In this document: one piece after another, positions 1 to 64,000 of the stretch
Layout of the letters: every line of letters starts with the position of its first letter
Position numbering within the stretch: the stretch's first letter is position 1
DNA from: Diacronema lutheri
Lineage: Eukaryota; Haptophyta; Pavlovophyceae; Pavlovales; Pavlovaceae
Reading direction: 5' to 3'
Length of the DNA: 64,000 nt
NCBI GenBank assembly: GCA_019448385.1
Contig: JAGTXO010000001.1
Location: 2,542,001-2,606,000, forward strand
Translations under genes and position numbers: made by a program
The notes under the pieces: generated by a model
What the model was told of the DNA's origin: nothing
The model's database searches: none
Seen by the model: only the letters and a program-made list of their open reading frames with translations

Positions 1-1610
1 ACGTCGACGCGGCCGCGCGTGGCGCGCGCCTCTTCCGCGCGGTTCGCGACCGCTGCTCGTGGCTGCCCGAAGGCTTCTCGCTCCGCTCGATGCGCGCGGA
101 GGCGGGGCAGCGCTCGCACCCGCTGCGGCCGGAGCTCGCCGAGTCGCTTCTCCACCTGCACCACGCGACGGGCGGCCACCCCGAGTGGCGGCTCGCCGGC
201 CGCGACCTCGTGCACGCGCTGCGCGCGCTGCGCGTGCCGTGCGGCGTCGCGGCCGTTGCTGACGTGCGCACGGGCGCGCTCTCCGATTCGATGGAGTCGT
301 TCGCCCTTTCGGAGACGCTCAAGTACCTTTACTTCCTCTTCGACGAGCCGGCCGACGCCGAGGCCGACGCCCAGGGCGGGGGCGGGCGCGGAGGGCGCGT
401 GTATGAGCATGGCCGTTACGTCTTCACGACGGAGGGGCACGTGCTGCCCGTTGTGCTGCCGCCGCTGCCAGCGCGGGCGCGCGGCATGGCCGGCGGCGAT
501 GAAGACGATCCGCCAGCTGCACCGCTCGGCGGCGCGAGCGTCGGGAGCGGCGGGGACGCACGAGTCGTGCACTGGCGCGGCGTGTGCGCGATGCCGACGT
601 GGCGGCAGAGGCTTGGCTTGTTCGGCGGAGGGCCACTCGAGGGCGGACCGGGCCACGCGGTCGCGGCCGCGATGGGCGCGGCTGCTACCGCGGAGGCGGA
701 GGAGGCTTTGCGACGCTCGGACGACAAGTTGGCGCGCGAGCACGCGGAGGGGGCGGGTTTTGAGGATGGTGGGGAGGAGGGCGAGGATGGTGGGGAGGAG
801 GGCGAGGATGGTGGGGAGGAGGGCGAGGATGGTGGGGAGGAGGGCGAGGATGGTGGGGAGGAGGGCGAGGAGGGTGGCACGGAGGAGGGCGAGGGTGGCA
901 AGGAGGAGGACGAGAGTGAGGCTGAGGTTGACAGCGGAGGCGCGCACGGCGAAGCGGGCGACGATGCCAGCGCTGACGAATCAGCGACGGGCATCGGCTC
1001 GCACCGGCACGCCCCGTCAGCCGAGGGCGGCAGTGACGCGCGGCCGCTTGATGAGACGCAGGGCGCGCGGGCGGAGCCGGCAAAGCAGCAGTTGCCACCG
1101 TCCGCAGAGGCGAGCACCGCGGCGATCGCCGAGGCGGTTACGAGCGCGATTACGAGCGCGGTGGCGGGAAGCGATCCTCCGACACGCACCAAGCGCCCGC
1201 CGCCGACGGCCGCGCCGTCCGGGTTGGCCTTGGCCCTCGGCGAGGTGGGAGCTGGTGGACAGTGCTCCGCGCAGGGCGGCGGCGACGGCCAACCGCAGAC
1301 GGGCGGCGAGGTCGACGCGCAGCCGGCCACGCCCGGCTCGCGCGCGCGCGCGCACGGCACGAGCGTGGCGTCGCTCATCGAGATGATCCGGGAGGCAATC
1401 GCCACGTCGTCGAGCATTGGGCCGAGGGGCGCACTGCGACGTTCGCCGCCGGGTGAAGCCGGTGAGACGCGCGGCGGCGCGCACGCGCTTTCACTTGAGC
1501 CGCTCACGTCCACGCGGACGGTGACGACAGACGGCCGGCCGCTTTCGACCGTCTTCGTTGCCGAGCTCGAGGACGGCACCGTCACCGCGACTGTGCGCTT
1601 TGGCAGCTGA
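1..1610 (+). CDS. EDEM: EDEM-type ER alpha-mannosidase-like protein (GH47), 5' truncated
   Basis: The reading frame enters from the left edge (first full codon at 3) and ends at TGA 1608-1610, giving about 535 residues. The first 120 or so match the C-terminal half of the GH47 domain of EDEM proteins, which trim mannose from misfolded glycoproteins in the ER and send them to ERAD. Visible signatures are HPLRPELAES, VPCGVAAVADVRTG, MESFALSETLKYLYFLFDE and the calcium-binding TTEGH motif followed by LPV. The catalytic-half N-terminus lies outside the window. After residue about 150 the protein becomes low complexity, with five copies of an EEGEDGG unit (21-bp DNA repeat, about 762-880), then an acidic and Ala/Gly-rich tail of unknown role. 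No intron is seen inside the window. EDEM is preferred over Golgi GH47 mannosidases because the DVRTG and TTE(A/G)H contexts are EDEM-like. Confidence 0.85.
   Translation, partial: VDAAARGARLFRAVRDRCSWLPEGFSLRSMRAEAGQRSHPLRPELAESLLHLHHATGGHPEWRLAGRDLVHALRALRVPCGVAAVADVRTGALSDSMESFALSETLKYLYFLFDEPADAEADAQGGGGRGGRVYEHGRYVFTTEGHVLPVVLPPLPARARGMAGGDEDDPPAAPLGGASVGSGGDARVVHWRGVCAMPTWRQRLGLFGGGPLEGGPGHAVAAAMGAAATAEAEEALRRSDDKLAREHAEGAGFEDGGEEGEDGGEEGEDGGEEGEDGGEEGEDGGEEGEEGGTEEGEGGKEEDESEAEVDSGGAHGEAGDDASADESATGIGSHRHAPSAEGGSDARPLDETQGARAEPAKQQLPPSAEASTAAIAEAVTSAITSAVAGSDPPTRTKRPPPTAAPSGLALALGEVGAGGQCSAQGGGDGQPQTGGEVDAQPATPGSRARAHGTSVASLIEMIREAIATSSSIGPRGALRRSPPGEAGETRGGAHALSLEPLTSTRTVTTDGRPLSTVFVAELEDGTVTATVRFGS
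762..882 (+). repeat. 21-bp in-frame minisatellite in the EDEM tail
   Basis: About five tandem copies of a 21-bp unit, gaggatggtggggaggaggg plus one base, encode EEGEDGG repeats. The unit length is a multiple of three, so copy-number change would keep the frame. The last copy is degenerate and passes into GTEEGEGGKEE. Confidence 0.85.
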
Positions 1611-1619
1611 CTGAGCTGA

Positions 1620-1643
1620 GGGGGGGGGGGGGGGGGGGGGGGG
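1620..1643 (+). repeat. Poly-G run (24 nt) between EDEM and the next gene
   Basis: An uninterrupted run of 24 G lies nine bases after the EDEM stop codon. Similar homopolymers recur at introns and in the island. Exact length is likely unreliable in any assembly. Confidence 0.9.
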
Positions 1644-1692
1644 AGCAGGAGAGCCCGACATGCTGTTCACATTTAAAAACTAAAAATTGTCC

Positions 1693-3311
1693 ATGGTGGT
1701 GTTGCGGCGTGTCGCGCTGCTGGCGGCGTGCGCGCTGGCGGTCGAGCGAGGGTGCGAGGACGACCACGCGTCGTGCTACGAGTGGGCGCTGCAGGGCGAG
1801 TGCGGCCGCAACTCGCCTTACATGGAGCGCTACTGCCCGAGCTCGTGCGGCCTCTGCCCAGGGATGCGCGCCGTGGTGCACGTGCCACGCATTCAACGCG
1901 CCTTCTCAAGCTGGCGGGCAGGGCGAGAATCAGTCAACGGCGAGGGCGATGTGCAGCGCGTGACTGCGCGCCGCCGACTTGCGCACGAGCGCCTGAACCT
2001 CCTCTCGCCCGAGGAGCCCGCTCTCAACGACGGGTCAGGCGCGGAGGAGGGCGAGCGGCAGAACAACGCAGCGCAGCGTCGAGCGCCAACGGACGCACCC
2101 GTGCATGCGCATGCGCACGCTCCGTTGCGCGCCGCCGCGGACGAGCATCGTGCGGTCGCTGACGGCGGCTTGCCACGCGGCAGTGCTGATGACGGCGGCA
2201 GAGCGCGCGCGGCCGAGTCGAGGGGCGCGGAGGCGGAGGCGGAGGGCGAGGGGGAGGCGGAGGCGGCAGAGGAGGCGGGAGACGAGGACGACGAGGGCGA
2301 CGAGGGCGAATATGACGAGGACGAAGGCGAGCAGGCCGGGCCGCTCGATTGGATCGAGCCGCGCCACATCGTCTACTTGTTCGAGCTCTCCGGACTCGCG
2401 CAGATCGCGTCGCACGCTCTCACGCTGCTGCACGCGCGCACAGTGCGCACGTCGCTCGAGGGCGTCTCGGTCAAGACGCTCCAGCTGCAGCTCGCCGCCG
2501 TGCTTTCGCGCGGCGCCTTCTGCTGCACTTCCCACTTTGGCGCGCACTGGATTGTCCGGATCGAGCTGCCGGCCGCCGCTGTGCTGCTGCTGCTCCTCCT
2601 GCGCGCGCACGCGCGCCGGCCGGTCGCGCTCGTGCGCCGCACGGCCGACTCGGCCGCCGACTCGGCGCGGCGGCAGCGCGATTTGTCGCCCGTCGCCGGC
2701 CCCGGCGGCGGCGGCGGCTTTGGCGCCGGCCCGCTCGCACGCGACGCGCACGGAGCCGCGAGCAGGCCGTCCGCCGACGACAACTTCCCCCTCCGCTCGG
2801 TGTGCGCCGCGTGCGCGCTGCTCGCGGCCGGACTGTCACTCGTCACGAGCTACGGACTCGTCACGTACGCGACGCTCGCATTCTCCATCTTCGTCGAGGC
2901 CGCGGCGCTCGTGCCGCAGCGCAGGCTGCTGGTCGCAACCGTGCGCGCGGCCGGCGCGCCCACCGCGGGACGCGCGCACGCGCCTCCGCGCGCGCACCTT
3001 CGCGCCATTCCTGCGGCCGGCGCACCGTGCACCGCCCGTGCCGACCGCGCGCCTGCCGCCGGCCGTCCCCGGTGCGTGCGCGCGCGCGCGCCGACCCGTG
3101 GCAGTCGCGCGTCTCGTCGCTCTCGGGCCACGCGGTCCTGCTCCTCGCGCTCTCGCGTGCGATCCGGCTGCTCATGTGGGCGGTGCTGTACCACGAGGGC
3201 GACACGCAGCACGCGCTCATGCTCGCGGACGCAGCGCACTGCGTGATGCTCGGACGGTTTGTGCACGACTACGTGCGCATTCTCGTGCCGCGCATCGTCG
3301 TGCCGATTTAG
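1693..3311 (+). CDS. ShKT-domain protein fused to a KDEL-receptor (ERD2)-like membrane domain
   Basis: Two exons, 1693-2940 and 3105-3311, give about 484 aa. The intron 2941-3104 has GTGCGC at its donor and GTGGCAG at its acceptor, and it joins PQRRLLVAT to SRVSSLSGHAVLLLALSRA in phase 0. That join restores the ERD2 order of a VAILPQ-like motif followed by the next helix. The start is the ATG at 1693. It is followed by a signal peptide (MVVLRRVALLAACALAV), then a six-cysteine ShKT domain at about residues 23-57 (C..D..SCYEW...GEC...YM..YCPSSCGLC). A Glu/Asp-rich spacer follows, then a multi-helix domain from about residue 215 that resembles the ER lumen retention receptor (ELSGLAQIASHALTLL, IFVEAAALVPQ, HCVMLGRFVHDYVR). 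Family ERD2 proteins are about 215 aa and lack a ShKT domain. A Gly-rich insert sits between helices. Whether it binds KDEL ligands is not known. Confidence 0.72.
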
Positions 3312-3327
3312 CTTATATGGGGGGGTA

Positions 3328-4554
3328 TTACAGCGCTCCCCCCGGGGTCTCAGACGCGCTGAATGGGCGCCGAAAGTCAAATTTGTCGAGGTGCCCGAGC
3401 CACTCGTCGAGTTCCGTGCGATTCTCCGCCGAGCCAACGTGTGGCAACACGTGCGCCTCGCAAAAGGCGTCCCTCAGTGCCTCCTCCTCCCCGCTCAGCT
3501 CGAGCTTGCCGCCCTTGGATGGGTCGGCGCCGAACGTGCGGTCGTAGTGGTCGAACGAACAGCTGCGCAGCAGCAGACCCGCAGCCGGTGCGATCGCGAT
3601 CGGCATCCGCGCCTGCGAGAGCGTCGCTGCGAAGAGCTCGTCGTCAACAAGCCCCCGCGCGCGCGCGACGGTCACGGCGACCATCTTGCGGATCTGATTG
3701 ACGAGGAACGAGGCGCCCTTAAAGCGGAGCGCGACAAATGGCTCGCTGTCGAGGCTCGGCGCGCGCGCGGCGCGCAGCCGCATCATGTACCGCACGGCCT
3801 GCGGCGCGGTTGGCGCGTGTCCGTGCGTGTAGTTGTGAAAGTTTCGCGTGCCCTCGAAGCCACCGAGCAGCCGGTCGACAGCGGCGAGCTCGGCGTCCGA
3901 GAGCGGCGCGTGTGCGCCGTCGACCCCGGCCGCGTCGGCGACGCCACACACGCGCCCGGTCAGCGGGCTGCGCAGCGCGCGCGCAGGCAACAAATAGTCG
4001 TACTCGCGCGAATCACACAGCTTGTGCGCGTCGAAGCCGCGCGTGGCGCGGCGCGCGGCGAGGACGCGCACGGTGGGCGGGAGGTGCGCGTTGAGCGTGG
4101 TGGCCACGCCGTCGACGCACTCGTCGTGCGGAAGCACGCACTTGAACGAGAGCACGTTGGCGAGCGCGTGCACGCCCTTGTCTGTCCGCGCGCATCGGCA
4201 CCACCAGAGCGCCTTCATGTCGCTCGAGAGCTCCGCGGGCACGCGACCCGCGCGCACGGCGGCGGCAATGATGTCGTCTTCCACGGCGCGCACGTTCGGG
4301 TTGCGCTGCAGGCCAGCGTAGCCCAAGCCGCAGTAGGCGACGACGATCGCGACCTTGCGCGTCGACGCTCTCCTCGCCGCCGGCGCGCACGCCGGCGCGC
4401 CGGACGTCGCGGCAAAGGGCGCGGACGGCGCGGTCACGACCTGGTCCAAATCCGGCGGGCTGGCCGTGTCGCGCTCGAGCGGCTCGCCCCCGCCACCAAC
4501 GTGCGCGCGCTTCGCCTCGCGCTCGTCGACATCCGCGCCACGCTTTTCAGCCAT
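3328..4554 (-). CDS. PUS1: tRNA pseudouridine synthase, TruA/PUS1 family
   Basis: An intron-free 408-aa frame with start at 4554 and TAA at 3328-3330. It converts uridine to pseudouridine in tRNA, and in the PUS1 group also in some snRNA and mRNA, normally in the nucleus or mitochondrion. The catalytic-aspartate motif is clear (CARTDKGVHA), preceded by KVAIVVAYCGLGYAGLQ and followed by FDAHKLCDSREYDYLLPA and NFHNYTHG. The C-terminal core FVALRFKGASFLVNQIRKM is a strong PUS1-class signature. The first 70 residues are Ala- and charge-rich and look like an extension. Its stop is only 16 bp from the stop of the convergent ERD2-like gene, so the 3'UTRs must overlap. Confidence 0.92.
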   Translation of the reverse strand: MAEKRGADVDEREAKRAHVGGGGEPLERDTASPPDLDQVVTAPSAPFAATSGAPACAPAARRASTRKVAIVVAYCGLGYAGLQRNPNVRAVEDDIIAAAVRAGRVPAELSSDMKALWWCRCARTDKGVHALANVLSFKCVLPHDECVDGVATTLNAHLPPTVRVLAARRATRGFDAHKLCDSREYDYLLPARALRSPLTGRVCGVADAAGVDGAHAPLSDAELAAVDRLLGGFEGTRNFHNYTHGHAPTAPQAVRYMMRLRAARAPSLDSEPFVALRFKGASFLVNQIRKMVAVTVARARGLVDDELFAATLSQARMPIAIAPAAGLLLRSCSFDHYDRTFGADPSKGGKLELSGEEEALRDAFCEAHVLPHVGSAENRTELDEWLGHLDKFDFRRPFSASETPGGAL

Positions 4555-4744
4555 GACACGGAATTTTTTTAAAAGGGAGAATGGGCACTGGCCACTGGAC
4601 AGGCAGGCCGCAGGCCGCGGTGCGACGCTCGCGACCGCAAGTCATCATGAGTGCAGCCCGCGGGCCCCAGCGACCAGTCGTGCAGGCGCCGCACGCCATC
4701 GCATTGCCGCGGTGCCAACGACGCACGACGGCGGGCTGGCGCGG

Positions 4745-6237
4745 CTAGGCGCGCGCGCCCATCTGCTTGAGCACCTGGCGGCGCAGTTCGAGCGCGACGC
4801 TCACGCCGGCGACGAGCGGCATCTGAAGCTCGGGCGGCGGTGTGGAGAAGGGCGCCATGTGGTCCGCGACCTCAACGATCTGCGTGAGGTCGGCGCTGAG
4901 CGTCAGAAAGGACGTGCCCTCGGTGGGCATGCCGAGCGGCCGTCCGCTCCCGTCCTCAACGTGCCACTTGAGGCCGAGGCGCTGGCGCACCGAGTCCTCG
5001 GCGTGGTCGTCGATCACAAACTGCCAGCCGTTGAGGATCGAGACGCACTGGCGCAGGTACTCGGCCGCCGCCGCGCGCCCGCGGAAGGGCGACGCAAAGT
5101 TCGGGTCGAGGAACGCCACGTCGTCGGAGAGGAGAGCCGCCGCGCCGTCGACGTCGCCCGCGTTCCACAGCGCGTAGAAGGCGCGCGCGGTCGCGATGGC
5201 GGACGGCGGCTCGTTTGCGGTCAGCACTGGCTCTGCCTCCTGCTCGATCTTGCCCGCGACGTCGGGCGCGCGCTGCGTGGCAATCGTCGAGAGCGCCTCG
5301 AGCAGCGATGCGCCGAGCTGGCTGGCCCGCGCCGTCAACGCGAGCACCGGCGTGCCCACATCGAGAGGAACTTTCTGGCGTGCGGCGCGTGCGCGCGCAC
5401 GCAAAGGGGGGAGAGAGGGGGCGGGGCGGTGGAAGGCGCACGCAAGCCCATCGTCAGGGCGCGCGTGTCGGCCGTGCGGCGCGTGCGCCTGCACGCCTGC
5501 GCGCGCGCATGCGCACGAGGAAGGACTCGTTGATGTCGGTGCACTCGTCGATCTGCGAGTTGTCGTCGGTCATCTTGAGAAATGAGATGCCCTTGGTCGG
5601 GATGATGAGCGCGTTGCCGTCCACGTCGTTCACGTGCCAGCTCAGCCCGAGCCGCTGCCGTGCGGAGTCCTCCGCCCAGTCATCGATGACGAAGGTCCAG
5701 CCAATGAGGTTCTCGACGCACTCTTTCAAGTACGCGCGCGTCGCGGACCGGCCGACGAAGGGCTCGGGGTAATTGATGTCGCGGAAGTAGACGCTCTCGC
5801 TCAGCTGCATCGCCGCGCCATCAAAGTCACCGTGGTTCCACCTGTCGTGGCCGCGATGGGGCCCGGGTCAGCGCGCTGCGCCGCACCGCCAGAGCTGCGC
5901 GCGGAGGGCATGCGCCGCGCGAGACTGGCGGCAAAGAGGGTATGGTGCCACTGGGCGCAAGTTGGCGCGCGCCGAGCGCGTGCAAGGCGCGAGAGTGCTG
6001 CGCGCACGCGCTGTAAAAGGCGCGCGCAGTCTTGAGCGGCGAGTACGGCGGCCCGTTCTCCACGCGCGGCGCGGATGAGGAAAGATCGACGGGCTCCCCC
6101 TTGGCGGAAGAGGTGCTCGGACTTTCCTCTACCGTGGCCATCACCGCCGCGCCGCGCACCCGTGAAGCAACGCCGCGCGCGCGCGGACCGGCAAGCGCCG
6201 GTGCGAGCACGAGTACCGCCGCGATGCACGGCTGCAT
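4745..6237 (-). CDS. Tandem NTF2-like (SnoaL-type) domain protein, probably plastid-targeted
   Basis: Three exons on the minus strand: 6237-6008, 5841-5517 and 5374-4745, about 394 aa. Both introns (5842-6007 and 5375-5516) start GTGCGC and end CAG, and both keep the frame. The joins give KTARAFYSA/WNHGDFDGAA in repeat 1, matching ATARAFYALWNAGDVDGAA in repeat 2. The two repeats share GW.FVIDD.AEDS.RQRLGL.WHV and a PT.G.SFL motif, so this is an internal duplication of one NTF2-like fold. The family is mostly non-catalytic, or binds small ligands in a conical barrel; no substrate can be named. The N-terminus (MQPCIAAVLVLAPALAGPRA) is a signal peptide followed by an Arg/Ala stretch, as in bipartite plastid targeting of secondary algae. 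It is divergent from the AFG1 gene, with 53 bp between start codons. Confidence 0.75.
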
Positions 6238-6290
6238 CGTTTCAACTTCTCCAGAACCTCGAGCAACTTCGCATCGCCGTCCGAGGAGCG
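6238..6290. promoter_or_regulatory. 53-bp bidirectional promoter interval, NTF2-like / AFG1
   Basis: Only 53 bp separate the two divergent start codons, so both 5'UTRs and core promoters must lie here or overlap the neighbouring coding sequence. I see no TATA box. Confidence 0.5.
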
Positions 6291-7715
6291 ATGCGGACGT
6301 CGTCGCTGCGATGGCGCGCTCGCGCACAGGCGCCGCTCTCGTTTGCCACGTCCCGGCTGCGCGCGCCGTTGCAGCTGCACGCGCGCGCGTGTTCAAATGG
6401 CGTCGAGGCCGCTACGCCCGGCGCAGCGCGCATCGGTGCGCCGCTCGTCGAGGCGTGGGAGGCGCGCGTCGTGCAGCACGGGATGGTCGTTGACGAGTCG
6501 CAGCGCGCGGCGGTCGAGCGGCTCGAGCGATACGACGGCGAGGCGAGCTTGCCGGACCGGTGCGCGCTTAGGCCTTGGGCCTACCTCTACGGGCCCGTTG
6601 GCTCGGGCAAGACGATGCTCCTCGACCACTACGCCGCGCACGCGCGCGCGGCGCGCGCGCCCGGCGGCTCGCGCGTGCTGCGCGCGCACTTCCACGATTT
6701 CATGCTCTCGGTGCACGAGCAGCTGCACGCGCTGCAGCTGCGCCGGCCGAAGCGCGTACGCAAGACGCTTTCCGGCCTCGACGTGTACGACTATGGCGAC
6801 CCCGATGGCGGCGCGTCCGCCGTCGACACGCTCACGCACGTCGCGTCGCACCTTCGCGCGCGCGCCGACGTTGTGTGCGTGGACGAGCTGTGCGTGACCG
6901 ACCTGGCGGATGCGCTGATGCTCTCACGGCTTACGCGCGCGCTGCTGCACGAGGGCGTGCGCATCGTCTTCACATCCAACCAGCCCCCCTCCAAGCTCTT
7001 CGAGTCAGGCTTGGACCGCGCGCGGTATGTCGCCCCGCTCGCCGCGCTGCTACGCGCGCGCTGCGTGCCCGTGCGCGTCGGCGTGGAGGGCATCGACTAC
7101 CGAGAGCTGCCTGCATCCGTGTCAGCGAGCGCAAGCGTCGCCGTTGGAACGCGGCGCGAGCCCGCGGCGCGCACGCTCGCGCACCGCGCGAGCGGCGCGT
7201 ACATCGCCGGCGCCGACGGCGCGCCCGCGTTCGAACGTGCGTGGGCGGCGCGTGCGGCTGCGGGCGGCGGCGAGGCGCGCGCGTCGCTGCCGATCGCCTT
7301 CGCGCGGCGGTGGGTGCTGAGTCGCGCGACGCGCGGCGCCGCACGTCTCGACTTTGACGAGGCGTGCGGCAGGGGAAGGGGGGCTGCCGACTTCCTGGCG
7401 CTCGCGCGCACGTACGAGGAGGTGTTCGTGGGCGGCGTGCCGTCCTTCTCGGCCAAGCAAGAGGACGAAGCGCGGCGACTGATTACGCTGGTTGACGTGT
7501 GCTATGACTGGCAGGCGCGTCTCGTGCTGCACGCGCACGCGCCGCGCGACGCGCTCTTCTCAGCGCTGAGCGCCGGCGCGGGCGCGGACGGCGGCGGTGC
7601 GCCGCGCGGCGAGCTGCAGTGGATGGTCCGGCGGTGCCTCAGCAGGTTGGCCGAGATGACGGGCGAGCGCGGCGGCCGACTCGCGCGGACGGCGGCGGTT
7701 GACGCGGCGGCCTGA
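6291..7715 (+). CDS. AFG1: AFG1/LACE1-family mitochondrial AAA-type ATPase
   Basis: A single 474-aa exon from the ATG at 6291. AFG1 is an inner-membrane-associated mitochondrial ATPase linked to quality control of cytochrome oxidase subunits. The start region (MRTSSLRWRARAQAPLSFAT) is Arg/Ser/Ala-rich with no acidic residue, as expected of a mitochondrial presequence. Walker A is GPVGSGKT. Walker B is VVCVDELCVTDLADA, the family's DE..VTDIADA signature. Sensor-like VFTSNQPP and the C-terminal RWVLSRATRGAARLDFDEACG and VDVCYD segments are also typical. The middle (about 240-320) is Ala/Arg-rich and poorly conserved. An in-frame upstream ATG at 6075 would overlap the coding sequence of the divergent gene, so I take 6291. 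Confidence 0.92.
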   Translation: MRTSSLRWRARAQAPLSFATSRLRAPLQLHARACSNGVEAATPGAARIGAPLVEAWEARVVQHGMVVDESQRAAVERLERYDGEASLPDRCALRPWAYLYGPVGSGKTMLLDHYAAHARAARAPGGSRVLRAHFHDFMLSVHEQLHALQLRRPKRVRKTLSGLDVYDYGDPDGGASAVDTLTHVASHLRARADVVCVDELCVTDLADALMLSRLTRALLHEGVRIVFTSNQPPSKLFESGLDRARYVAPLAALLRARCVPVRVGVEGIDYRELPASVSASASVAVGTRREPAARTLAHRASGAYIAGADGAPAFERAWAARAAAGGGEARASLPIAFARRWVLSRATRGAARLDFDEACGRGRGAADFLALARTYEEVFVGGVPSFSAKQEDEARRLITLVDVCYDWQARLVLHAHAPRDALFSALSAGAGADGGGAPRGELQWMVRRCLSRLAEMTGERGGRLARTAAVDAAA

Positions 7716-7935
7716 CGAGTGCCGGCCGGCGCTGGCGCCGGTTTCGCGCACGGCCGGCACACGCCGGTGCGCCAGGCCGCGCGGCACGCCGCAAGAGTGG
7801 CGGCGCGGAGCCGGCGGCGGCTGCGAGTGTGGCACTGAGTGCGACCGTGAGAGGCTCAGGCGAAAATTGAAAGCGCCCGCACCAACTCACCCCACAAACG
7901 GACGCCCACAAAAAAACACATGACGCCGACGGTCG

Positions 7936-8859
7936 CTACGCGCGCGATTTGTCCGGTCCGGCGCACAGCACCTCACTGAACGCAAGCCCGCGCGGCACGA
8001 GCCCGCACGCGGCGACCCAGTCGGCGAGCGACCACGCGCGTCCAGCGGGCAGCGCGCCACGCTGCACGGCGCCGCGCGCCTGCTGGAAGCACACGTAGCA
8101 GAGGTATAGCCTGCGCAGCTCGTCGGGGGCGCCGTCGAGCGCGGCCGCCGCGGGCGCGGGCAGTGTGCTCGGCGGCGCGAGGATGCTGGTGCGCAGCGCG
8201 TGCGCGTCAAAGCCGGCCACGTCCGACTCAAGCAGTGCCTCGCCCTCGGCCAGCCGGTCCGCCGCCGGCACGTTTGCGATGACGAGGTGCGCGTGAGAGA
8301 CGACGGCCGGCGGCGGACCGCCCTCGAGCGGAAGAGGGTAGCGCGCGAGGAAGCGGCCGTCAACCATAGCGGGCGAAAACGCGGGTGAGAAAGTGAGCCC
8401 AACCAGCGTCCACGGCGCGCCACTGTCCACCTGCGCCGCGCCGTCCAGCTTGGCTGAGAGGGGCGAAGGCCCGCAGAAGCTGACGGCGGGCGCCGACGCA
8501 TACGCGTGGGCGGATGGAAGCGTGTTCCCGTAAAGGAGGTGCGTGCGTGCGGCCGGCGCGGAGCTCGCGTCGGGGCCACCGCCAATGCGCGCGACTAGCT
8601 CGACGCACGGCGTGAACGGCGGCAGCAGCGCGGGGAAGACGCCGTGGAAGTTGGCGAAGTTGCGCGCGCGCTGGTGCCCGCCGTACAGCGACCACTTGGC
8701 GTTGTTCCGATGCTGGCCGGGCGCGTGCAACTCGACAAGCTTGCGCTCGAGCTCCACCGTGCCGAGCGGCTCGTCCACCAGGCCCTGCGCCCGCGCCGTT
8801 GACGCGCGCCGCACGAGGCGCGCGCGATCGACGCGTTGCGCGACACGCCTCAACAGCAT
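7936..8859 (-). CDS. MRPL38: PEBP-like protein, probable mitochondrial ribosomal protein mL38
   Basis: An intron-free 307-aa frame with start at 8859 and TAG at 7936-7938. The Arg-rich first 25 residues (RRVAQRVDRARLVRRAS) look like a mitochondrial presequence. The middle holds a phosphatidylethanolamine-binding-protein-like fold: PWTLVGLTFSPAF stands where PEBPs have YTL..VDPD, and SHAHLVIANVPAADRLAEGE stands where they have HW.V.NIPG....G. The C-terminal RRLYLCYVCFQQARG and GLVPRGLAFSEVL match the mL38 pattern of H+..F..F.Q followed by GL.P.GL.FF. In mL38 the fold is structural in the large mitoribosomal subunit. A stand-alone PEBP is the alternative, but the length and presequence favour mL38. 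Confidence 0.6.
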   Translation of the reverse strand: MLLRRVAQRVDRARLVRRASTARAQGLVDEPLGTVELERKLVELHAPGQHRNNAKWSLYGGHQRARNFANFHGVFPALLPPFTPCVELVARIGGGPDASSAPAARTHLLYGNTLPSAHAYASAPAVSFCGPSPLSAKLDGAAQVDSGAPWTLVGLTFSPAFSPAMVDGRFLARYPLPLEGGPPPAVVSHAHLVIANVPAADRLAEGEALLESDVAGFDAHALRTSILAPPSTLPAPAAAALDGAPDELRRLYLCYVCFQQARGAVQRGALPAGRAWSLADWVAACGLVPRGLAFSEVLCAGPDKSRA

Positions 8860-8946
8860 CGTGCCGTGTGCGTAGGCAAGGAGATCGCAGTCCGGAACCG
8901 GGAACTCGGGAAGGGAGAAGGGCGGGAGGGCTCAACAGGCGCCGGG
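8860..8946. promoter_or_regulatory. 87-bp bidirectional promoter interval, mL38-like / dynamin
   Basis: The two divergent start codons are 87 bp apart. An upstream in-frame ATG for the dynamin at 8836 would overlap the other gene's coding sequence, so 8947 is preferred. No core element is recognised. Confidence 0.45.
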
Positions 8947-11618
8947 ATGGTGGACGGGCGGGTGCAGGTGGTCTCGAGCGCGCCGCCGGCGGACTCGCGG
9001 CTCAAATCGCTTGCGCGCGTGTCGGGCGGCGCGCTCTTTGGCGTGGCCTCCGCGGCGGGTAATGCGCTCGTCAGCTACGTGAGCGCGACGCGCGGGCCCG
9101 TCGACGGCTCGCCGCTCGCGGCGCTCTCGTCGGCCGAGGTCCTGCGCGTGGCGAACACGCTCTCCGCGCTGCTGCAGCAGAGCCCGGCGGATGACTTCCG
9201 CATGCCCGAGCTGCCGCAGATGGTTGTCGTGGGCACGCAGTCCAGCGGCAAGTCGAGCCTGCTCAACGCGATCATGGCGTGCGACATCCTGCCGCTCGGC
9301 GAGTCGATGGTCACGCGCTGTCCGCTCCACCTGCAGCTCGTGCACGCGCCGAGCGAGTCGGCGGGCGTGATGCGCGCCGAATTCGGCACGTATGCGGGCG
9401 GCTCGTGGCAGGCACAGCGCACCATCATCCTCACCGCGCCCACGCCCTCCGCGAGCGACATCACGCAGATCCGGCGCGAGATCGAGGCGCAGACCAACGC
9501 TCTCGCCGGCCCGGGCAAGTGCATCGCGTCGCAGCCGATCCACCTGCGGATCCACTCGGCGTACGTGCCCGACCTGTCGCTCGTCGACCTGCCCGGCCTT
9601 ACGCAGATGGCGCTCACTACGCAGGGCCAGCCGCGCGACATCAAGGAGCAGATCCGCGCGCTCGTGCTCGAGCACATCACCAAGCCGCGCGCCGTCATCC
9701 TTGCCGTCCTGCCCGCGCGCACCGATCTCGAGGCGGACGCGGCGCTCGAGCTGGTCAAGGAGGTGGACCCGCGCGGCGAGCGTACCATCGGCGTGCTCAC
9801 CAAGGTCGACCTGATGAACCAGGCGCGCCGCACCGCGGCCGGCCGCGCGCGCGCGCGAGCGCGTGCGCACCCCTCCGCCCTTCCGCCCACTCGTCGAACA
9901 TGGCGAGCTGATGAGCCAAGGCAGCTCACTCGCTCACCGCCGCGGCTGCCGCGCGCGGCGTCGCGCGCAGGGCTCGGACATTGCGAGCTTCCTGGTCGAC
10001 GATGGGCGGACGCCGTCCGACCTGCGCATGGAGTATGGTTATTACGCCGTGCGCAACCGCTCGACGGCCGAGGTCGTGAAGGACGGGATGAGCGTCGATG
10101 GCGGCTTCGAGCGCGAGGCTACCTTCTTCGCCATGCACCCAATCTACGGCGCGCTCAGGCCTGCGGCGCGCGCGCGGCTCGGCGTGCCCGCGCTCGCGCG
10201 CGCGCTCTCCAAGCTTCTTGTGAACGCCGTGCACGAGCACTTGCCCTCCATCCTCGCCGAGCTGCGCGACGCGCACCGGCGCACACAGCACGACGCGCTC
10301 GAGCTCGGCGCGCCGCTGCCCGCCGACGAGGCGTCGCGCCTCGCGCTCGCCCAATCGATCGTTGGTGAGTTTTGCCGCGACTTTACGGGCTGCCTCACTG
10401 AGAAGCGCGCTGACGTGCACACTGGCCGGCGGGTCAAGGACGCGTTCGGCCGGCTGCGCGAGCGCGTGCACGGTTGCGACGGCGTCTCCAAGGCGGCGTA
10501 CCCGGACGAGTACATTGCAGACGCCGTGCGGGTGCGGCTGGCGCACCGCCCGCCCCAGCCCGTCCGCCCGCCCGCGTCACGCAAGGGGGAGGGAGGGAGG
10601 GGGTGGGGGGAAAGGCAGCGCAGATGGCCGACTCGCGCCGCGCGAGGCGCGCGCGCTCGCCTCGCGGCTCGCGCGGCGCGCGCGCGCGCGCGCAGGACTG
10701 CGAGGGCAACCACTTGTCGTTCCCCGTGCCGCCGATCGAGGTACTCGAGCAGCTTCTCCTCTCGACGAGCAAGGCACCGATCCGCCAGCTGCTCCCGCCG
10801 TGCGTGAGCGCCGCGGACGAGGTGCGTGACGAGCTGCGCGAGCTCGCCAGCCGGCTCTGCGCCGCGCCGGCGATGCTTCGCTTCCCCGTGCTGCGCGCGC
10901 GCGTGCGCGACGACCTTGGCGCGCTGCTCGCGAGCGCGCACGCCGAGACCGTTGCCAAGCTGACCGAGCTGATTGCGATGGAGGAGGCGTACATCGCGAC
11001 GGAGGATCCGGCCTTCCTGCTTGTGCGCGCACCGCCACGCCGCGCGCTGCCGAAGCGACGGGCGATGTGCAGCGCGCGCAGCGACGGGCCGGGCATGCCG
11101 CACGCACGCGTGCGCGCCGACGGCCGTACGCCCCCCCCCCCCCCCCCATCGCCCCCCCCCCCCCCCCCCCCCATCGCCCCCCCCCCCCATCGCCCCCCCC
11201 CCCCGCCCCCCCCGCCCCCGTGTTCGTGCGCGCCGCGCACGGCGCCCGCCGGTTCGCTGCGCAGGAGCTGAGCAACGCGGTGCGCAAGATGGTGAGTGTG
11301 ATGAACCCAGCGCTGATCCGCGACGTCCTTCGCTCCTACTACGCGACGGTGCAACGCTCCGTTTCAAACTCGGCGCCAAAGTGCATCATGCTCTGCCTCG
11401 TGAATGGCGTGAAGGCGAAGCTCTACCCGGCCATCTTTGACGGCGTCATGCGCGCGCAGGCGCAGGCCGCCGACCTGCTCGACGAGCCGGACGAAGTGCG
11501 CGACCGCCGGTTGGCGCTGCAGTCGCGCCTCGGCCGCCTTGGCGCTGCGATCGACGAGCTCGACACGACCGCTCGAAAGGCGCAGCCGAGCGCGGGCGGC
11601 GTGCCAGCGTGGCGCTGA
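8947..11618 (+). CDS. Dynamin-related large GTPase
   Basis: Four exons: 8947-9822, 9971-10531, 10696-11022 and 11265-11618, about 705 aa. Intron 1 is GC-AG (CAG then GCGCGCCG, ending GCGCAG). Introns 2 and 3 are GT-AG. All joins are phase 0 and restore family order: TKVDLMNQ/GSDIASFL, YIADAVR/DCEGNHLSF, EDPAFLL/ELSNAVRKM. G1 is GTQSSGKSS, G3 is DLPG and G4 is TKVD. The middle domain carries EATFFAMHPIYG and the GED carries VRKMVSV, LRSYYATVQRSVSNSAPKCIMLCLVN. No PH or proline-rich domain is present, as in DRP/Drp1-type proteins that divide mitochondria, peroxisomes or vesicles. The target membrane cannot be told. The region to 8999 (MVDGRVQVVSSAPPADS) is not conserved. Confidence 0.88.
11131..11217 (+). 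repeat. Poly-C tracts inside dynamin intron 3
   Basis: Runs of 9-22 C are broken by short atcg and g interruptions just upstream of the acceptor at 11264. On the sense strand this is an extreme polypyrimidine tract. Confidence 0.85.
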
Positions 11619-11754
11619 GCTCCGGTGGTGCCCCACACCACCACGAATCCCTTGCAAACTGTCCGCATCCGTCGCGTCCTGGAAAGTCCCCCGTCGGCCG
11701 TCGCCTCTTGGCTCAGTCCTGCCCACCGCCATCGTGTGCCACGCGTGCACCAAC

Positions 11755-12885
11755 ATGGCCGCCGCGGCGATGAGCGTGCAGATGAAGTCCAACATCTTCG
11801 GGCTCGACTTCCACCCGAGCGCGGAGGTGGTCGCGATCGGGATGATCACCGGCGCCGTGCACATCTTTGACCACGGCTCGGGCACGAGCCTGCGCCGCGT
11901 GCTGCGCGTCAAGGCGCACAAGGGATCGTGCCGCGCGGCGCGGTTCTCGCCATCGGGCGCCGAGCTCTACACCGGCGGGACGGACGCTGCGCTCAACGCG
12001 CTCGACGCGAAGACGGGCAAAATGGGCTGGCAGCGCGCCAAGGCGCACCCCTCGCCGATCAACGCGCTCATCCCGCTGCGCGAGCGCGGCGTCGTGACGG
12101 GCGACGACGACGGGCGGCTCAAGGTGTGGGACGTCCGGACGGACGCGGCAGTGATGGAGTTCCACGAGCAGGAGGACTACATCTCGGACATGTGGTACGC
12201 GCAGGAGAAGCACGACGCGCTGCTCGTGACGAGCGGCGACGGCACCTTCGCCTGGTTCGATCTGCGTAAGCAGGCGCTCGGCGCGCTCTCCGACAACCTC
12301 GAGGACGAGCTCCTCTCCGTCGCGCTCGTCAAGCACGGGCGCAAAGTGGTGTGCGGCTCGCAGGGCGGCGTGCTCAACGCCTTCTCGTACGGCAAGTTTG
12401 GCGACGTCTCCGACCGCCATCCGGGACACCCCGGCTCGATCGACTCGATCGCCGTCGTCGACGAGGAGACGGTCGTGACGGGCTCGAGCGACGGCTACTT
12501 GAGGATGGTGAGCGTGCAGCCATGGCGGCTGGTGCAGGTGGTGGGCGACCACGGCGGGCTGCCCGTCGAGGTCGTGCGAGCCAACGCGCAGCGCACACTG
12601 CTTGCCAGCTGCGCGCACGACTGTACGCTCCGGCTGTGGGATCTCACGCGCCGTAGGCCCGACGCCGAGAGCGACGGCCCCGCGGTCGGCGACGGCGGCG
12701 GCGCGCTGCTCGGCGCGGGCGGGAGCGACGACGACGACGCCGACTCGGACGACGAGTCGGAGGAGCGCGGCAAGCGCAAGAGGAAGCGGAAGAAAAGCGC
12801 GCGCGCCGAGATGCTCGCGCCGCAACAGCAGCCAGGCCGCCAGGTGCTCCTCGACGACGCCTTCACCGCGGGCCTGACTGAGTGA
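11755..12885 (+). CDS. WDR55: WDR55-like WD40 protein (Jip5 family)
   Basis: One exon, 376 aa. The ATG at 11755 sits in a good context (AACATGG), followed by MAAAAMSVQMKSNIFGLDFHP. Several WD repeats are visible: GLDFHPSAEVVAIG...VHIFD, HKGSCRAARFSPSGAELYTGG, GVVTGDDDGRLKVWDVR, ALLVTSGDGTFAWFDLR, GSIDSIAVVDEETVVTGSSDG and LLASCAHDCTLRLWDL. The order, and the acidic-then-basic tail (SDDDDADSDDESEE then KRKRKRKKSARAE), match WDR55/Jip5, a nucleolar protein needed for rRNA processing. The basic cluster is a likely nuclear/nucleolar signal. The gene follows the dynamin on the same strand after 136 bp and converges on POP5 with 64 bp between stops. Confidence 0.85.
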   Translation: MAAAAMSVQMKSNIFGLDFHPSAEVVAIGMITGAVHIFDHGSGTSLRRVLRVKAHKGSCRAARFSPSGAELYTGGTDAALNALDAKTGKMGWQRAKAHPSPINALIPLRERGVVTGDDDGRLKVWDVRTDAAVMEFHEQEDYISDMWYAQEKHDALLVTSGDGTFAWFDLRKQALGALSDNLEDELLSVALVKHGRKVVCGSQGGVLNAFSYGKFGDVSDRHPGHPGSIDSIAVVDEETVVTGSSDGYLRMVSVQPWRLVQVVGDHGGLPVEVVRANAQRTLLASCAHDCTLRLWDLTRRRPDAESDGPAVGDGGGALLGAGGSDDDDADSDDESEERGKRKRKRKKSARAEMLAPQQQPGRQVLLDDAFTAGLTE

Positions 12886-12949
12886 AGGCGCCCCCGGCGG
12901 GCGTAATTGCGAGTGCGGGTAAGGCAGGATCCGTCTGCTCAGCACAGCT

Positions 12950-13405
12950 TCAAAGCTGGGTGCGATCAAGCTCCGAGACAGCCTCCTGATGCGCGTGGAG
13001 CGCTTCCTCGCGTTTCCGCACGGGGAGCGCGGATTTGCTCGCCAAGCGCGCGCGCAGGTGGCGGTCGAGCTGCCTGCGGACCACGGCTTTGCAACTGCGC
13101 ATGTTCCCCGCCATGTGCAACACGCGCAACCTGACTTCGCGCTTGTCGAGCTGCGTGACGAGCGCGATCGATGTCCGCACCATCTCGGCAAACTCGCGGT
13201 CGACGCGGATAGCGCAAATGCTCGAGCTGGGGTCAAAGAAGCGCACGGAGAGCGACGGCATTGTGCAGCCAGCTCCGTAATCGCCGTGCAAATCGAGCAC
13301 GCTCGAACGAATCTGCGCGATCACCGTTTGCGCGCTCGAGGGCATCGCCCGCCCGTCGCCGAGCTCGGCCCGCAGCGTGAAGAAGCGGTTCTTGTGATGC
13401 ACCAT
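12950..13405 (-). CDS. POP5: RNase P/MRP protein subunit POP5
   Basis: 151 aa, with ATG at 13405 and TGA at 12950-12952. POP5 is a core protein of RNase P and RNase MRP, which process tRNA 5' ends and pre-rRNA. The family's start (MVRFKNRYLL) is seen as MVHHKNRFFTLRAEL. Further matches are VIAQIRSSVLDLHGDYGAG, LSVRFFDPSSSICAIRVDREF and LRVLHMAGNMRSCKAVV, the last equalling the conserved VLH.sGTiR.C. The open frame extends upstream to 13501, but the family begins at MV.KNR, so 13405 is chosen. The short tail is charged and poorly conserved. It is divergent from the AIG2-like gene, with 175 bp between starts. Confidence 0.88.
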   Translation of the reverse strand: MVHHKNRFFTLRAELGDGRAMPSSAQTVIAQIRSSVLDLHGDYGAGCTMPSLSVRFFDPSSSICAIRVDREFAEMVRTSIALVTQLDKREVRLRVLHMAGNMRSCKAVVRRQLDRHLRARLASKSALPVRKREEALHAHQEAVSELDRTQL

Positions 13406-13580
13406 CGTGCGCCACGTATTAGAAGTCCCCGTGCAGATAATACTAACGACGCTTACAGGCGGGTCAGCAGGAGGGGCGCGCACGGGGCCGAGGCTGGACA
13501 AACGGAGCGAGCGAAAGGGCGCTAATAAGGACTTTCAACTTTCAACTTTCCCCGTGAAGCGTCAACCAAGCCAAGCCTCG

Positions 13581-14126
13581 ATGCATCCAGTGTTCGCATA
13601 CGGCAGCTTGATGTGGCCGGATGTGCTCGAGGCATTGTTGGGCCGCGTGCCCAGGGCCATGCCAGCTTGCCTGCCAGTGGGTTTTGCGCGGCGCCGTGTG
13701 CCTGGGCAACCTTACCCCGGCCTCGTCAAGAGCACGACGCAGGCAGTCGGCGCGACACATGGGCTTCTGCTTGCAGACCTCGTCGATGCCGAACGCGCCA
13801 TCCTCGACGCGTTCGAAGGCGATGCGTACGAGCAGCAGCCTGTCGAGGCGAGGCTCGTACGCGGCGTGGATGCGCCATACGCGTGGGCGACCGCGTCCGC
13901 GCGCCGCGACGCGTCGGCTCTCACTCTGAGCAAAAGTGAGACAGCAGCGGTGGCGTACCTGTGGCGGGACGCGGCCGCGCTGCAGCCTGAGCTGTGGGCA
14001 CCGGAAGAGCATTTTGCGCCGCACTTGCTCGCGTGGACAGCGATGTGCAAGCGCTTTGCCGTCGAGCAGCCGGGCGTCAGTGACATGCGGCGTGCGGCGG
14101 AGGCACAGCGCGCGGCCGATGCATAA
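13581..14126 (+). CDS. AIG2/GGCT-like gamma-glutamylcyclotransferase-fold protein
   Basis: One exon, 181 aa, starting at 13581 (MHPVFAYGSLMWPDVLEALL). The YGSL motif of the cyclotransferase fold is at residues 7-10. It is followed by LPVGFARRRVPGQPYPGLV and the acidic-site region LLLADLVDAERAILDAFEGDAYEQQPVEA, whose glutamate in DAFEG.EY is the expected catalytic acid. Members act on gamma-glutamyl amines or peptides and release 5-oxoproline; for the AIG2-like plant branch the substrate is often unknown. It lies between divergent POP5 and the same-strand selenoprotein K gene. The upstream in-frame extension to 13407 lacks family similarity. Confidence 0.85.
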   Translation: MHPVFAYGSLMWPDVLEALLGRVPRAMPACLPVGFARRRVPGQPYPGLVKSTTQAVGATHGLLLADLVDAERAILDAFEGDAYEQQPVEARLVRGVDAPYAWATASARRDASALTLSKSETAAVAYLWRDAAALQPELWAPEEHFAPHLLAWTAMCKRFAVEQPGVSDMRRAAEAQRAADA

Positions 14127-14290
14127 ATTGCAAAGCGGGTCAGAAGTCAGTCGGCTCGCGGCTCGCTCCGCGGCGGTTGCGATCGGCCAGAGGGAGGGCG
14201 GCGAGGGTGTGTACGCCAGCCGACATTGTGTCAGTCAGAAGTCAAAGTCAGAACGAAATCGTGACCCGCTGGACGGGCTGTCTGGGCGCC

Positions 14291-14554
14291 ATGGATCGGC
14301 CGCCTGTGCACATCCGCAACGGCAGCGTGACGGTCGCGCCGTGGTGGCACGCTTTCAGCCCGAGCAAACTCATACAGCTCATCGTGCTCTTCTTCCAGAC
14401 GCTAACGTCGCCTGACTCCGCCGCGATGATCCGAGCAAGGAACGCCAACCCGAGCGCCGCGCGCGCGCCAAAGCCTCCGGCGGGCCGGCCACTCGGCGGC
14501 AACGTGCGCACGCTCAACACGCGCGACTGCGGCGCGGGCGGGTGAGGATCGTAA
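14291..14554 (+). CDS. SELENOK: Selenoprotein K with in-frame TGA (Sec)
   Basis: 87 aa if TGA 14543-14545 is read as selenocysteine and TAA 14552-14554 is the stop. The protein starts MDRPPVHIRNGSVTVAPWW, then a membrane segment SKLIQLIVLFFQTL, then a Gly/Pro/Arg-rich cytosolic tail ending GNVRTL....CGAGG-U-GS. This is the SELENOK plan: a single-pass ER protein with a VLFF.TL helix and Sec two to three residues from the end after a Gly run. SELENOK works with p97/VCP and DHHC6 in ERAD and acylation in animals. The start at 14291 is chosen because it gives the usual HI.NG start; the frame is open upstream to 14177. The hydrophobic stretch is shorter than in human SELENOK. A SECIS-like fold follows 62 bases after the Sec codon. 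Confidence 0.8.
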
Positions 14555-14601
14555 ACGCGCGACGGCTCCGGCCTTCGCGCGCCCCACGCTCGCACAGCTG
14601 C

Positions 14602-14676
14602 ACTCCAGGCGTTTATGACGCGCGCCGCCGAGGGGCTTTCAAAAGCCTGGCGTCGCGCCGAGATCTGAGCCGCGCG
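14602..14676 (+). promoter_or_regulatory. Candidate SECIS element of selenoprotein K
   Basis: The core has ATGAC (14615-14619) on the 5' side and CGAG (14659-14662) on the 3' side, which gives the UGA/GA non-canonical quartet. Between them a helix of about ten pairs, GCGCGCCGCC with GGCGTCGCGC and one mismatch, carries an apical part with an AAAA run at 14641-14644 and a small GGCTTT/AAAGCC stem, as in form 2 SECIS. A weak lower helix (CTCCAG with CTGAG) flanks the core. It lies on the sense strand in the 3'UTR. The fold was paired by eye. Confidence 0.65.
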
Positions 14677-14908
14677 CCCGCCCCGCGCGGGTGTCGCGCG
14701 CTTCGCCGCCTGGACACACGTGCACGTGCGAGCACCCGCGTTTTGCGCACGATTCGCGCGCGCGCTGATTGCACGTGTGATCGGAGCAAGCTCATGAAGT
14801 TGCCACGCATGTCACTCACTGGCCGCAGCTGCCTGGCGACGCTCTGCCGAGGGACGTGGTTTTCTGTTTTCAGGCTGATGAGCGTCCCCACCCCGAGATA
14901 CGCGCACA

Positions 14909-17049
14909 TTAGGGCAGCAGCTGTGCCCGGCCATCGGCCACGATGAGCGCCGGCGTCGCGTGAGCACGGCCGCTTTGTGCGGTTGAGGCAAGTGGCATGC
15001 CGCCGTGTTGGCGCGCGGCCGACGGGTCCGCGAGAGGGCCGCCGTCTCGCTTGACGGGCACACTGCCGTTGCCGCCTGCTTGCGCGGCGCTCGGGCGCAC
15101 GGCCGGAGCCGGCCCGCTCGCGAGCCGCATCATGCTCTCATCGGCGAGACGCGCACACGAAGCGGCGGCCGCGGCGTGCAGCAGCGCGTGTGCGGTAGCC
15201 TCGCCATTGCCGCACGGCGCGTTGCCGCCATTTTCTCCTCCGCCGTCCGTAGGCGCAGCGTGCCCCTCCGCCATGTGCTGCTTGTGCCCGCCCGCGTTGG
15301 ACCCGGCCTCGAGTTGCGCCGCTGCGCAGCGCGCGCGTGCGCTCGGGTCGCGCATCGCCACGAGTGCGTCGACGTGCTCCTGCGCGCGCTCCTGCAGCTG
15401 CGTGCGCGTAAGATGAACGCCGGCCTGTGCGGCGGCGTGCGCCACATTCGCCATCGCCTCCTCCAAATCGGCCTTGTCCCACGTCCGGCGCAACCGTGCG
15501 AGCGCGGCGTCCTCGGCGCTCGACAGCCGCGCCATCTCCTCCTCCTCGGCGCACAGCGCGAGGAGCAGCTCGTCGTCGCGCGCGCGCCTCCGCCGCTTGT
15601 GCGCCTCGCGCTCGAGCTCGTCGCGCAGCTGCTGCTCGTGCAGCTCGGCACGCCGCCGCGCCTCCTGCGCGGCGCGCGGCGCACACAGCGAGCGGCGAGC
15701 GGCACAGCAGCGCGGAACGCCGACGGCGAATCGGCGTGGCGCGCACGCGCCGGCCGAGGCGGCGGCGTGGGCCCGCTGCACGTGGGGCGCAGCACGCGCG
15801 CGGCCGCGGCCGGCGAGCGCGGCGCGCAGGCGGCGAGGGCATGCGCCGCAACGCGGGGTACGAAACGCTCTTGCGCTTGCGCGCCGCGCGCACCTGCTCC
15901 TCCACCGCAACCTTTGACTGGCGCTCGGCCTCGAGGATCTGCTGCCGCACCGACAGCCGCTCGCGCCCCCGCGGCACGGCGTGCCGCTCGGCCTGCTTTG
16001 CGCGCCGCTCGCGCGCGGCTTCTATCGGCACCACCTGGTCGTCGAGCAGCGCGCTGAGCGCAGTGCGCAGCGCCATCGCCGCCGAACCCTTGCCCGTGCC
16101 CGCCGTCGTGAGGAGCGCGCGCCATTCGGCCGAGCATGTGGCGACGGTCTCCCACCCGCCGCATCCGACCGTCGCCGGCGCGGGCGCGGCCAAGTCCGGC
16201 GACGTCTGTGCGGGCACAGCCGCGCCCCCTGCGCCCTTGTCCGTCGGCTTGGAAGAGGTCTCGCGGAAGAGGCACGTGTCGCCAAACCAGTAGTAGGCGC
16301 GTCGGCAGCTGTCGTGCCCGATCGGCGATGCGCGCTGCACGGCGTCACGGCGGCGCAGATCGGCGGTGTGGGCGCGCGGGCGTGGGCGTGGCGCACCCAA
16401 TGGCCGCATCCGTCCGTGCGCGCGCGCGCGTGCGTCGGAAGGCGCTGGCGAGCTAGTGCGCGCGGGACGCGCCGCGACGCCGCACGTCGGTTGGCCAAAG
16501 CTCGCTGCGCGCGCGCACCATTGCGTCGGCTGTGCCGTCGAGGTGCGTGAGCTCGGAGACCTCGCACGGTGGCGCGGCCGCGTTGCAGTGCGCGAGCAGC
16601 AAGGCCAGCCGCTCGGCCGCGCTCAGCTCGGTGTAGCCGACCGCCGCCGCAAGCCTGCTCGCGAGCGCTGTGTCGAGCCGAATCAAGCCGTCCGAGGCCT
16701 GCTTGCGCAGCTCTGTGTACCAGCTCTCGCCGTCGGGGCGCGGGGCGTCCGTGCCCGGTCGGAGAAGCTTCCAATGCAGATCGGGTAGCGTCGCCGTGCT
16801 CGCGCCGCCCACGCCCGGTGTCGCCGCGGAGAGCGCAGACGGGTCGCCCAGCGCCTTGTCCAGCTCGTCGCGCGAGAGGGGCGCGAGCTTTAGCATCGGC
16901 CCAAAAATGTGCACGAAGTGCACGCACGCGCACCCCTCTCGCGTGTGCGACAGCCGTTGTCCCAACTTTGCCTCAGAGGCCCCGCCAGGCTCGGTGGCGG
17001 ACCCGCCAGGCTTGCGGGCCGATTCGCCACCCTGCTGCATCGCGGCCAT
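14909..17049 (-). CDS. DDT/WHIM-domain chromatin-remodelling-type protein
   Basis: Three exons: 17049-16519, 16334-15894 and 15664-14909, about 575 aa. Both introns begin GTGCGC and end GCAG and are phase 0. Exon 1 has a DDT-like helical region (CVHFVHIFGPMLKLAPLSRDELDKAL, then LHWKLL and LSAAERLALLLAHC). Exon 2 opens with the WHIM signature RRAYYWFGDTCLFRE, followed by GWETVATCSAEWRALL. These motifs occur in ISWI-partner proteins (ACF1/WSTF/RSF1/CECR2 types), where they bind the remodeller and linker DNA. The rest is a long charged helix, probably coiled coil (EARRRAELHEQQLRDELERE), with a Gly/Ala-rich tail. No PHD or bromodomain is seen. A donor a little downstream of 15894 (GTTTCG) is possible. 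It is divergent from the MSS51-like gene. Confidence 0.68.
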
Positions 17050-17097
17050 GGGACTCGATCGTCGATCGTCGCCCGACGATCGACGGGTGGCGTCACG
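17050..17097. promoter_or_regulatory. 48-bp bidirectional promoter with a perfect inverted repeat
   Basis: The start codons of the DDT/WHIM gene (-) and the MSS51-C gene (+) are 48 bp apart. Inside lies gtcgatcgtcg, a 2-nt spacer (cc), then cgacgatcgac at 17061-17084, a perfect 11-bp dyad that could be a binding site for a dimeric factor. Confidence 0.55.
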
Positions 17098-18231
17098 ATG
17101 GCGGCCGGAATAATGGCGGGCGCGACGGTGTCCTGTCTTGGGACGGTGGGTGTGGTGCGGGAGGCGGATCACTCGGGATTGGTGCTCGTGCAGCTCAAGG
17201 TGGGCCAGACCGCATGGGCCTTTGCGAGCGACGTTTCACGTCGCAAGCTCAAAGCGGCGCGCGGCGGCGTGCCACAGCCGAAGCGACCGCCGAGCGGCAT
17301 CGACGAATCGGCCGAGCCCGGCCTCGCGGTGGGCACGCTGCGCTGGGCAAAGGAGCACATGTTCCCATCACTCGGCGAACCCACCTGGGCGTCGCCGCCC
17401 GAGCGTCTGCTCGGCTGGGCCAAGTATGCGCGCGCGCGGCCGATCGCACCCGAGCCGTCGCTGATCGATGGGCTCTCGTACCCGCTCACGCTCCTCTTCG
17501 CGTGGGAGCAGCTGGCGCGGCTGGCACCCATGCAGCTGCCCGCGCTCGGCGCCGAGCTTACGCTCGTCCTATGCGGCGCCTCTCAAAAGGTGGAGGAGCG
17601 GTTGTTGTACGAGACGTCCTATTGGCTCGAGCTGATCCGGTACCCGCGCGTCTTCCCGCCTCCGCTCCGGCTCAAGCTGCTCCTCGCTGGGCGCGAGGTG
17701 CGGCGGCACGGCGAAGAGCGCGTCTGGTCGCCGCGCGTGCGCTCCGCGTGCTTTTGCGGAGGCGTCTCCGACGCGCTCGCCGCGCACGGCTGCGAGCCCG
17801 CGACGGCCGTGCTCGTCGGTTACAACACGGGCTGTGGGAGCGGGATTGAGGACGTGATGGTCGGGTGGGCGCCCGACCTGCGCGCCGCGCTGCTGCGCGG
17901 CTTCTTGGGCTTTTTCACCTGCGCCAATGATTACTCCGACCTGCGCGGCGAGCTTGCGCTGCACGAGCTGCTCGGTGCCAACGTCGTGCTGCCCGCGTCG
18001 CGCTCCGCTTTCCCCGCGATGGTCGTCACGCGCGAGCCCGCGCGCACGGGCGCTGACGGGCGTGAGGCGGTGCACTGGTCGCGCTCAAGTTCGTTCCTGT
18101 ACGCAGTCCGCGGCCTGACACCCGCCGGCGCGGCGCGCGCGCACGCCGAGAGCGCGAGCGCGCTGCAGGAGCGCGTGCGTGCCCTCGCGCAAGAGCTGCG
18201 CGAGAGCGAGGAAGTGTCGCCCGTGCCGTGA
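17098..18231 (+). CDS. MSS51 C-terminal-domain protein
   Basis: One exon, 377 aa, starting at 17098 (MAAGIMAGATVSCLGTVGVV). Residues from about 130 match the domain named after yeast mitochondrial splicing suppressor 51: YPLTLLFAWEQLARL, ELTLVLCGASQKVEERLLYETSYWLE, LRLKLLLAGREV, ATAVLVGYNTGCGSG and LRGFLGFFTCANDYSDLRGEL. In yeast Mss51 this part acts with Cox1 translation, but the domain is widespread in algae and oomycetes in proteins of unknown role. The MYND zinc finger that often precedes it is not present. Instead the first 60 residues hold a GTVGVVREADHSGLVLVQL beta-rich segment. No clear presequence is seen. Confidence 0.72.
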   Translation: MAAGIMAGATVSCLGTVGVVREADHSGLVLVQLKVGQTAWAFASDVSRRKLKAARGGVPQPKRPPSGIDESAEPGLAVGTLRWAKEHMFPSLGEPTWASPPERLLGWAKYARARPIAPEPSLIDGLSYPLTLLFAWEQLARLAPMQLPALGAELTLVLCGASQKVEERLLYETSYWLELIRYPRVFPPPLRLKLLLAGREVRRHGEERVWSPRVRSACFCGGVSDALAAHGCEPATAVLVGYNTGCGSGIEDVMVGWAPDLRAALLRGFLGFFTCANDYSDLRGELALHELLGANVVLPASRSAFPAMVVTREPARTGADGREAVHWSRSSSFLYAVRGLTPAGAARAHAESASALQERVRALAQELRESEEVSPVP

Positions 18232-18469
18232 GGCAGCCCCTGAGTCGGTTCTCAGCTCTTTGACCCGAAATCGCCCGGAAGTTTGCAGACGGGAGTTTGC
18301 AGACGGTGCGCCAGTCGGTGTCCCGTTGTCGAACTCACCTGCCAGCGCCATGGCCGCCCGTCGACGACGGTCGATCGCGCGCGTGCATGCGCGGCGCCGC
18401 GCAACGTGACTCCGAATTTCTCGCAACTGGCCCCGTCGCCGCCGAGTCGCCGCCGCCGCGTCACCACCC

Positions 18470-18530
18470 GCCGCCGACTCGCCGCCACCGCGTCGCCGCC
18501 ACCGCGTCGCCGCCACCGCATCACCTGTTC
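18470..18530 (+). repeat. Short CGCCGCCACCG-type repeats at the 3' side of the LON gene
   Basis: Three near-perfect copies of cgtcgccgccaccgc lie just beyond the LON-domain stop codon in a convergent spacer of about 290 bp (18232-18520) that otherwise shows nothing. Confidence 0.7.
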
Positions 18531-20005
18531 TCCAAGACTGCCTGCGTCATCTCGTCGATCCACCACAGCGCGAGCGTCAGCCGCTCGGCGATGCTCGCCG
18601 CCTCGAGCACGGGCTGCCGGCTTTCGCCCTCCCGGCCGAGCAGGTCCCACACCACGTAGCTCAACCGCTGCGCGCGGCGCAGCGGCGGGTAGACCTCGTC
18701 GACGGCGACGAAGCCAAGCGCAGGCTGCTCGCGCGCCACGTCGGCGCGCTCAGCCGCTGCGGCGGCGCATCGGAAGTCGGCAGGCCAGCCCTCCGGCGGC
18801 GTCGGCGGGAGCAGCCCGAGCATGGGCGAGGGCACGGGCATGGCGCCCGCCTTGTCCGGCCGCAGCGCGTGCAGCCGGCGCAGCAGCGCGTCGAGGTTGA
18901 CCCAAAGCTCGCGCTCGAGCTCGGCGAGACGCGCGCACTCGTCCGCGCCGCTCACGGACGAGAGCGCGCGCGTTGCGCGCAGCCTCTCCGCGTCGCGCGC
19001 GACGTCCGCCTCCCAGTCGGCGCGCGCGCGCCACTCAGCGCCCTGCGCGGCGACGACCTCGCGCATCGCGCGTCGCGCCGCGCGCGCCGCCTCGTCGGCG
19101 CACGCGCCGGCCGCGCTCGCGTTGAGCGGCACGAGCGGCGGCGCCCACGGGCCCTGCACGCCGTAATAGCGCTCCTGCACCATCCCAGGCACGAGCGAGG
19201 CGTCCGCCGTTTCGTACGCGGCCCACGCGGCGGCGCGCGCGGCGGCGCCCGCCGCGCACAGACGCGCGAGTGCCACGCCATGCTCGCCGCCAACGCCCGC
19301 CGCAGCGCCGAGCTCGACGCGCGCCGACTGCAGCTCTGCGCCGAGCTCCTCCGCGTCGGGGAGCGCGCGCACGTCCGCGCGCGCGAAGGGGAGCCGCTGC
19401 GTCGCGCGCAGCACGCGCACGCGCCGCAGGCCCTGCACGACGAGCCGCAGGCGCGCATCGGACTGCCGATCGGCGCGCACGACGCGCATAAGCGTGCCGG
19501 CGAGCGGCGCCTTCGAGCCGGGCACGAGCGCATAGTCGTCGTTGGCGAGGTTCGCAAGCCCGCCCGGCAGCTGCACGTGCGCGTAGAGCCACGGCGGACG
19601 CGTTGCAATGAGCGACTCGAAGAGGTGGACGTACTCGGGCTGGAAGACGTTGAGCACGAGCTGCGCGTGCGGCAGAATGGTGAAGGACCAGCGACAGAGG
19701 GCGAGGTCGGCGTACACGCCGTGCGCGCGCGCGCGCCGCGCGTTGGCCGCGGGCTCGTCGCTCGCCGCGGCGTCAGGCGCGTAGAAGAGGCGCTTGAGCT
19801 CACCCACGCGCTCGTTGCGCCCAGCGTCCGCGCCGCCGAGCAGGTCGCCCCCGTCCGACGCGAGCGGTCGGCACGCGCGCCGCGGCGCACGCGCACGCTG
19901 CTGCGCACGCCACGCGGCGGGCGCGCGTGCGCCGCCGGTCGATGGGCACAAGGCGCCTGCGAGCAGCAGCACGCGCATGGCGGACATGCAACAGCGCCCC
20001 CCCAT
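18521..20005 (-). CDS. LON substrate-binding (LonN) domain protein, probably plastid-targeted
   Basis: An intron-free frame; start at 20005 gives about 494 aa. In-frame ATGs at 19987 and 19978 are also possible, and the open frame reaches 20086. The start reads MRVLLLAGALCPSTGGARAP followed by an Arg/Ala-rich stretch, which fits a signal peptide plus transit peptide. Residues about 85-200 resemble the LON N-domain: WSFTILPHAQLVLNVFQPEYVHLFESL, then LAGTLMRVVRADRQSD, then LRLVVQGLRRVRVLRA. The rest is Ala-rich with long charged helices and an EVYPPLRRAQRLSYVV segment near the end. There is no AAA+ or Ser-Lys protease domain, so this is a LonN-only protein, a type common in plants and algae with unclear function. 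Confidence 0.68.
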   Translation of the reverse strand: MGGRCCMSAMRVLLLAGALCPSTGGARAPAAWRAQQRARAPRRACRPLASDGGDLLGGADAGRNERVGELKRLFYAPDAAASDEPAANARRARAHGVYADLALCRWSFTILPHAQLVLNVFQPEYVHLFESLIATRPPWLYAHVQLPGGLANLANDDYALVPGSKAPLAGTLMRVVRADRQSDARLRLVVQGLRRVRVLRATQRLPFARADVRALPDAEELGAELQSARVELGAAAGVGGEHGVALARLCAAGAAARAAAWAAYETADASLVPGMVQERYYGVQGPWAPPLVPLNASAAGACADEAARAARRAMREVVAAQGAEWRARADWEADVARDAERLRATRALSSVSGADECARLAELERELWVNLDALLRRLHALRPDKAGAMPVPSPMLGLLPPTPPEGWPADFRCAAAAAERADVAREQPALGFVAVDEVYPPLRRAQRLSYVVWDLLGREGESRQPVLEAASIAERLTLALWWIDEMTQAVLENR

Positions 20006-20088
20006 GGCCGTCCCCCGGCTGCCTCTCGTGTTCCTCGCAAGTTCGTTTGTGGACGGGGCGGCCAAGGGTTGGGTGAGCGGCCGCAAGG
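20006..20088. promoter_or_regulatory. 83-bp bidirectional promoter interval, LON / STRA6-like
   Basis: Divergent start codons 83 bp apart. It contains ccgttttgtggacgggg-like sequence but no element I can name. If the LON gene begins at 20086 the gap would be only two bases. Confidence 0.35.
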
Positions 20089-23000
20089 ATGAGCGCAGCG
20101 GGCCGCGTGACGCTCAACGTGCTCGCGCCGCTCGGCCCGTCTGTCCAGCACGCGGGCGAGACGCTCACGTCTGGTGCGATCTGCACGCGCGACTGGCTTT
20201 CGCTCCTTCGTCTCGACGTTCTCGGGCTCGTTGCGCTCGCAGTCGCGCTCGCGTGCGTCGGCTCGGCGTGCTGCTGCTGCCTGCTCTGCTGCAACGGGTG
20301 CGCGCGTCGACGGTGGTGGCAGCAGATTGGGCGTATCACTTCGCGCGCCGAGCCCTTTGTCGACCTGCTCGGCGAGCGCGTGGGCTCTCGCGCTCTGACC
20401 GCGCTAGGCTTCACGTTCGGGTTTGCACTCGCGTCGGGCGTTGTCCTCAGCCGCTCGCTCCTCCTCTCGCCCGCCGGTCTCTTCCCGCCGCGAGGCGCGG
20501 AACCGGTGGGCCAGCTGCGCGTGCTGTGCGCCGAGCCGCTGTGGGACGCGCTCCTCCGCGTCGCCCCCGGCGGCTACGGTGGCCCGGCGGACGCGGCGCC
20601 CGCCGCCGCTGCATGGGCGGCGCTCGCGCTCGATGCGCTGTGGGAGGGGCCATTCGCGCGCGTGCGCGCCGACTGCGCGGCGTGGCCGCTGCCGCTGCTC
20701 GAGGCGCAGGCCGCGGTGCAGCCCGGCGCGCCCGTGACGGCCTTCGCACTCCCGCCCATCGCGGTCGCGGTCGAGTCTGCGAGCGGGCGCGCGCTCGGCG
20801 GCCGCGCGGTGCTTGCACGGCTTGACGCGCGCGCGGCGCCGCGCTGGGTGCAGCCGGGCTGCGCGCCGGCGGGCGCGGCGCCACCAGAGTTTGCGATGCG
20901 CGCGCAGCGTGCCGTAGCGGACCGCGCGGGCGTCGCGCGCTTCGCGCCCGCCGCGCTTGGCCTCGCGCGTGCCGACACCCGCGCTGGCGCCGGCCGCGCC
21001 GACGCGTCGGGCTGCGCGGTCGAGCTGGCGCTCGTCTTCACCGTCGGGCCCGCGCCGCAGGTGAACGCGAGCGACGAGGACGTGGGCGACGCAGCGGGTC
21101 GCGCGCCGGACGGCGCGCCGGACGGCGTTGCGAAGCCGCGCGACTCGACGCGTCACGCGCCGCGGCATGGCGGCGATGCGCGCTCGGCGGCCGACACGCG
21201 GCTTCGCATCTGGCTGACGCTCGCACCGCCGCCAGCGCCTCCGCCACCGCCGTCGTCGGCCGCGGCGCCTGGCGTGAACGCATCCGACGTGGACGCGGCG
21301 TACGGCTCGCGGCTGCTCGTGCAGCTGCTCGGCGCGCTCGGTGCCGGTGGCGACGCGCTCGCGCCTCGGGCCGCCGGGCGCGGCGCCGGCGCGTGGCTGC
21401 CGCACGCCGTGCGGTTCGCGCCGGGCGGCCAGCCGGACTCGCTCCGGACGGGGCGCCGCGCCAACGTGAGTGTGAGCGTGCACGCGCTCGGCTCGGGCCT
21501 GCCTCTCGCCGGCGTGCCCGTGGTCGCCTATTTGCTCGAGGAGGCGCCGGTCGCCGCGGCCGGCAGCGCGCTCGCTCGCCTTGCCGGCCGGTCGACGTCG
21601 CTCATCGGAGGCGGCGGACGCGGCGGCGGGCGCGGCGCGCCGACCGATTTGGCGTCGGGCATTCGCGCGATCACCGAGGTGTTCTCGCCGCGCGGCGCGT
21701 CCGCCCCGTCGACGGAGCTCGGCCAGCCACCCGCGCACCTGCGGCTCGCGCCCGCGTCGCGGTTCGCGCTCACGGACGCGCGCGGCATCGCGACCTTTGA
21801 CGCGCTCACCGTCGTCAGCGCGCCGGCGGGAAATACGCGCGGCCGGCTGCTCGTGGCGAGCGTGCCGATGATCGCCGATGCGCTCGGCGCCGCGCGCTCG
21901 GCGCTCGAGGCTCGGCTGTGGGCCGCCGCGGCTGCCGCGCTTGGCCGCGCGGCGCGCGACGCGCGCCAGACGGTCGCCGACCTTGCGGCGCTCGCCGCGA
22001 GCGCGCGCGAGGAGGTGGCGCGCGAGCTCGAGGCGGAGGCGCGCGCGTGGGCGGCGGATGAGGCGGCCGCCGTCGCGGCGCTCGCCGCCGCGTGCGCCGC
22101 CGACGGCGTGGAGGGCGGCGTGGAGAATGGCACCGACACGGCGGCGGGCGGCGCGGCGGCGGGCGGCGCGCGCGCTCGGCGGCGGCGGCTCATGGACGGC
22201 GCCCTCCACGCCGGCGGGCCCAACACGCTGATCACCGCGTCGCGGCCGCCGCCGACGGACGCGGCGGACGCGGCCGCGCAGCTCGAAGGCGCGCTGCTCG
22301 CGACGGGTGGCGACGCGTCCGCCGCGCTCGACCTTGTCGCCGCACTCGAGCGCGCGGGCGGCGGCGCGGGCGACGACGCGCTCGAGGCCGGCCGCGCGCA
22401 GCTCCCCGATTGGGCGCTTGCGCTCGCGCGGCTCGAGCCGTTTGCCGCACACACGGCGTGCGCGCGGCAGGTCGACGCGACGCTCGCGGCGGCGTCGGCG
22501 AACCTTGCCGAGCGGCTGGGCGGCTCGGGGGCGCGGCTGGGCGGCGTGCTGGCGCTCGGCGCGCTTGCGCTGCTGCGCGCGCGCGGCGAGGCGGCGCTTG
22601 GCGGGCTTGGCGGGCTACTCGGCGACGCGATGCGCGCCCTCGCCGATCCGTCCGAGCTCCTCGCCGCGCTCTCGCCTGCCGCGGCCGCTTCGGTGCGCGT
22701 GACGCAGCGCGCGGCCGAGCTTGACTGGGCGGTCGAGCCGTCGGGCGCGCGGTTTGGGCAGCGCGCACGCGCGGAGCGGTCGGGCGAGCAAGGCGCCGGG
22801 GGCGAGGGCGAGGGCGAGGGCGGCGAGGCGCGCGAAGCCGGCGGCGAGCTCGTCGATGCGGCGGCCGCGGCGGGTGCGGCTGCGGGCGTAGCGGCTGATG
22901 GTCTGGGCGCGCGCGCGGGCGTGTCCGGCGCGCCGTCGACCGTCTTCCAGCCCTTCCCTTTTGGGCTGCTCAATCTGCTCTTCGAGCGCTCGCCCGCCGG

Positions 23001-26000
23001 ATGCGACGTGCCGCGCTGGTCGGAGCAGGCGCGCGCGCCCGCCACCAACGCCACGGCTGCCGCCGCCAGCGCCATGCGCGGCGGCGAGAAGGCGACGCGC
23101 GGTGACGACGACGGCGGCGCGCGCGCGCTGCTCGGCCCGTTGAGCGTGCTGGCAACGGGCGCGGCATTCGCCACCAGCCCGGCCGTGCGCGTAGTGGGCA
23201 GCGACGGCGAGCCGCTCGGCCGCGTGCCCGTGCAGCTGCGGCTCGCGCCCCTCGCGGGCGCCGGGATGGGCGCGCGGCTCGCGCCGCGTGCGCCCGCCCT
23301 CCGCTGGGCGGAGGCGCGCGCCGACGCTGCGCCGTGCGAGCCGACCGTGTACGGCGGCGTGTGCGCGCTCACGGGCGACGACGGCATCGCGCGCTTCCCC
23401 GCGCTGCGCCTCGTGGACGGCGGCGGCTCGGGCGCGCACGCTCTCGAGGCGCACGCGCTCGGCGTGCGCGCGCCCGCGCACGGCGCGCGGCTCGCCGTCG
23501 CGAGCGCGCAGGCGCCCGACCCTGCCGCCACCCTCGTGCTGCTCTTCGTGCAGAGCCGCGCGTTCCTGCTCCTCACGCTCACCGCGATCCCGCTCCTTGC
23601 CGCCAACCGGCCTTGGGCCATGCGCCGGTCGCCGCAGCCCGACGCCGCGCGCGGGCGCGCTGCGGCGGCGGCGGCGGCGGCGGCGTACGCCGGCCGGCGC
23701 GCGCTCGTTTGGCGCGCGCCCGTCGTCGCGGGCGCGGCGCTCACGCTCGCCGCGTGGCTTTGCTGGTGCATCGCGGTGCTGCGCGCGCCTGACCGCACCC
23801 TCGCCGCCGGCGCGTCGCAGCCCCTCGGCTTCACCGAGGAGGACATCGTCGCGGCGCGCCCGGACGCGGCCGAGGCGGCCGATCGCGAGTCGATGCTGCC
23901 GGCGATGCGCGCGGCGCTGCTCCTCATCTGGGCGCTCATCGCGACGGACGCACTCGCCGTTGCGGCGCGCCCCTTTGTGCGCGCGCACGTGCGCGCGCGC
24001 GAGGCCAGCCGCGCGGGCGGTGACGCTTTCTCGTCGGCGGCGAGCGCGAGGCGAGGCGCGTCGGTGACGCGCCGGCGCTGCTCGACCGCGCTCCGCGCGG
24101 CGCGCAATGGCGCGTGGCGGCTGCTTGACGCGCTCACCGAGACGCACGCCGAGCGCCGGCTGCGCGCGGCGAAGGCGCACGTCGCCGCGCTCTGGCGGCT
24201 GCGCGACGGCGACCGCGCGCAGCCGGCCTTGCACGCGGCCGCGCTCGCCGTCGCGCGCCGCGCGGCCGTCCTGGCGACGGCGTGCGCTGTGGCCGGTGGC
24301 GCGCTCGCGAGGGCCGTGCGCCGCGCGCGTCGCGCGAGCGCGCTGCGCCGCCGGCGTGTCTCGCGCGCGGCCGCGCGCGCCGAGCACGGCGGCGGCGACA
24401 GCGACGGCGGCGACGAAGAGGAGGAGGCGACGGCGCGGGAGGGCGATGGACGAGCAGTGGTAGGCGCCGAGCGCGACGGCGATGGAGCCGCTGCAGCCAC
24501 CGACGACACGGAGGATGGGCTTGATGGCGCACGACGTGCACGGGCGTGCGCATCGCCGCCGCTGCCGCCGACGGTCTCGCGCCACACGTCGCTGCTCGGC
24601 GTGCTTGCGCGCCCGCCGCTTGCGCGCGCGCGCCTACGGGGCCCGCGCTCGGAAGGCGCGTCCAGCGCGCTGCTGCTGCTGCGCGTCGCGCCGTCGGCCG
24701 GCAGCGCGCGCCGGTACGCGCCGACGCCGTACGACTCCAATCGCAACACGGAGGCCGACGAGGACGAGCACGACGTGCCCGACGGGCGTCGGCAGGAAGG
24801 CGCGGACTTTGATTGGCGCGGGTACATCGAGGCCGCGACGCCGTCTACGCCCGCTGTGCCCTCCGCACCCGCCATGCCCGCTGGCGTGGCGCGCGCTGCG
24901 GGCGACACGGGTCCGGCGCTGAGGTGCATTGCTGACGCGCCGGGCACGGGCAGCGTTCCCGCGCGGACGGGCGCGGACGCTGCGAGCGCAGTCGCCGCTC
25001 TCGCCGCGGAGGACTCGTCATCGCCCAGCGACACGGACGATGGCGGCACTGCAGGCAACGGTGCTTACGGTGGCGGTGGTTGCGCTGATGGCGATGGCGT
25101 GGCTCCGCCCATGCTGCGCTCGCGCTGGGCGGCGCGCGACGTGGCCGCGCGCGCGCATGCGCGCACTGCTGCGGCCGCGGCCGCCGCCGCGGATGCTCAG
25201 GTGGCGGGGCGGGTGGAGGCGTACGGCGCAGAACCGGCTGGGAAGGGCGGCGGTGCGGACAGGAGCGCGCCGCCGCGCTCGTCGCCGCGATCGCTCTCGC
25301 CGCCCGCGACGCCGCCGCCGTCGCCGCCGCTGCATGGCGCGCCGCCGCTCCTGCCACCACGCGCACTGCCTGCCCCAGGCGCGCGCGTGGCCGCCCCGCA
25401 CCGGCCGCCGCCGCCGCCGCCGGCGGCGGCGCCGGCGCTGGTACCGCCACCCGCCACCCACACACTCAGCTCGACGCGCACGCGGCATGACGTGGCTGTC
25501 GACCTCTCCTCCACGCGCGGCGCGACGCTCAAGGCGGCACGCGCGCCGCACCTGCCGGCGGCCGTGCGCGCGCCTGGCGACGCGCAGCTGTACGTGCTGC
25601 ACGTGGACGAGCGGTGGAGAAGGCGCGCGCAGCATGGCGGCGCATCGCTTCGGCCGACTGCAGGCGCAGCGCGTCGCGTCTTCATCGCCGCTGCGCGCGC
25701 GGGCCGAGCACTCGCCGCCGACGCAGCCGAGGCGCTCGGCGCGCGCGCGCCGAGTGCACTCGCGCCGCGCGCGTGCGGCGACGGCGTCGGTGGCGTCGGC
25801 GCGCGCGGCCGCGGCGCGCGCGAGAGCCCTGCGCAGGTGCGCGCGTGGCTGCGCGCTCGCGCGTGCGTTATGCTGCCGCAGCGGCTGCTGATGGCCCTCG
25901 CGCTGAGCGCTTGGGTCGTGTGGCTGCTCACGCTCTGCCTCCTCTCCGCTGCGCGCTGGGTCGACGCGGCGGTGGGCGAGGCGATCGATGACGCCGCGGC

Positions 26001-28518
26001 GCTCGGCGCGCAGCTTGGCGCGCGCGGGACCAACTGGCGGCTGCCGCTTGCGCCGCCGTGGCGCGTTGGCGCGCTCGCGCTCGGCCAGGCGCTCCTCGCT
26101 CTGCCGCCGGGCACGCGCGCGCTCATCCGCGCGTACGCGCTCGTCGCAATTCGCGCGGCGGCCGGCGCGCTCGCGCTCGCGTCGGCGTGTGCGTGGTGGC
26201 TCAGCATCTCGAATTACCGCGCGCACATGCGCGCGCTCCGGCGCGGCGCACCGCGCTTCGAGCGGCATCACTACTCGATCGCGGCCGTCGGCCGGTACAT
26301 TGGCTTTCAGGTCGTACACACGGTTGTCGGCTGGCTCGCGCTCGGCGGCGCGCTGCTGCTGCTCGCGCTGCCCGGCGTCGTCCTCGCGCTCGCGCACCCG
26401 GCAGTCGGCGTGCTCGACAGCGGCATCTTCTCGGCGGCGGCAGCGGGCGCGCGCGTGCTCGGCGTGCGGCTCGCGACGGCATGCGTGCTGCCGCTCGTCT
26501 TCCAGTCGGCAATGGACCGCTTCGTCTTCGTGCGCGGCGGCTGGTTCCGGCACCGGCTGCTCCACTCGCTCTACGACTACAACTTCATCTTCTGCAACGC
26601 GCTCATCGGCATCTTCGTCGTGGGCAGCCGGCTGCTCCTCGTGCTCGCGACGACGCTGCTCGCGCTCCCACGGCTCGACGTGCCGCTCCTCCCGCCGTCG
26701 CTCGCCGCTTTCGACCCGGGGTACCGCTCGTTCGTCGCGCTCCTCCTCACGGACCACCAATTCACCAACCCGCACCTCGTCCTCGTCACCGACCACCTCG
26801 CCAACCAGGTCGCCGCCGACGCGCACGTGCGCGCACGCGCCATCGTGCGCCGGCTGCGTCAGCTGACGCTCCACTCGGCGAGCGCGCGCGCGCGCGCCAA
26901 GGAGCGGCGCACGAGGGCCGCGGCCTGCCGATATCTGCCTGCGGCGGCCGGCATCCGCCACGCGCGGCGCACTTCAGACGCCGTCTCCGCCGTTCTCGCC
27001 GGCGCGGCCGCCGCGCTCGCACCGGTCGCGGAGTCGGCACGCGCGTCGGCGTGCGGCCATCGGCGCGCCGTGTCCGAGCCGCTCATCAAGCAGGAGCCCG
27101 CCGAGCCCGCGCAGCCCATCGCCATGGCCGCGGCCGCCCGCCTCAAGCAGGGCAAGGCGCGGCGCCCGCCGCCCGCCGCGCATGCTGCCGCCGAGCTACT
27201 CGGCGCGAGCGCGCCAGACTCGCCGCGTGCGCGCCGCCGCGACGCGCTCGACGGCGCTTGCACGTCGGCGTTGCATGCGGTGGTCACGCAGCGCCCGCCG
27301 CACCGCGGGCCGCACGCCGACCGTGGTGAGGCGCGCGGCGCCGCGCGTGCGCGCGCGCACGCCGCACGCATCGTTGCCGACGCGAACGCCGGCTGTGGCG
27401 CAGAAAGGGCCGAACGGCTGACGTGCGCCGGCGCGTCCGTACAAAGCTCCAACTGGTTGGGCGTGGGCCACGCTCCCAGCGCGTGCGGCGACGCGTGTCT
27501 TCCACTCGACGGCAGCGCGCCGTCGTGTGCGTCGCCGTTGGATGGCGGCATCGAGCTCGCGTATGTGCCGCTGACCAAGCTGCCGCACGAAACGGCGATG
27601 GCGGAGATTGCGCGAGTGCAGGCCGGGCGCGCGAGTGGCGCAGACTCCGCGGCGGCAGGGAGTGCAAGTTGGTGCGCGCACATCGCCGGCCACAATGACG
27701 GCTCGCGCTCATCCGACTCATCCGCATCGCCCTCCATGTTGCGCGTCGTGCTCGGCGCCCCGCCTCCGTCCACGAGGGCGTCGGGCGACGACACGGCGAC
27801 GGAGCAGGTGCACTCAAATGCACCCGCGTCGCGCTCGTCGCTCTCCCTTCCTGTCATGCTCCGGCGCGTACGCTCGCACGATGTGGCGCTTAGCCAGCGC
27901 ACGCTGCCCTCGCCGAGCACGCCCGCGCATACTCGGAGCGCCGCAGCCAGCGGCTGCGCGACGCCGCACGCGGCTTTGATGGGCCCGGGGCTGCTGCTGC
28001 CCGCAGGCGCGAACTCGTGCGCTCGTGTGGACAGCAGGGCGAGGCCGCGCCGCAGCAGCCACGTCGACGAGGATGGCTGCCCGCTCAACAGCTCCCTGCA
28101 CCAGCTCGCTGCGTTGAGCGGGTGCTCTGCGCAGAGTGTGGCAACGCTGTCGTCGTCGCACAGCTGCCACGTGCGCATGCGCTCCGATGGGCGCGGCCTT
28201 GGACGGGTACGCGTAGCGCGTGAGGCGAACACCGCCTCGCATGCCGTCGCTAGCGCTGACCTGGTGCTCGGACTCGAAGCGCTGCAGCGGCGCTACACTG
28301 GCTGGGCGAAGGCTTGGCGCCTGTACATCGCGCAGCGCACGCGGCTTCTTGCGGACGCAGGGCTGCCGCCCAGCGTCGCTGAGCGTGGGCTCACGCTCGG
28401 CCAGGCACTTTTCGAACGCCGGCGAGCCCTCGCAACAGCCAGGCGCGTTCGCAACCGCCTCTGGCTCTGGCTCATGCTGCACCGCACTCCCGCGCTGCGC
28501 GCACACCGCCGACCGTAG
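20089..28518 (+). CDS. Giant multipass membrane protein with C-terminal STRA6-like domain
   Basis: A single 8.4-kb exon encoding 2809 aa, with no frame break. Helices are seen at about 40-67 (Cys-rich end CCCCLLCC) and 105-130. They are followed by a long, probably extracellular Ala/Gly-rich region with Asn-X-Thr/Ser sites and repeated beta-rich modules (VAKP..., FALTDARGIATFDAL, ALTGDDGIARFPALRL). Further helices lie at about 1146-1176, 1211-1235 and 1273-1297. A disordered segment comes next, then a helix cluster at about 1925-2200. That cluster resembles STRA6: FVRGGWFRHRLLHSLYDYNF, CNALIGIFVVGSRLLL and DPGYRSFVALLLTDHQFTNP. The last matches the animal motif around DAGYR.....L..DH.HTNP. 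STRA6 moves retinol between binding protein and membrane; the ligand here is unknown. The 560-residue Ser-rich tail is probably cytosolic. Animal STRA6 is about 670 aa, so this is a greatly enlarged relative. Confidence 0.65.
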   Translation: MSAAGRVTLNVLAPLGPSVQHAGETLTSGAICTRDWLSLLRLDVLGLVALAVALACVGSACCCCLLCCNGCARRRWWQQIGRITSRAEPFVDLLGERVGSRALTALGFTFGFALASGVVLSRSLLLSPAGLFPPRGAEPVGQLRVLCAEPLWDALLRVAPGGYGGPADAAPAAAAWAALALDALWEGPFARVRADCAAWPLPLLEAQAAVQPGAPVTAFALPPIAVAVESASGRALGGRAVLARLDARAAPRWVQPGCAPAGAAPPEFAMRAQRAVADRAGVARFAPAALGLARADTRAGAGRADASGCAVELALVFTVGPAPQVNASDEDVGDAAGRAPDGAPDGVAKPRDSTRHAPRHGGDARSAADTRLRIWLTLAPPPAPPPPPSSAAAPGVNASDVDAAYGSRLLVQLLGALGAGGDALAPRAAGRGAGAWLPHAVRFAPGGQPDSLRTGRRANVSVSVHALGSGLPLAGVPVVAYLLEEAPVAAAGSALARLAGRSTSLIGGGGRGGGRGAPTDLASGIRAITEVFSPRGASAPSTELGQPPAHLRLAPASRFALTDARGIATFDALTVVSAPAGNTRGRLLVASVPMIADALGAARSALEARLWAAAAAALGRAARDARQTVADLAALAASAREEVARELEAEARAWAADEAAAVAALAAACAADGVEGGVENGTDTAAGGAAAGGARARRRRLMDGALHAGGPNTLITASRPPPTDAADAAAQLEGALLATGGDASAALDLVAALERAGGGAGDDALEAGRAQLPDWALALARLEPFAAHTACARQVDATLAAASANLAERLGGSGARLGGVLALGALALLRARGEAALGGLGGLLGDAMRALADPSELLAALSPAAAASVRVTQRAAELDWAVEPSGARFGQRARAERSGEQGAGGEGEGEGGEAREAGGELVDAAAAAGAAAGVAADGLGARAGVSGAPSTVFQPFPFGLLNLLFERSPAGCDVPRWSEQARAPATNATAAAASAMRGGEKATRGDDDGGARALLGPLSVLATGAAFATSPAVRVVGSDGEPLGRVPVQLRLAPLAGAGMGARLAPRAPALRWAEARADAAPCEPTVYGGVCALTGDDGIARFPALRLVDGGGSGAHALEAHALGVRAPAHGARLAVASAQAPDPAATLVLLFVQSRAFLLLTLTAIPLLAANRPWAMRRSPQPDAARGRAAAAAAAAAYAGRRALVWRAPVVAGAALTLAAWLCWCIAVLRAPDRTLAAGASQPLGFTEEDIVAARPDAAEAADRESMLPAMRAALLLIWALIATDALAVAARPFVRAHVRAREASRAGGDAFSSAASARRGASVTRRRCSTALRAARNGAWRLLDALTETHAERRLRAAKAHVAALWRLRDGDRAQPALHAAALAVARRAAVLATACAVAGGALARAVRRARRASALRRRRVSRAAARAEHGGGDSDGGDEEEEATAREGDGRAVVGAERDGDGAAAATDDTEDGLDGARRARACASPPLPPTVSRHTSLLGVLARPPLARARLRGPRSEGASSALLLLRVAPSAGSARRYAPTPYDSNRNTEADEDEHDVPDGRRQEGADFDWRGYIEAATPSTPAVPSAPAMPAGVARAAGDTGPALRCIADAPGTGSVPARTGADAASAVAALAAEDSSSPSDTDDGGTAGNGAYGGGGCADGDGVAPPMLRSRWAARDVAARAHARTAAAAAAAADAQVAGRVEAYGAEPAGKGGGADRSAPPRSSPRSLSPPATPPPSPPLHGAPPLLPPRALPAPGARVAAPHRPPPPPPAAAPALVPPPATHTLSSTRTRHDVAVDLSSTRGATLKAARAPHLPAAVRAPGDAQLYVLHVDERWRRRAQHGGASLRPTAGAARRVFIAAARAGRALAADAAEALGARAPSALAPRACGDGVGGVGARGRGARESPAQVRAWLRARACVMLPQRLLMALALSAWVVWLLTLCLLSAARWVDAAVGEAIDDAAALGAQLGARGTNWRLPLAPPWRVGALALGQALLALPPGTRALIRAYALVAIRAAAGALALASACAWWLSISNYRAHMRALRRGAPRFERHHYSIAAVGRYIGFQVVHTVVGWLALGGALLLLALPGVVLALAHPAVGVLDSGIFSAAAAGARVLGVRLATACVLPLVFQSAMDRFVFVRGGWFRHRLLHSLYDYNFIFCNALIGIFVVGSRLLLVLATTLLALPRLDVPLLPPSLAAFDPGYRSFVALLLTDHQFTNPHLVLVTDHLANQVAADAHVRARAIVRRLRQLTLHSASARARAKERRTRAAACRYLPAAAGIRHARRTSDAVSAVLAGAAAALAPVAESARASACGHRRAVSEPLIKQEPAEPAQPIAMAAAARLKQGKARRPPPAAHAAAELLGASAPDSPRARRRDALDGACTSALHAVVTQRPPHRGPHADRGEARGAARARAHAARIVADANAGCGAERAERLTCAGASVQSSNWLGVGHAPSACGDACLPLDGSAPSCASPLDGGIELAYVPLTKLPHETAMAEIARVQAGRASGADSAAAGSASWCAHIAGHNDGSRSSDSSASPSMLRVVLGAPPPSTRASGDDTATEQVHSNAPASRSSLSLPVMLRRVRSHDVALSQRTLPSPSTPAHTRSAAASGCATPHAALMGPGLLLPAGANSCARVDSRARPRRSSHVDEDGCPLNSSLHQLAALSGCSAQSVATLSSSHSCHVRMRSDGRGLGRVRVAREANTASHAVASADLVLGLEALQRRYTGWAKAWRLYIAQRTRLLADAGLPPSVAERGLTLGQALFERRRALATARRVRNRLWLWLMLHRTPALRAHRRP

Positions 28519-28820
28519 GCAGGGCCATACGAGGGAAGGCATGTGCAGAGCCGTCGTTTCTCAAGATGACGTGAGGCACTGTCGACACCGCATGCTCAAG
28601 CACACACTCTGCGAGGCGGGGAGCCCCGCGAGCGGGCTTACTGTACGCTGCGGTATATACGGTTTGCCCGTATCCGACGACGGCTCATCGAAAGCCATCA
28701 GCAGCGCGCACTTGGGCCCAGGCTTGTGCCCGGCGGTGTACGCGCTATTCGGATGCGGGTGCCCGTCGATACGCTCGAAGATCGAGTCGGCCTCGCACTC
28801 TTGCCTGCGCGGCGTCGCGC
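28519..28820. other. Left edge of the accessory island, no gene seen
   Basis: No supported gene. The 16-mer cttactgtacgctgcg here (about 28637) recurs near 31426, which ties this edge to the repeat array further in. Confidence 0.4.
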
Positions 28821-29140
28821 TCAGGTCGGGTCGCGCGACAGCGTCCGCCAGCGCCGGCCGCGCGCGCGCAGCGCGCGCGTCACGCCGACGAGGATGGCGA
28901 CGGGCAGGCTGGCGAGCTCAGAGCAGAGAGACGCCACGTCGTCGGGCTGCCACGCGAGGAGGATCGACGCGGCCTTGCACTGTACGCGAGGAGGATCGCG
29001 GCCTTGCACGCGAGGAGGATCGACGCGAAGAAGGACCAGAGAGCGAACGCGCCCACACTGTACGCGAGGACCAGCAGCGTGGCGAATGGAGAGGTCGAAG
29101 GGATCTTGAGCGGCGCCGTCTCGGCCGGAGCCGAGGCGTG
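28821..29140 (-). pseudogene. Eroded membrane-protein gene fragment with local duplications
   Basis: On the minus strand, GC3-rich coding-like sequence encodes a hydrophobic stretch (FATLLVLAYSVGAFALWSFF, then ASILLA). In another frame it continues with WQPDDVASLCSELASLPVAI and LVGVTRALRARGRRWRTLS before a stop at 28821. Two or three partial copies of cgcgaggaggatcgacgcg and tgtacgcgagga at 28950-29070 interrupt it, so the fragment seems to have been broken by short tandem duplications. The family is not recognised. Confidence 0.3.
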
Positions 29141-29169
29141 CTGGTCGTTCGAGCGAGAGTCGGGCGGCC

Positions 29170-29420
29170 ACTCAATCTTGGATGCGTATTCCGTCCGGCC
29201 AGCCAAGATTGGCCACTCAAAAATCTTGGTTGAGCAAGATTGGCAAACCCGCCTGTGGCTGCACTTTTCGAGTCCGTACAGTACACAGCCCCCTGGCGCC
29301 GGATGTCCGTACAGCCGAGTCCGTACAGCGGCTGTCGTGGCGCGAGTCCGCACCGTACACGGGTCGAGTCCGTACAAGAGACCGTGCAGCAGTCCGGCCA
29401 GAGTCCGGGAGTGGGCGCGG
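29170..29420. repeat. Cluster of short GAGTCCGTACA and CAAGATTGG repeats
   Basis: The motif gagtccgtaca or close variants occurs about five times between 29270 and 29390. Between 29175 and 29245 the words caatcttgg and ccaagattgg/aatcttgg/caagattgg occur in both orientations. No gene is supported here. Confidence 0.55.
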
Positions 29421-29471
29421 TGCGCCGGGCTGCGCGCGCGTCCGCGCAGGCAACCTGCGCCCTCACGCTGC

Positions 29472-29817
29472 TCACGCGCTCGCCGGTGCTCCCTCCTCGT
29501 CCGGCTCCTCATCAAGCTGAAACTCGTCGCACCCATTGTCGAAGATGGGGTCCTCCTCCTCATTGACCTCGATGTCCTCGTCGACGAGGCCAAAGGCATA
29601 CCTTGAGGCCAAACTCTTGGAAGCGAGACTCGAGGTGCTCCTTGATCCCGACAGCTGTGTGCGCGCCGAAAAACTTGACGACACCCAGCTTGAGCGTCTC
29701 GAGCTCGCCAGTCTGCGGATCGGCAAAGCGCAGCGCCAACGAACTGTATGCGTCGCCGGAGTGGCGCGCGGTCCACAAGTCCGTCGTCGCGTGCGCCCAC
29801 GCCAGGCCGCTGTACGA
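29472..29817 (-). mobile_element. hAT-family DNA transposase fragment
   Basis: The minus strand around 29817-29595 encodes TTDLWTARHSGDAYSSLA followed by LRFADPQTGELETLKLGVV and KFFGAHTAVGIKEHLESRF. This is the start of the hAT catalytic domain: the (T/D)D.WTS motif with the first DDE aspartate, then a beta-hairpin and F.G.HTA.NI. After EFGLK the frame meets GTATGC. A second frame then encodes an acidic stretch (VNEEEDPIFDNGCDEF) ending at 29472, so there is either an intron or decay. The BED finger, the RW and dimerisation parts and terminal repeats were not found. It is a broken plain DNA transposon. Confidence 0.6.
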
Positions 29818-30001
29818 GCTCTATGCGAAGCGCCTGCGCGAGTTCATCAAGGACGACGAGCTCTGCAAGAAGATCCCCGCGCTCTCGCAGGGCGCGCGCC
29901 GCAAGTTGCTGCTGGAGATCGAGAACATGTGGGCGGATGACGAGGACGATGTGCCCGCAGCTGATGCGCCGCCCGAGAGTCCGAGTGCAGAGGCCGAGTG
30001 A
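29803..30001 (+). other. Orphan coding-like terminal exon, unknown protein
   Basis: After a possible acceptor (cacgccag at 29802) the plus strand reads PLYELYAKRLREFIKDDELC, KKIPALSQGARRKLLLEIEN and an acidic end (MWADDEDDVPAADAPPES) to TGA at 29999-30001. Codon choice (cgc, ctg, gag, ttc, atc, aag, gac, ctc) is strongly that of real genes in this window, and the opposite frame is not. No upstream exon is recognisable because the hAT fragment lies immediately before it on the other strand. The family is unknown; it may be the surviving end of a disrupted host gene. Confidence 0.35.
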
Positions 30002-30139
30002 TCGGCTCCGGCGGCTGCTTCTGCTGCTGTCGTGCTGGATTGGCAGAGATCAGGTACTGACCCATCTCTGCCGCCGCTGCGAAGCGCACCGCCGCCCGCC
30101 GCCAGCGTGGTAAGCGCCGCGATGCCGCCCGCGTGGCCG

Positions 30140-30690
30140 CGCGCGCGCGCCTCGCCGCCCCCAAACCCACCGACCGGGGCGAAAAGTACGTTGTTCGTGG
30201 TGCCGGCGCAGTCGATGGGCAGGGGCGGCGGGGCGCGCGGAGCGCGGCCACCAGAGCGCGAGGGCGCAGCCGTCGCAAGCAGAGCAATCGTCGGGGAACA
30301 GGCCACGCCACCGTCGTCCGCGCAGTCGCGCGCGCGCGCCTCGCCGCCCCCAAACCCACCGACCGGGGCGAAAAGTACGTTGTTCGTGGTGCCGGCGCAG
30401 TCGATGGGCAGGGGCGGCGGGGCGCGCGGAGCGCGGCCACCAGAGCGCGAGGGCGCAGCCGTCGCAAGCAGAGCAATCGTCGGAGAACAGGCCACGCCAA
30501 CGTCGTCCGCGCAGCCGCGCGCGCGCGCCTCGCCGCCCCCAAACCCACCGACCGGGGCGAAAAGTACGTTGTTCGTGGTGCCGGCGCAGTCGCTGAGCAG
30601 GGGCGGCTGGGCGCGCGGAGCGCGGCCGGCAGAACGCGAAAACGCAGCCGAGACGATTAAGGCAAACATCGTCGAGGCGGCCGGCATTCC
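30140..30690 (+). repeat. 189-bp tandem repeat, about 2.8 copies
   Basis: Copies start at about 30140, 30329 and 30518, marked by ctcgccgcccccaaac at 30151, 30340 and 30529, so the period is exactly 189 bp (63 codons). Copies 1 and 2 are almost identical; copy 3 diverges after about 110 bp. Because 189 is a multiple of three, several frames on both strands stay open through the array (for example 30032-30820 on the plus strand with repeated TGAKSTLFVVPAQS). I cannot tell whether any of them is translated. Confidence 0.85.
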
Positions 30691-30821
30691 GAAGCCTCCG
30701 GCCGGCGCGGGCGCGCGGGCGCGCGCCGCGCCGATGGGGACCACGGGGCCTCGCAGTATACTGGATGGGCGCCGCCAGGCGCCCGAAGCTCTGGCACACT
30801 GGCACCAAAAAAACTGGTGAT

Positions 30822-30851
30822 GGAGAAAGATGAGTGACGTCATCTTTCTCC
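30822..30851 (+). repeat. Perfect 12-bp hairpin at the border of the satellite array
   Basis: ggagaaagatga and tcatctttctcc, separated by gtgacg, form a perfect inverted repeat. The array of 30853-31440 begins two bases later. Confidence 0.8.
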
Positions 30852-30852
30852 G

Positions 30853-30938
30853 TAAGGAACTACCACTAAGGTGCGCTCGCGAGAGAGGAACTGCACAGCG
30901 TGTGATTTGGGTGGAGGCGGAAAGGGTGCTCACTAAGG

Positions 30939-30978
<40 letters not shown>

Positions 30979-31440
30979 TTCTCCTCTCACCAGACTTTGA
31001 TCGAGTGAGTTGAGCTGAGCTTCCTCTAAGGAACTACCACTAAGGTGCGCTCGCGAGAGAGGAACTGCACAGCGTGTGATGTGGGTGGAGGCGGAAAGGG
31101 TGCTCACTAAGGGGAGGGGGGGGGGGGGGGGGACTCTTCTCTTCTCACCAGACTTTGATCGAGTGAGTTGAGCTGAGCTTCCTCTAAGGAACTACCACTA
31201 AGGTGCGCTCGCGAGAGAGGAACTGCACAGCGTGTGATTTGGGTGGAGGCGGAAAGGGTGCTCACTAAGGGGAGGGGGGGGGGGGGACTCTTCTCTTCTC
31301 ACCAGACTTTGATCGAGTGAGTTGAGCTGAGCTTCCTCTAAGGAACTACCACTAAGGTGCGCTCGCGAGAGAGGAACTGCACAGCGGGTGATTTGGGTGG
31401 AGGTGGAAAGGGGAGGGGGGGGGGGACCCTTACTGTACGC
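30853..31440 (+). repeat. Four-copy satellite, 154-174 bp units each with a poly-G tract
   Basis: Units begin taaggaactaccactaagg at 30853, 31027, 31185 and 31339. Each contains gcgctcgcgagagaggaac, then tgtgattTgggtggaggcgg, a poly-G run, then accagactttgatcgagtga. The G run shortens from copy to copy (about 28, 17, 13 and 11 nt) and largely accounts for the unit length differences. The fourth unit is truncated after its G run. No coding potential is seen. Confidence 0.9.
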
Positions 31441-31466
31441 TGCGCGATAATGACTGTAAGCGCAAA

Positions 31467-31525
<59 letters not shown>
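31467..31525 (+). repeat. 59-nt poly-G run
   Basis: Uninterrupted G from 31467 to 31525. The frames crossing it (poly-Gly or poly-Pro) are not genes. The sequence from 31526 to 31912 shows no gene. Confidence 0.9.
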
Positions 31526-31526
<1 letters not shown>

Positions 31527-31911
31527 GGACACAGTGAGTGCATTGCCACCTGCCCTAAACAGCCCGTCAACGGCTCGTGGCAGGCGGCGCGGTCGGTGTC
31601 TCACCCACGTTGCATTTTCGGCTGCATGCGCGGTTGCGGTGGTCTACAGGCAACAACAACGAGCGTTTCTCTGCGAGTAGCCTACATGCATCGCGGACGC
31701 AAACCACATCTCGCGCTCGGTCAGTGCCAAGCCAGTGGGGGTTGCCCTTGGGATTTGCGCCCTTGGGATTTGCCACGGGTTTGCCACATATACGAAACAC
31801 GCTGCACGTACATTATTTGCCACACGTAGAAATTACACTGCTACCGGCCACATCCTGTGGAGTAGAGAAGTAATTGTGATCATGCCTTTTACAACGCTAC
31901 CGTGTGTGCCG

Positions 31912-32160
<249 letters not shown>

Positions 32161-33501
32161 ACCCCCCTCGCCCCCTTACTCCATGCTCGCCCAGTCATAC
32201 TCTCAGGTTGGGCGCGGCAAGCAGCGCAAGCTGATCTTGACGCCCATATAAGCCGCGATCATGCTTGCGAGCGGTGCTCGTCACGTAATAGACAAACCTC
32301 AGAAAGCTCAACCCGTGCCCATTAGTATCACACGCGTTCATTCTCGACGTTGTTGCCGGCGTCAATTCCCTGCGCTCACTTACGCCACACTTGTCCTTTT
32401 TCGGGCTTCTTCGCTGCAATACAATCATCATTTATAAGCTCTCGTCCGTTTTGCCGACTACGCGTCGCCCACTCTCGGCGGGCGCCGCGGCCTTGGCCGC
32501 GTGCGACCGCCTGGCTTATTGTGCCGTTCCTAAGCTGTTCCTCGCGTCGCGCGCGCGCCGCTCCTTTAGAAGAGGCCTAACGGCATTCATGACCTCATGA
32601 CTGCTGGGACCTTTAGCTGCAGATAGCGGCGCGGCGTGCGTGCATAATGTCTGCTGCGACTCGGCGATGTGCGCGTTTACACGGCGACGTCTTGGACGAG
32701 GCTTAAACGTACCATCCTCTTTATCCTGACGCTTCCAGTATTTTTCAGGTTTCGTCAATGGGTGTTGGGGTAAGCGAGTCGCCCGACCCGATAGGCCGTC
32801 GACCGCTGCCGCACACTTACTTCCAAGAGATGGGTGCTTAAGTCGAAGGTGTTGCAAATTGCTCAGGCACAAGGGTCACGCAATCGACGAGGACTAAGCC
32901 CCAAATTATGACCAGCAAGTGCATAAATATGTACCGCTCGACCATCCCGAAGGACGCGCTGGACGCCAAGGGGCCGCACTTGGTGGCGATTGCGCGTTCC
33001 TAAGCCGGACGTCGTGCTTCAGCACGACTAAGCGCAAAGCTTCGAGCTCGTTAAGACGATCAGGCCAAGTATTGCTTGGTGGCGCCCGTACGCGCACGCG
33101 TTGGCGAGAATAGCGCTGGCATCTTCTTCACGTCTTGACATTTCTGCGGCAGCAAAGCGCTAGCTGCACTCTCGCCTTGGCTTGAGCGCGACAATGGCCG
33201 CGGCACACGCGAAGGGGCTGTTTGTCTCGCACACTGGCTCGATGTTGGCGCGCGGCAATGCGCAGCTCATCCTCGCGCGCGTGCAGCGCGCCGCTTCGCT
33301 CTCCGCGCAGCACGCCTCCGGTCGCGCGCCTGCGCGGCACGGCTCCTTCATGCGCTCGCTCGACGTGGTGCCCGCGGCCTCCTTTTCGGTGGTCGGGGGG
33401 CGGAGTAGGCAAGTTCCAGTGATCATGCAACGACGCATCCCACGCTGCAGCTACATGTAACTTCACTCATCCCATACTGCAGCTTTCTCCCTCAGGGTTT
33501 A
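32161..33501. other. No supported gene; eroded sequence
   Basis: Less GC-rich sequence with short frames only. On the minus strand 32516-32872 reads as a basic peptide (TFKPRPRRRRVNAHIAESQ). On the plus strand 33194-33460 is a GC3-rich stretch beginning MAAAHAKGLFVSHTGSMLAR. Neither has a recognisable family. They may be fragments of captured genes or of transposon proteins. Confidence 0.3.
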
Positions 33502-34196
33502 ATAAGGGGGCGCTGCCCTGGGGCTGGAGACCCCTTTGGGGGGTGGGGTTGTTTTTGAAGGTGCGCGCCATCTCCGATCGTTTTTCCGTTGGCCGGTTAA
33601 ACAATGACGAACACGTCTGACAAACTCGTTTTGATTATAGCATCCCAGGGCTCGGTGTCCACCTCAGCTTTGTTTAAAAAGCTGAGGGGTCTCCAGGATT
33701 TGATCTGCATAATCCGATGGGCAAGCCCTTGGATCGCATGTGCGGCGCTCACGAGCGCGGGCGGTGCACGCGGCCTCATCGTAGTTCTGCATAAGCTGCA
33801 CATTATGGGTGGCAGGGACTCATTGTCGTTGTTAAACAGAGTCGTATGAGCGACGCTCACGTCGACTTGAGCTGTGCGCTTGCAAGGCCGATGGCTGTAA
33901 GTCAGGCTTTGACGGTCTCGTGCGCTCACATAGCCATGCGAGCATACGGCCTCGCACGGCCATGCGAGCACACGGCCTGGCACGACGGGCGTTTAGTGCT
34001 CAGTTGCCATGGCAAGCGTTCGGCAAAATCTTGGAGACCCCTCAGCTTATTAAACAGAGCTGAGGTGGACACCGAGCCCTGGGATGTTATAATCCAGAAC
34101 CTTTTTTCTCCGAAGGGTTCGTCACCGTTGAACCGGCCAATCGAACGGCCCCCGCCCCCAAACGGGGTCTCCAGCCCTAGGGCAGCGCCCCCTTAT
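33502..34196. mobile_element. Fold-back / MITE-like element with about 170-200-bp inverted ends
   Basis: The left end 33502-33701 and the right end 34026-34196 are inverted copies of each other: ataagggggcgctgccct on the left against agggcagcgcccccttat on the right. Both share the inner blocks ggctggagacccc, catcccagggctcggtgtcc and acctcagct...agctgagg, the last a small palindrome inside each arm. The 324-bp centre has no gene. It is non-autonomous. The arms belong to the same family as the solo repeats at 36197, 37276 and 38702. I cannot identify a clear target-site duplication. Confidence 0.75.
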
Positions 34197-36196
34197 ACTT
34201 GGAACGTGCAGTCTGAGATCTTGAGGACGGCATGGTATCACGTGTCGTAGCAACCGGCATAATGTAGCGAGTTGTGAGTGAAGTTGTCGTTGAGGTGTGA
34301 TCACACTGCAATCCGAAGGCACACGAGAGAGGCATTTGCGGCCTTCGGAAGACGCGAGGACCGCGCAGCACGGCTCAAAATATAAGATGGAAGCGAGCAG
34401 GCGTTTAGAACGGTCACATTTAGCTTGTTCCTGCGCGTGACGGAGAGCATGCAGCTGGGCCCGCGCTACCGCGATTTCTACAAGACGCGTCTTTCAAAAA
34501 TGCCTCAGAGTTTGTTTGCCTATACCTCACCATTGCCTTGCGCAAACTAATGGTCGACGGTGGTCGCGAAGCTGGCAAGCGAGGCATGCCTGCTCAACTG
34601 TACATTCTCGCGCGCGACCATTAGTATGCGCATACACCGGCTACGGATGCCCCCAGGGCGCTTAGGCAAGCACCACGTTAGAGCAAGGCGATGCGCAAGG
34701 CAAGCGCCGGGTATCAGACGCAGGCGAGGCGCGCGCGCCGCCGTATGCCATCGGATGCGTCGCACAGCTCTTTACTTTGTCTTTTGGCTGCTGCCAGCCG
34801 TAAGGGATGTTAAAGCAGATCGAGTGGAAGGCGCGCTTGCATTTCGGCAGCAAAAGGCCGTGTTGCTTCGCCCCTTCAGTGAGCGCGCCTGTCCATCATT
34901 ACACCTGGTGCGCGCGGTCTGCGCGGCTGTGTCGCAGCTCGAGAACGAGCACGGCGTGTTGATCAGCTTGCCGCGCGTCGATTGTCGCTCGAGCTCGATC
35001 GGGTAGTGGGAAAGCACGTGACCATCGCTCAGCGCCCCTGGCATCACTGGCTCGCCGAGGCTGAGCAAGCGTGAGCGCTTGCTTGCAGCCGAGCCGCTCG
35101 GCGTTGAATGGATGCCGATGAGAAGAAGAGCGGCGACAAAGAGGAAGATGCCAAGTGCTTCGTTAACGCGTTAGAATGCGCGTTCTTGCCCGACGCGCGG
35201 CATCAGTAAATACTTCTTCGTATTTTCGTCACGAGCCGCCAGAAAGTGAGCGGAAGGAAGAGCAGGAAGAAGTCGACCGGGTGCGCGCCGTGCTCGAGCG
35301 GACGCCAATTGGAGCACGCGCTCACGTGCGACAGCCGGTGGGGCCGAGCGGCCGTGGTTGCGGCCAGTGGCAACCATGGGCGAAGCCAAGCGGCCGCGGC
35401 CGCAGCCTCGGCCACGGCCGTGGACACGACCTCGACCGGCATCACCTGAAGGCTCGTCCGCGACGGCGCTTGATGCCGACGACCCATCATCGTGGCGATC
35501 GGAGCCGCTGTCGTCCGAATCGCGGCCGTCGGCAAGCGCGGAGAGCTCTGGAGGTCCGTCGGAGAGCTCGGAGTCGAGGCCGTCGGCGTCGCTGTCGGCG
35601 GAGGGATCCATGACAACGCCGAGGGCCATGACGGGCTCAGCTGTAAGGGGATGTTCAAACGTTTAACGCTCCTAATTCCTCGTTTGCTCTTATTGGGCGA
35701 GCGCCAATATGTTGCGCATATGACGGTCGCAGCACGCAATCGACCTGCGCACGCTTGCTTTTGCACCTGTTACGTAAAGCACACAATTCGTCACGTCACG
35801 CACCGCTGCGCTCGACAATCAGAGCCCAGTCCGCGCTGCCATTATATCGTGCGCGGGAGCCGAAAATGTGGGAACACGCGTCCCTAGGACTGCTGCATAC
35901 AAAGTCTGGATGCCGTACATGTCGTTCCGTACACCAAGCACTCGGCCGTTCACGGCGAGCGAGGAGGCGCGGCCGTTCCAAGGCAGCAGTCTAATGCGGT
36001 TGTCGACGAAGCGCAGCGAGCGTCCGAGAAATTCGTAAATAAACCACTTATCTCGCCGTAAGCTGCCAAGTACACTTACCTCTAAGGCAAGCGCTGATCT
36101 GCTCGCGATACGTATGCGCCAAGCTGACTGGATCCCGCGCGCAACGTCGGCTGCGCGAGCGTCGCCTGACTTTAGGAGCGCAGTTGGAAACAATGC
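34197..36196. other. About 2 kb without a recognisable gene
   Basis: Apart from the acidic/RG-rich frame at 35171-35629, nothing is supported. A minus-strand frame at 35819-36193 (SLRRDKWFIYEFLGRSLRFV, then DNRIRLLPW) looks peptide-like but matches no family I know, and it abuts the repeat at 36197. Confidence 0.35.
35171..35629 (-). CDS. Possible small ORF: acidic Ser-rich start and RG-rich middle
   Basis: 152 codons from an ATG at 35629 (a second at 35611, MDPSADSDADGLDSELSDG) to a stop at 35171. The first third is Asp/Ser-rich, the middle is GRGRVHGRGRGCGRGR, and the end is ARDENTKKYLLMPRVGQERA. The GC-rich block 35250-35640 stands out from AT-richer flanks, which suggests real or recent coding sequence. 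Acidic starts are common in transposase N-termini, but no catalytic motif follows. It could also be chance, since the opposite strand is open too. Confidence 0.25.
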   Translation of the reverse strand: MALGVVMDPSADSDADGLDSELSDGPPELSALADGRDSDDSGSDRHDDGSSASSAVADEPSGDAGRGRVHGRGRGCGRGRLASPMVATGRNHGRSAPPAVARERVLQLASARARRAPGRLLPALPSAHFLAARDENTKKYLLMPRVGQERAF

Positions 36197-36411
36197 AAAT
36201 CCTGGACACCGAGCCCTGAGATGCTATAATCGCCGAGTTTGTCCCTAGGGTTTCGTCATTTTGTCAGTAGGGTTCGTCACTGGTGAACCGGCCGATCGAA
36301 TTGAACCGGCCAATAGATCCTTACACCGACGGGTTCGTCAATAGTCCGGCATACGGAAAACGGCCCCCCGCCCCCCAGCGGGTCTTCAGCCTTAGGGCAG
36401 CGCCCCCTTTT
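36197..36411 (+). repeat. Solo copy of the fold-back arm repeat (copy C)
   Basis: Begins aaatcctgga, lacks the small palindrome, then reads ccgagccctgagatgctata, caaacgg-type spacer, ttcgtcactggtgaaccggc and ends agggcagcgccccc. It lies on the 3' side of the minus-strand Fanzor-like remnant at 36856-37240. Confidence 0.8.
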
Positions 36412-36855
36412 TCACTCGACAAAGGATTCCCGCAAGCTCTTGTCGCAAATACTGAAAGGCTTCGCATTTCCTGCGTTTCCTAACGTTGGTGAGCTTGCAA
36501 ACAATGTGTCGCCAATCAATCGCGGAAGCATGACGAGCGTACAAAGGAGAAAGAGGAAGGAGTTTCGGCCGCGTTTCAGGGTATCGGCGTCGCTTACGCA
36601 GTCACGGACTACATCCTCGTTCCGTGCGGTGCGAGCGGCCTGTGCACCTTTCAGCGCGTGAGAAGGCAAACGCGGCTGTGCGCACAGCCGCGATTCGGAA
36701 GCGGCGCGAGGGGAAGCAGGCAGATCGCTTGCGCGCATTTGCGCGCGTCGGGTCGAGTGGAAGCGGCCCTGAACGTCGGTGCCGTTGTCAGCGCGCGCAA
36801 TGCGCGGATTGACCGACCGTTGTCCTATCGCTCTCGGACTGTGCAGTTCGAGAGC
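36412..36855. other. Spacer between repeat copy C and the Fanzor-like remnant
   Basis: No gene supported. It contains gcgcgcaatgcgcggatt-type sequence, and its minus strand may hold decayed C-terminal sequence of the adjacent remnant. Confidence 0.3.
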
Positions 36856-37240
36856 CTACTTGTAGATGTTGCCTGCGCTGTGAAATATGCGATTTTGATG
36901 GCCTAGCACCATGCGCATTGCAACATCATGCGCAGCGCATGTTCTGGTGCTCGAGGGACGTGCTTGCGCCCGCAAAACTGCCAGCACACCTAGCAAGGAT
37001 GGCGCAGCAGCCCTTGTGGTTGCACTTGCTGCAGTCTTGCAACGTGTAGATATTGTCAACGAAGCCAATTGTGAAGCCGCGCGCGCGGAACGCGTCGACA
37101 ATGTCCATCGTCTGCGACAACATCTTGCCGCGCTTGTACCAATTGTGTAAACTGGAGTATTGCAGCTGGCAGCTCCAGTTGTCGAGCGCAATCACAACCT
37201 CGCCAGGCTTGCTGCACGTCGCCGCTGAGACGTCGACCAT
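36856..37240 (-). pseudogene. Fanzor-like (eukaryotic TnpB-type) nuclease remnant 1
   Basis: The minus strand encodes VVIALDNWSCQLQYSSLHNW, then KRGKMLSQTMDIVDAFRARG, then TIGFVDNIYTLQDCSKCNHK; a neighbouring frame gives VAMRMVLGHQNRIFHSAGNI. The order matches the C-terminal half of Fanzor/TnpB proteins: a (G)DWS block, a stretch before a VDE..TS..CS.C half zinc finger, then a second Cys/His part and the closing R(D/N)..A.NI motif. Fanzors are RNA-guided DNA nucleases carried by several eukaryotic transposons. The fragment is short, split over frames and lacks the N-terminal two thirds, so it is dead. Assignment rests on motif order only. It is similar to remnant 2 at 37792-38346. Confidence 0.5.
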
Positions 37241-37275
37241 CCTGCGTGCCCATCGCCACGGTCTCAGGCGTGCAA

Positions 37276-37446
37276 TAATCCTGGAGACTCCTCAGCTTTT
37301 AAAACAGAGCTGAGGTGGGAATCGAGCCCTGAGATGCTATAATCCAGCACGAGTTTCTCCGACGGGTTCCTCACTGTTGAACCGGCCAACGGAAGAACGG
37401 CCCTCGCCCCCCAACGGGTTCTCCAGCCCTAGGGCACTGCCCCCTT
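37276..37446 (+). repeat. Solo copy of the fold-back arm repeat (copy D)
   Basis: aatcctggagactcctcagc, a palindrome with the tttt/aaaa centre, agctgaggtgggaatcgagc, then ccctgagatgctataatcc and the end ctagggcactgccccctt. It lies 3' of the minus-strand remnant 2 and 5' of remnant 1. Confidence 0.85.
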
Positions 37447-37791
37447 ATACCATCGATGAAATTCCGCGGGGAATTTGCACATAGGCTGACTTTCGAGATT
37501 GCACGCTGTTGCACACGGCATCATTACTCGCGTGCTCCCAGTTTTGGCGAAAGCACATCGCCGATCTTTTGCACTTGAAGCCGTAGAACGCACGATGTCC
37601 TTCTTTGTCTCCTCTTCCGCGGAACTTCGTACTCAGCACTTCTTTCGCGGAGTTCGTGCTTCTTTCGTTGCAGCCTAAACAAAATATTCCGTACTCGTGG
37701 AAACTTTGCCATACCCGTTGCGAACCTTTGATGTGTTTTAAAGCGTCATTACACCCCATTACTGGTCTAAAACCAAATGATTGAACAGCTG
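37447..37791. other. Spacer 3' of Fanzor-like remnant 2
   Basis: A minus-strand frame runs here (GFRPVMGCNDALKHIKGSQR, FRGRGDKEGHRAFYGFKCKR), ending at 37445 next to repeat D. It looks peptide-like and may be a displaced C-terminal extension or an unrelated gene piece. No family recognised. Confidence 0.3.
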
Positions 37792-38346
37792 TCAACGATC
37801 GCACCCGGCGGAGGATCGAATTGCGTAGTAAGCTATTGCGTCTACATGTCGTGGTGACACGGGCTTGCGCCTTAACCTTTGCTCTTGGCCTGCCAGTTCG
37901 AGAGCCTTGTTGTGAATATTTGCGCGGCTTGAAAGTCGCAATGTAATATTTCCTGGCATTCGTGCGCAGTAAAGCATCATCCGCAGTGCATGAGCGTTTA
38001 TAAAGGTGCCAATGGTCATTGGGCGAGAATGGTCGTGCTTGCGTGCGCGGAGCTGCCGGCACGTCTGACGACCCTTGGCGTTTAATTTGCTGCAGTCCTG
38101 CAGCGTGAAGCTCTCGACGTAGCCGATTGTGCAGCCGCGCGCCAATGCCCATAGTCTAGTACTCAGAGTAGGCGTGTAAGCGGGCGGACCCACACTCGCG
38201 CGTACGCGCTTCTCGCAGCAGCTCGCGCGCCATTCGACGGGTTGCGCACAGCTCTCGCAATCAGATCTGGTAAAGTCGAATGCACCAACCACGCCTTTTT
38301 GCGGATGTGGCGCCTTTCGGTCGCGAAAGATGTCATGCGAGCGCAC
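37792..38346 (-). pseudogene. Fanzor-like (eukaryotic TnpB-type) nuclease remnant 2
   Basis: The minus strand reads GVVGAFDFTRSDCESCAQPV near the start, then ALARGCTIGYVESFTLQDCS, KLNAKGRQTCRQLRARKHDH, NAHALRMMLYCARMPGNITL and SRANIHNKALELAGQEQRL. TIGYVES.TLQDCSK..AKG is clearly the same motif as in remnant 1, and SRANI corresponds to the closing A.NI of the TnpB/Fanzor zinc-finger end. One cysteine of the CSxC pair is changed, and the upstream domains are missing, so it is not functional. The surrounding repeats D and E flank it like the ends of one unit of about 1.6 kb. Confidence 0.45.
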
Positions 38347-38544
38347 TTTAGACGATCACGTTAGCGCGCAGCGCTGATGGCCCCCAAAAGTCCATACGCG
38401 TCTTGATTACCAAGTTGGATCTCAATCGCAATGAAGCAGCGCCTGTTCGCGGTACCATACCCAAAGCCTTGAGCGCTGTTCATGATCATGTACTTGCACT
38501 GCGACGTGCCCTTTGGAAACAATTGTCCTCTTCTGCCTTATTAA
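38347..38544. other. Spacer with no gene seen
   Basis: Short AT-richer sequence between remnant 2 and the dispersed repeat; nothing recognised. Confidence 0.3.
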
Positions 38545-38640
38545 GGGCGCGGTCCGGGCTGGTCCCCCCCCTCATCGAGCGCTCGAGGGCCCAGGGCGAG
38601 GTCCAGGACGAGTCCAGGACTGGGACCCCCCCCCCCCCAT
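38545..38640 (+). repeat. Dispersed repeat, matched by 54570-54700
   Basis: gcgcggtccgggctggtcc, gagcgctcgagg, then gaggtccaggacgagtccag and gactgggacc with a run of C. The same blocks in the same order appear at 54570-54700 in an otherwise ordinary spacer. Confidence 0.8.
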
Positions 38641-38701
38641 GCCCGTACGCTACACGATGATGGACCCGATGTCGACACACACTTGCTCAAAACGATGTCA
38701 G

Positions 38702-38894
38702 TATCCTGGAGACCCCTTAGCTTTTAAAACACGAGCCCTGGGATGCTATAATCGAGTCTAGGGTTTCGTCATTTTGTCAGAAGGGTTCGTCACTGGTGAA
38801 CCGGCCGATCGAATTGAACCGGCCAATAGGGCATACGGAAAAACGGCCCCCCGCCCCCAGCGGGGTCTCCAGCCCCAGGGCAGCGCCCCCTTAT
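38702..38894 (+). repeat. Solo copy of the fold-back arm repeat (copy E)
   Basis: atcctggagaccccttagct, a shortened palindrome, acgagccctgggatgctata, then ttcgtcactggtgaaccggc and the end ccccagggcagcgccccctt. It is closest in sequence to copy C in its middle part. Confidence 0.85.
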
Positions 38895-39304
38895 TCACGA
38901 AGGCTGCGACTTTTGCTGCAACGCTGCGCGATGCGCTCATAAGGGATAACTTTGAGGAGTACGCCTCTGCTGTGCTGCACCCTGGGACCGAGCGAGGGCA
39001 CCGCGCTCCGTGTTGGAATTGCGCAGCGCGCATGGATGGCAGCGCCCGCTGCTACAGCCCAGCCTACCACCAGACCACAAGTGCTTTTCGGCGCACGAGA
39101 TGCGCACTTCAGAATATTGAGAGCACTTTTGCCTCGATGAGCGCGCGTAGGTTGAAGCAAACGACGGTATCCCTACGCAGCACCGCCTGTTCAGATCCGC
39201 AGCAGCAGCGAGCAACTCGAAGAGCGTTGAAGAGCGCAATGAGCAACTGGAGAGCACCGACGACTTCGGGCGACTCATAGGGCGCAGAGAGGGGGGGGAG
39301 GGAG

Positions 39305-39305
<1 letters not shown>
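38895..39305. other. No supported gene
   Basis: A plus-strand frame continues through here to 39280 (TKAATFAATLRDALIRDNFE, then CWNCAARMDGSARCY) but has no recognisable domain and starts inside a repeat. Confidence 0.3.

Positions 39306-39336
<31 letters not shown>
39306..39336 (+). repeat. 31-nt poly-G run
   Basis: Uninterrupted G; the last homopolymer at the right side of the island. Confidence 0.9.
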
Positions 39337-39337
<1 letters not shown>

Positions 39338-39787
39338 GTTAGGCTGAGGGGCTGGGCCGTGATTCCTCCGCGCTAATTTTCCCTGCCGCGTCCTAGCCGT
39401 CGCTGTCGTTGCAGCCGCCCATGCACACGGTTTTCCTTGATGATCTTTCCGCGTGGATAGACGACATTGGTGGCTACCCGATCCCCCGCAGCTGGTGCTG
39501 ACCCCGCTGTCCTGACGTAAGCGCCGTTATTATCTTTCCGCGTTATGGGGGTATGGGGATATTCGTTTTTGATTTTTCCTTAAGTGCATAGAGTTTTCCT
39601 CTGCAGAGGAAAACCCACTGTACCCTACCCCCGAAAATGGGCGCGGGCTGCGCGGGCTGCGCGCGCGGAGGGGGGGAGGGGGGGTGGGGGGGTCTGGAAA
39701 GCCACCGACGACCAGCACTGCGTGGGCATCCGCGCCGCACGCGAACGCTTAATGCGCCTCGGTCGGCTCCCTCAGCCCCTTTAGGTG
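39337..39787. other. Right edge of the island with a 22-bp perfect palindrome
   Basis: No gene is supported. A perfect palindrome, gttttcctctg then cagaggaaaac, lies at 39593-39614. It is followed by a G-rich stretch (39660-39695) close to the RNase T2 stop codon. Confidence 0.6.
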
Positions 39788-40675
39788 TCAATTGGACCTG
39801 CTCGTGCAGTACCCGGACGCTGTGCAGCGCGCGCACCCGACGCGGCTCGTGCAGTCGTCGTCCGCCGCGCACGCCGGGCCGCGAATCGACGGCAGACAGC
39901 TGTCGCGCGCCTCAGCGGCGTGCGCCTTCGACCGGCAAGCCTTTGGGAACGCCGAGATGTTGGCCAGCCTCCAGAGGAAGCCATCGCCGTCCAGGTCGCG
40001 CACCGCACACGCCGAGAGGAGCACCTCGCCATTGTACGTGTCCGTGTTGTACACGGGCAGCCCTGCGGCGCGCAGCATGGCTGCGGTCGCCTTCATCGAC
40101 AGCCGGAGCCGCCGCGCCTCGGCCATCAGCTGCAGCGGCGCGGCGGCGAGCTCGCAGACCTGCGCAAAGAAGTCGTCCTCGCTGGCCGACCCCGCGCACA
40201 CGCCGTGCTTCAGCCACGTATGCTCGACGGCCCAGCGCACGTGGTCCGGGCTGGGCGACGGGAAGGCAAAGCACTCGGGCAGCTTCGGACGGCGCGGCGT
40301 GAGGCTCGCGGGCCGAACGCACGGCGAGAAGCCCCAGGGCTGCACGGCAGGCCACAGGCCGTGCACCGTGGGCTCGTCGTGCTTGTAATATTCCTCGCCT
40401 AGCCCCGTCTCGAGCGCGAGGATGCCGCACATGGGCGCGCCGCCGCACGACATTGCGCCGTACCGCGAGAGGCCGCTCTGGCGCGCGCGGCTGTTCGTGC
40501 TGGCCGGGCGCTCGGGGTGACGCGTGTCGCGGAGCGCAAGCGTGCCGACCACCACGCACGTCACCACGACCGTAAGCATGATGTACTGCTGCAGCGACAT
40601 GCCGCACTCGCCCGGATCGATCGGGCCCGAAGTCGTCAGCGAGCGCGTAAGCCGCCGCCTCGTGATTGTGTGCAT
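39788..40675 (-). CDS. RNase T2-family ribonuclease, membrane-anchored or secreted
   Basis: One exon, 295 aa, start 40675 and TGA 39788-39790. RNase T2 cleaves single-stranded RNA through a 2',3'-cyclic phosphate in secretory or lysosomal spaces. CAS I is PTVHGLWPAV and CAS II is VEHTWLKHGVC, each with its catalytic histidine, and the acid residue position is changed from the usual HEW.KHG to HTWLKHG. A hydrophobic segment near residues 26-45 (SLQQYIMLTVVVTCVVVGTL) is a signal anchor; an ATG at 40600 would make it a near-N-terminal signal. The C-terminus has a small Cys-rich addition (CAADDDCTSRVGCARC) beyond the usual family length. It is divergent from the NHL-FKBP gene. Confidence 0.85.
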   Translation of the reverse strand: MHTITRRRLTRSLTTSGPIDPGECGMSLQQYIMLTVVVTCVVVGTLALRDTRHPERPASTNSRARQSGLSRYGAMSCGGAPMCGILALETGLGEEYYKHDEPTVHGLWPAVQPWGFSPCVRPASLTPRRPKLPECFAFPSPSPDHVRWAVEHTWLKHGVCAGSASEDDFFAQVCELAAAPLQLMAEARRLRLSMKATAAMLRAAGLPVYNTDTYNGEVLLSACAVRDLDGDGFLWRLANISAFPKACRSKAHAAEARDSCLPSIRGPACAADDDCTSRVGCARCTASGYCTSRSN

Positions 40676-41096
40676 GCGCGCGCGAGCTCAAGCGGGCCGC
40701 CTGACGCGCGCAACTCTGCGCGCTCTCTGCGCCAGCCTCGGCTGAGCGAGCGACCCGACCGCCGCCGGGCCTCACGCGCGCGTCACGCGTTGCCGCTCGC
40801 GCGAGGCGTCCTGTCACGCGTTCGTTCGCCGCAACGCTCAAAAATGCCGTGACGCCCCTAGACTGTGTGTGTTTGCCAAGTCGTGCACGAGTGCAGCCGA
40901 CAGGGAAAGGGCGCGCGTAGAGTGCCGGGTGCTCGCGCGCACACGCCCGGCTGGCACGTGCCACGCAGACTGGCCGCCCGCCCTTGCCCCACGCTGTCGG
41001 TCGAGTCGACTCGACTCGACGAGCGCGGGGGCGCCGCGGCGGCGCTGAGCACACAGCGGACAGGATCGGCGACGGCAGGTTTCGGAAACTTCCGTA
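40676..41096. promoter_or_regulatory. 421-bp divergent promoter region, RNase T2 / NHL-FKBP
   Basis: The longest divergent spacer in the window. It contains a perfect 16-bp palindrome, gtcgagtcgactcgac, at 41000-41015. No TATA box or other core element is recognised. Confidence 0.45.
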
Positions 41097-43949
41097 ATGT
41101 CACAGAGGGCTGGGCTCGCGTTCCTCCTCGCGGCGGCGGTTCGCGGGCTGCATGTGCCGTTCGAGAGCGAAGCGATCGTGACCACTCTCGCGGGTGGCAG
41201 CGGCTTGTTTGCTTTGGACGGCACCGGGACCGCCGCCGTCTTCATCGGCCTGCATTCGGTGGCGATCACGCCGAGCGGCACAACTGCGATCCTGACCGAG
41301 AGCCGCGCACAGCGCAACGCCGTGCGCAAGCTGGACATTGCGACGGGCGAGGTGACGACCCTCGTGGTCGGCGCGCAACTTGATGCAAACGTGCCACCCG
41401 AATCGGCCGAGCGTCGCCGCCGCCTCGCCGACGAGTGCATCGTCTCGCCGGCGGGCGTCTCGATCGACCCGACCGGCATGTACGCGTACGTGCTTAACTC
41501 GAGGAATGCGAGCTTCTTCTGCAAGGTCGACATCGCGACTGGCGGCACGACGTTGATCGAATTCTCAGGCGCGACGGGCCGCACCTCATCGGTCAACAGC
41601 ATCGCCGTCGTCAGTGCGACCGAGGCGCTCGTGACGGACGAGCCGTTCAGCGGCACCAACGGTGCCGTGCGCGTCACCCTTGCGGACGGCGCGGCGGTAC
41701 GCGAGCTCGGCTCGGCCGCGTCGGCGTCGATCGACGGCGTGGGCACGACGGCGGCATTTCAGAGCCCCCAGGGCATCTCCCACGCCGTCGGCGACGCGCC
41801 CATCGTCTTGATCGCCGACGAGAATGCGCACAGGATCCGAAGGGTCGACCTCACCACGAGCGCCGTCACGACGCTCGCCGGCAGCATGGCGGGCTATGCG
41901 GACGGCGTCGGCACTGCGGCCAGGTTCTCGCGGCCAGTGGACGTGGCGCTTGCAGTCGACGCGTCGTACGCGGCCGTCGTGGACGCGATGCCCGCCGTGC
42001 GCATCGTCGACCTGAGCTCGGGCGCGGTCACGACGCTCGCGGGCGCAAGCGGCACCAGAGCGCAAGTCGACGGCACAGGCCTGAGCGCGCGCTTCTCAAG
42101 CCCGGGCTCGGTGGCGATCACGTCGAGTGGCACGATCACGCTCATCGTCGACCGTGCGAGCAACAACGCGACGAGCGACCTGGTACGACAGATTGCGACG
42201 CCGCCGCCCTCGCCGCCACCGCCACCCAGCCCTCCAAAGTCGCCTCCCAGCCCGCCGCCACCGCCGAGCCCACCGCCGAGCCCGCCGCCGCCGAGCCCGC
42301 CGCCGAGCCCGCCACCGCCCGCCCCGCCGCCGAGCCCGCCACCCCCAAGCCCGCCGCCGAGCCCGCCGCCCCCAAGCCCGCCGCCCAGCCCGCCGCCGTT
42401 GCCTCCGAGCCTTCCGCCATCACCGCCATCGCCGCCGAGCACGCCGCCACGTTCGCCGCCACCGCGCCCGCCGCCAAGCAGTGCGCCGCCGACAAATGTG
42501 ACGAACACGACGGGCAACGTGGCCGGTGAACTCGGCACGCTGCGCATCAACATTGCAGGCCTCGGCTCGACGGTCACGATCGTGCTCATAGCGCTCATCG
42601 TCGCCGTCACGTCGTGTTTGCTCGGCATGTGCATCTGGAAGGCGGAGCCGATCGCGCGCTGGAACCTGCGCAGGTCGTCGCGCAAGGCGAACAAGACGTT
42701 CGTCAAGACACGCCAGTCGAGCCGCGGCGGTGAGCGCAGCGACCGCGACCAGGCCGTGCAGCGGCGCGCGCGCGAGGTTGTGCAGGCCGAGCGCGCGCTC
42801 GAGGAGACTCACGACGCGATCGACGCGTCCGACGGCGCGGACGGCATGGAGGAGGGAGCGGCAAGCATGGAGGAGGGAGCGGCAAGCATGGAGGAGGGAG
42901 CGGCAAGCGCCACGAGCGCAGCGGCGGGCGCCGCGCTGCGCCCGCTGCCGTTCGGTCGCCTCGACCACACGGGCGCACATTACATCCTGACGCCCGAAGA
43001 GTACGGCGTGCTCAAGGCAATGCTCAGTGGCCACCGCTCGATGCCCTTCTGCGACACGGCTGACGCCAAGGCGAGCATCGCCGCGCACGACAAGGGGCGC
43101 TCGCTCGACGTCTCGCGCCACAGCGAGGCCGGCGGCGGCGGCTCGTCGCTCGCGCCGCCGTCGGCCGTATCCGGCACGGGCAACGTGCGACTGATGCCCT
43201 TCACACCGCGCGAGGGCGGCGCGCTCGCCGTGACGCCGCGCGGCGAGAACTTCTCTATCTCGATCCATGACCTGGAGGCATACACGGCGGCGCTCGGCGG
43301 CGTCCGCGCGCTGCCTCTCATGGCGATGGCGATGAAGCAGGGCGCGGCCGGCGCGGCCGGACCCGTGAACTACGAGCTCTATTCGCCGCCTCCTGCGCCC
43401 GCCGCGCCGGCGCCAAAGCCTAGGCCGGCGGGCTCGCGCGCGTTGCACCGCGAGAGCATCAACCGGCCGCGGCTCGGCGCGATCGTCGATCTCGTGCCGG
43501 GCAAGCTGCGCAAGCAAATCGAGGAGGTTGGCGACGGCGAGAAGATGCCGGCTGGCGCGACGGTCAACGTTGCCTACGAGGGCAAGCTCGCAAACGGCGA
43601 CGTCTTCGACCGCGCCGAGTCGCTCGAGTTTACGCTCGGCGACGGCAAGGTGATCGACGGGTGGGACGTTGGAATCGCGTCGATGACGCGCGGCGAGCGC
43701 TCCTTCCTGCGCATCCACCCGTCGCTCGGCTACGGCTCCGAGGGTGCGGGGCCGATCCCGCCCGACGAGACGCTCACGTTTGAGATCCAGCTCAACGACT
43801 GGATCCCGCCGGAGACCGAGCAGGCAAAAGTGGGCGGCATCTTCCGCTCGCTGCCAAAGCTCACGTTCGGCAGTTTGCTCGGCTTCGGCAACTCCTTTGG
43901 CCAGCAGAAGACCAACCAGAAGCTCATCGATGAGCAGCCTGCCACATGA
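41097..43949 (+). CDS. NHL-repeat / proline-rich / TM protein with C-terminal FKBP isomerase
   Basis: One exon, 950 aa. A signal peptide (MSQRAGLAFLLAAAVRG) is followed by NHL-type beta-propeller repeats to about residue 365 (VTTLAGSMAGYADGVGTAAR, FSRPVDVAL). A proline-rich SPPPP linker (about 367-466) resembles algal extracellular-matrix hydroxyproline-rich linkers. A transmembrane helix lies at about 490-514 (STVTIVLIALIVAVTSCLLG). The cytosolic part holds three GMEEGAAS repeats, a Gly/Pro-rich stretch, and an FKBP peptidyl-prolyl isomerase at about 800-903. The FKBP has the canonical VAYEGKLANGDVFD, KVIDGWDVGIASMTRGE, LGYGSEGAGPIPPDETLTFE residues, so it should be active and FK506-binding. 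The architecture suggests a cell-surface sensor or adhesion protein with an inward-facing isomerase. I know of no named homologue with this order. Confidence 0.82.
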   Translation: MSQRAGLAFLLAAAVRGLHVPFESEAIVTTLAGGSGLFALDGTGTAAVFIGLHSVAITPSGTTAILTESRAQRNAVRKLDIATGEVTTLVVGAQLDANVPPESAERRRRLADECIVSPAGVSIDPTGMYAYVLNSRNASFFCKVDIATGGTTLIEFSGATGRTSSVNSIAVVSATEALVTDEPFSGTNGAVRVTLADGAAVRELGSAASASIDGVGTTAAFQSPQGISHAVGDAPIVLIADENAHRIRRVDLTTSAVTTLAGSMAGYADGVGTAARFSRPVDVALAVDASYAAVVDAMPAVRIVDLSSGAVTTLAGASGTRAQVDGTGLSARFSSPGSVAITSSGTITLIVDRASNNATSDLVRQIATPPPSPPPPPSPPKSPPSPPPPPSPPPSPPPPSPPPSPPPPAPPPSPPPPSPPPSPPPPSPPPSPPPLPPSLPPSPPSPPSTPPRSPPPRPPPSSAPPTNVTNTTGNVAGELGTLRINIAGLGSTVTIVLIALIVAVTSCLLGMCIWKAEPIARWNLRRSSRKANKTFVKTRQSSRGGERSDRDQAVQRRAREVVQAERALEETHDAIDASDGADGMEEGAASMEEGAASMEEGAASATSAAAGAALRPLPFGRLDHTGAHYILTPEEYGVLKAMLSGHRSMPFCDTADAKASIAAHDKGRSLDVSRHSEAGGGGSSLAPPSAVSGTGNVRLMPFTPREGGALAVTPRGENFSISIHDLEAYTAALGGVRALPLMAMAMKQGAAGAAGPVNYELYSPPPAPAAPAPKPRPAGSRALHRESINRPRLGAIVDLVPGKLRKQIEEVGDGEKMPAGATVNVAYEGKLANGDVFDRAESLEFTLGDGKVIDGWDVGIASMTRGERSFLRIHPSLGYGSEGAGPIPPDETLTFEIQLNDWIPPETEQAKVGGIFRSLPKLTFGSLLGFGNSFGQQKTNQKLIDEQPAT

Positions 43950-44141
43950 GTGGCCACGCGTGATCAGCAATCCCCGCCTCAGAGGTCTCTGAAGGGCCTC
44001 ACAAGTCCCAGCATTATTTGACTCGCACCAGCGCGGTTCTCAGTGGCCGCCTGTGACGCGCGCGGCGAGGCACAAGCGGCAGCGAGTGAGTAGAGTACCG
44101 TGCGCGCGCGCGCGCGCGCGCGCAGCGGCACGGGACAAGGC

Positions 44142-44992
44142 TCAAGAGGCCGGACGACGGCGCGTCTCTGCCTCGCGCGCACCGTCGTCGTCGCTGCCGT
44201 CGAGCACGATGAGGTGGCGCTTGCGCTGTGCTGCGTACACCTCGTGCGGCAAGGGCGCGCTGCTATCCGCACCGCCGTCGCCGCCCTCGGCGCGCTCGCG
44301 CTGCCGCTTGCGCTTCTCCTTGCCGTCGAGCATTGCGCGCATGCGCACGGCCGCGTCCGAGGGGCCGGCACCGCCGCCCTCGTCGGCGTCCTCGACCGGG
44401 TCGTGCTCGCCAGCGCCCGGGCGTGCGGCGGCGCGGAGGCGCGAGAAGCGCGTGCGGTAGGTAGGCCTGAGCATCGCCTCGGGCGACCTTGTCCTCCTCT
44501 CGCGCGTCAGCGGTGGCCCGCTAGTCGGCTGCCCGCCCTCGGTCTCGGTGACGTTGATGACGAAGCCCGCGCTGCGTAGCCGTGCCTGCCAGTGCGGGCC
44601 CTCGAGCTTGACGCCGACGAGCCGCTTGCCCTTCATCGCGCCCGCATTGATGCGCACGCGGCAAATCTTGAGCGGGCGCGGGTTGGCGCGCGCCGTGTTG
44701 CCCGTGCTCAAAATTTGCGCAATCTCGCGCCAGAGCGGCACTATGCAGCCCGTGAGGAACGGGATGAGCGTCACGCGGTTGCCAGCCATGCACCGCGCAC
44801 CGCGTGGATACAAGCTGCACGCGGGCCCGTGCATGCAGCCCTCGTGCGCGTGCTGGAAGAAGGCCTCCCACTCCGCCTTGGCCCTGGCCGGATCGGCCAC
44901 ACGCGTGAAGCCGTCCTCAATCTGCGGCGAGCGGTCGGCGGAGGGCGCCACGTCGGGGGAGCGTGCAGCAGGACATGGAGGCGGAGAGGGAG

Positions 44993-45023
<31 letters not shown>

Positions 45024-48000
45024 TTGAGGGGCAGGGCAGGGCAGGGCGGGGCGGGGAGGGCGGCAAAGGAGTGGGAGGGGAGGTAGTGGGGGGGGGGGGG
45101 GGGGGCATGGCAGGCGTGCGCACCTTGTCCTCAGCGACGAGCTCGGCAAAGCCGCGGTGCGGCGCGTAGCGACGGTAGTGCGGCACCCACGCCGCGCTCG
45201 CAAAGGGCGGCTTGGGCACGCGCACGAGCGCGTGCGGCAGGTGCCGGTTGTTGTTGCCGTCGGGCACACGCTTGGCGTGGAAGGAGCCCGAGAGGCCGCC
45301 GCCGCCGCCCTCGAGGCTCGAGCGGTAGTCGAGCTCGCGCTGGAGCGCGGCCCACGACATGCCGTTGTCCACCTCGAGCTCGTAGTAGAGCGCGCGCGCC
45401 TTTGAGAGCGGCTCTTCGCGCAGCGACTGGCCGTCGCCGCGCACACGAACCTCGCGCGCGTTGATGTCGACGATGCCCGAGTCATAGGTGCCGAGCTGCT
45501 TGGCGCGCTTGATGAGCGCGTCGACGCGCTCGGAGAAGTGCGCGAAGAGCTTCGCCTGCAGCTCGACGTGCAGACCGAGCATCCGGTTAAGGAAGGTCTT
45601 GACGGAGAGCGCCTTGCTCTCCCACTTGACGTTGGACACGTCGATCCCGGCGCCCGCGAGCCCGCCTTCGAGCTCGGCGAGGTAGTCGTCAAACGCGGCG
45701 CGTCGCGCGTCAGTGGTGGCGTCGTCCTCCGCCGCGCCGTCGCCGCCAGCGCCGTCGCCCTCCTCGCCGCCGTCCTCGTCACCGATCCGCGCCGCCGTCG
45801 CCGCAGCGGCGCGGCGAGCCGGGCTAAGGACTGAGACGCCCGGCGCGGTCTCGCCGCGCGCCTCAAGGTGCGCGCGCGGCTCGAGCACCGCCTGCAGCAC
45901 GGCGCGGTCTGGCCGCGCGTGCGCCGGGTGGCGGACCATGTCGAGCACGTCGGCGACCGCGCGCGCGCCGTATTGGTGCTCAAAGTTGAAGACCTCGAGG
46001 TTGGACGCGTCGGACGCGCGTCGGTCGCCCTTGGTGAGCGCGCCGAGCGCCTGCAGCCGCCTCGCGACGGACGAGGCGAAGCGGCGCTCGCCGCCGATCG
46101 TGCACATGAGCAGGACGTACGAAGGCGCGCTCACCTGGTTGGAGCGGTGCGTGCGACCGAACTGCTGGATCGCCTCTGCACGCGTCGCCGCACGCGCGCG
46201 CCGGCGGCGGGCGTCGGATGGGCGCGGTGCGCGCGCGCGCGTGCGCGCGCGCACCGAGCCGCGGCCGTGCCGCGCCACAGCGTGCGAGCGCGCCGCAGGG
46301 TGTCGCGCGCTCGCGCACGGGGCGCGCGGCCTCCTCGCCGTCCAGCCGCTCCGAGCTGCCCGCTGCTCCGGCGCGGCGCGCCCGAGCAGGCCGCGGCGGG
46401 CGCCGCGCCGCGCGGCTCGGCGCGAACCGTCTGCCGACCAGGCGAGCTCGATGGTCATGTGCACGCGCCGGCGCTGGTTTTTGAAGCGCGCGTCGGCGTG
46501 GAGCGAGATGCCGGACGACGCGGCCTCGGAGATGATCGCGACTCGCTTGATGTCGTTGAGGAACTCGTCCTTCTCGCGATTGTTCACGTGCGCCATCGGG
46601 ACAATCTTCCCGCCATCGCGCAGGTCGCGATTGCGCGCGCGCACCTACGCGCGACCGCGAGCGGCGCAGCGGCGGAACGGTCGGCGGCGGGCGCGGGCGC
46701 GCGGCGAGGCGAGGCGAGGCCGGCGCGCGCGGCGCGGGGCGAGCTGCGCACTACGATGGCGTGGCGCGAGCGTGCCGTGCGATCGGCGCCGCACGTGCGC
46801 GCACCTCCATCCTCTCGCCCTGCCACACGCGGCGCATCTTGCGGCCCGTCAGCTCGGCGACGTGATTGACACCGCCAAGGTCGCGGATGACCTGATCGAG
46901 CGGGTTCTCCGGAAGGTCGAGCGCCTCGAGCGCGTCGCTCACGCGGTCCTTGAGACGTTGCAGCTGGCGCCACACGCTGCACTCAGCATGCGACGAGTTG
47001 TTGTCCAAGTCGCCGCCACCGTCGCCGTCGCCGCGCGCCGACGAGCGGCCGGCCGCGCCTCCGGCCTCGGGCGCGCTCGCGCCGCCGAGCTGCTTGCCCG
47101 CGCGCGCCCTCCACAGCGCGTCGATCCGCTCGCGCCGCGAGCGCGGCACGCGCGCCCTCGGCATGCCGCACTGCACGAGCCGCTTGCGCAGCTCGGCGCG
47201 GTCGAGCTCGGCCACCTTGCCGAACGCGGCGCCGAGGGCGGCGATGAGCGCCTCCTTCTTAGCGGGCGGGCGCGCGCCGCCGCCTTGCGCGCCGCCGACC
47301 ATCGCAGCCCACAGCTTCTTGAGGTCGTCGAGGGGTATGTGCAGCGTGCACCGCTGGCGGAATGCATCCCGCGCCGCCTTGACGCCTTGCGCGTCGGCAA
47401 TCAGGTCGACGTCGTCGTCGTCCGACTCCGACTCCGACCCGGCGCCCGCACCCGCACCGCCACTGCCGCCGCCGCCGCCGCCATCGCCGCCGCCGCCGCC
47501 GCCACTGCCGCCGCCGCCACCGCCGCCGCGCGCGCGCGCGCGCGCGCGCGCGCTGCGCGCCGCGTGCACCCAGCGCGGCACACGCACGCAGCTGCTGGGC
47601 GGCGCGCCATCCGCGCCGGCCCCCCTCAGCTTGACGGCGCGCGAGCGCTTCTCCTTGTCTTTGCGCACATCATCGCGCACGGTGAGGGACTCGTGGCACG
47701 GGAAGCGCTCGATCAGGTGCTCGAGCAGCGCGCGCAAGCCGCGGAAGTCCTCGAGGTCGTCGTCGCACGTCGCGTCGCGGATCGCGTCCGCAAGCCGCGC
47801 CTCGCCCGTCGACTGCAACCCGATCACGACCGCGTGGCCCGCGTCGAGCGCGGCCTTGACGCGGCGCACGAGCTCGGGCACCTTGATCGACATGCACAGC
47901 TGCTTGAAGAAGCGCTGGTGCGTGCCCCAAAACAGCGAGAGCAGCCCGCGATGGGGTTTCAGCTCGATGAGCGACAGCTCCGCGATCGCGTGCTCGACGC

Positions 48001-49842
48001 ACTCGAAGGCGACGCACCAGAAGTCGACGGCCGCGTCGTACCGGCGGCGCTGCTCATCTGTCGGGTTCACCTCGACCGTCTCGAAGTCGCACTCGTGGTA
48101 CGAGAGCATGCGCGACACGTACATGCCGCGCTGCTTCATGTCGAGCGCGACGAGCTCCATCGCGCCCGGTCCGCCCTTGGAGATGGCGGCCTCGAATGCG
48201 TGGAACGACTCAAACGGCGTGCTCTCACCCCACAGCCCAAGTCGCGCCATGTAGCTGCGGCGCGGCGCGCGAGCGCGCGAGGCCGGGCGCGCGTGAGGGG
48301 AATGCGCGCGCGCGCGCGCGCGTGCGCGCGCGCGTACGCCATGCCCTTGACGGACGAGCAGCCCGTCGCCGAGCAGTAGACGACCTTGGCGTTGGGCAGC
48401 GCCATCTGCAGCTCGAGGACGGCGAGCCCCGTGATGGTCTGCATGCCGCCAGAGTCGGGGCAGAGGTTCTTGGCGCGGTGAGACTCGTCGAAGACGACCG
48501 CGCCGCCGCCGTCGGACGTGCCGCCGTGCGTCATCCACTGCACGATTTGCGTCAGGCGGCGCGCCGGGTCGAGGTCCACCTCGATTGCGTCGACCGACCG
48601 CCGAGCGCCGCGCCGCGCGCGCGCCGCGCTCGCCTCGACGCCGTCGTCGCCGTCATCGTCAAAAGGTTCGCCGCTGCCGTCGACCTCGTAGTCGTCGCTG
48701 CCGTCGCCGCCGTCGCTGCCGTCCGGTGGCGCCGCGCCGCCGGCTGACGCCGGGGCCATCTTAGGCGGCGGCGTGGGCGCCGCCGGGGCCATCTTTAGCG
48801 GTGGCGTGGGCGCCGCTTTGCCCATCGGCGCTTTGGTCGGCGCGCCCGTGCGCGCCGCCGCCGCTTCAGCCGCCACGGGCGCCTTGCCCGCGCCGTGGCG
48901 TGCGCCGTCGGCCACCTCGCGCGCGATGAGCGTCGCGTACGTGCAGAAGAGGATGCCGTCGGGCAGCTCGCGCAGCTGCCTGGCGGAGAGGTCGTTGAGG
49001 CGGTGAACGGTGAGCGGGCAGCCGATTTCGCGCACATCGCGCCGCGCGTCGTCGAGTAGGTCGTTGCTCACGCTCACCCACACGTGGTGCTTGCGGCCGC
49101 GCAGCCAGTGCTCGTAGATGATCGCCGCGACCTGCCGCCCCTTCCCCACACCCGGCCCGTCGCCGAGAAAGAAGCCGGCGGCGCTGGCCGAGCCGGGGAG
49201 CGTCTGCTCGTGCCGCGCGACCGCATGAATCACTGTCTCCAGCTGCAGCGACGAGAGCGCGCCCTCTGACGGCGAGTGCGAACCCGCGCGCACGAGCGCA
49301 ACGAGGCGGATCGATGACGCGTCCACGTCGGGCGTGCGCACAAACGAGAGAGAGGTCGTCTGAAAGGAGGCTGTCGGGTGCTTCTCGATGCCTTCGAGCA
49401 CCGCCTGCGGCTCATACTCCTGAAAGAGCTCCTCCACCTCCTCGTCCGCCTCGGGCGTGTCGAGCGCGTCGATCGCACACACGTAGCGTTCCTCCTCGGC
49501 GCGCTCAACCTCCTCGGCGCGTGTCGCGCGCTTCTCCCGCTCTTCGGGGCGCTCGTCTTCCTCGCGTCGCGCCGCGCGCTCGCGCGCGCGCCGCGCGTTG
49601 TTCCGCTCGGCCAGCCAGCGCGGCTGCTCGTCCGTCGCGTCGCAGTGCGCGCGCCACGACGCGCACTGCGCGTGCGGCGTCTCGCACACGAAGCACCAGC
49701 AGTGCGCGCACGCGGGCTCGTTGCGCGCGCCTTCGGCGGAGCTGAAGCGGTGCTCGAGGCACTGATGACGCGGGTGCGGGTAGTCGCGCATCGCCACGTG
49801 CCCGCGTGCGCCGACGATCTCAAGGTCGTCGTCCGAGTCCAT
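44142..49842 (-). CDS. SBNO: Strawberry notch (SBNO)-family DEAD/DEAH-like helicase protein
   Basis: Five exons: 49842-48338, 48254-46805, 46644-46428, 46175-45124 and 44921-44142, about 1667 aa. Introns are 83, 160, 252 and 202 bp, donors GTACGC, GTGCGC, GTTCGC and GTGCGC, all ending AG and all phase-consistent. The joins restore SBNO motifs: SVKGMA/YMARLGLWG and IELAWSAD/E-AIQQFGRTHRSNQ. An N-terminal Cys/His-rich segment (C..HRF..AEG...ACAHCWCFVC) precedes the P-loop GDGPGVGKGR at about 227 and the DESH box (AVVFDESHRAKNL) at about 450. The helicase-C part carries VAIISEAASSGISLHAD. SBNO proteins are nuclear co-regulators of transcription. A charged SAP-like stretch and polyGly insert separate the two halves. 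Its start is 90 bp from the divergent SFI1-like gene. Confidence 0.88.
44996..45105 (-). repeat. Homopolymer tracts in SBNO intron 4
   Basis: G runs at 44996-45023 and 45088-45105 on the plus strand are C runs on the sense strand, inside the intron 44922-45123. Confidence 0.85.
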
Positions 49843-49932
49843 CGTCCCCCGACCGGAACGCGTTCTCCCGCGCGTCCGTCACTTCTGAAAGCGGTGTGGG
49901 CACCGTTCGACACCGGATTTTTGAACACGGCC
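49843..49932. promoter_or_regulatory. 90-bp bidirectional promoter interval, SBNO / SFI1-like
   Basis: Divergent start codons 90 bp apart. It contains two copies of accg-ttcgacaccgg-like sequence (caccgttcgacaccggattt). No named core element. Confidence 0.45.
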
Positions 49933-50625
49933 ATGGCGGCCGTCCTCGGTCGACCGAGTCAAGTTGGACTCCCCCTCGAGTTTGCGCTCGACCTCGACTT
50001 CGACGGTTCGCGCGCCGCATCGACCTGCCCGTCGCCGAGTGGGACTGGACAGCGCGAGGTCATCAAGTCGCCGCCGCTCGCGCTCGGCAGCGCGCTCACA
50101 GGGCGGGCAGAGTGGGTACGGCGGAGGCAGCAGCTCGCGCTCCTCGGCCACAGCGCGCAGCCGCCGGCGCACGCACCAGCGCGCACGTCCACCGCGTGCA
50201 CCTCGGGCGCATGCAGCGCTACGCCGCGCTGGGCTCCGCCGCCGCCCGTTGCGCCGGTTGCGAGGGGCGGCGGTGCGCAGTCGGCGCGCTCGCCACCGCG
50301 CGCACAGGTGGCGCCACCTCCCGCACTCGCCATCGGCAGCCCGGCGTTCAACGCAGCGGGGTCGGCGGGCATCGCATCGTCTCCGCATCTGCCGCGCGTG
50401 CCGTTGCCGACGCCGCGCGAGCCCGCACCGCCCGCATCACTGCCTCTGCGCGCGTCGCCGCCGCCGAGCACGCCGCTGGTCGCTCACCCGCTGAACGAGC
50501 GGCCGCGCACGTGGCCGACGCAGCCGCCGGCGGGCGCGGGCGCCGGCACGTCGCTGCTCGACGTGTCGCCAACGTCAGCGCAGGGCACGCCGCGCGTCTC
50601 CGCGCCGCTGCCGGCGACGCCACCG

Positions 50626-50665
<40 letters not shown>

Positions 50666-53600
50666 ACGCCGAACGGCTCGGCGCGCCGCCGGCCCGTGCG
50701 GCGCTGCTCGTGCGCGCGCTCGTCGCGCTGCGCGCCTCCGCGAGCGCAACGCCTGCGCGGCGCGCGGCGCACGCGCGGCTGCGCTCGCTTGCCGAGCCGC
50801 GTGGAGCCGCCGCACCGCTCGCGCGCGCGTTGCGTCGATGGGGCGCGGCGCGCGCGCGCGAGGCGGTAGTGCGCGCGACCGCGCGCGCGCACAGGCGGCG
50901 CGGCGCGAGCGAGACCGCGTGGCGGCGTTGGGCTTCGACGACCGCGGCCACGGCCGCCGCGCGCGGCGCGTCGGCCGCGCACCGCGCGCGCGCCCTCGCG
51001 GCCGCCGCGCACCGCGCCATGCGCGTGGCTGCGGTGCGCTCGCGCGCCGCGTCGGCGCTGCTCGAGCGCGCGCGCTGCGCCCTCGCATTGCGCCGTTGGG
51101 TGAGGCGCGCGCGCGGCGCCGCGGCCGCCGCGCAGCAGGTGGACGCCGCTGTGGCCGTGCTCGCCCTCGCGCGGCACGGGCGATGGCTGCGCCGCATCGG
51201 CACGGCGGCCGCCCGAGCGCGCGCCGGCGGCGCGCGTCGCGTTGCGGCGGAGACAGCTCGGCGCCGCGCGGGAGCGGCGCGCACGCTCGCCGCCGGCGCC
51301 GAGCGCGTGAGCGCCGCGCAGCTGCTCGTCGCGACAACGGCGCTCGCCCGGGCGCGCGGGCAGTCGCGCGGGGTCCACGCGCTGCGCGTGGCCGCGCGCC
51401 ACGCGCGGCTGCGCGCCGCCGCCGCGGCGCGCGCCAGCGACGCCGCCGCGCGGCGCGCGTTGAACGCGCTCACGCCGCAGCGCGCCGACGCCACGCACGC
51501 CGCCGTCTCGCTCGCGCGCGCGACGCGCCGCGCGGTGCGGGCGTGGGCGTGCGTCGCTGCACGGCGCTACCGCGCGCGCCGCGGCGTCCGCCGTTCCCTC
51601 GCGCGCGGCACGTGGCGCGCGCTCGCCACGTGGGCGCTCGCCGCCGCGCGCCGTGCACGCCTGCTCGCCGCGCGCCGGCGCGGCTGGCTGCTGCTTGCCG
51701 CGCGCGGCCTGCGCTCGCGACTGCGCAGCTGGCGGCGGCGCGCGGCGCGCGTGCTGGCCACTTTGCGCGCGGCTTCCGCCGTGCGGCGCGCGGCGCCGCT
51801 GCGCCGCTGGCGCGCGCGCGCGGCCGCACGCGCGTCGCTCGGCGAGCGCGCGCGCGACGGCAGCGTGGCGGCGCCGAGTGCCGCCGCCGCCGTCCGCGCG
51901 TGGCGAGTGCGCGCGGCCACCGTGCGCGCGGCGCGCGAGCAGACGGCCGCGGCGGCCCGGCGACGCGTTGCGCGCGTGGTCGACCGCTGGCGCGTGGCTG
52001 CGCGCGGCGCGAGCGGCGCGCGCGCGCGCGCGCTCGCTGCCTCGCGCCGCGCGGCGGCGCGCGCGCTCGCGTGCTGGCGCGCGCGCGAGCAGCTCAGTGC
52101 GCGTTTGGCCGTACGACGCTCGGCCCGGCCCGCGGCGGCCCGACGTGCGCTGCGCCGCTGGGCGGCAGCCGCCCGTGTCGCGAGCGGCACATCCGTGGCA
52201 GCGGCCGGTGCGGCCGGCTCGTCGGAGCGCGAGGCCGTTCGTGGTGCGCTCGGCCGGTGGGTGGCCGTTGCCCGGGCGATGAGCGCGGCCGGCGCGGCGC
52301 GGCTGCGCGCCGCACGCGTGGCCGGCGCGGTGCGCCGGTGGCGCACCGCCGCACGGCGCGCGCGCCGGGCCGCGCGCGTGCGCCGCCGGCTGCGCGAGGA
52401 AGCGGCAGCGGCCGGCGCGCGGCTGCTTTCGCCACGGCGAGCACGCCGCGCGCTCCACGCGCTCGCGCGATGCGCCGCGCTCGCGACCGCGCGAGAGCGC
52501 GTGCGCGCTGCACGCCGGCGGCGCGCCCTGCTCGAGCTCCGGCGCGCGCTCGCGCGCGAGCGGAGGGCCGCGCGACGAGCCGCGCGCGCGGCCGCGCGGA
52601 CGGCGCTACGCGCCGCGGCGCGCGCGTGGGCGGCGGCGGCCGGCGCGGCGCGCGCCGTGCGCGGCTGTGCGCGCCTGAGCCAGCGCGCGCGCGAAGCCGG
52701 CGCGACGCGTCGCGCGCTCGCACGCTGGTGCGCGATCGTGTCCGCCGCGTGCTCGAGAAGAGCGGCGCGCATGGCGCGAGCTGCAGCCGCGCGCGCGTTC
52801 GCGCGCCTGCGCGCGCGCGCGGCGCGCGGCGCGTTGACTCTCCGCACGGCGGCCGTGGTTCCGCGCGAGCGTGCCGCGCTCGTCGCGCTGCGCGCGCGCT
52901 GCGCGGAGGGTCAACGCGCCGCGCCCCGCCTGCGCGCTGCGCGCTCGCTTCGCCTGCGTCGCGCGCTCGCGCGGCTCGTCGCGGCCGCGCTGCGCCGCTT
53001 CGCGGCCGCCGCGCTGCGCGATGCCGCAGGCCGATGCGCGCGCGTGCTCGCGCTGCGTCGCCTGCGCGCGGCGTGCGCGCAGCGTGCCGACGGGCCCGCG
53101 TACGTTGGCCAAGTGCTCGCCGTGCGCCGAGCTCGCGCGCTCGCGCGCGCGTGCGGCGCTCTGCGCGCCGCCGCGGACGCTGGCCGCCGGCGCGCGGCGT
53201 GCGACGCGCTCGCGTCGGAGCGCGCCTTCTCTGCCCTCGCAGTCGGCTGCGCGCACGCTGCTTCGCGGCTCGACGCACGCGCGCGCGCGCGCGCGCGCGC
53301 GCGCACGCACTGGCGCGCACGCGCGCTCGCCGCGTGGCGGCAGCGCGCGCGTGCGAGCGGGCGGGCCGTCGTCACGGCGCGCGCGGCGGCCGACGTGGCA
53401 TGCGCTCGCGCGCGCCGCCACGCGCTCGCGCGATGGCGCGCCGCGCTCGAGGACCGAGCGCACACATACCGCGCGGGCCGTGCGAGCGCGGACGCGCGCG
53501 CGACCCTCGCGCTCCGCCGGGTCGCGCGGCGAGTGCGCGACGCGCGGGCGCGAGACGGCCGCGCCGCGACCGCGGCCGCCGCAGTGCCCATGGCTGTGGC

Positions 53601-54543
53601 TCTGCCGCCCGCCGGCCCGTTGGCCGCATCGCGGGGCGCGGCCGAGGACGCCACAGAGCTGCGCGCGTGCGGCCGGGCGAGCGGGGCGGCACACGTCGCG
53701 CTCGGCCGCTGGGCGCGCCGGAGCGCCGCCGCGCGAGCCGTCCGGACGGCGAGGCCAGGCGCGCGTGGCGGCTCGCCCGACCAGCCGCCCGGCGTCGCGC
53801 CCGGCGCAGGCTACGGACCTACGCGCAGCGCGAGCAGCGGCGATGCGCGCCGCGCCCACTTTCGCACCCGCACCACGGATGGCGACGGTAGCGACAGCGG
53901 CCCCAGCGATGAGGAGGGTGGCGACAGCACGCGCACGCCACCCGCGCTGCGCACGCCGCCCGACGCCGCCGCGCGCCTATCTGGCGCGCGCGGCGGCCAA
54001 GGTCGCGCGTGGGCGGAGGCGTGCGCTCGCTCTCTCGAGCTGAGCCCGCCGCACGTGCCGTTGCCACGCGCCGCAGGCGGCGGGGCGGCCGCGAGCTGGG
54101 GACGCGGCTACCGCGCGGCGAGCGCTCGGCGTCTGGACGATTCCGCCGCGCCCGCGCGCGCGCTGGGCGCGGCCGAGGAGCAGGGCGCACGCCATGCGCC
54201 TCGCATGGCGGCAGTGGGCGCTCGCGCACCGGCGCCCTCGCGCACAGGCACAAGCGCGCGTGCAGGTGCGCACTCCAGCGCGGTGCGCGCCATCAGCGCG
54301 GCGCTCGCGGCGGCCCTTGGCGCGAGCGAGGCGGTGCGCGCGCTCGAGGTGCGCGAGGAGCACGAGCGCCCGCTGCCAGGCGCACGGGCCACGCTCAGCG
54401 CAGAGGCCGCGTGCCTTGTGGCGACGGCAAAGGCGCATGCTGCAGACGACGCGCGGCGGCGGCGCGCGAGGCCGCTGCATTTCGAGCCGCCGCCGCGTGG
54501 CGGGGCGCGCGCAACCACGGTCACCAACCAACCGCTGCTGTGA
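49933..54543 (+). CDS. SFI1-like centrin-binding repeat protein
   Basis: One exon, 1536 aa, from the ATG at 49933. After a disordered, Pro/Ser-rich first 245 residues ending in polyproline, residues about 250-1290 are a long Ala/Arg helix. Trp recurs in the pattern A..aL..W: ALRRWGAAR, AWRRWAS, ALRRWVRR, AVRAWACV, PLRRWRAR, AVRAWRVR, VVDRWRVA, ALACWRA, ALRRWAAA, ALGRWVAV, AVRRWRTA, ALARWCAI, ALAAWRQR, ALARWRAA and ALGRWARR. This is the SFI1 repeat that binds centrin along a filament at centrosomes, basal bodies or spindle poles. The C-terminal 240 residues are acidic then Ser/Pro-rich. Extreme Ala/Arg bias from GC pressure makes repeat borders hard to place, and another Ala/Arg helix protein is possible. 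Confidence 0.6.
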
Positions 54544-54564
54544 AGTTTGTACTATATACGGCGC

Positions 54565-54725
54565 GGTCCGGGCTGGTCCGGCCAGTAGGGGGCTGAGAGT
54601 ACGACCCTGGTCGTAAAATCATGCAATCAAGGCCAGCCAATGAGCGCTCGAGGGGCCGCAGCGAGGTTCAGGACGAGTCCAGGACCGGGCCCCCCCCTGA
54701 CCGGCCGATTTTGAGTAGAATACGG
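54565..54725 (+). repeat. Dispersed repeat in the SFI1-like/cyclase-like spacer, matching the island copy
   Basis: ggcgcggtccgggctggtcc at 54569, gagcgctcgagg near 54639, then gaggttcaggacgagtccag and gaccgggcccccccctgacc. The order and spacing of blocks match 38545-38640, but with an extra 50 bp between the first two. The spacer also has gggttcgagcggg and no gene. Confidence 0.8.
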
Positions 54726-54840
54726 GTTCGAGCGGGCGCGGCTGACGGAGGGCCCGAGCCGGGCCGACGGAGGGTCCGACCCCGGAATGCGGGCGACCGG
54801 AAGGGCTCGAGTGCTTGACCCAGCAGGCGAAGAGTCAGCA

Positions 54841-57800
54841 TCAGGGGGCCAAGCCAATCTGCACGTCGGGCGGCGCGAGCGCTGCGTCTGGCCGCCGCGC
54901 GGCGCGCTTCGCCCGAGCCTCGGCGAGCGCCTCATGGTACGCGCGCAGCGCCTCGACGCGCGCGCGCATTGCCGGGCGCGCGCCGGCGCCGTCCAACACC
55001 GTCGACAGCGTGACGTTGTTCTCACCGCGAGCCTCGCCAGTGAGAGCGTTCGTCGCCGCCGCGCGCGCGCTTGCACGCGCCTCGGGAGACGGCAGTGCCG
55101 CATGTGCGCCGAGTCTGGCTGCACCCGCGCGGGCGCGTGGCGACGCGGGGCGCTGAGGCGCGCTCCGCCTCGGCTGCTTTGCGGCTGCTTCGCTCGCTCG
55201 GCGCTCGGCGCCCGCTCGCTCGCGCCGCAGCCTGTTGGCGCACTCGCCAGCGGGCGCGCGCGGGCTCGAGCTTGCGGCGCGCGCGCGTGCGAGCACGGGC
55301 GAACGCCTGAAGGGGCGCCGGTCGGGGGCAATCGAGCTTGGCGGCTCGGGATCCGGGGTGGGCCTGGGTGCGGGCGACGTCGAGCGCGCGCCGCCTGCCT
55401 CGCGAGGCGGCGACAGCGAGCGCCCATGCTCCGGCCGCACGCCGCGCGAGGGCGAGGGCGAGGGCGATGCACGTGCACGGCGCTCGGCCTGGCCGTGCGG
55501 TGCGTGCTCGAGCGACTGCGGCGAGGGCGCCGGCGAGTAGGCCGCGCGCCGTCGCGCGTCGGCCGAGCCTGGCTCGCCGCGCAGCGCGTGGTCGCTCGCG
55601 GCTGGCCCGTCGCCGCCGTCGGGCGAAGCGGCGCCGTCGGTGCGGTCGCCGCCGCCCGCAGCCAACTCCACGGCCCTGCGCACCTCGTGCGGGCTCGCCG
55701 GGTGCACAGGGTCCGCGTCGCGCTGGACACTTGACGCGCTTCGGCGCGGACTTTGCGTGGGGCCGTCCGCCTCGACCGCGGCGCGGCCGCTTGTGAAGCG
55801 GGTGCGCCAGCGAGCCGTCTCGACCGCGAGTGACGCCACGCGCGCAACCGGCCGCGCCTCGCGGTGGGCGCTCTGGCCGCCAACCTCGCGGCCGCGTGCG
55901 AGCTCGCGATCATCGCCATCGACCGCGCGCGCCTCACCATGCACGTAGATCCGCTCGAGGGCGTGCGCGCGGCGAGCCCACACCTCGGCGTCGGCGGCGA
56001 GCGACGCTCGGCGGTCGAGCGGCGCGCGCGCGCGCAAGCTGCCGCTCGCTGGCTGCTGCGCGTAACTCACCGGTGCGTTCAAAGCCCCGGCCGCGCAAAG
56101 CTCAGCGTGTGCGCGCGTGCCAGCCGGCGACTCACCGCCCGCGCCGAGTGCGCCGTCGCAGCTGCAGGTGGGCAGAGCTCCCGTCGCAATCTGCCAGAGC
56201 TGCTCGTTGCGGTGCGAGGCTGGCTTGCCCGCGACGGGCGCCGCCGCCGCGCGCTGCACGCCCGGCACGCAGCGCCGCAACTGCGCCGCGCTGCTGCCGC
56301 CAGCGACCGACTCGGCCGCAGCGGCTGTCGCGTGCGCGCGCGCGCGCGCGCGCGCGGCCGCACGGCGGAAGGCGGCGCACTCGGCGGCTGTGGCGGCTGT
56401 GGCGGCTGCGACGCCGCAGCCGGCTCGGCCACCACCGCGCCCTCGGCCTTGGGCTGGGCGGCAGCAGCCGTAGCCCACGCCGCGCGGCGTGGCTCGGCGG
56501 CAAGCGGCGGCGCGGCCGCGCCCGCGCTAGACGCGCTCAGCCGCGCGGCCGGGGCGGTCTTACCGCGCCAGAAGGCCATGCGCGTCCCCACCGCCGCGAG
56601 CACGATTGCCACGTCGGCGACGAGCTGCTCGCGCGACGCACGGTCGCCCTCCGCACTGCGGCCTCCGCCGGCCGAGCAAGCCGCAGCGTCGCGCGCCATC
56701 GCGCCGCCCGTCGCACGTTCGGCGTCAGAGCAGCCAGCGGCCGGCGTGCGCACGGGGAGGAGGGCAGCAAAGTGGACAACGGCCGCCGCGAAGGAGGCAA
56801 AGCCAAAGCTCGCCGCGGTGCGCCACGCGCGCGGCTGCGGCCTGCGATCGCCTCCACCGAGCCCGCCTACCACGCGCGGCGTCGCGCGCGCCGCGCCCGC
56901 CCACGGCGCCTCGACCGGCCTCGCGAGCTCGGCGAGGAACGCATCGAGCGGGCTCGTCTGCGCGAGCGCGCTCGCGCTCGCGCCCGCGGCGGCAATGGCC
57001 AAAGCCTTGTCGACGCCCGGCGCTGGCCAAGCGCCGAAAGACACTCTGCTCGCGCCAGCCCCACCGCTGCCGCCGGCCGCGGACGGCGGCGCGCCCGAGG
57101 CGCGCGCCGCAGCCGCCTGCCGCAGCGCGGTGGCGACGACGGCGGGCGGCACGCGCGGCGAAGCGCCCATCGGCGGCGCGTCGCACAGCGCGTGGAAGGC
57201 GTGGCGCAGGGCGCCGACGACGCGATGGGGGAGCGCGGAGAGGGCAACCTCGGCAGAGGCCACATCGACGAGGAGGCTGCGCGCGGTGGCGCGCGCGGCC
57301 TGAACGCTCACCGCCACGGAGGACGCGCGCGGCGCGCAGCCGTCGGCGCGCGCGCCGCCGTCAATGCGACGGCCGGCATCGCGCGCGCGCTCGCGCGCGC
57401 GCAGCCAGCGCTGGCTCTCGAGCGGCAGCGCGCGGAGCGACCGCGTGTTGCGCGGCTCTTCGCCGCCGCCTGAGCCGCCGCCGCGAGTTGCCGCGAGATG
57501 CGCGAGCTCGAACGCGGCGAGGCCCGCGCGCACGTAGCCGCCGCCCGCGCGCCGCCTGGGCCGCAAGAAGGGAACGCGCAGCGGCCGCCACTGTGCGCGA
57601 TACTTGAGCTCCTGCGCCGTGCGCGCGTCGCTGAGCAGCGCGGGCGGGCGGTCGGCGCGCGCAGCGCCGCGCACGCTTGCTGCGCGCGCAGCGTCGTCGG
57701 TCGACGATGCGCTCGGCTCGTGCGCCACGCATGAGGCGCGGGACGGTGCGCATGGCGAGCGCATGGTGCTGGCGCACGATGGGTGCCCGTCCGTCGGCGT

Positions 57801-60800
57801 GCTCGGAACGCGCGCACTGCGCACCGGCAAGAGCGCGCCGGCCGCGTCGGTGGCGCTCGCCGTGCGCGCGGCGAGCGCGTGCGAGCGCACGGGCGGCGCC
57901 TCGGCCAATGCTCGACGCGCTTGAGCGTGGGCTGAATCGGTCGGGCTGGCGCGCGGCGTGTCGCCACCCTCGCCGCTCGCCTCGTCACTCGACGCGCACT
58001 CGTCGCTGCCGCCGCCGTCCACGCCGTCGATGCAGTCGACGCTTGAGCGCGCGTCGGCAGAGCCGCGGGCGCAGCACACGCCCGCGCCGGGCCCGCCGGC
58101 GCTGCCGCTGCCGTCGGCGCGCGAGCTGGGCACGCGAGCTGCAAGCGGCTGCGAGCCTGCGCTCGGGCTCGGCGGCGTGGGCGCGCGCCCGCCCACCGTG
58201 CGCGCATCATCGCGCGCGCCCGCGACGGAGGCGTGCGACGTGCGCGCGGGCGATGGCGGCGCGTCGATGGGCGACGGCGGCACCATGGGCATGGCGCGCG
58301 CGTGCTCCGTGCTCTCGGCAAACTCGACTTCCGCGTCGAGCGCCGCCGCGGCGCGCGCCGCCGCCGCCGCCGCCGCAGCGCGCGCGTCGGCGCGCGCCGC
58401 GGCAACCGCTGCACGACGCGCATCGGCCGCCGCGCTGCGCACGGCGCGCTCGTGCGCCCACGCGAGCATCGCGTCGACGCGCTCGACGGCCGCGCCGACG
58501 AGGACCCACGCGCAGCGCCAGCGCGGCGTGCGCGCTTCGGCGCCGTCCGCGCCCGCCGCGCTGTCGTCGCCCGTGCCGGCGCGCTGCGCGCCGCCCGCCG
58601 CACCGTGCGCGCGCGACGCCGCCGACGACACCACGCCTCCCCACACGCGCGAGGTGGCGAGTGCCATCGTCGCGCGCGCGCCGAGCTGCACGCCGAGCGC
58701 GCGGTGCACCGCGAGCGCGCAGAAGAAGGCCGCCGCCACCGATGAGCCGCGCTCGCCACTCTCGCCGCCCGCCGCGCCGCCGCCCGCATCGCCGCCCGCT
58801 ATGCCGCCCGCTGCGTGCGCGCGAAAGGCGACCAGCGCGCGCAGGCCAACAGCGCACTGGCCCACCTCGAGCAGCAGGCCGCCGTGCGCGCCCGCGCTTG
58901 CGTGCACGAGGCGAAGTGCGACGTGCAGCTCGCGCTCGCTTTGCGCGCCCGCGTCCATCGCCGCGTCGCCAAGGCAGCAGCCTTGTGCTGGCGCGGCCGG
59001 CGCGCTCGCGCAGGGCGGCACGGCGCGTGCGGGCGGGCCTGTCGGGGCGAGCGGCATCGGGCGCGCGAGCGGCGCGTTCGGCGCGATGAGCACGGCGAGG
59101 AAGGTCGAGACGCCGTCGACTCGGCCGCAGTACCGCGCGCTCGACGCGGCCGCGCGTGCGGGTGCGCCGGCGCGCGCAGTCGGCGCGCGAGCGGCAGCCG
59201 CCGCCTCGACGTCCGAATCGCTCCCGCCGCCGAGCGCAACGCGTCCAGTCGCCGGGCCGCTCGTCGCGAATGCCGCGGCCGGCACGAGCTGCACGTGTAA
59301 GCGCGCGAGCAGCGCGTCGCGCCTCGCCGCGCGCGCGCTGCTTTGATCAAGCGCAGCGCGCGCGCGCGCGCGCCCGCGCCCGCCACCGCCGTCGCCGTCA
59401 TCGCCGCGCGCCTCCTCGACGCCTCGGCGCGCGCTCGCGGCTTGACGCTCGTCCGCGCCTTCACACGCGCGCAGCGACAGCGCGCGGCCCATTGCCGAGG
59501 CGGAGGCGGAGATGCGCGCCGCAGCCGATGGCGACGACGAGGCAGACGCGGACGTGCACGCCGAGCTCGCGCTCGCGGACAGCGCCGACGCGGAGCCGAG
59601 GCCGCTCAGCGAGTCGCGGCTTGAAGCGGCGCCACGCTTGTCCTCGCACTCGCTCGCGCCGCCATGCTCGCATTCGGTGGGCGTGCGCGCACGAGCACCA
59701 CGCGCGCCACGGCCTCCAGCTTCAACGTCGCCCGCCGCGCTCGGCGGCGACGTACGCGCCAAGCCGGACGAGCCGTCCGCAGCAGCCGCGACGCTGGACA
59801 CAAGGGCAGGGCGGTCGCGCGCACTCGACGCGTTGCCGCCGCCGCCATGACACGACCCGTCGCCGTCAAGGCCAGCGGGAGTGTTGGGCTCGCCCTCCGC
59901 CTCCTCTTTAGGCAGCACGCGCGGCTGCCGCGCGGGCTGCGCTTGCGCCAGGCGGACGCCACCGCCCGTCGGCGCATGGGCGCCATCGCCGCTTCTCTCG
60001 CTGCCATCGCCGCTCGATGCGCTCGAGCCGAGCGCGTCGGCGGCCGCGAACGACCTGGAGCCGCGTCGCGACGGTGTGCGGCTCGCGCTGTGCTCGCGCG
60101 AGGCCCGAAGGCCACGCAAATCGAAGGGCTCCCCGCCCGCGTCTGCCGCGCGCCAGCGCGCGCCGCCGTGCGCACGGCCGCCTGCGCGGCCTGCGCTGAC
60201 CGCGTCGGCGGCGGCGCGCGATCGGCGCCGCTCGCCACAAAATGTCGTCGCGCCGTCGACGCACGCTTGCACGCTGGACGCCCATCGCTCGCGCGCGCCC
60301 GAGAGAGAAGGCTTTGAGAGCACGCTGCTCGCGCCGAGGCCCCCTCGCGCACCATCGCCTGTGTCGCCGCCGTTGCCGCCGCTCGCCGCGAGCGCGCCGT
60401 CCCCGCCCGCGAGCGCCGGCAGTTGCAGCTCACGGGAGGCGTGCGCAAATTCCGCGGCGGGCCGCGGCGGTGCGAGCGCGCCCCGCGGCGCAACGCCGAG
60501 CAGCTCGGGCGCCGCGCGCTTCGCCGCCGCACCTGCGGCGGCTGCAGCCGTGAGCGCCTTGCGCGCGTCCTCGCCCGGCGCGAAACGGTCGTTGCTCGTC
60601 CGACTCCGAGCCGCTGCGCCGCTCGACGCGCGCGCGGCGGTCGCGCCGTCCGTCGCGTCCGCGAGCGGAGCCACGCTGTCGGCCAACCGTTGCTTGACCG
60701 CCCACCACGGCTGCGCAAAGGCAGCGCCGACCCCGTCTACGTCCTCGCAGCTCGGGCGCGGCGGCCCGCCGAGCCGCCCCATCCACAACGTCGCATCGCC

Positions 60801-62783
60801 CAGCGCCTCGTCGAGCGACGGACGCGCGCTCGGCTTGGCAGCGGCGGCGCCTTTGCTGTCGCACGAGCCGCACTGCGCCACGCCGCGCCCATCCGTCGGT
60901 CCGACCCCCACGACGGCCTCGCCCGCGCGCGCCGCAAACGCGAGCTGGGCACAAGTCAGTGCGACACGAGGCACGTGCTCGCCCGGCAGCTCGAGCGTCG
61001 CGCCGCCCGTCCCGCTCGCGACCGGCGCGAGGAGCGCGAGGCGTCGTGCTGGCTGGCCGACGGAGGAACGGCGCCGCGCGCCAGTTGGAAGCGAGAACCA
61101 GCGCTCGGCTCCGCCCGCGCGAGCGGCCTCGCCACGCGCGCGCCCGTCGTCGCTGCCTTTGATCCCGCGCGCGGCCGCGGGCTCGTCGCCACTGTGCACA
61201 GCGCACCCAACCTGCGCGGCGTGCGCGGCGAGCTCGGGCGACGCGAAGGCTGGCACGTCCGCCACGCCGCGCGCAAACTCGCGCGCAACCGGCAGGAGCC
61301 TCACCGTCGCCTCGAGCGTGGCTGCGGCGGAAGGCTGCCCACTCGGCCCACTCGGCCCACTCGGCCCACTCGGCCCACACGGCCCACTCGGCCCACTCGG
61401 CCCACTCGGCCCACTCGACGCGCGCGGCGCGCGCGCGCTGGCGGCGCGCGGCTCGACGGAGACGAGTACGCTCGGCACGCCAAAGCAGGCGGCGAGCAGC
61501 TCCGCCGCGCCGTCCGAGAGGAGCACACGCCCGCCGGCGGGCACGAGGTCGGCCGCTGCCTCGCCCGTGCCCGCCACGCGCGCGGGCGTCGCTCCGCCCG
61601 CGAGCGCGAGCCGCTGCGCGCGCGCGAGCGCGTGACCGCGCAGGCCCCACCGCCACTCGCCGCCAAAGCCGCCGCTGATCAGACCGCCGAGCTCGGCTGC
61701 ACTTACGACCGCGCCAACGTCCAGCCAGTGCGTCGAGCGCGCGGCGCGTCCTGTCGTCGAGCCCGAGCCGATCGAGCGGAGGAGGGCCGTAAGGGATCCG
61801 AAGCCCGTCAGAGCCTCGATGCCGTCGATTGAGGTGCCGCGGCGCGCGGACCGGGTTGCGGCGGGCGCGCGTGCGCGCCGCGCCTCGGCGAACGCCTCAC
61901 GGTCGAGCTCGTGGTCCTCGTCATCATCGTCGTCGTCATCGCTGTCGATGTCGTTGCCGCCGTCATCCTCATCGTCATCGTCATTGTCGTCGTCGTCGTC
62001 ATCATCGCCGTCGTCGTCGTCGTCATCGTCGTCGTCGTCGTCGTCATTGTCGTCGTCGTCGTCCGTGTTCGCCGAGACCCGCGCGCTGCTAACCGCTCGC
62101 TCAGCGCCGTCCGCGCCGTCCACGCCCCCGCTGCAGCCACCGCTCGTCGGCGCACGGGCGGCGTTGGCTCCTGCGCGCACTGGAGCGCTGCCTTTTGGCG
62201 GTATGCCGCCTCCGACTCTGCCCGCCTCGACGATGGCGCGCCACTCGGCGCGCAGCGCCGCACGCTCGGCGTGCCGCAGGACGCGTCGGCGGAGGATGTC
62301 GATGCGCGACGGGGCTGGCGCGTGCCGGTCGACCCAGAGAACGCGGCCGTGCATCGCGAGCACCACGGCGCGCGCGCAGCGCGCAGCGCGGCGCAGCGCG
62401 CGGCCCTCGGCGCGCCCACCATCAGCCGCACCGTTCGCGTGGACGCGCCACATCACGACGACCGCCCCCGCGCCGACGGAGCAAACGTCACCGCCGTGCG
62501 CGAGGCAGACGTCGAGGAGCTCACCAAGCACGCGACGAACAATGGCCATGCCGAGGCGCGCTCCACCGCGGTGCGGGCCGTCGAGCAGCGGTGCGAGCTC
62601 GTGCAGCCCGCCGAGGCGCAGGAGCAGCACCGCCGCGCGAGCGGGCTCAGAGGACGCGTGCGCCTCAGGGCGCTCGCCCCAGTCGTCGAGCATGCGTAGC
62701 ATGTACGTGGGCATAAAGGCAGCGGCGGATGGCGGCGCGCTTGCGTGCTCCGCCCGTGCAGCACCCGCCCCGTTGACGGCCAT
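54841..62783 (-). CDS. Very large protein with degenerate soluble adenylyl cyclase-like domains
   Basis: Start at 62783 (MAVNGAGAARAE), main exon to 56381, then a proposed 56-bp GTGCGC-AG intron (56325-56380), and a last exon 56324-54841 ending TGA; about 2628 aa. Residues 22-115 resemble the first cyclase domain of ADCY10-type enzymes (AFMPTYMLRMLDDW, RRVLGELLDVCLAHGGDVCS, GAGAVVVMWRV), continuing at about 348-390 (HWLDVGAVVSAAELGGLISG, FGGEWRWGLRGHAL). A second cyclase-like part lies at about 1290-1435 (LLEVGQCAVGLRALVAF, ALAVHRALGVQLGARATMAL). Both expected metal-binding aspartates of the first domain (D in FLDISGF and GDALLAVW) are replaced, so catalysis is doubtful. PolyAsp (about 238-291) and Gly-Pro-Ser repeats interrupt it. 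The exon 2 join is less certain; the main frame would otherwise stop at 56079. Confidence 0.5.
61335..61412 (-). repeat. 9-bp repeat encoding Gly-Pro-Ser units
   Basis: About eight copies of cggcccact on the plus strand encode GPS/GPC repeats, collagen-like in pattern, inside the cyclase-like gene. Confidence 0.85.
61915..62072 (-). repeat. Trinucleotide tract encoding polyaspartate
   Basis: Mostly tcg/tca/tcatcg triplets on the plus strand, encoding long Asp runs broken by Asn, Gly and Glu. The opposite strand is also open but gives only Ser or Val runs. Confidence 0.85.
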
Positions 62784-62887
62784 CCTGTCACCGGGCCCGT
62801 GTCTGAACGTGCACCATCGTGCGGATGAAACAGAAAAGCGAAACGGAATGACACGAGCTTCAGAGTGGCGACTCACGCCGTCACGCG

Positions 62888-64000
62888 TCAGTACACGCTC
62901 GGCGCGACGCAGCAGCGTAGCCCCCGCCTCCCTTCGGCGAGCGGCGGCAAACTTTCCCACACACCTCGCTTCGGGCAGAATCGCTCGGCCGACGCGAAGT
63001 CCTCCGAGCCGTCCCACCCGCCGATCACATAGAGGCTGTCGTCGAGCGCCGCGACGCCGAGGTTCGAGCGCGCAACGAGCATCGGCTCGACGCGCTCCCA
63101 CGCGTTGCGCTCCGGGCAGTAGCGCTCGACCGAGCGCCAGCGCGACGCGCCGTCGCCGCCGCCGACCGCGTAGATATGCGCGCCGAGCACCTCGATCCCC
63201 GCCGCCGAGCGCGCCGCATTCATCGGCGCGACGTACTCCCATTCATCGCGCTTCGGGTCGTACCGCTCGACGGTGGCGACCGCGCGGTCGACGGAGCCCT
63301 CCCAGCCGCCAATGGCATAGAGCAGGCCGTTGTACACGGCGATGCCCGCGTACAGCCGCGCCGTGCGCATCTTCGCCACCGGCTCCCACCGCGCGCCGTC
63401 CGCCGAGAGGCGCTCGGCGGACGCGAGCGCGCTCTCGATCCCGTCCGTCCCGCCGACAGCGTACAGCCGACCGCCGACAACTCCGACGCCGACGCCGGAG
63501 CGCGGCGTGCCGAGCTGCGCGGCGGGCTGCCACGCGCCGCGCAGCGGCTCGAGCCGCTCGACCGTCGCGCACACCGCGCCGCTCGGGCCGGAGCCGCCAA
63601 CGCAGTAAATAACGCCGTCCAGCACCGCGACGCCCGCCTTCGAGCGCGGCGCGCGCAGCGCGGGCGCGGCGAGCCACGTGCCGCGCTCGGGGCAGAAGCG
63701 CGAGACTGCGCCCTCGACTCGGCCCTGGCTCATCTCGCCGCGCAGGCCCATCTGCCCACCGATCGCAAAGATCTCGCGCGTGCCCGCGCGGATTGTCGTG
63801 CGCGCGCGAGAGAGCGATGCGGGGCACGCGCGCGCCGTCGTCTGGAAGCGGTAGGCCTCGAGGGCGAGGCGCTCCCAGCAGGGCTGCGAGACGACGAGCG
63901 GCTCGGCGTACACCGTGTCCGAGATGAACTCGACGCGCATCAGCGGGAAGCGCACGAGCGGCAGCAGCGTGGCAAGCTCGTGCTTGCGCGCACTCTCGTC
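62888..64000 (-). CDS. BACK-Kelch (KLHL-type) protein, 5' truncated
   Basis: The frame enters at the right edge (first codon at 64000) and ends TGA 62888-62890, 370 residues. The first 50 residues are the end of a BACK domain (ARKHELATLLPLVRFPLMRV then EFISDTVYAEPLVVS and CWERLALEAYRF). Six Kelch repeats follow, each with the GG doublet: IFAIGGQMG, IYCVGGSGPSG, LYAVGGTDG, LYAIGGWEG, IYAVGGGDG and LYVIGGWDG, with W and Y four-strand spacing. KLHL proteins are substrate adaptors of CUL3 ubiquitin ligases; the BTB domain that would bind CUL3 lies outside the window. It is on the same strand as the cyclase-like gene, 104 bp upstream of that gene's start. Confidence 0.9.
   Translation of the reverse strand, partial: DESARKHELATLLPLVRFPLMRVEFISDTVYAEPLVVSQPCWERLALEAYRFQTTARACPASLSRARTTIRAGTREIFAIGGQMGLRGEMSQGRVEGAVSRFCPERGTWLAAPALRAPRSKAGVAVLDGVIYCVGGSGPSGAVCATVERLEPLRGAWQPAAQLGTPRSGVGVGVVGGRLYAVGGTDGIESALASAERLSADGARWEPVAKMRTARLYAGIAVYNGLLYAIGGWEGSVDRAVATVERYDPKRDEWEYVAPMNAARSAAGIEVLGAHIYAVGGGDGASRWRSVERYCPERNAWERVEPMLVARSNLGVAALDDSLYVIGGWDGSEDFASAERFCPKRGVWESLPPLAEGRRGLRCCVAPSVY

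Follow-up and report, generated by a model that had tools for sequence, protein, structure and literature searches.

A selenoprotein K gene with a predicted selenocysteine codon and a SECIS-like hairpin carrying AG at the apical position in the haptophyte Diacronema lutheri

Members of the selenoprotein K (SELENOK) family have one N-terminal membrane segment, an endoplasmic reticulum (ER) location with known partners and a selenocysteine (Sec) residue close to the C-terminus in a Gly-rich context. An algal survey lists SELENOK among the families found almost exclusively as the Sec form (PMC7539508). The published SECISearch rule reads NTGA-(10-13)-AA-(15-39)-GA, with AA or CC accepted (PMC2375036). 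Vertebrate SECIS elements usually carry AA, CC being found in mammalian SelM and SelO, and the exact role of the apical AA pair is described as not known in the same article (PMC3316567). A survey of tRNA-Sec genes reports four copies in each of three eukaryotes with compensatory changes demanded; for the diatom Fragilariopsis cylindrus it gives eleven non-identical predictions, of which nine are free of disrupting changes (PMC5330540). The D. lutheri genome paper gives 37 tRNAs for the 20 standard amino acids, and the word start "seleno" occurs 0 times in the main text of that paper (PMC8379373). No earlier description of selenoproteins in Diacronema, Pavlova or Pavlovales is found among the literature matches listed.

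The stretch of D. lutheri DNA analysed here (64 kb, hereafter the window) contains a short open frame downstream of a gamma-glutamylcyclotransferase-like gene (13581-14126) on the same strand (Table 1). The bin 14001-16000 has a GC content of 0.72, within a range of 0.55 to 0.83 over the window. The frame opens with ATG at 14291, and only GGA TCG stands between the in-frame TGA and TAA. When the TGA at 14543 is read as Sec, the C-terminal end is CGAGG-U-GS followed by TAA, with Sec third from last in a product of 87 residues, exactly as a first-pass annotation had claimed. Standard annotation would shorten the gene at this TGA. The locus is very probably a nuclear SELENOK gene, in which the UGA at 14543 would be read as Sec85 by way of a SECIS-like hairpin in the 3'UTR. 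In the proposed mechanism, the ribosome would reach this UGA, and the hairpin at 14615-14662 would recruit Sec-decoding factors, bringing Sec-tRNA. The codon would then be decoded as Sec85, and translation would stop at the UAA two codons on. The product would be a small, probably ER-membrane protein with Sec in its Gly-rich C-terminal tail. Actual insertion of Sec at this codon is presumed from these features, and the ER location and function of the product are presumed by analogy with the family.

Table 1 Features of the SELENOK locus (window coordinates), of two further AG-type elements (coordinates within their loci) and of other genes whose TGA falls at the Sec motif of their family
Feature	Position or count	Strand	Basis
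SELENOK coding sequence, one open frame, 87 residues, predicted Sec at 85	14291..14554	+	reading; Pfam SelK_SelG E 5e-4
In-frame TGA, predicted Sec85	14543..14545	+	sequence reading
TAA termination codon	14552..14554	+	sequence reading
SECIS-like element, extent matched by models	14607..14670	+	R1 25.3 bits, E 4.8e-5; R2 17.4 bits, E 0.0039 (rough E-values)
SECIS core 5' side, ATGA	14615..14618	+	sequence reading
Helix II, 14620-14629 with 14649-14658, 9/10 pairs, enclosing the apical part	14620..14658	+	fold
AG at offset 12 after ATGA, usual SECIS place of AA	14631..14632	+	offset reading
Apical ministem GGGCTT/AAGCCT with UCAA loop, holding the A run	14633..14648	+	fold
SECIS core 3' side, CGAG	14659..14662	+	sequence reading
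GPX SECIS-like element with AG	L009 2018-2063		
SELENOU SECIS-like element with AG	L049 1972-2017		
GPX with TGA at Sec motif	n = 2		
SELENOT-like with TGA at Sec motif	n = 2		
SELENOW with TGA at Sec motif	n = 1		
SELENOM-like with TGA at Sec motif	n = 2		
SELENOF with TGA at Sec motif	n = 2		
MSRA with TGA at Sec motif	n = 2, plus inverted copy of one		
TXNRD with TGA at Sec motif, ending GCUG	n = 2		
SELENOU with TGA at Sec motif	n = 4		

The hairpin has the core of a eukaryotic SECIS element with a helix of about ten pairs: ATGA lies at 14615, 69 nt downstream of the Sec codon, the GA of the core lies at 14660, and 9 of 10 positions of helix II are paired. The fold announced by the first-pass annotation, some 60-70 bases on with ATGAC opposite CGAG and a helix of about ten pairs, is thus recovered. 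The 5' apical bulge is GAG, and the ministem has six pairs. The apical A run that had been pointed out also exists, as AAAA at 14641-14644, with two of its four bases paired in the ministem and the others in its loop. However, this run does not represent the AA motif of a SECIS, the place of which is taken by AG; the first AA after ATGA 14615 comes only at offset 22. Because AG occupies the AA position, the published rule misses the hairpin. The rule gives 0 matches on 14546-15600, so by this criterion that stretch has no canonical SECIS elsewhere downstream of the gene either. Because neither AA nor CC stands at the apical position, the hairpin is filed as SECIS-like in its putative function and not as a canonical SECIS.

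The hairpin exceeds chance expectation by stem score and by the first of the covariance models described below. Among hairpins that open with ATGA and have GA 38-59 nt further on, the SELENOK hairpin reaches a stem score of 27.5 and is one of two scoring at least 26 on both strands of the window. Its folding energy is ordinary (64 nt, z -0.27, 75 of 200 shuffles equally good), as is that of longer stretches (67 nt, z -1.07; 90 nt, z +1.55; 136 nt, z +0.11). At a GC content of 0.72 this may be expected, so folding energy is uninformative here. An Infernal search, which the first-pass annotation had proposed as a check, gave with Rfam no SECIS call either on the 64 kb window or on the 3'UTR. Because the Rfam model SECIS_1, the one Rfam SECIS family searched genome-wide, finds nothing on the whole genome, the silence of Rfam on the SELENOK hairpin means little.

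In the families searched, which give a partial selenoproteome, TGA stands at the family Sec motif in 17 genes besides SELENOK, classed by Sec motifs and subfamily names that we take to hold for these families. Homologues without TGA at the Sec site are also present, e.g. GPX L010 and L013 and the Rdx protein L014. Four SELENOU/AhpC-TSA_2 genes (L045, L046, L048 and L049) have TGA within a GUxxC motif. Because this motif lies just upstream of the Pfam match, the search table has no TGA inside the SELENOU matches. Two MSRA selenoprotein genes lie head to head at C3:331119-332221 (L031-L034), with identical scores for the matched exons and for the SECIS-like elements; either the pair arose by inverted duplication not long ago or it is a palindrome of the assembly. 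In the SELENOM-like gene L018, the Sec TGA is followed by a long open frame, and a SECIS-like hairpin lies inside this frame. The stem scan found no convincing 3' SECIS for L018, which is outside the 17 elements described below.

A SECIS-like element was assigned to 17 of the 18 genes, SELENOK included and L018 excepted. The elements were hand-picked from the stem scan by score, ATGA or GTGA core, nearness to the stop codon and apical A's; 13 were measured by offset computation, and the four SELENOU offsets were read by eye from the scan. AA stands where the rule places it, at offset 10-13, in 10 of 17 elements, a count biased upward because four picks (L015, L019, L020 and L046) are below the top scan match of their locus. 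AA at offset 14 is found in three elements (L015, L019 and L048), AG at offset 12 or 13 in three (SELENOK, GPX L009 and SELENOU L049) and CC at offset 12 in one (SELENOU L045). Without gaps, helix II pairs poorly in L019 (6/10), L015 (7/10) and L039 (7/10). AG at the SECIS apical position is not mentioned in the passages of literature compared, a non-exhaustive set.

Covariance models were built from the genome's own elements, and MAFFT alignments with helix II gaps or misplaced rows were kept out of them. Model R1 was made from four elements (GPX L011 and L009, SELENOW L016 and SELENOF L020), SELENOK being left out. At E up to 10, it matched 8 places in the 64 kb window, with the SELENOK hairpin on top (25.3 bits, E 4.8e-5, the E-values of both models being rough by the tool's own statement) and a runner-up at 11.8 bits. 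Outside the training set, it scored the elements of SELENOT L017 (21.6 bits), MSRA L031 (22.2) and TXNRD L042 (20.4), and also those of MSRA L030 (17.4) and TXNRD L039 (13.6); over the window and 20 loci, it missed L015, L019 and L021. Its non-SECIS matches were of 16.1 bits, on the strand opposite the MSRA elements (L031 and L032), and of 10.5 bits, in L018. Because the training member L009 itself has AG, the four elements chosen for model R2 (L011, L016, L031 and L020) were all of the AA type. R2 gave 12 matches in the window, again with the SELENOK hairpin first (17.4 bits, rough E 0.0039) and the next at 24117 (15.4 bits), and the AG element of L009, kept out of its training, scored 30.1 bits. 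Over the window and 29 loci, R2 reported the untrained elements of L009, L021, L030, L042, L048 and L049 and missed those of L015, L017, L019, L039, L045 and L046. Its best match outside the assigned elements, 19.3 bits, lies within the coding part of L045. Because of this match and the small lead of the hairpin, R2 alone is suggestive but not decisive.

These scores bear on the possibility that the TGA is a plain stop, in which case the SELENOK-like product would have 84 residues and no Sec, and the hairpin would be a GC-rich stem formed by chance. The 84-residue version without the read-through tail scores 20.6 bits against the SelK_SelG profile, and the version with X for Sec scores 20.9 bits. 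Because the score barely changes without the tail, the family match tells little about the Sec codon itself. A plain stop would also agree with the ordinary folding energy of the hairpin for its composition, with the absence of the AA motif and with the non-SECIS match of R2 at up to 19.3 bits elsewhere. However, both R1 and R2 rank the hairpin at the top of the 64 kb, and it begins 69 nt past the TGA. Furthermore, two more Sec genes have elements read as AG-type, and algal SELENOK is almost exclusively of the Sec form in the algal survey (PMC7539508). A plain stop is thus highly improbable, and readthrough of UGA 14543 as Sec85 is preferred.

The Pfam search of the full product matched a single family, SelK_SelG (PF10961; E 5e-4), aligning residues 26-84 of the 87 with positions 27-85 of the 86-position profile. 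The expectation of the first-pass annotation that SELENOK would be the best family holds in that no other Pfam family was matched, but support for the family is thin, the score of 21.1 bits being 2.2 bits below the curated cut-off of 23.3. SelK_SelG was matched by 0 of 10 shuffles of the product. A PF10961 profile search of the whole genome (43,492,796 bases in 103 contigs) reported no match at E 0.001, and a search of viral contigs for SELENOK gave 60 stretches fitting a pattern, none of them a relative. The most hydrophobic 19-residue segment, residues 21-39, has a modest Kyte-Doolittle mean of 1.22, the membrane segment of animal SELENOK being longer and more hydrophobic. The 43 residues from 45 onward contain 7 K/R, 1 D/E and 7 G. 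Membership of another family with the same decoding, such as a SELENOS-like or unnamed small Gly-rich membrane selenoprotein, would suit the sub-threshold score, the modest hydropathy and the silent genome search, but it is very unlikely in view of the sole Pfam family and its span, the unmatched shuffles, and a length and C-terminal Sec that fit SELENOK.

The reading of the locus as SELENOK with a Sec TGA, put forward by the first-pass annotation, is borne out by the sole, if sub-threshold, Pfam family, the Gly-rich tail, the hairpin at 69 nt and the Sec genes of the genome. The working selenocysteine system that it implied is likewise consistent with the tRNA-Sec, SelD and SepSecS genes present. 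The genome search found SepSecS exons (E 1.5e-47 and 1.8e-45) and SelD (E 2.6e-38), which has Cys in the stretch GGCGAK, presumably the site at which Sec may stand in other selenophosphate synthetases. By gene content (tRNA-Sec, SepSecS, SelD and the 17 sister genes), D. lutheri is predicted to decode Sec, and EFsec, SBP2 and PSTK are presumably present. Nine complete copies of tRNA-Sec above the cut-off lie in tandem at C19:159090-160638 (L003), of which seven are identical and two are one base off them, together with a truncated tenth copy. The array units are 181-184 bp long, and their spacers, of 94-97 nt, vary from unit to unit. Nine copies are rare, yet not without parallel, because the survey reports a similar number of predictions for F. 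cylindrus (PMC5330540). Because seven of them have the same sequence and the other two are a single base away, the Diacronema copies would go uncounted under the strict criterion of that survey.

We suggest, with rather more doubt than belief, that the SECIS apical motif of Diacronema is relaxed from AA to A-purine, as AG in SELENOK, one GPX and one SELENOU, that finders undercount its selenoproteins, and that Sec supply is boosted by the nine-gene tRNA-Sec array. The AG elements are natural SECIS-like hairpins in which the second apical A is lacking. Should they prove functional, gene finders would be applying too strict an AA rule to this lineage. The SELENOK case is also a sign that a sequenced haptophyte has a selenoproteome.

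What is unusual in this case is the AG variant, together with the array of tRNA-Sec genes. The SELENOK of Diacronema is ordinary in kind, and its hairpin is slightly off the standard SECIS. Like selenoprotein K (PF10961), the product has about 90 residues, a hydrophobic segment near the N-terminus and a basic tail with Gly and Pro in which Sec is third from the end; it differs in falling 2.2 bits short of the Pfam cut-off and in a putative membrane segment that is shorter and less hydrophobic than that of animal SELENOK. In the same way, the hairpin shares the ATGA/GA core, a helix II with 9 of 10 pairs, the 5' apical bulge and the ministem with eukaryotic type II SECIS elements, whereas its apical bulge carries AG instead of AA (or CC).
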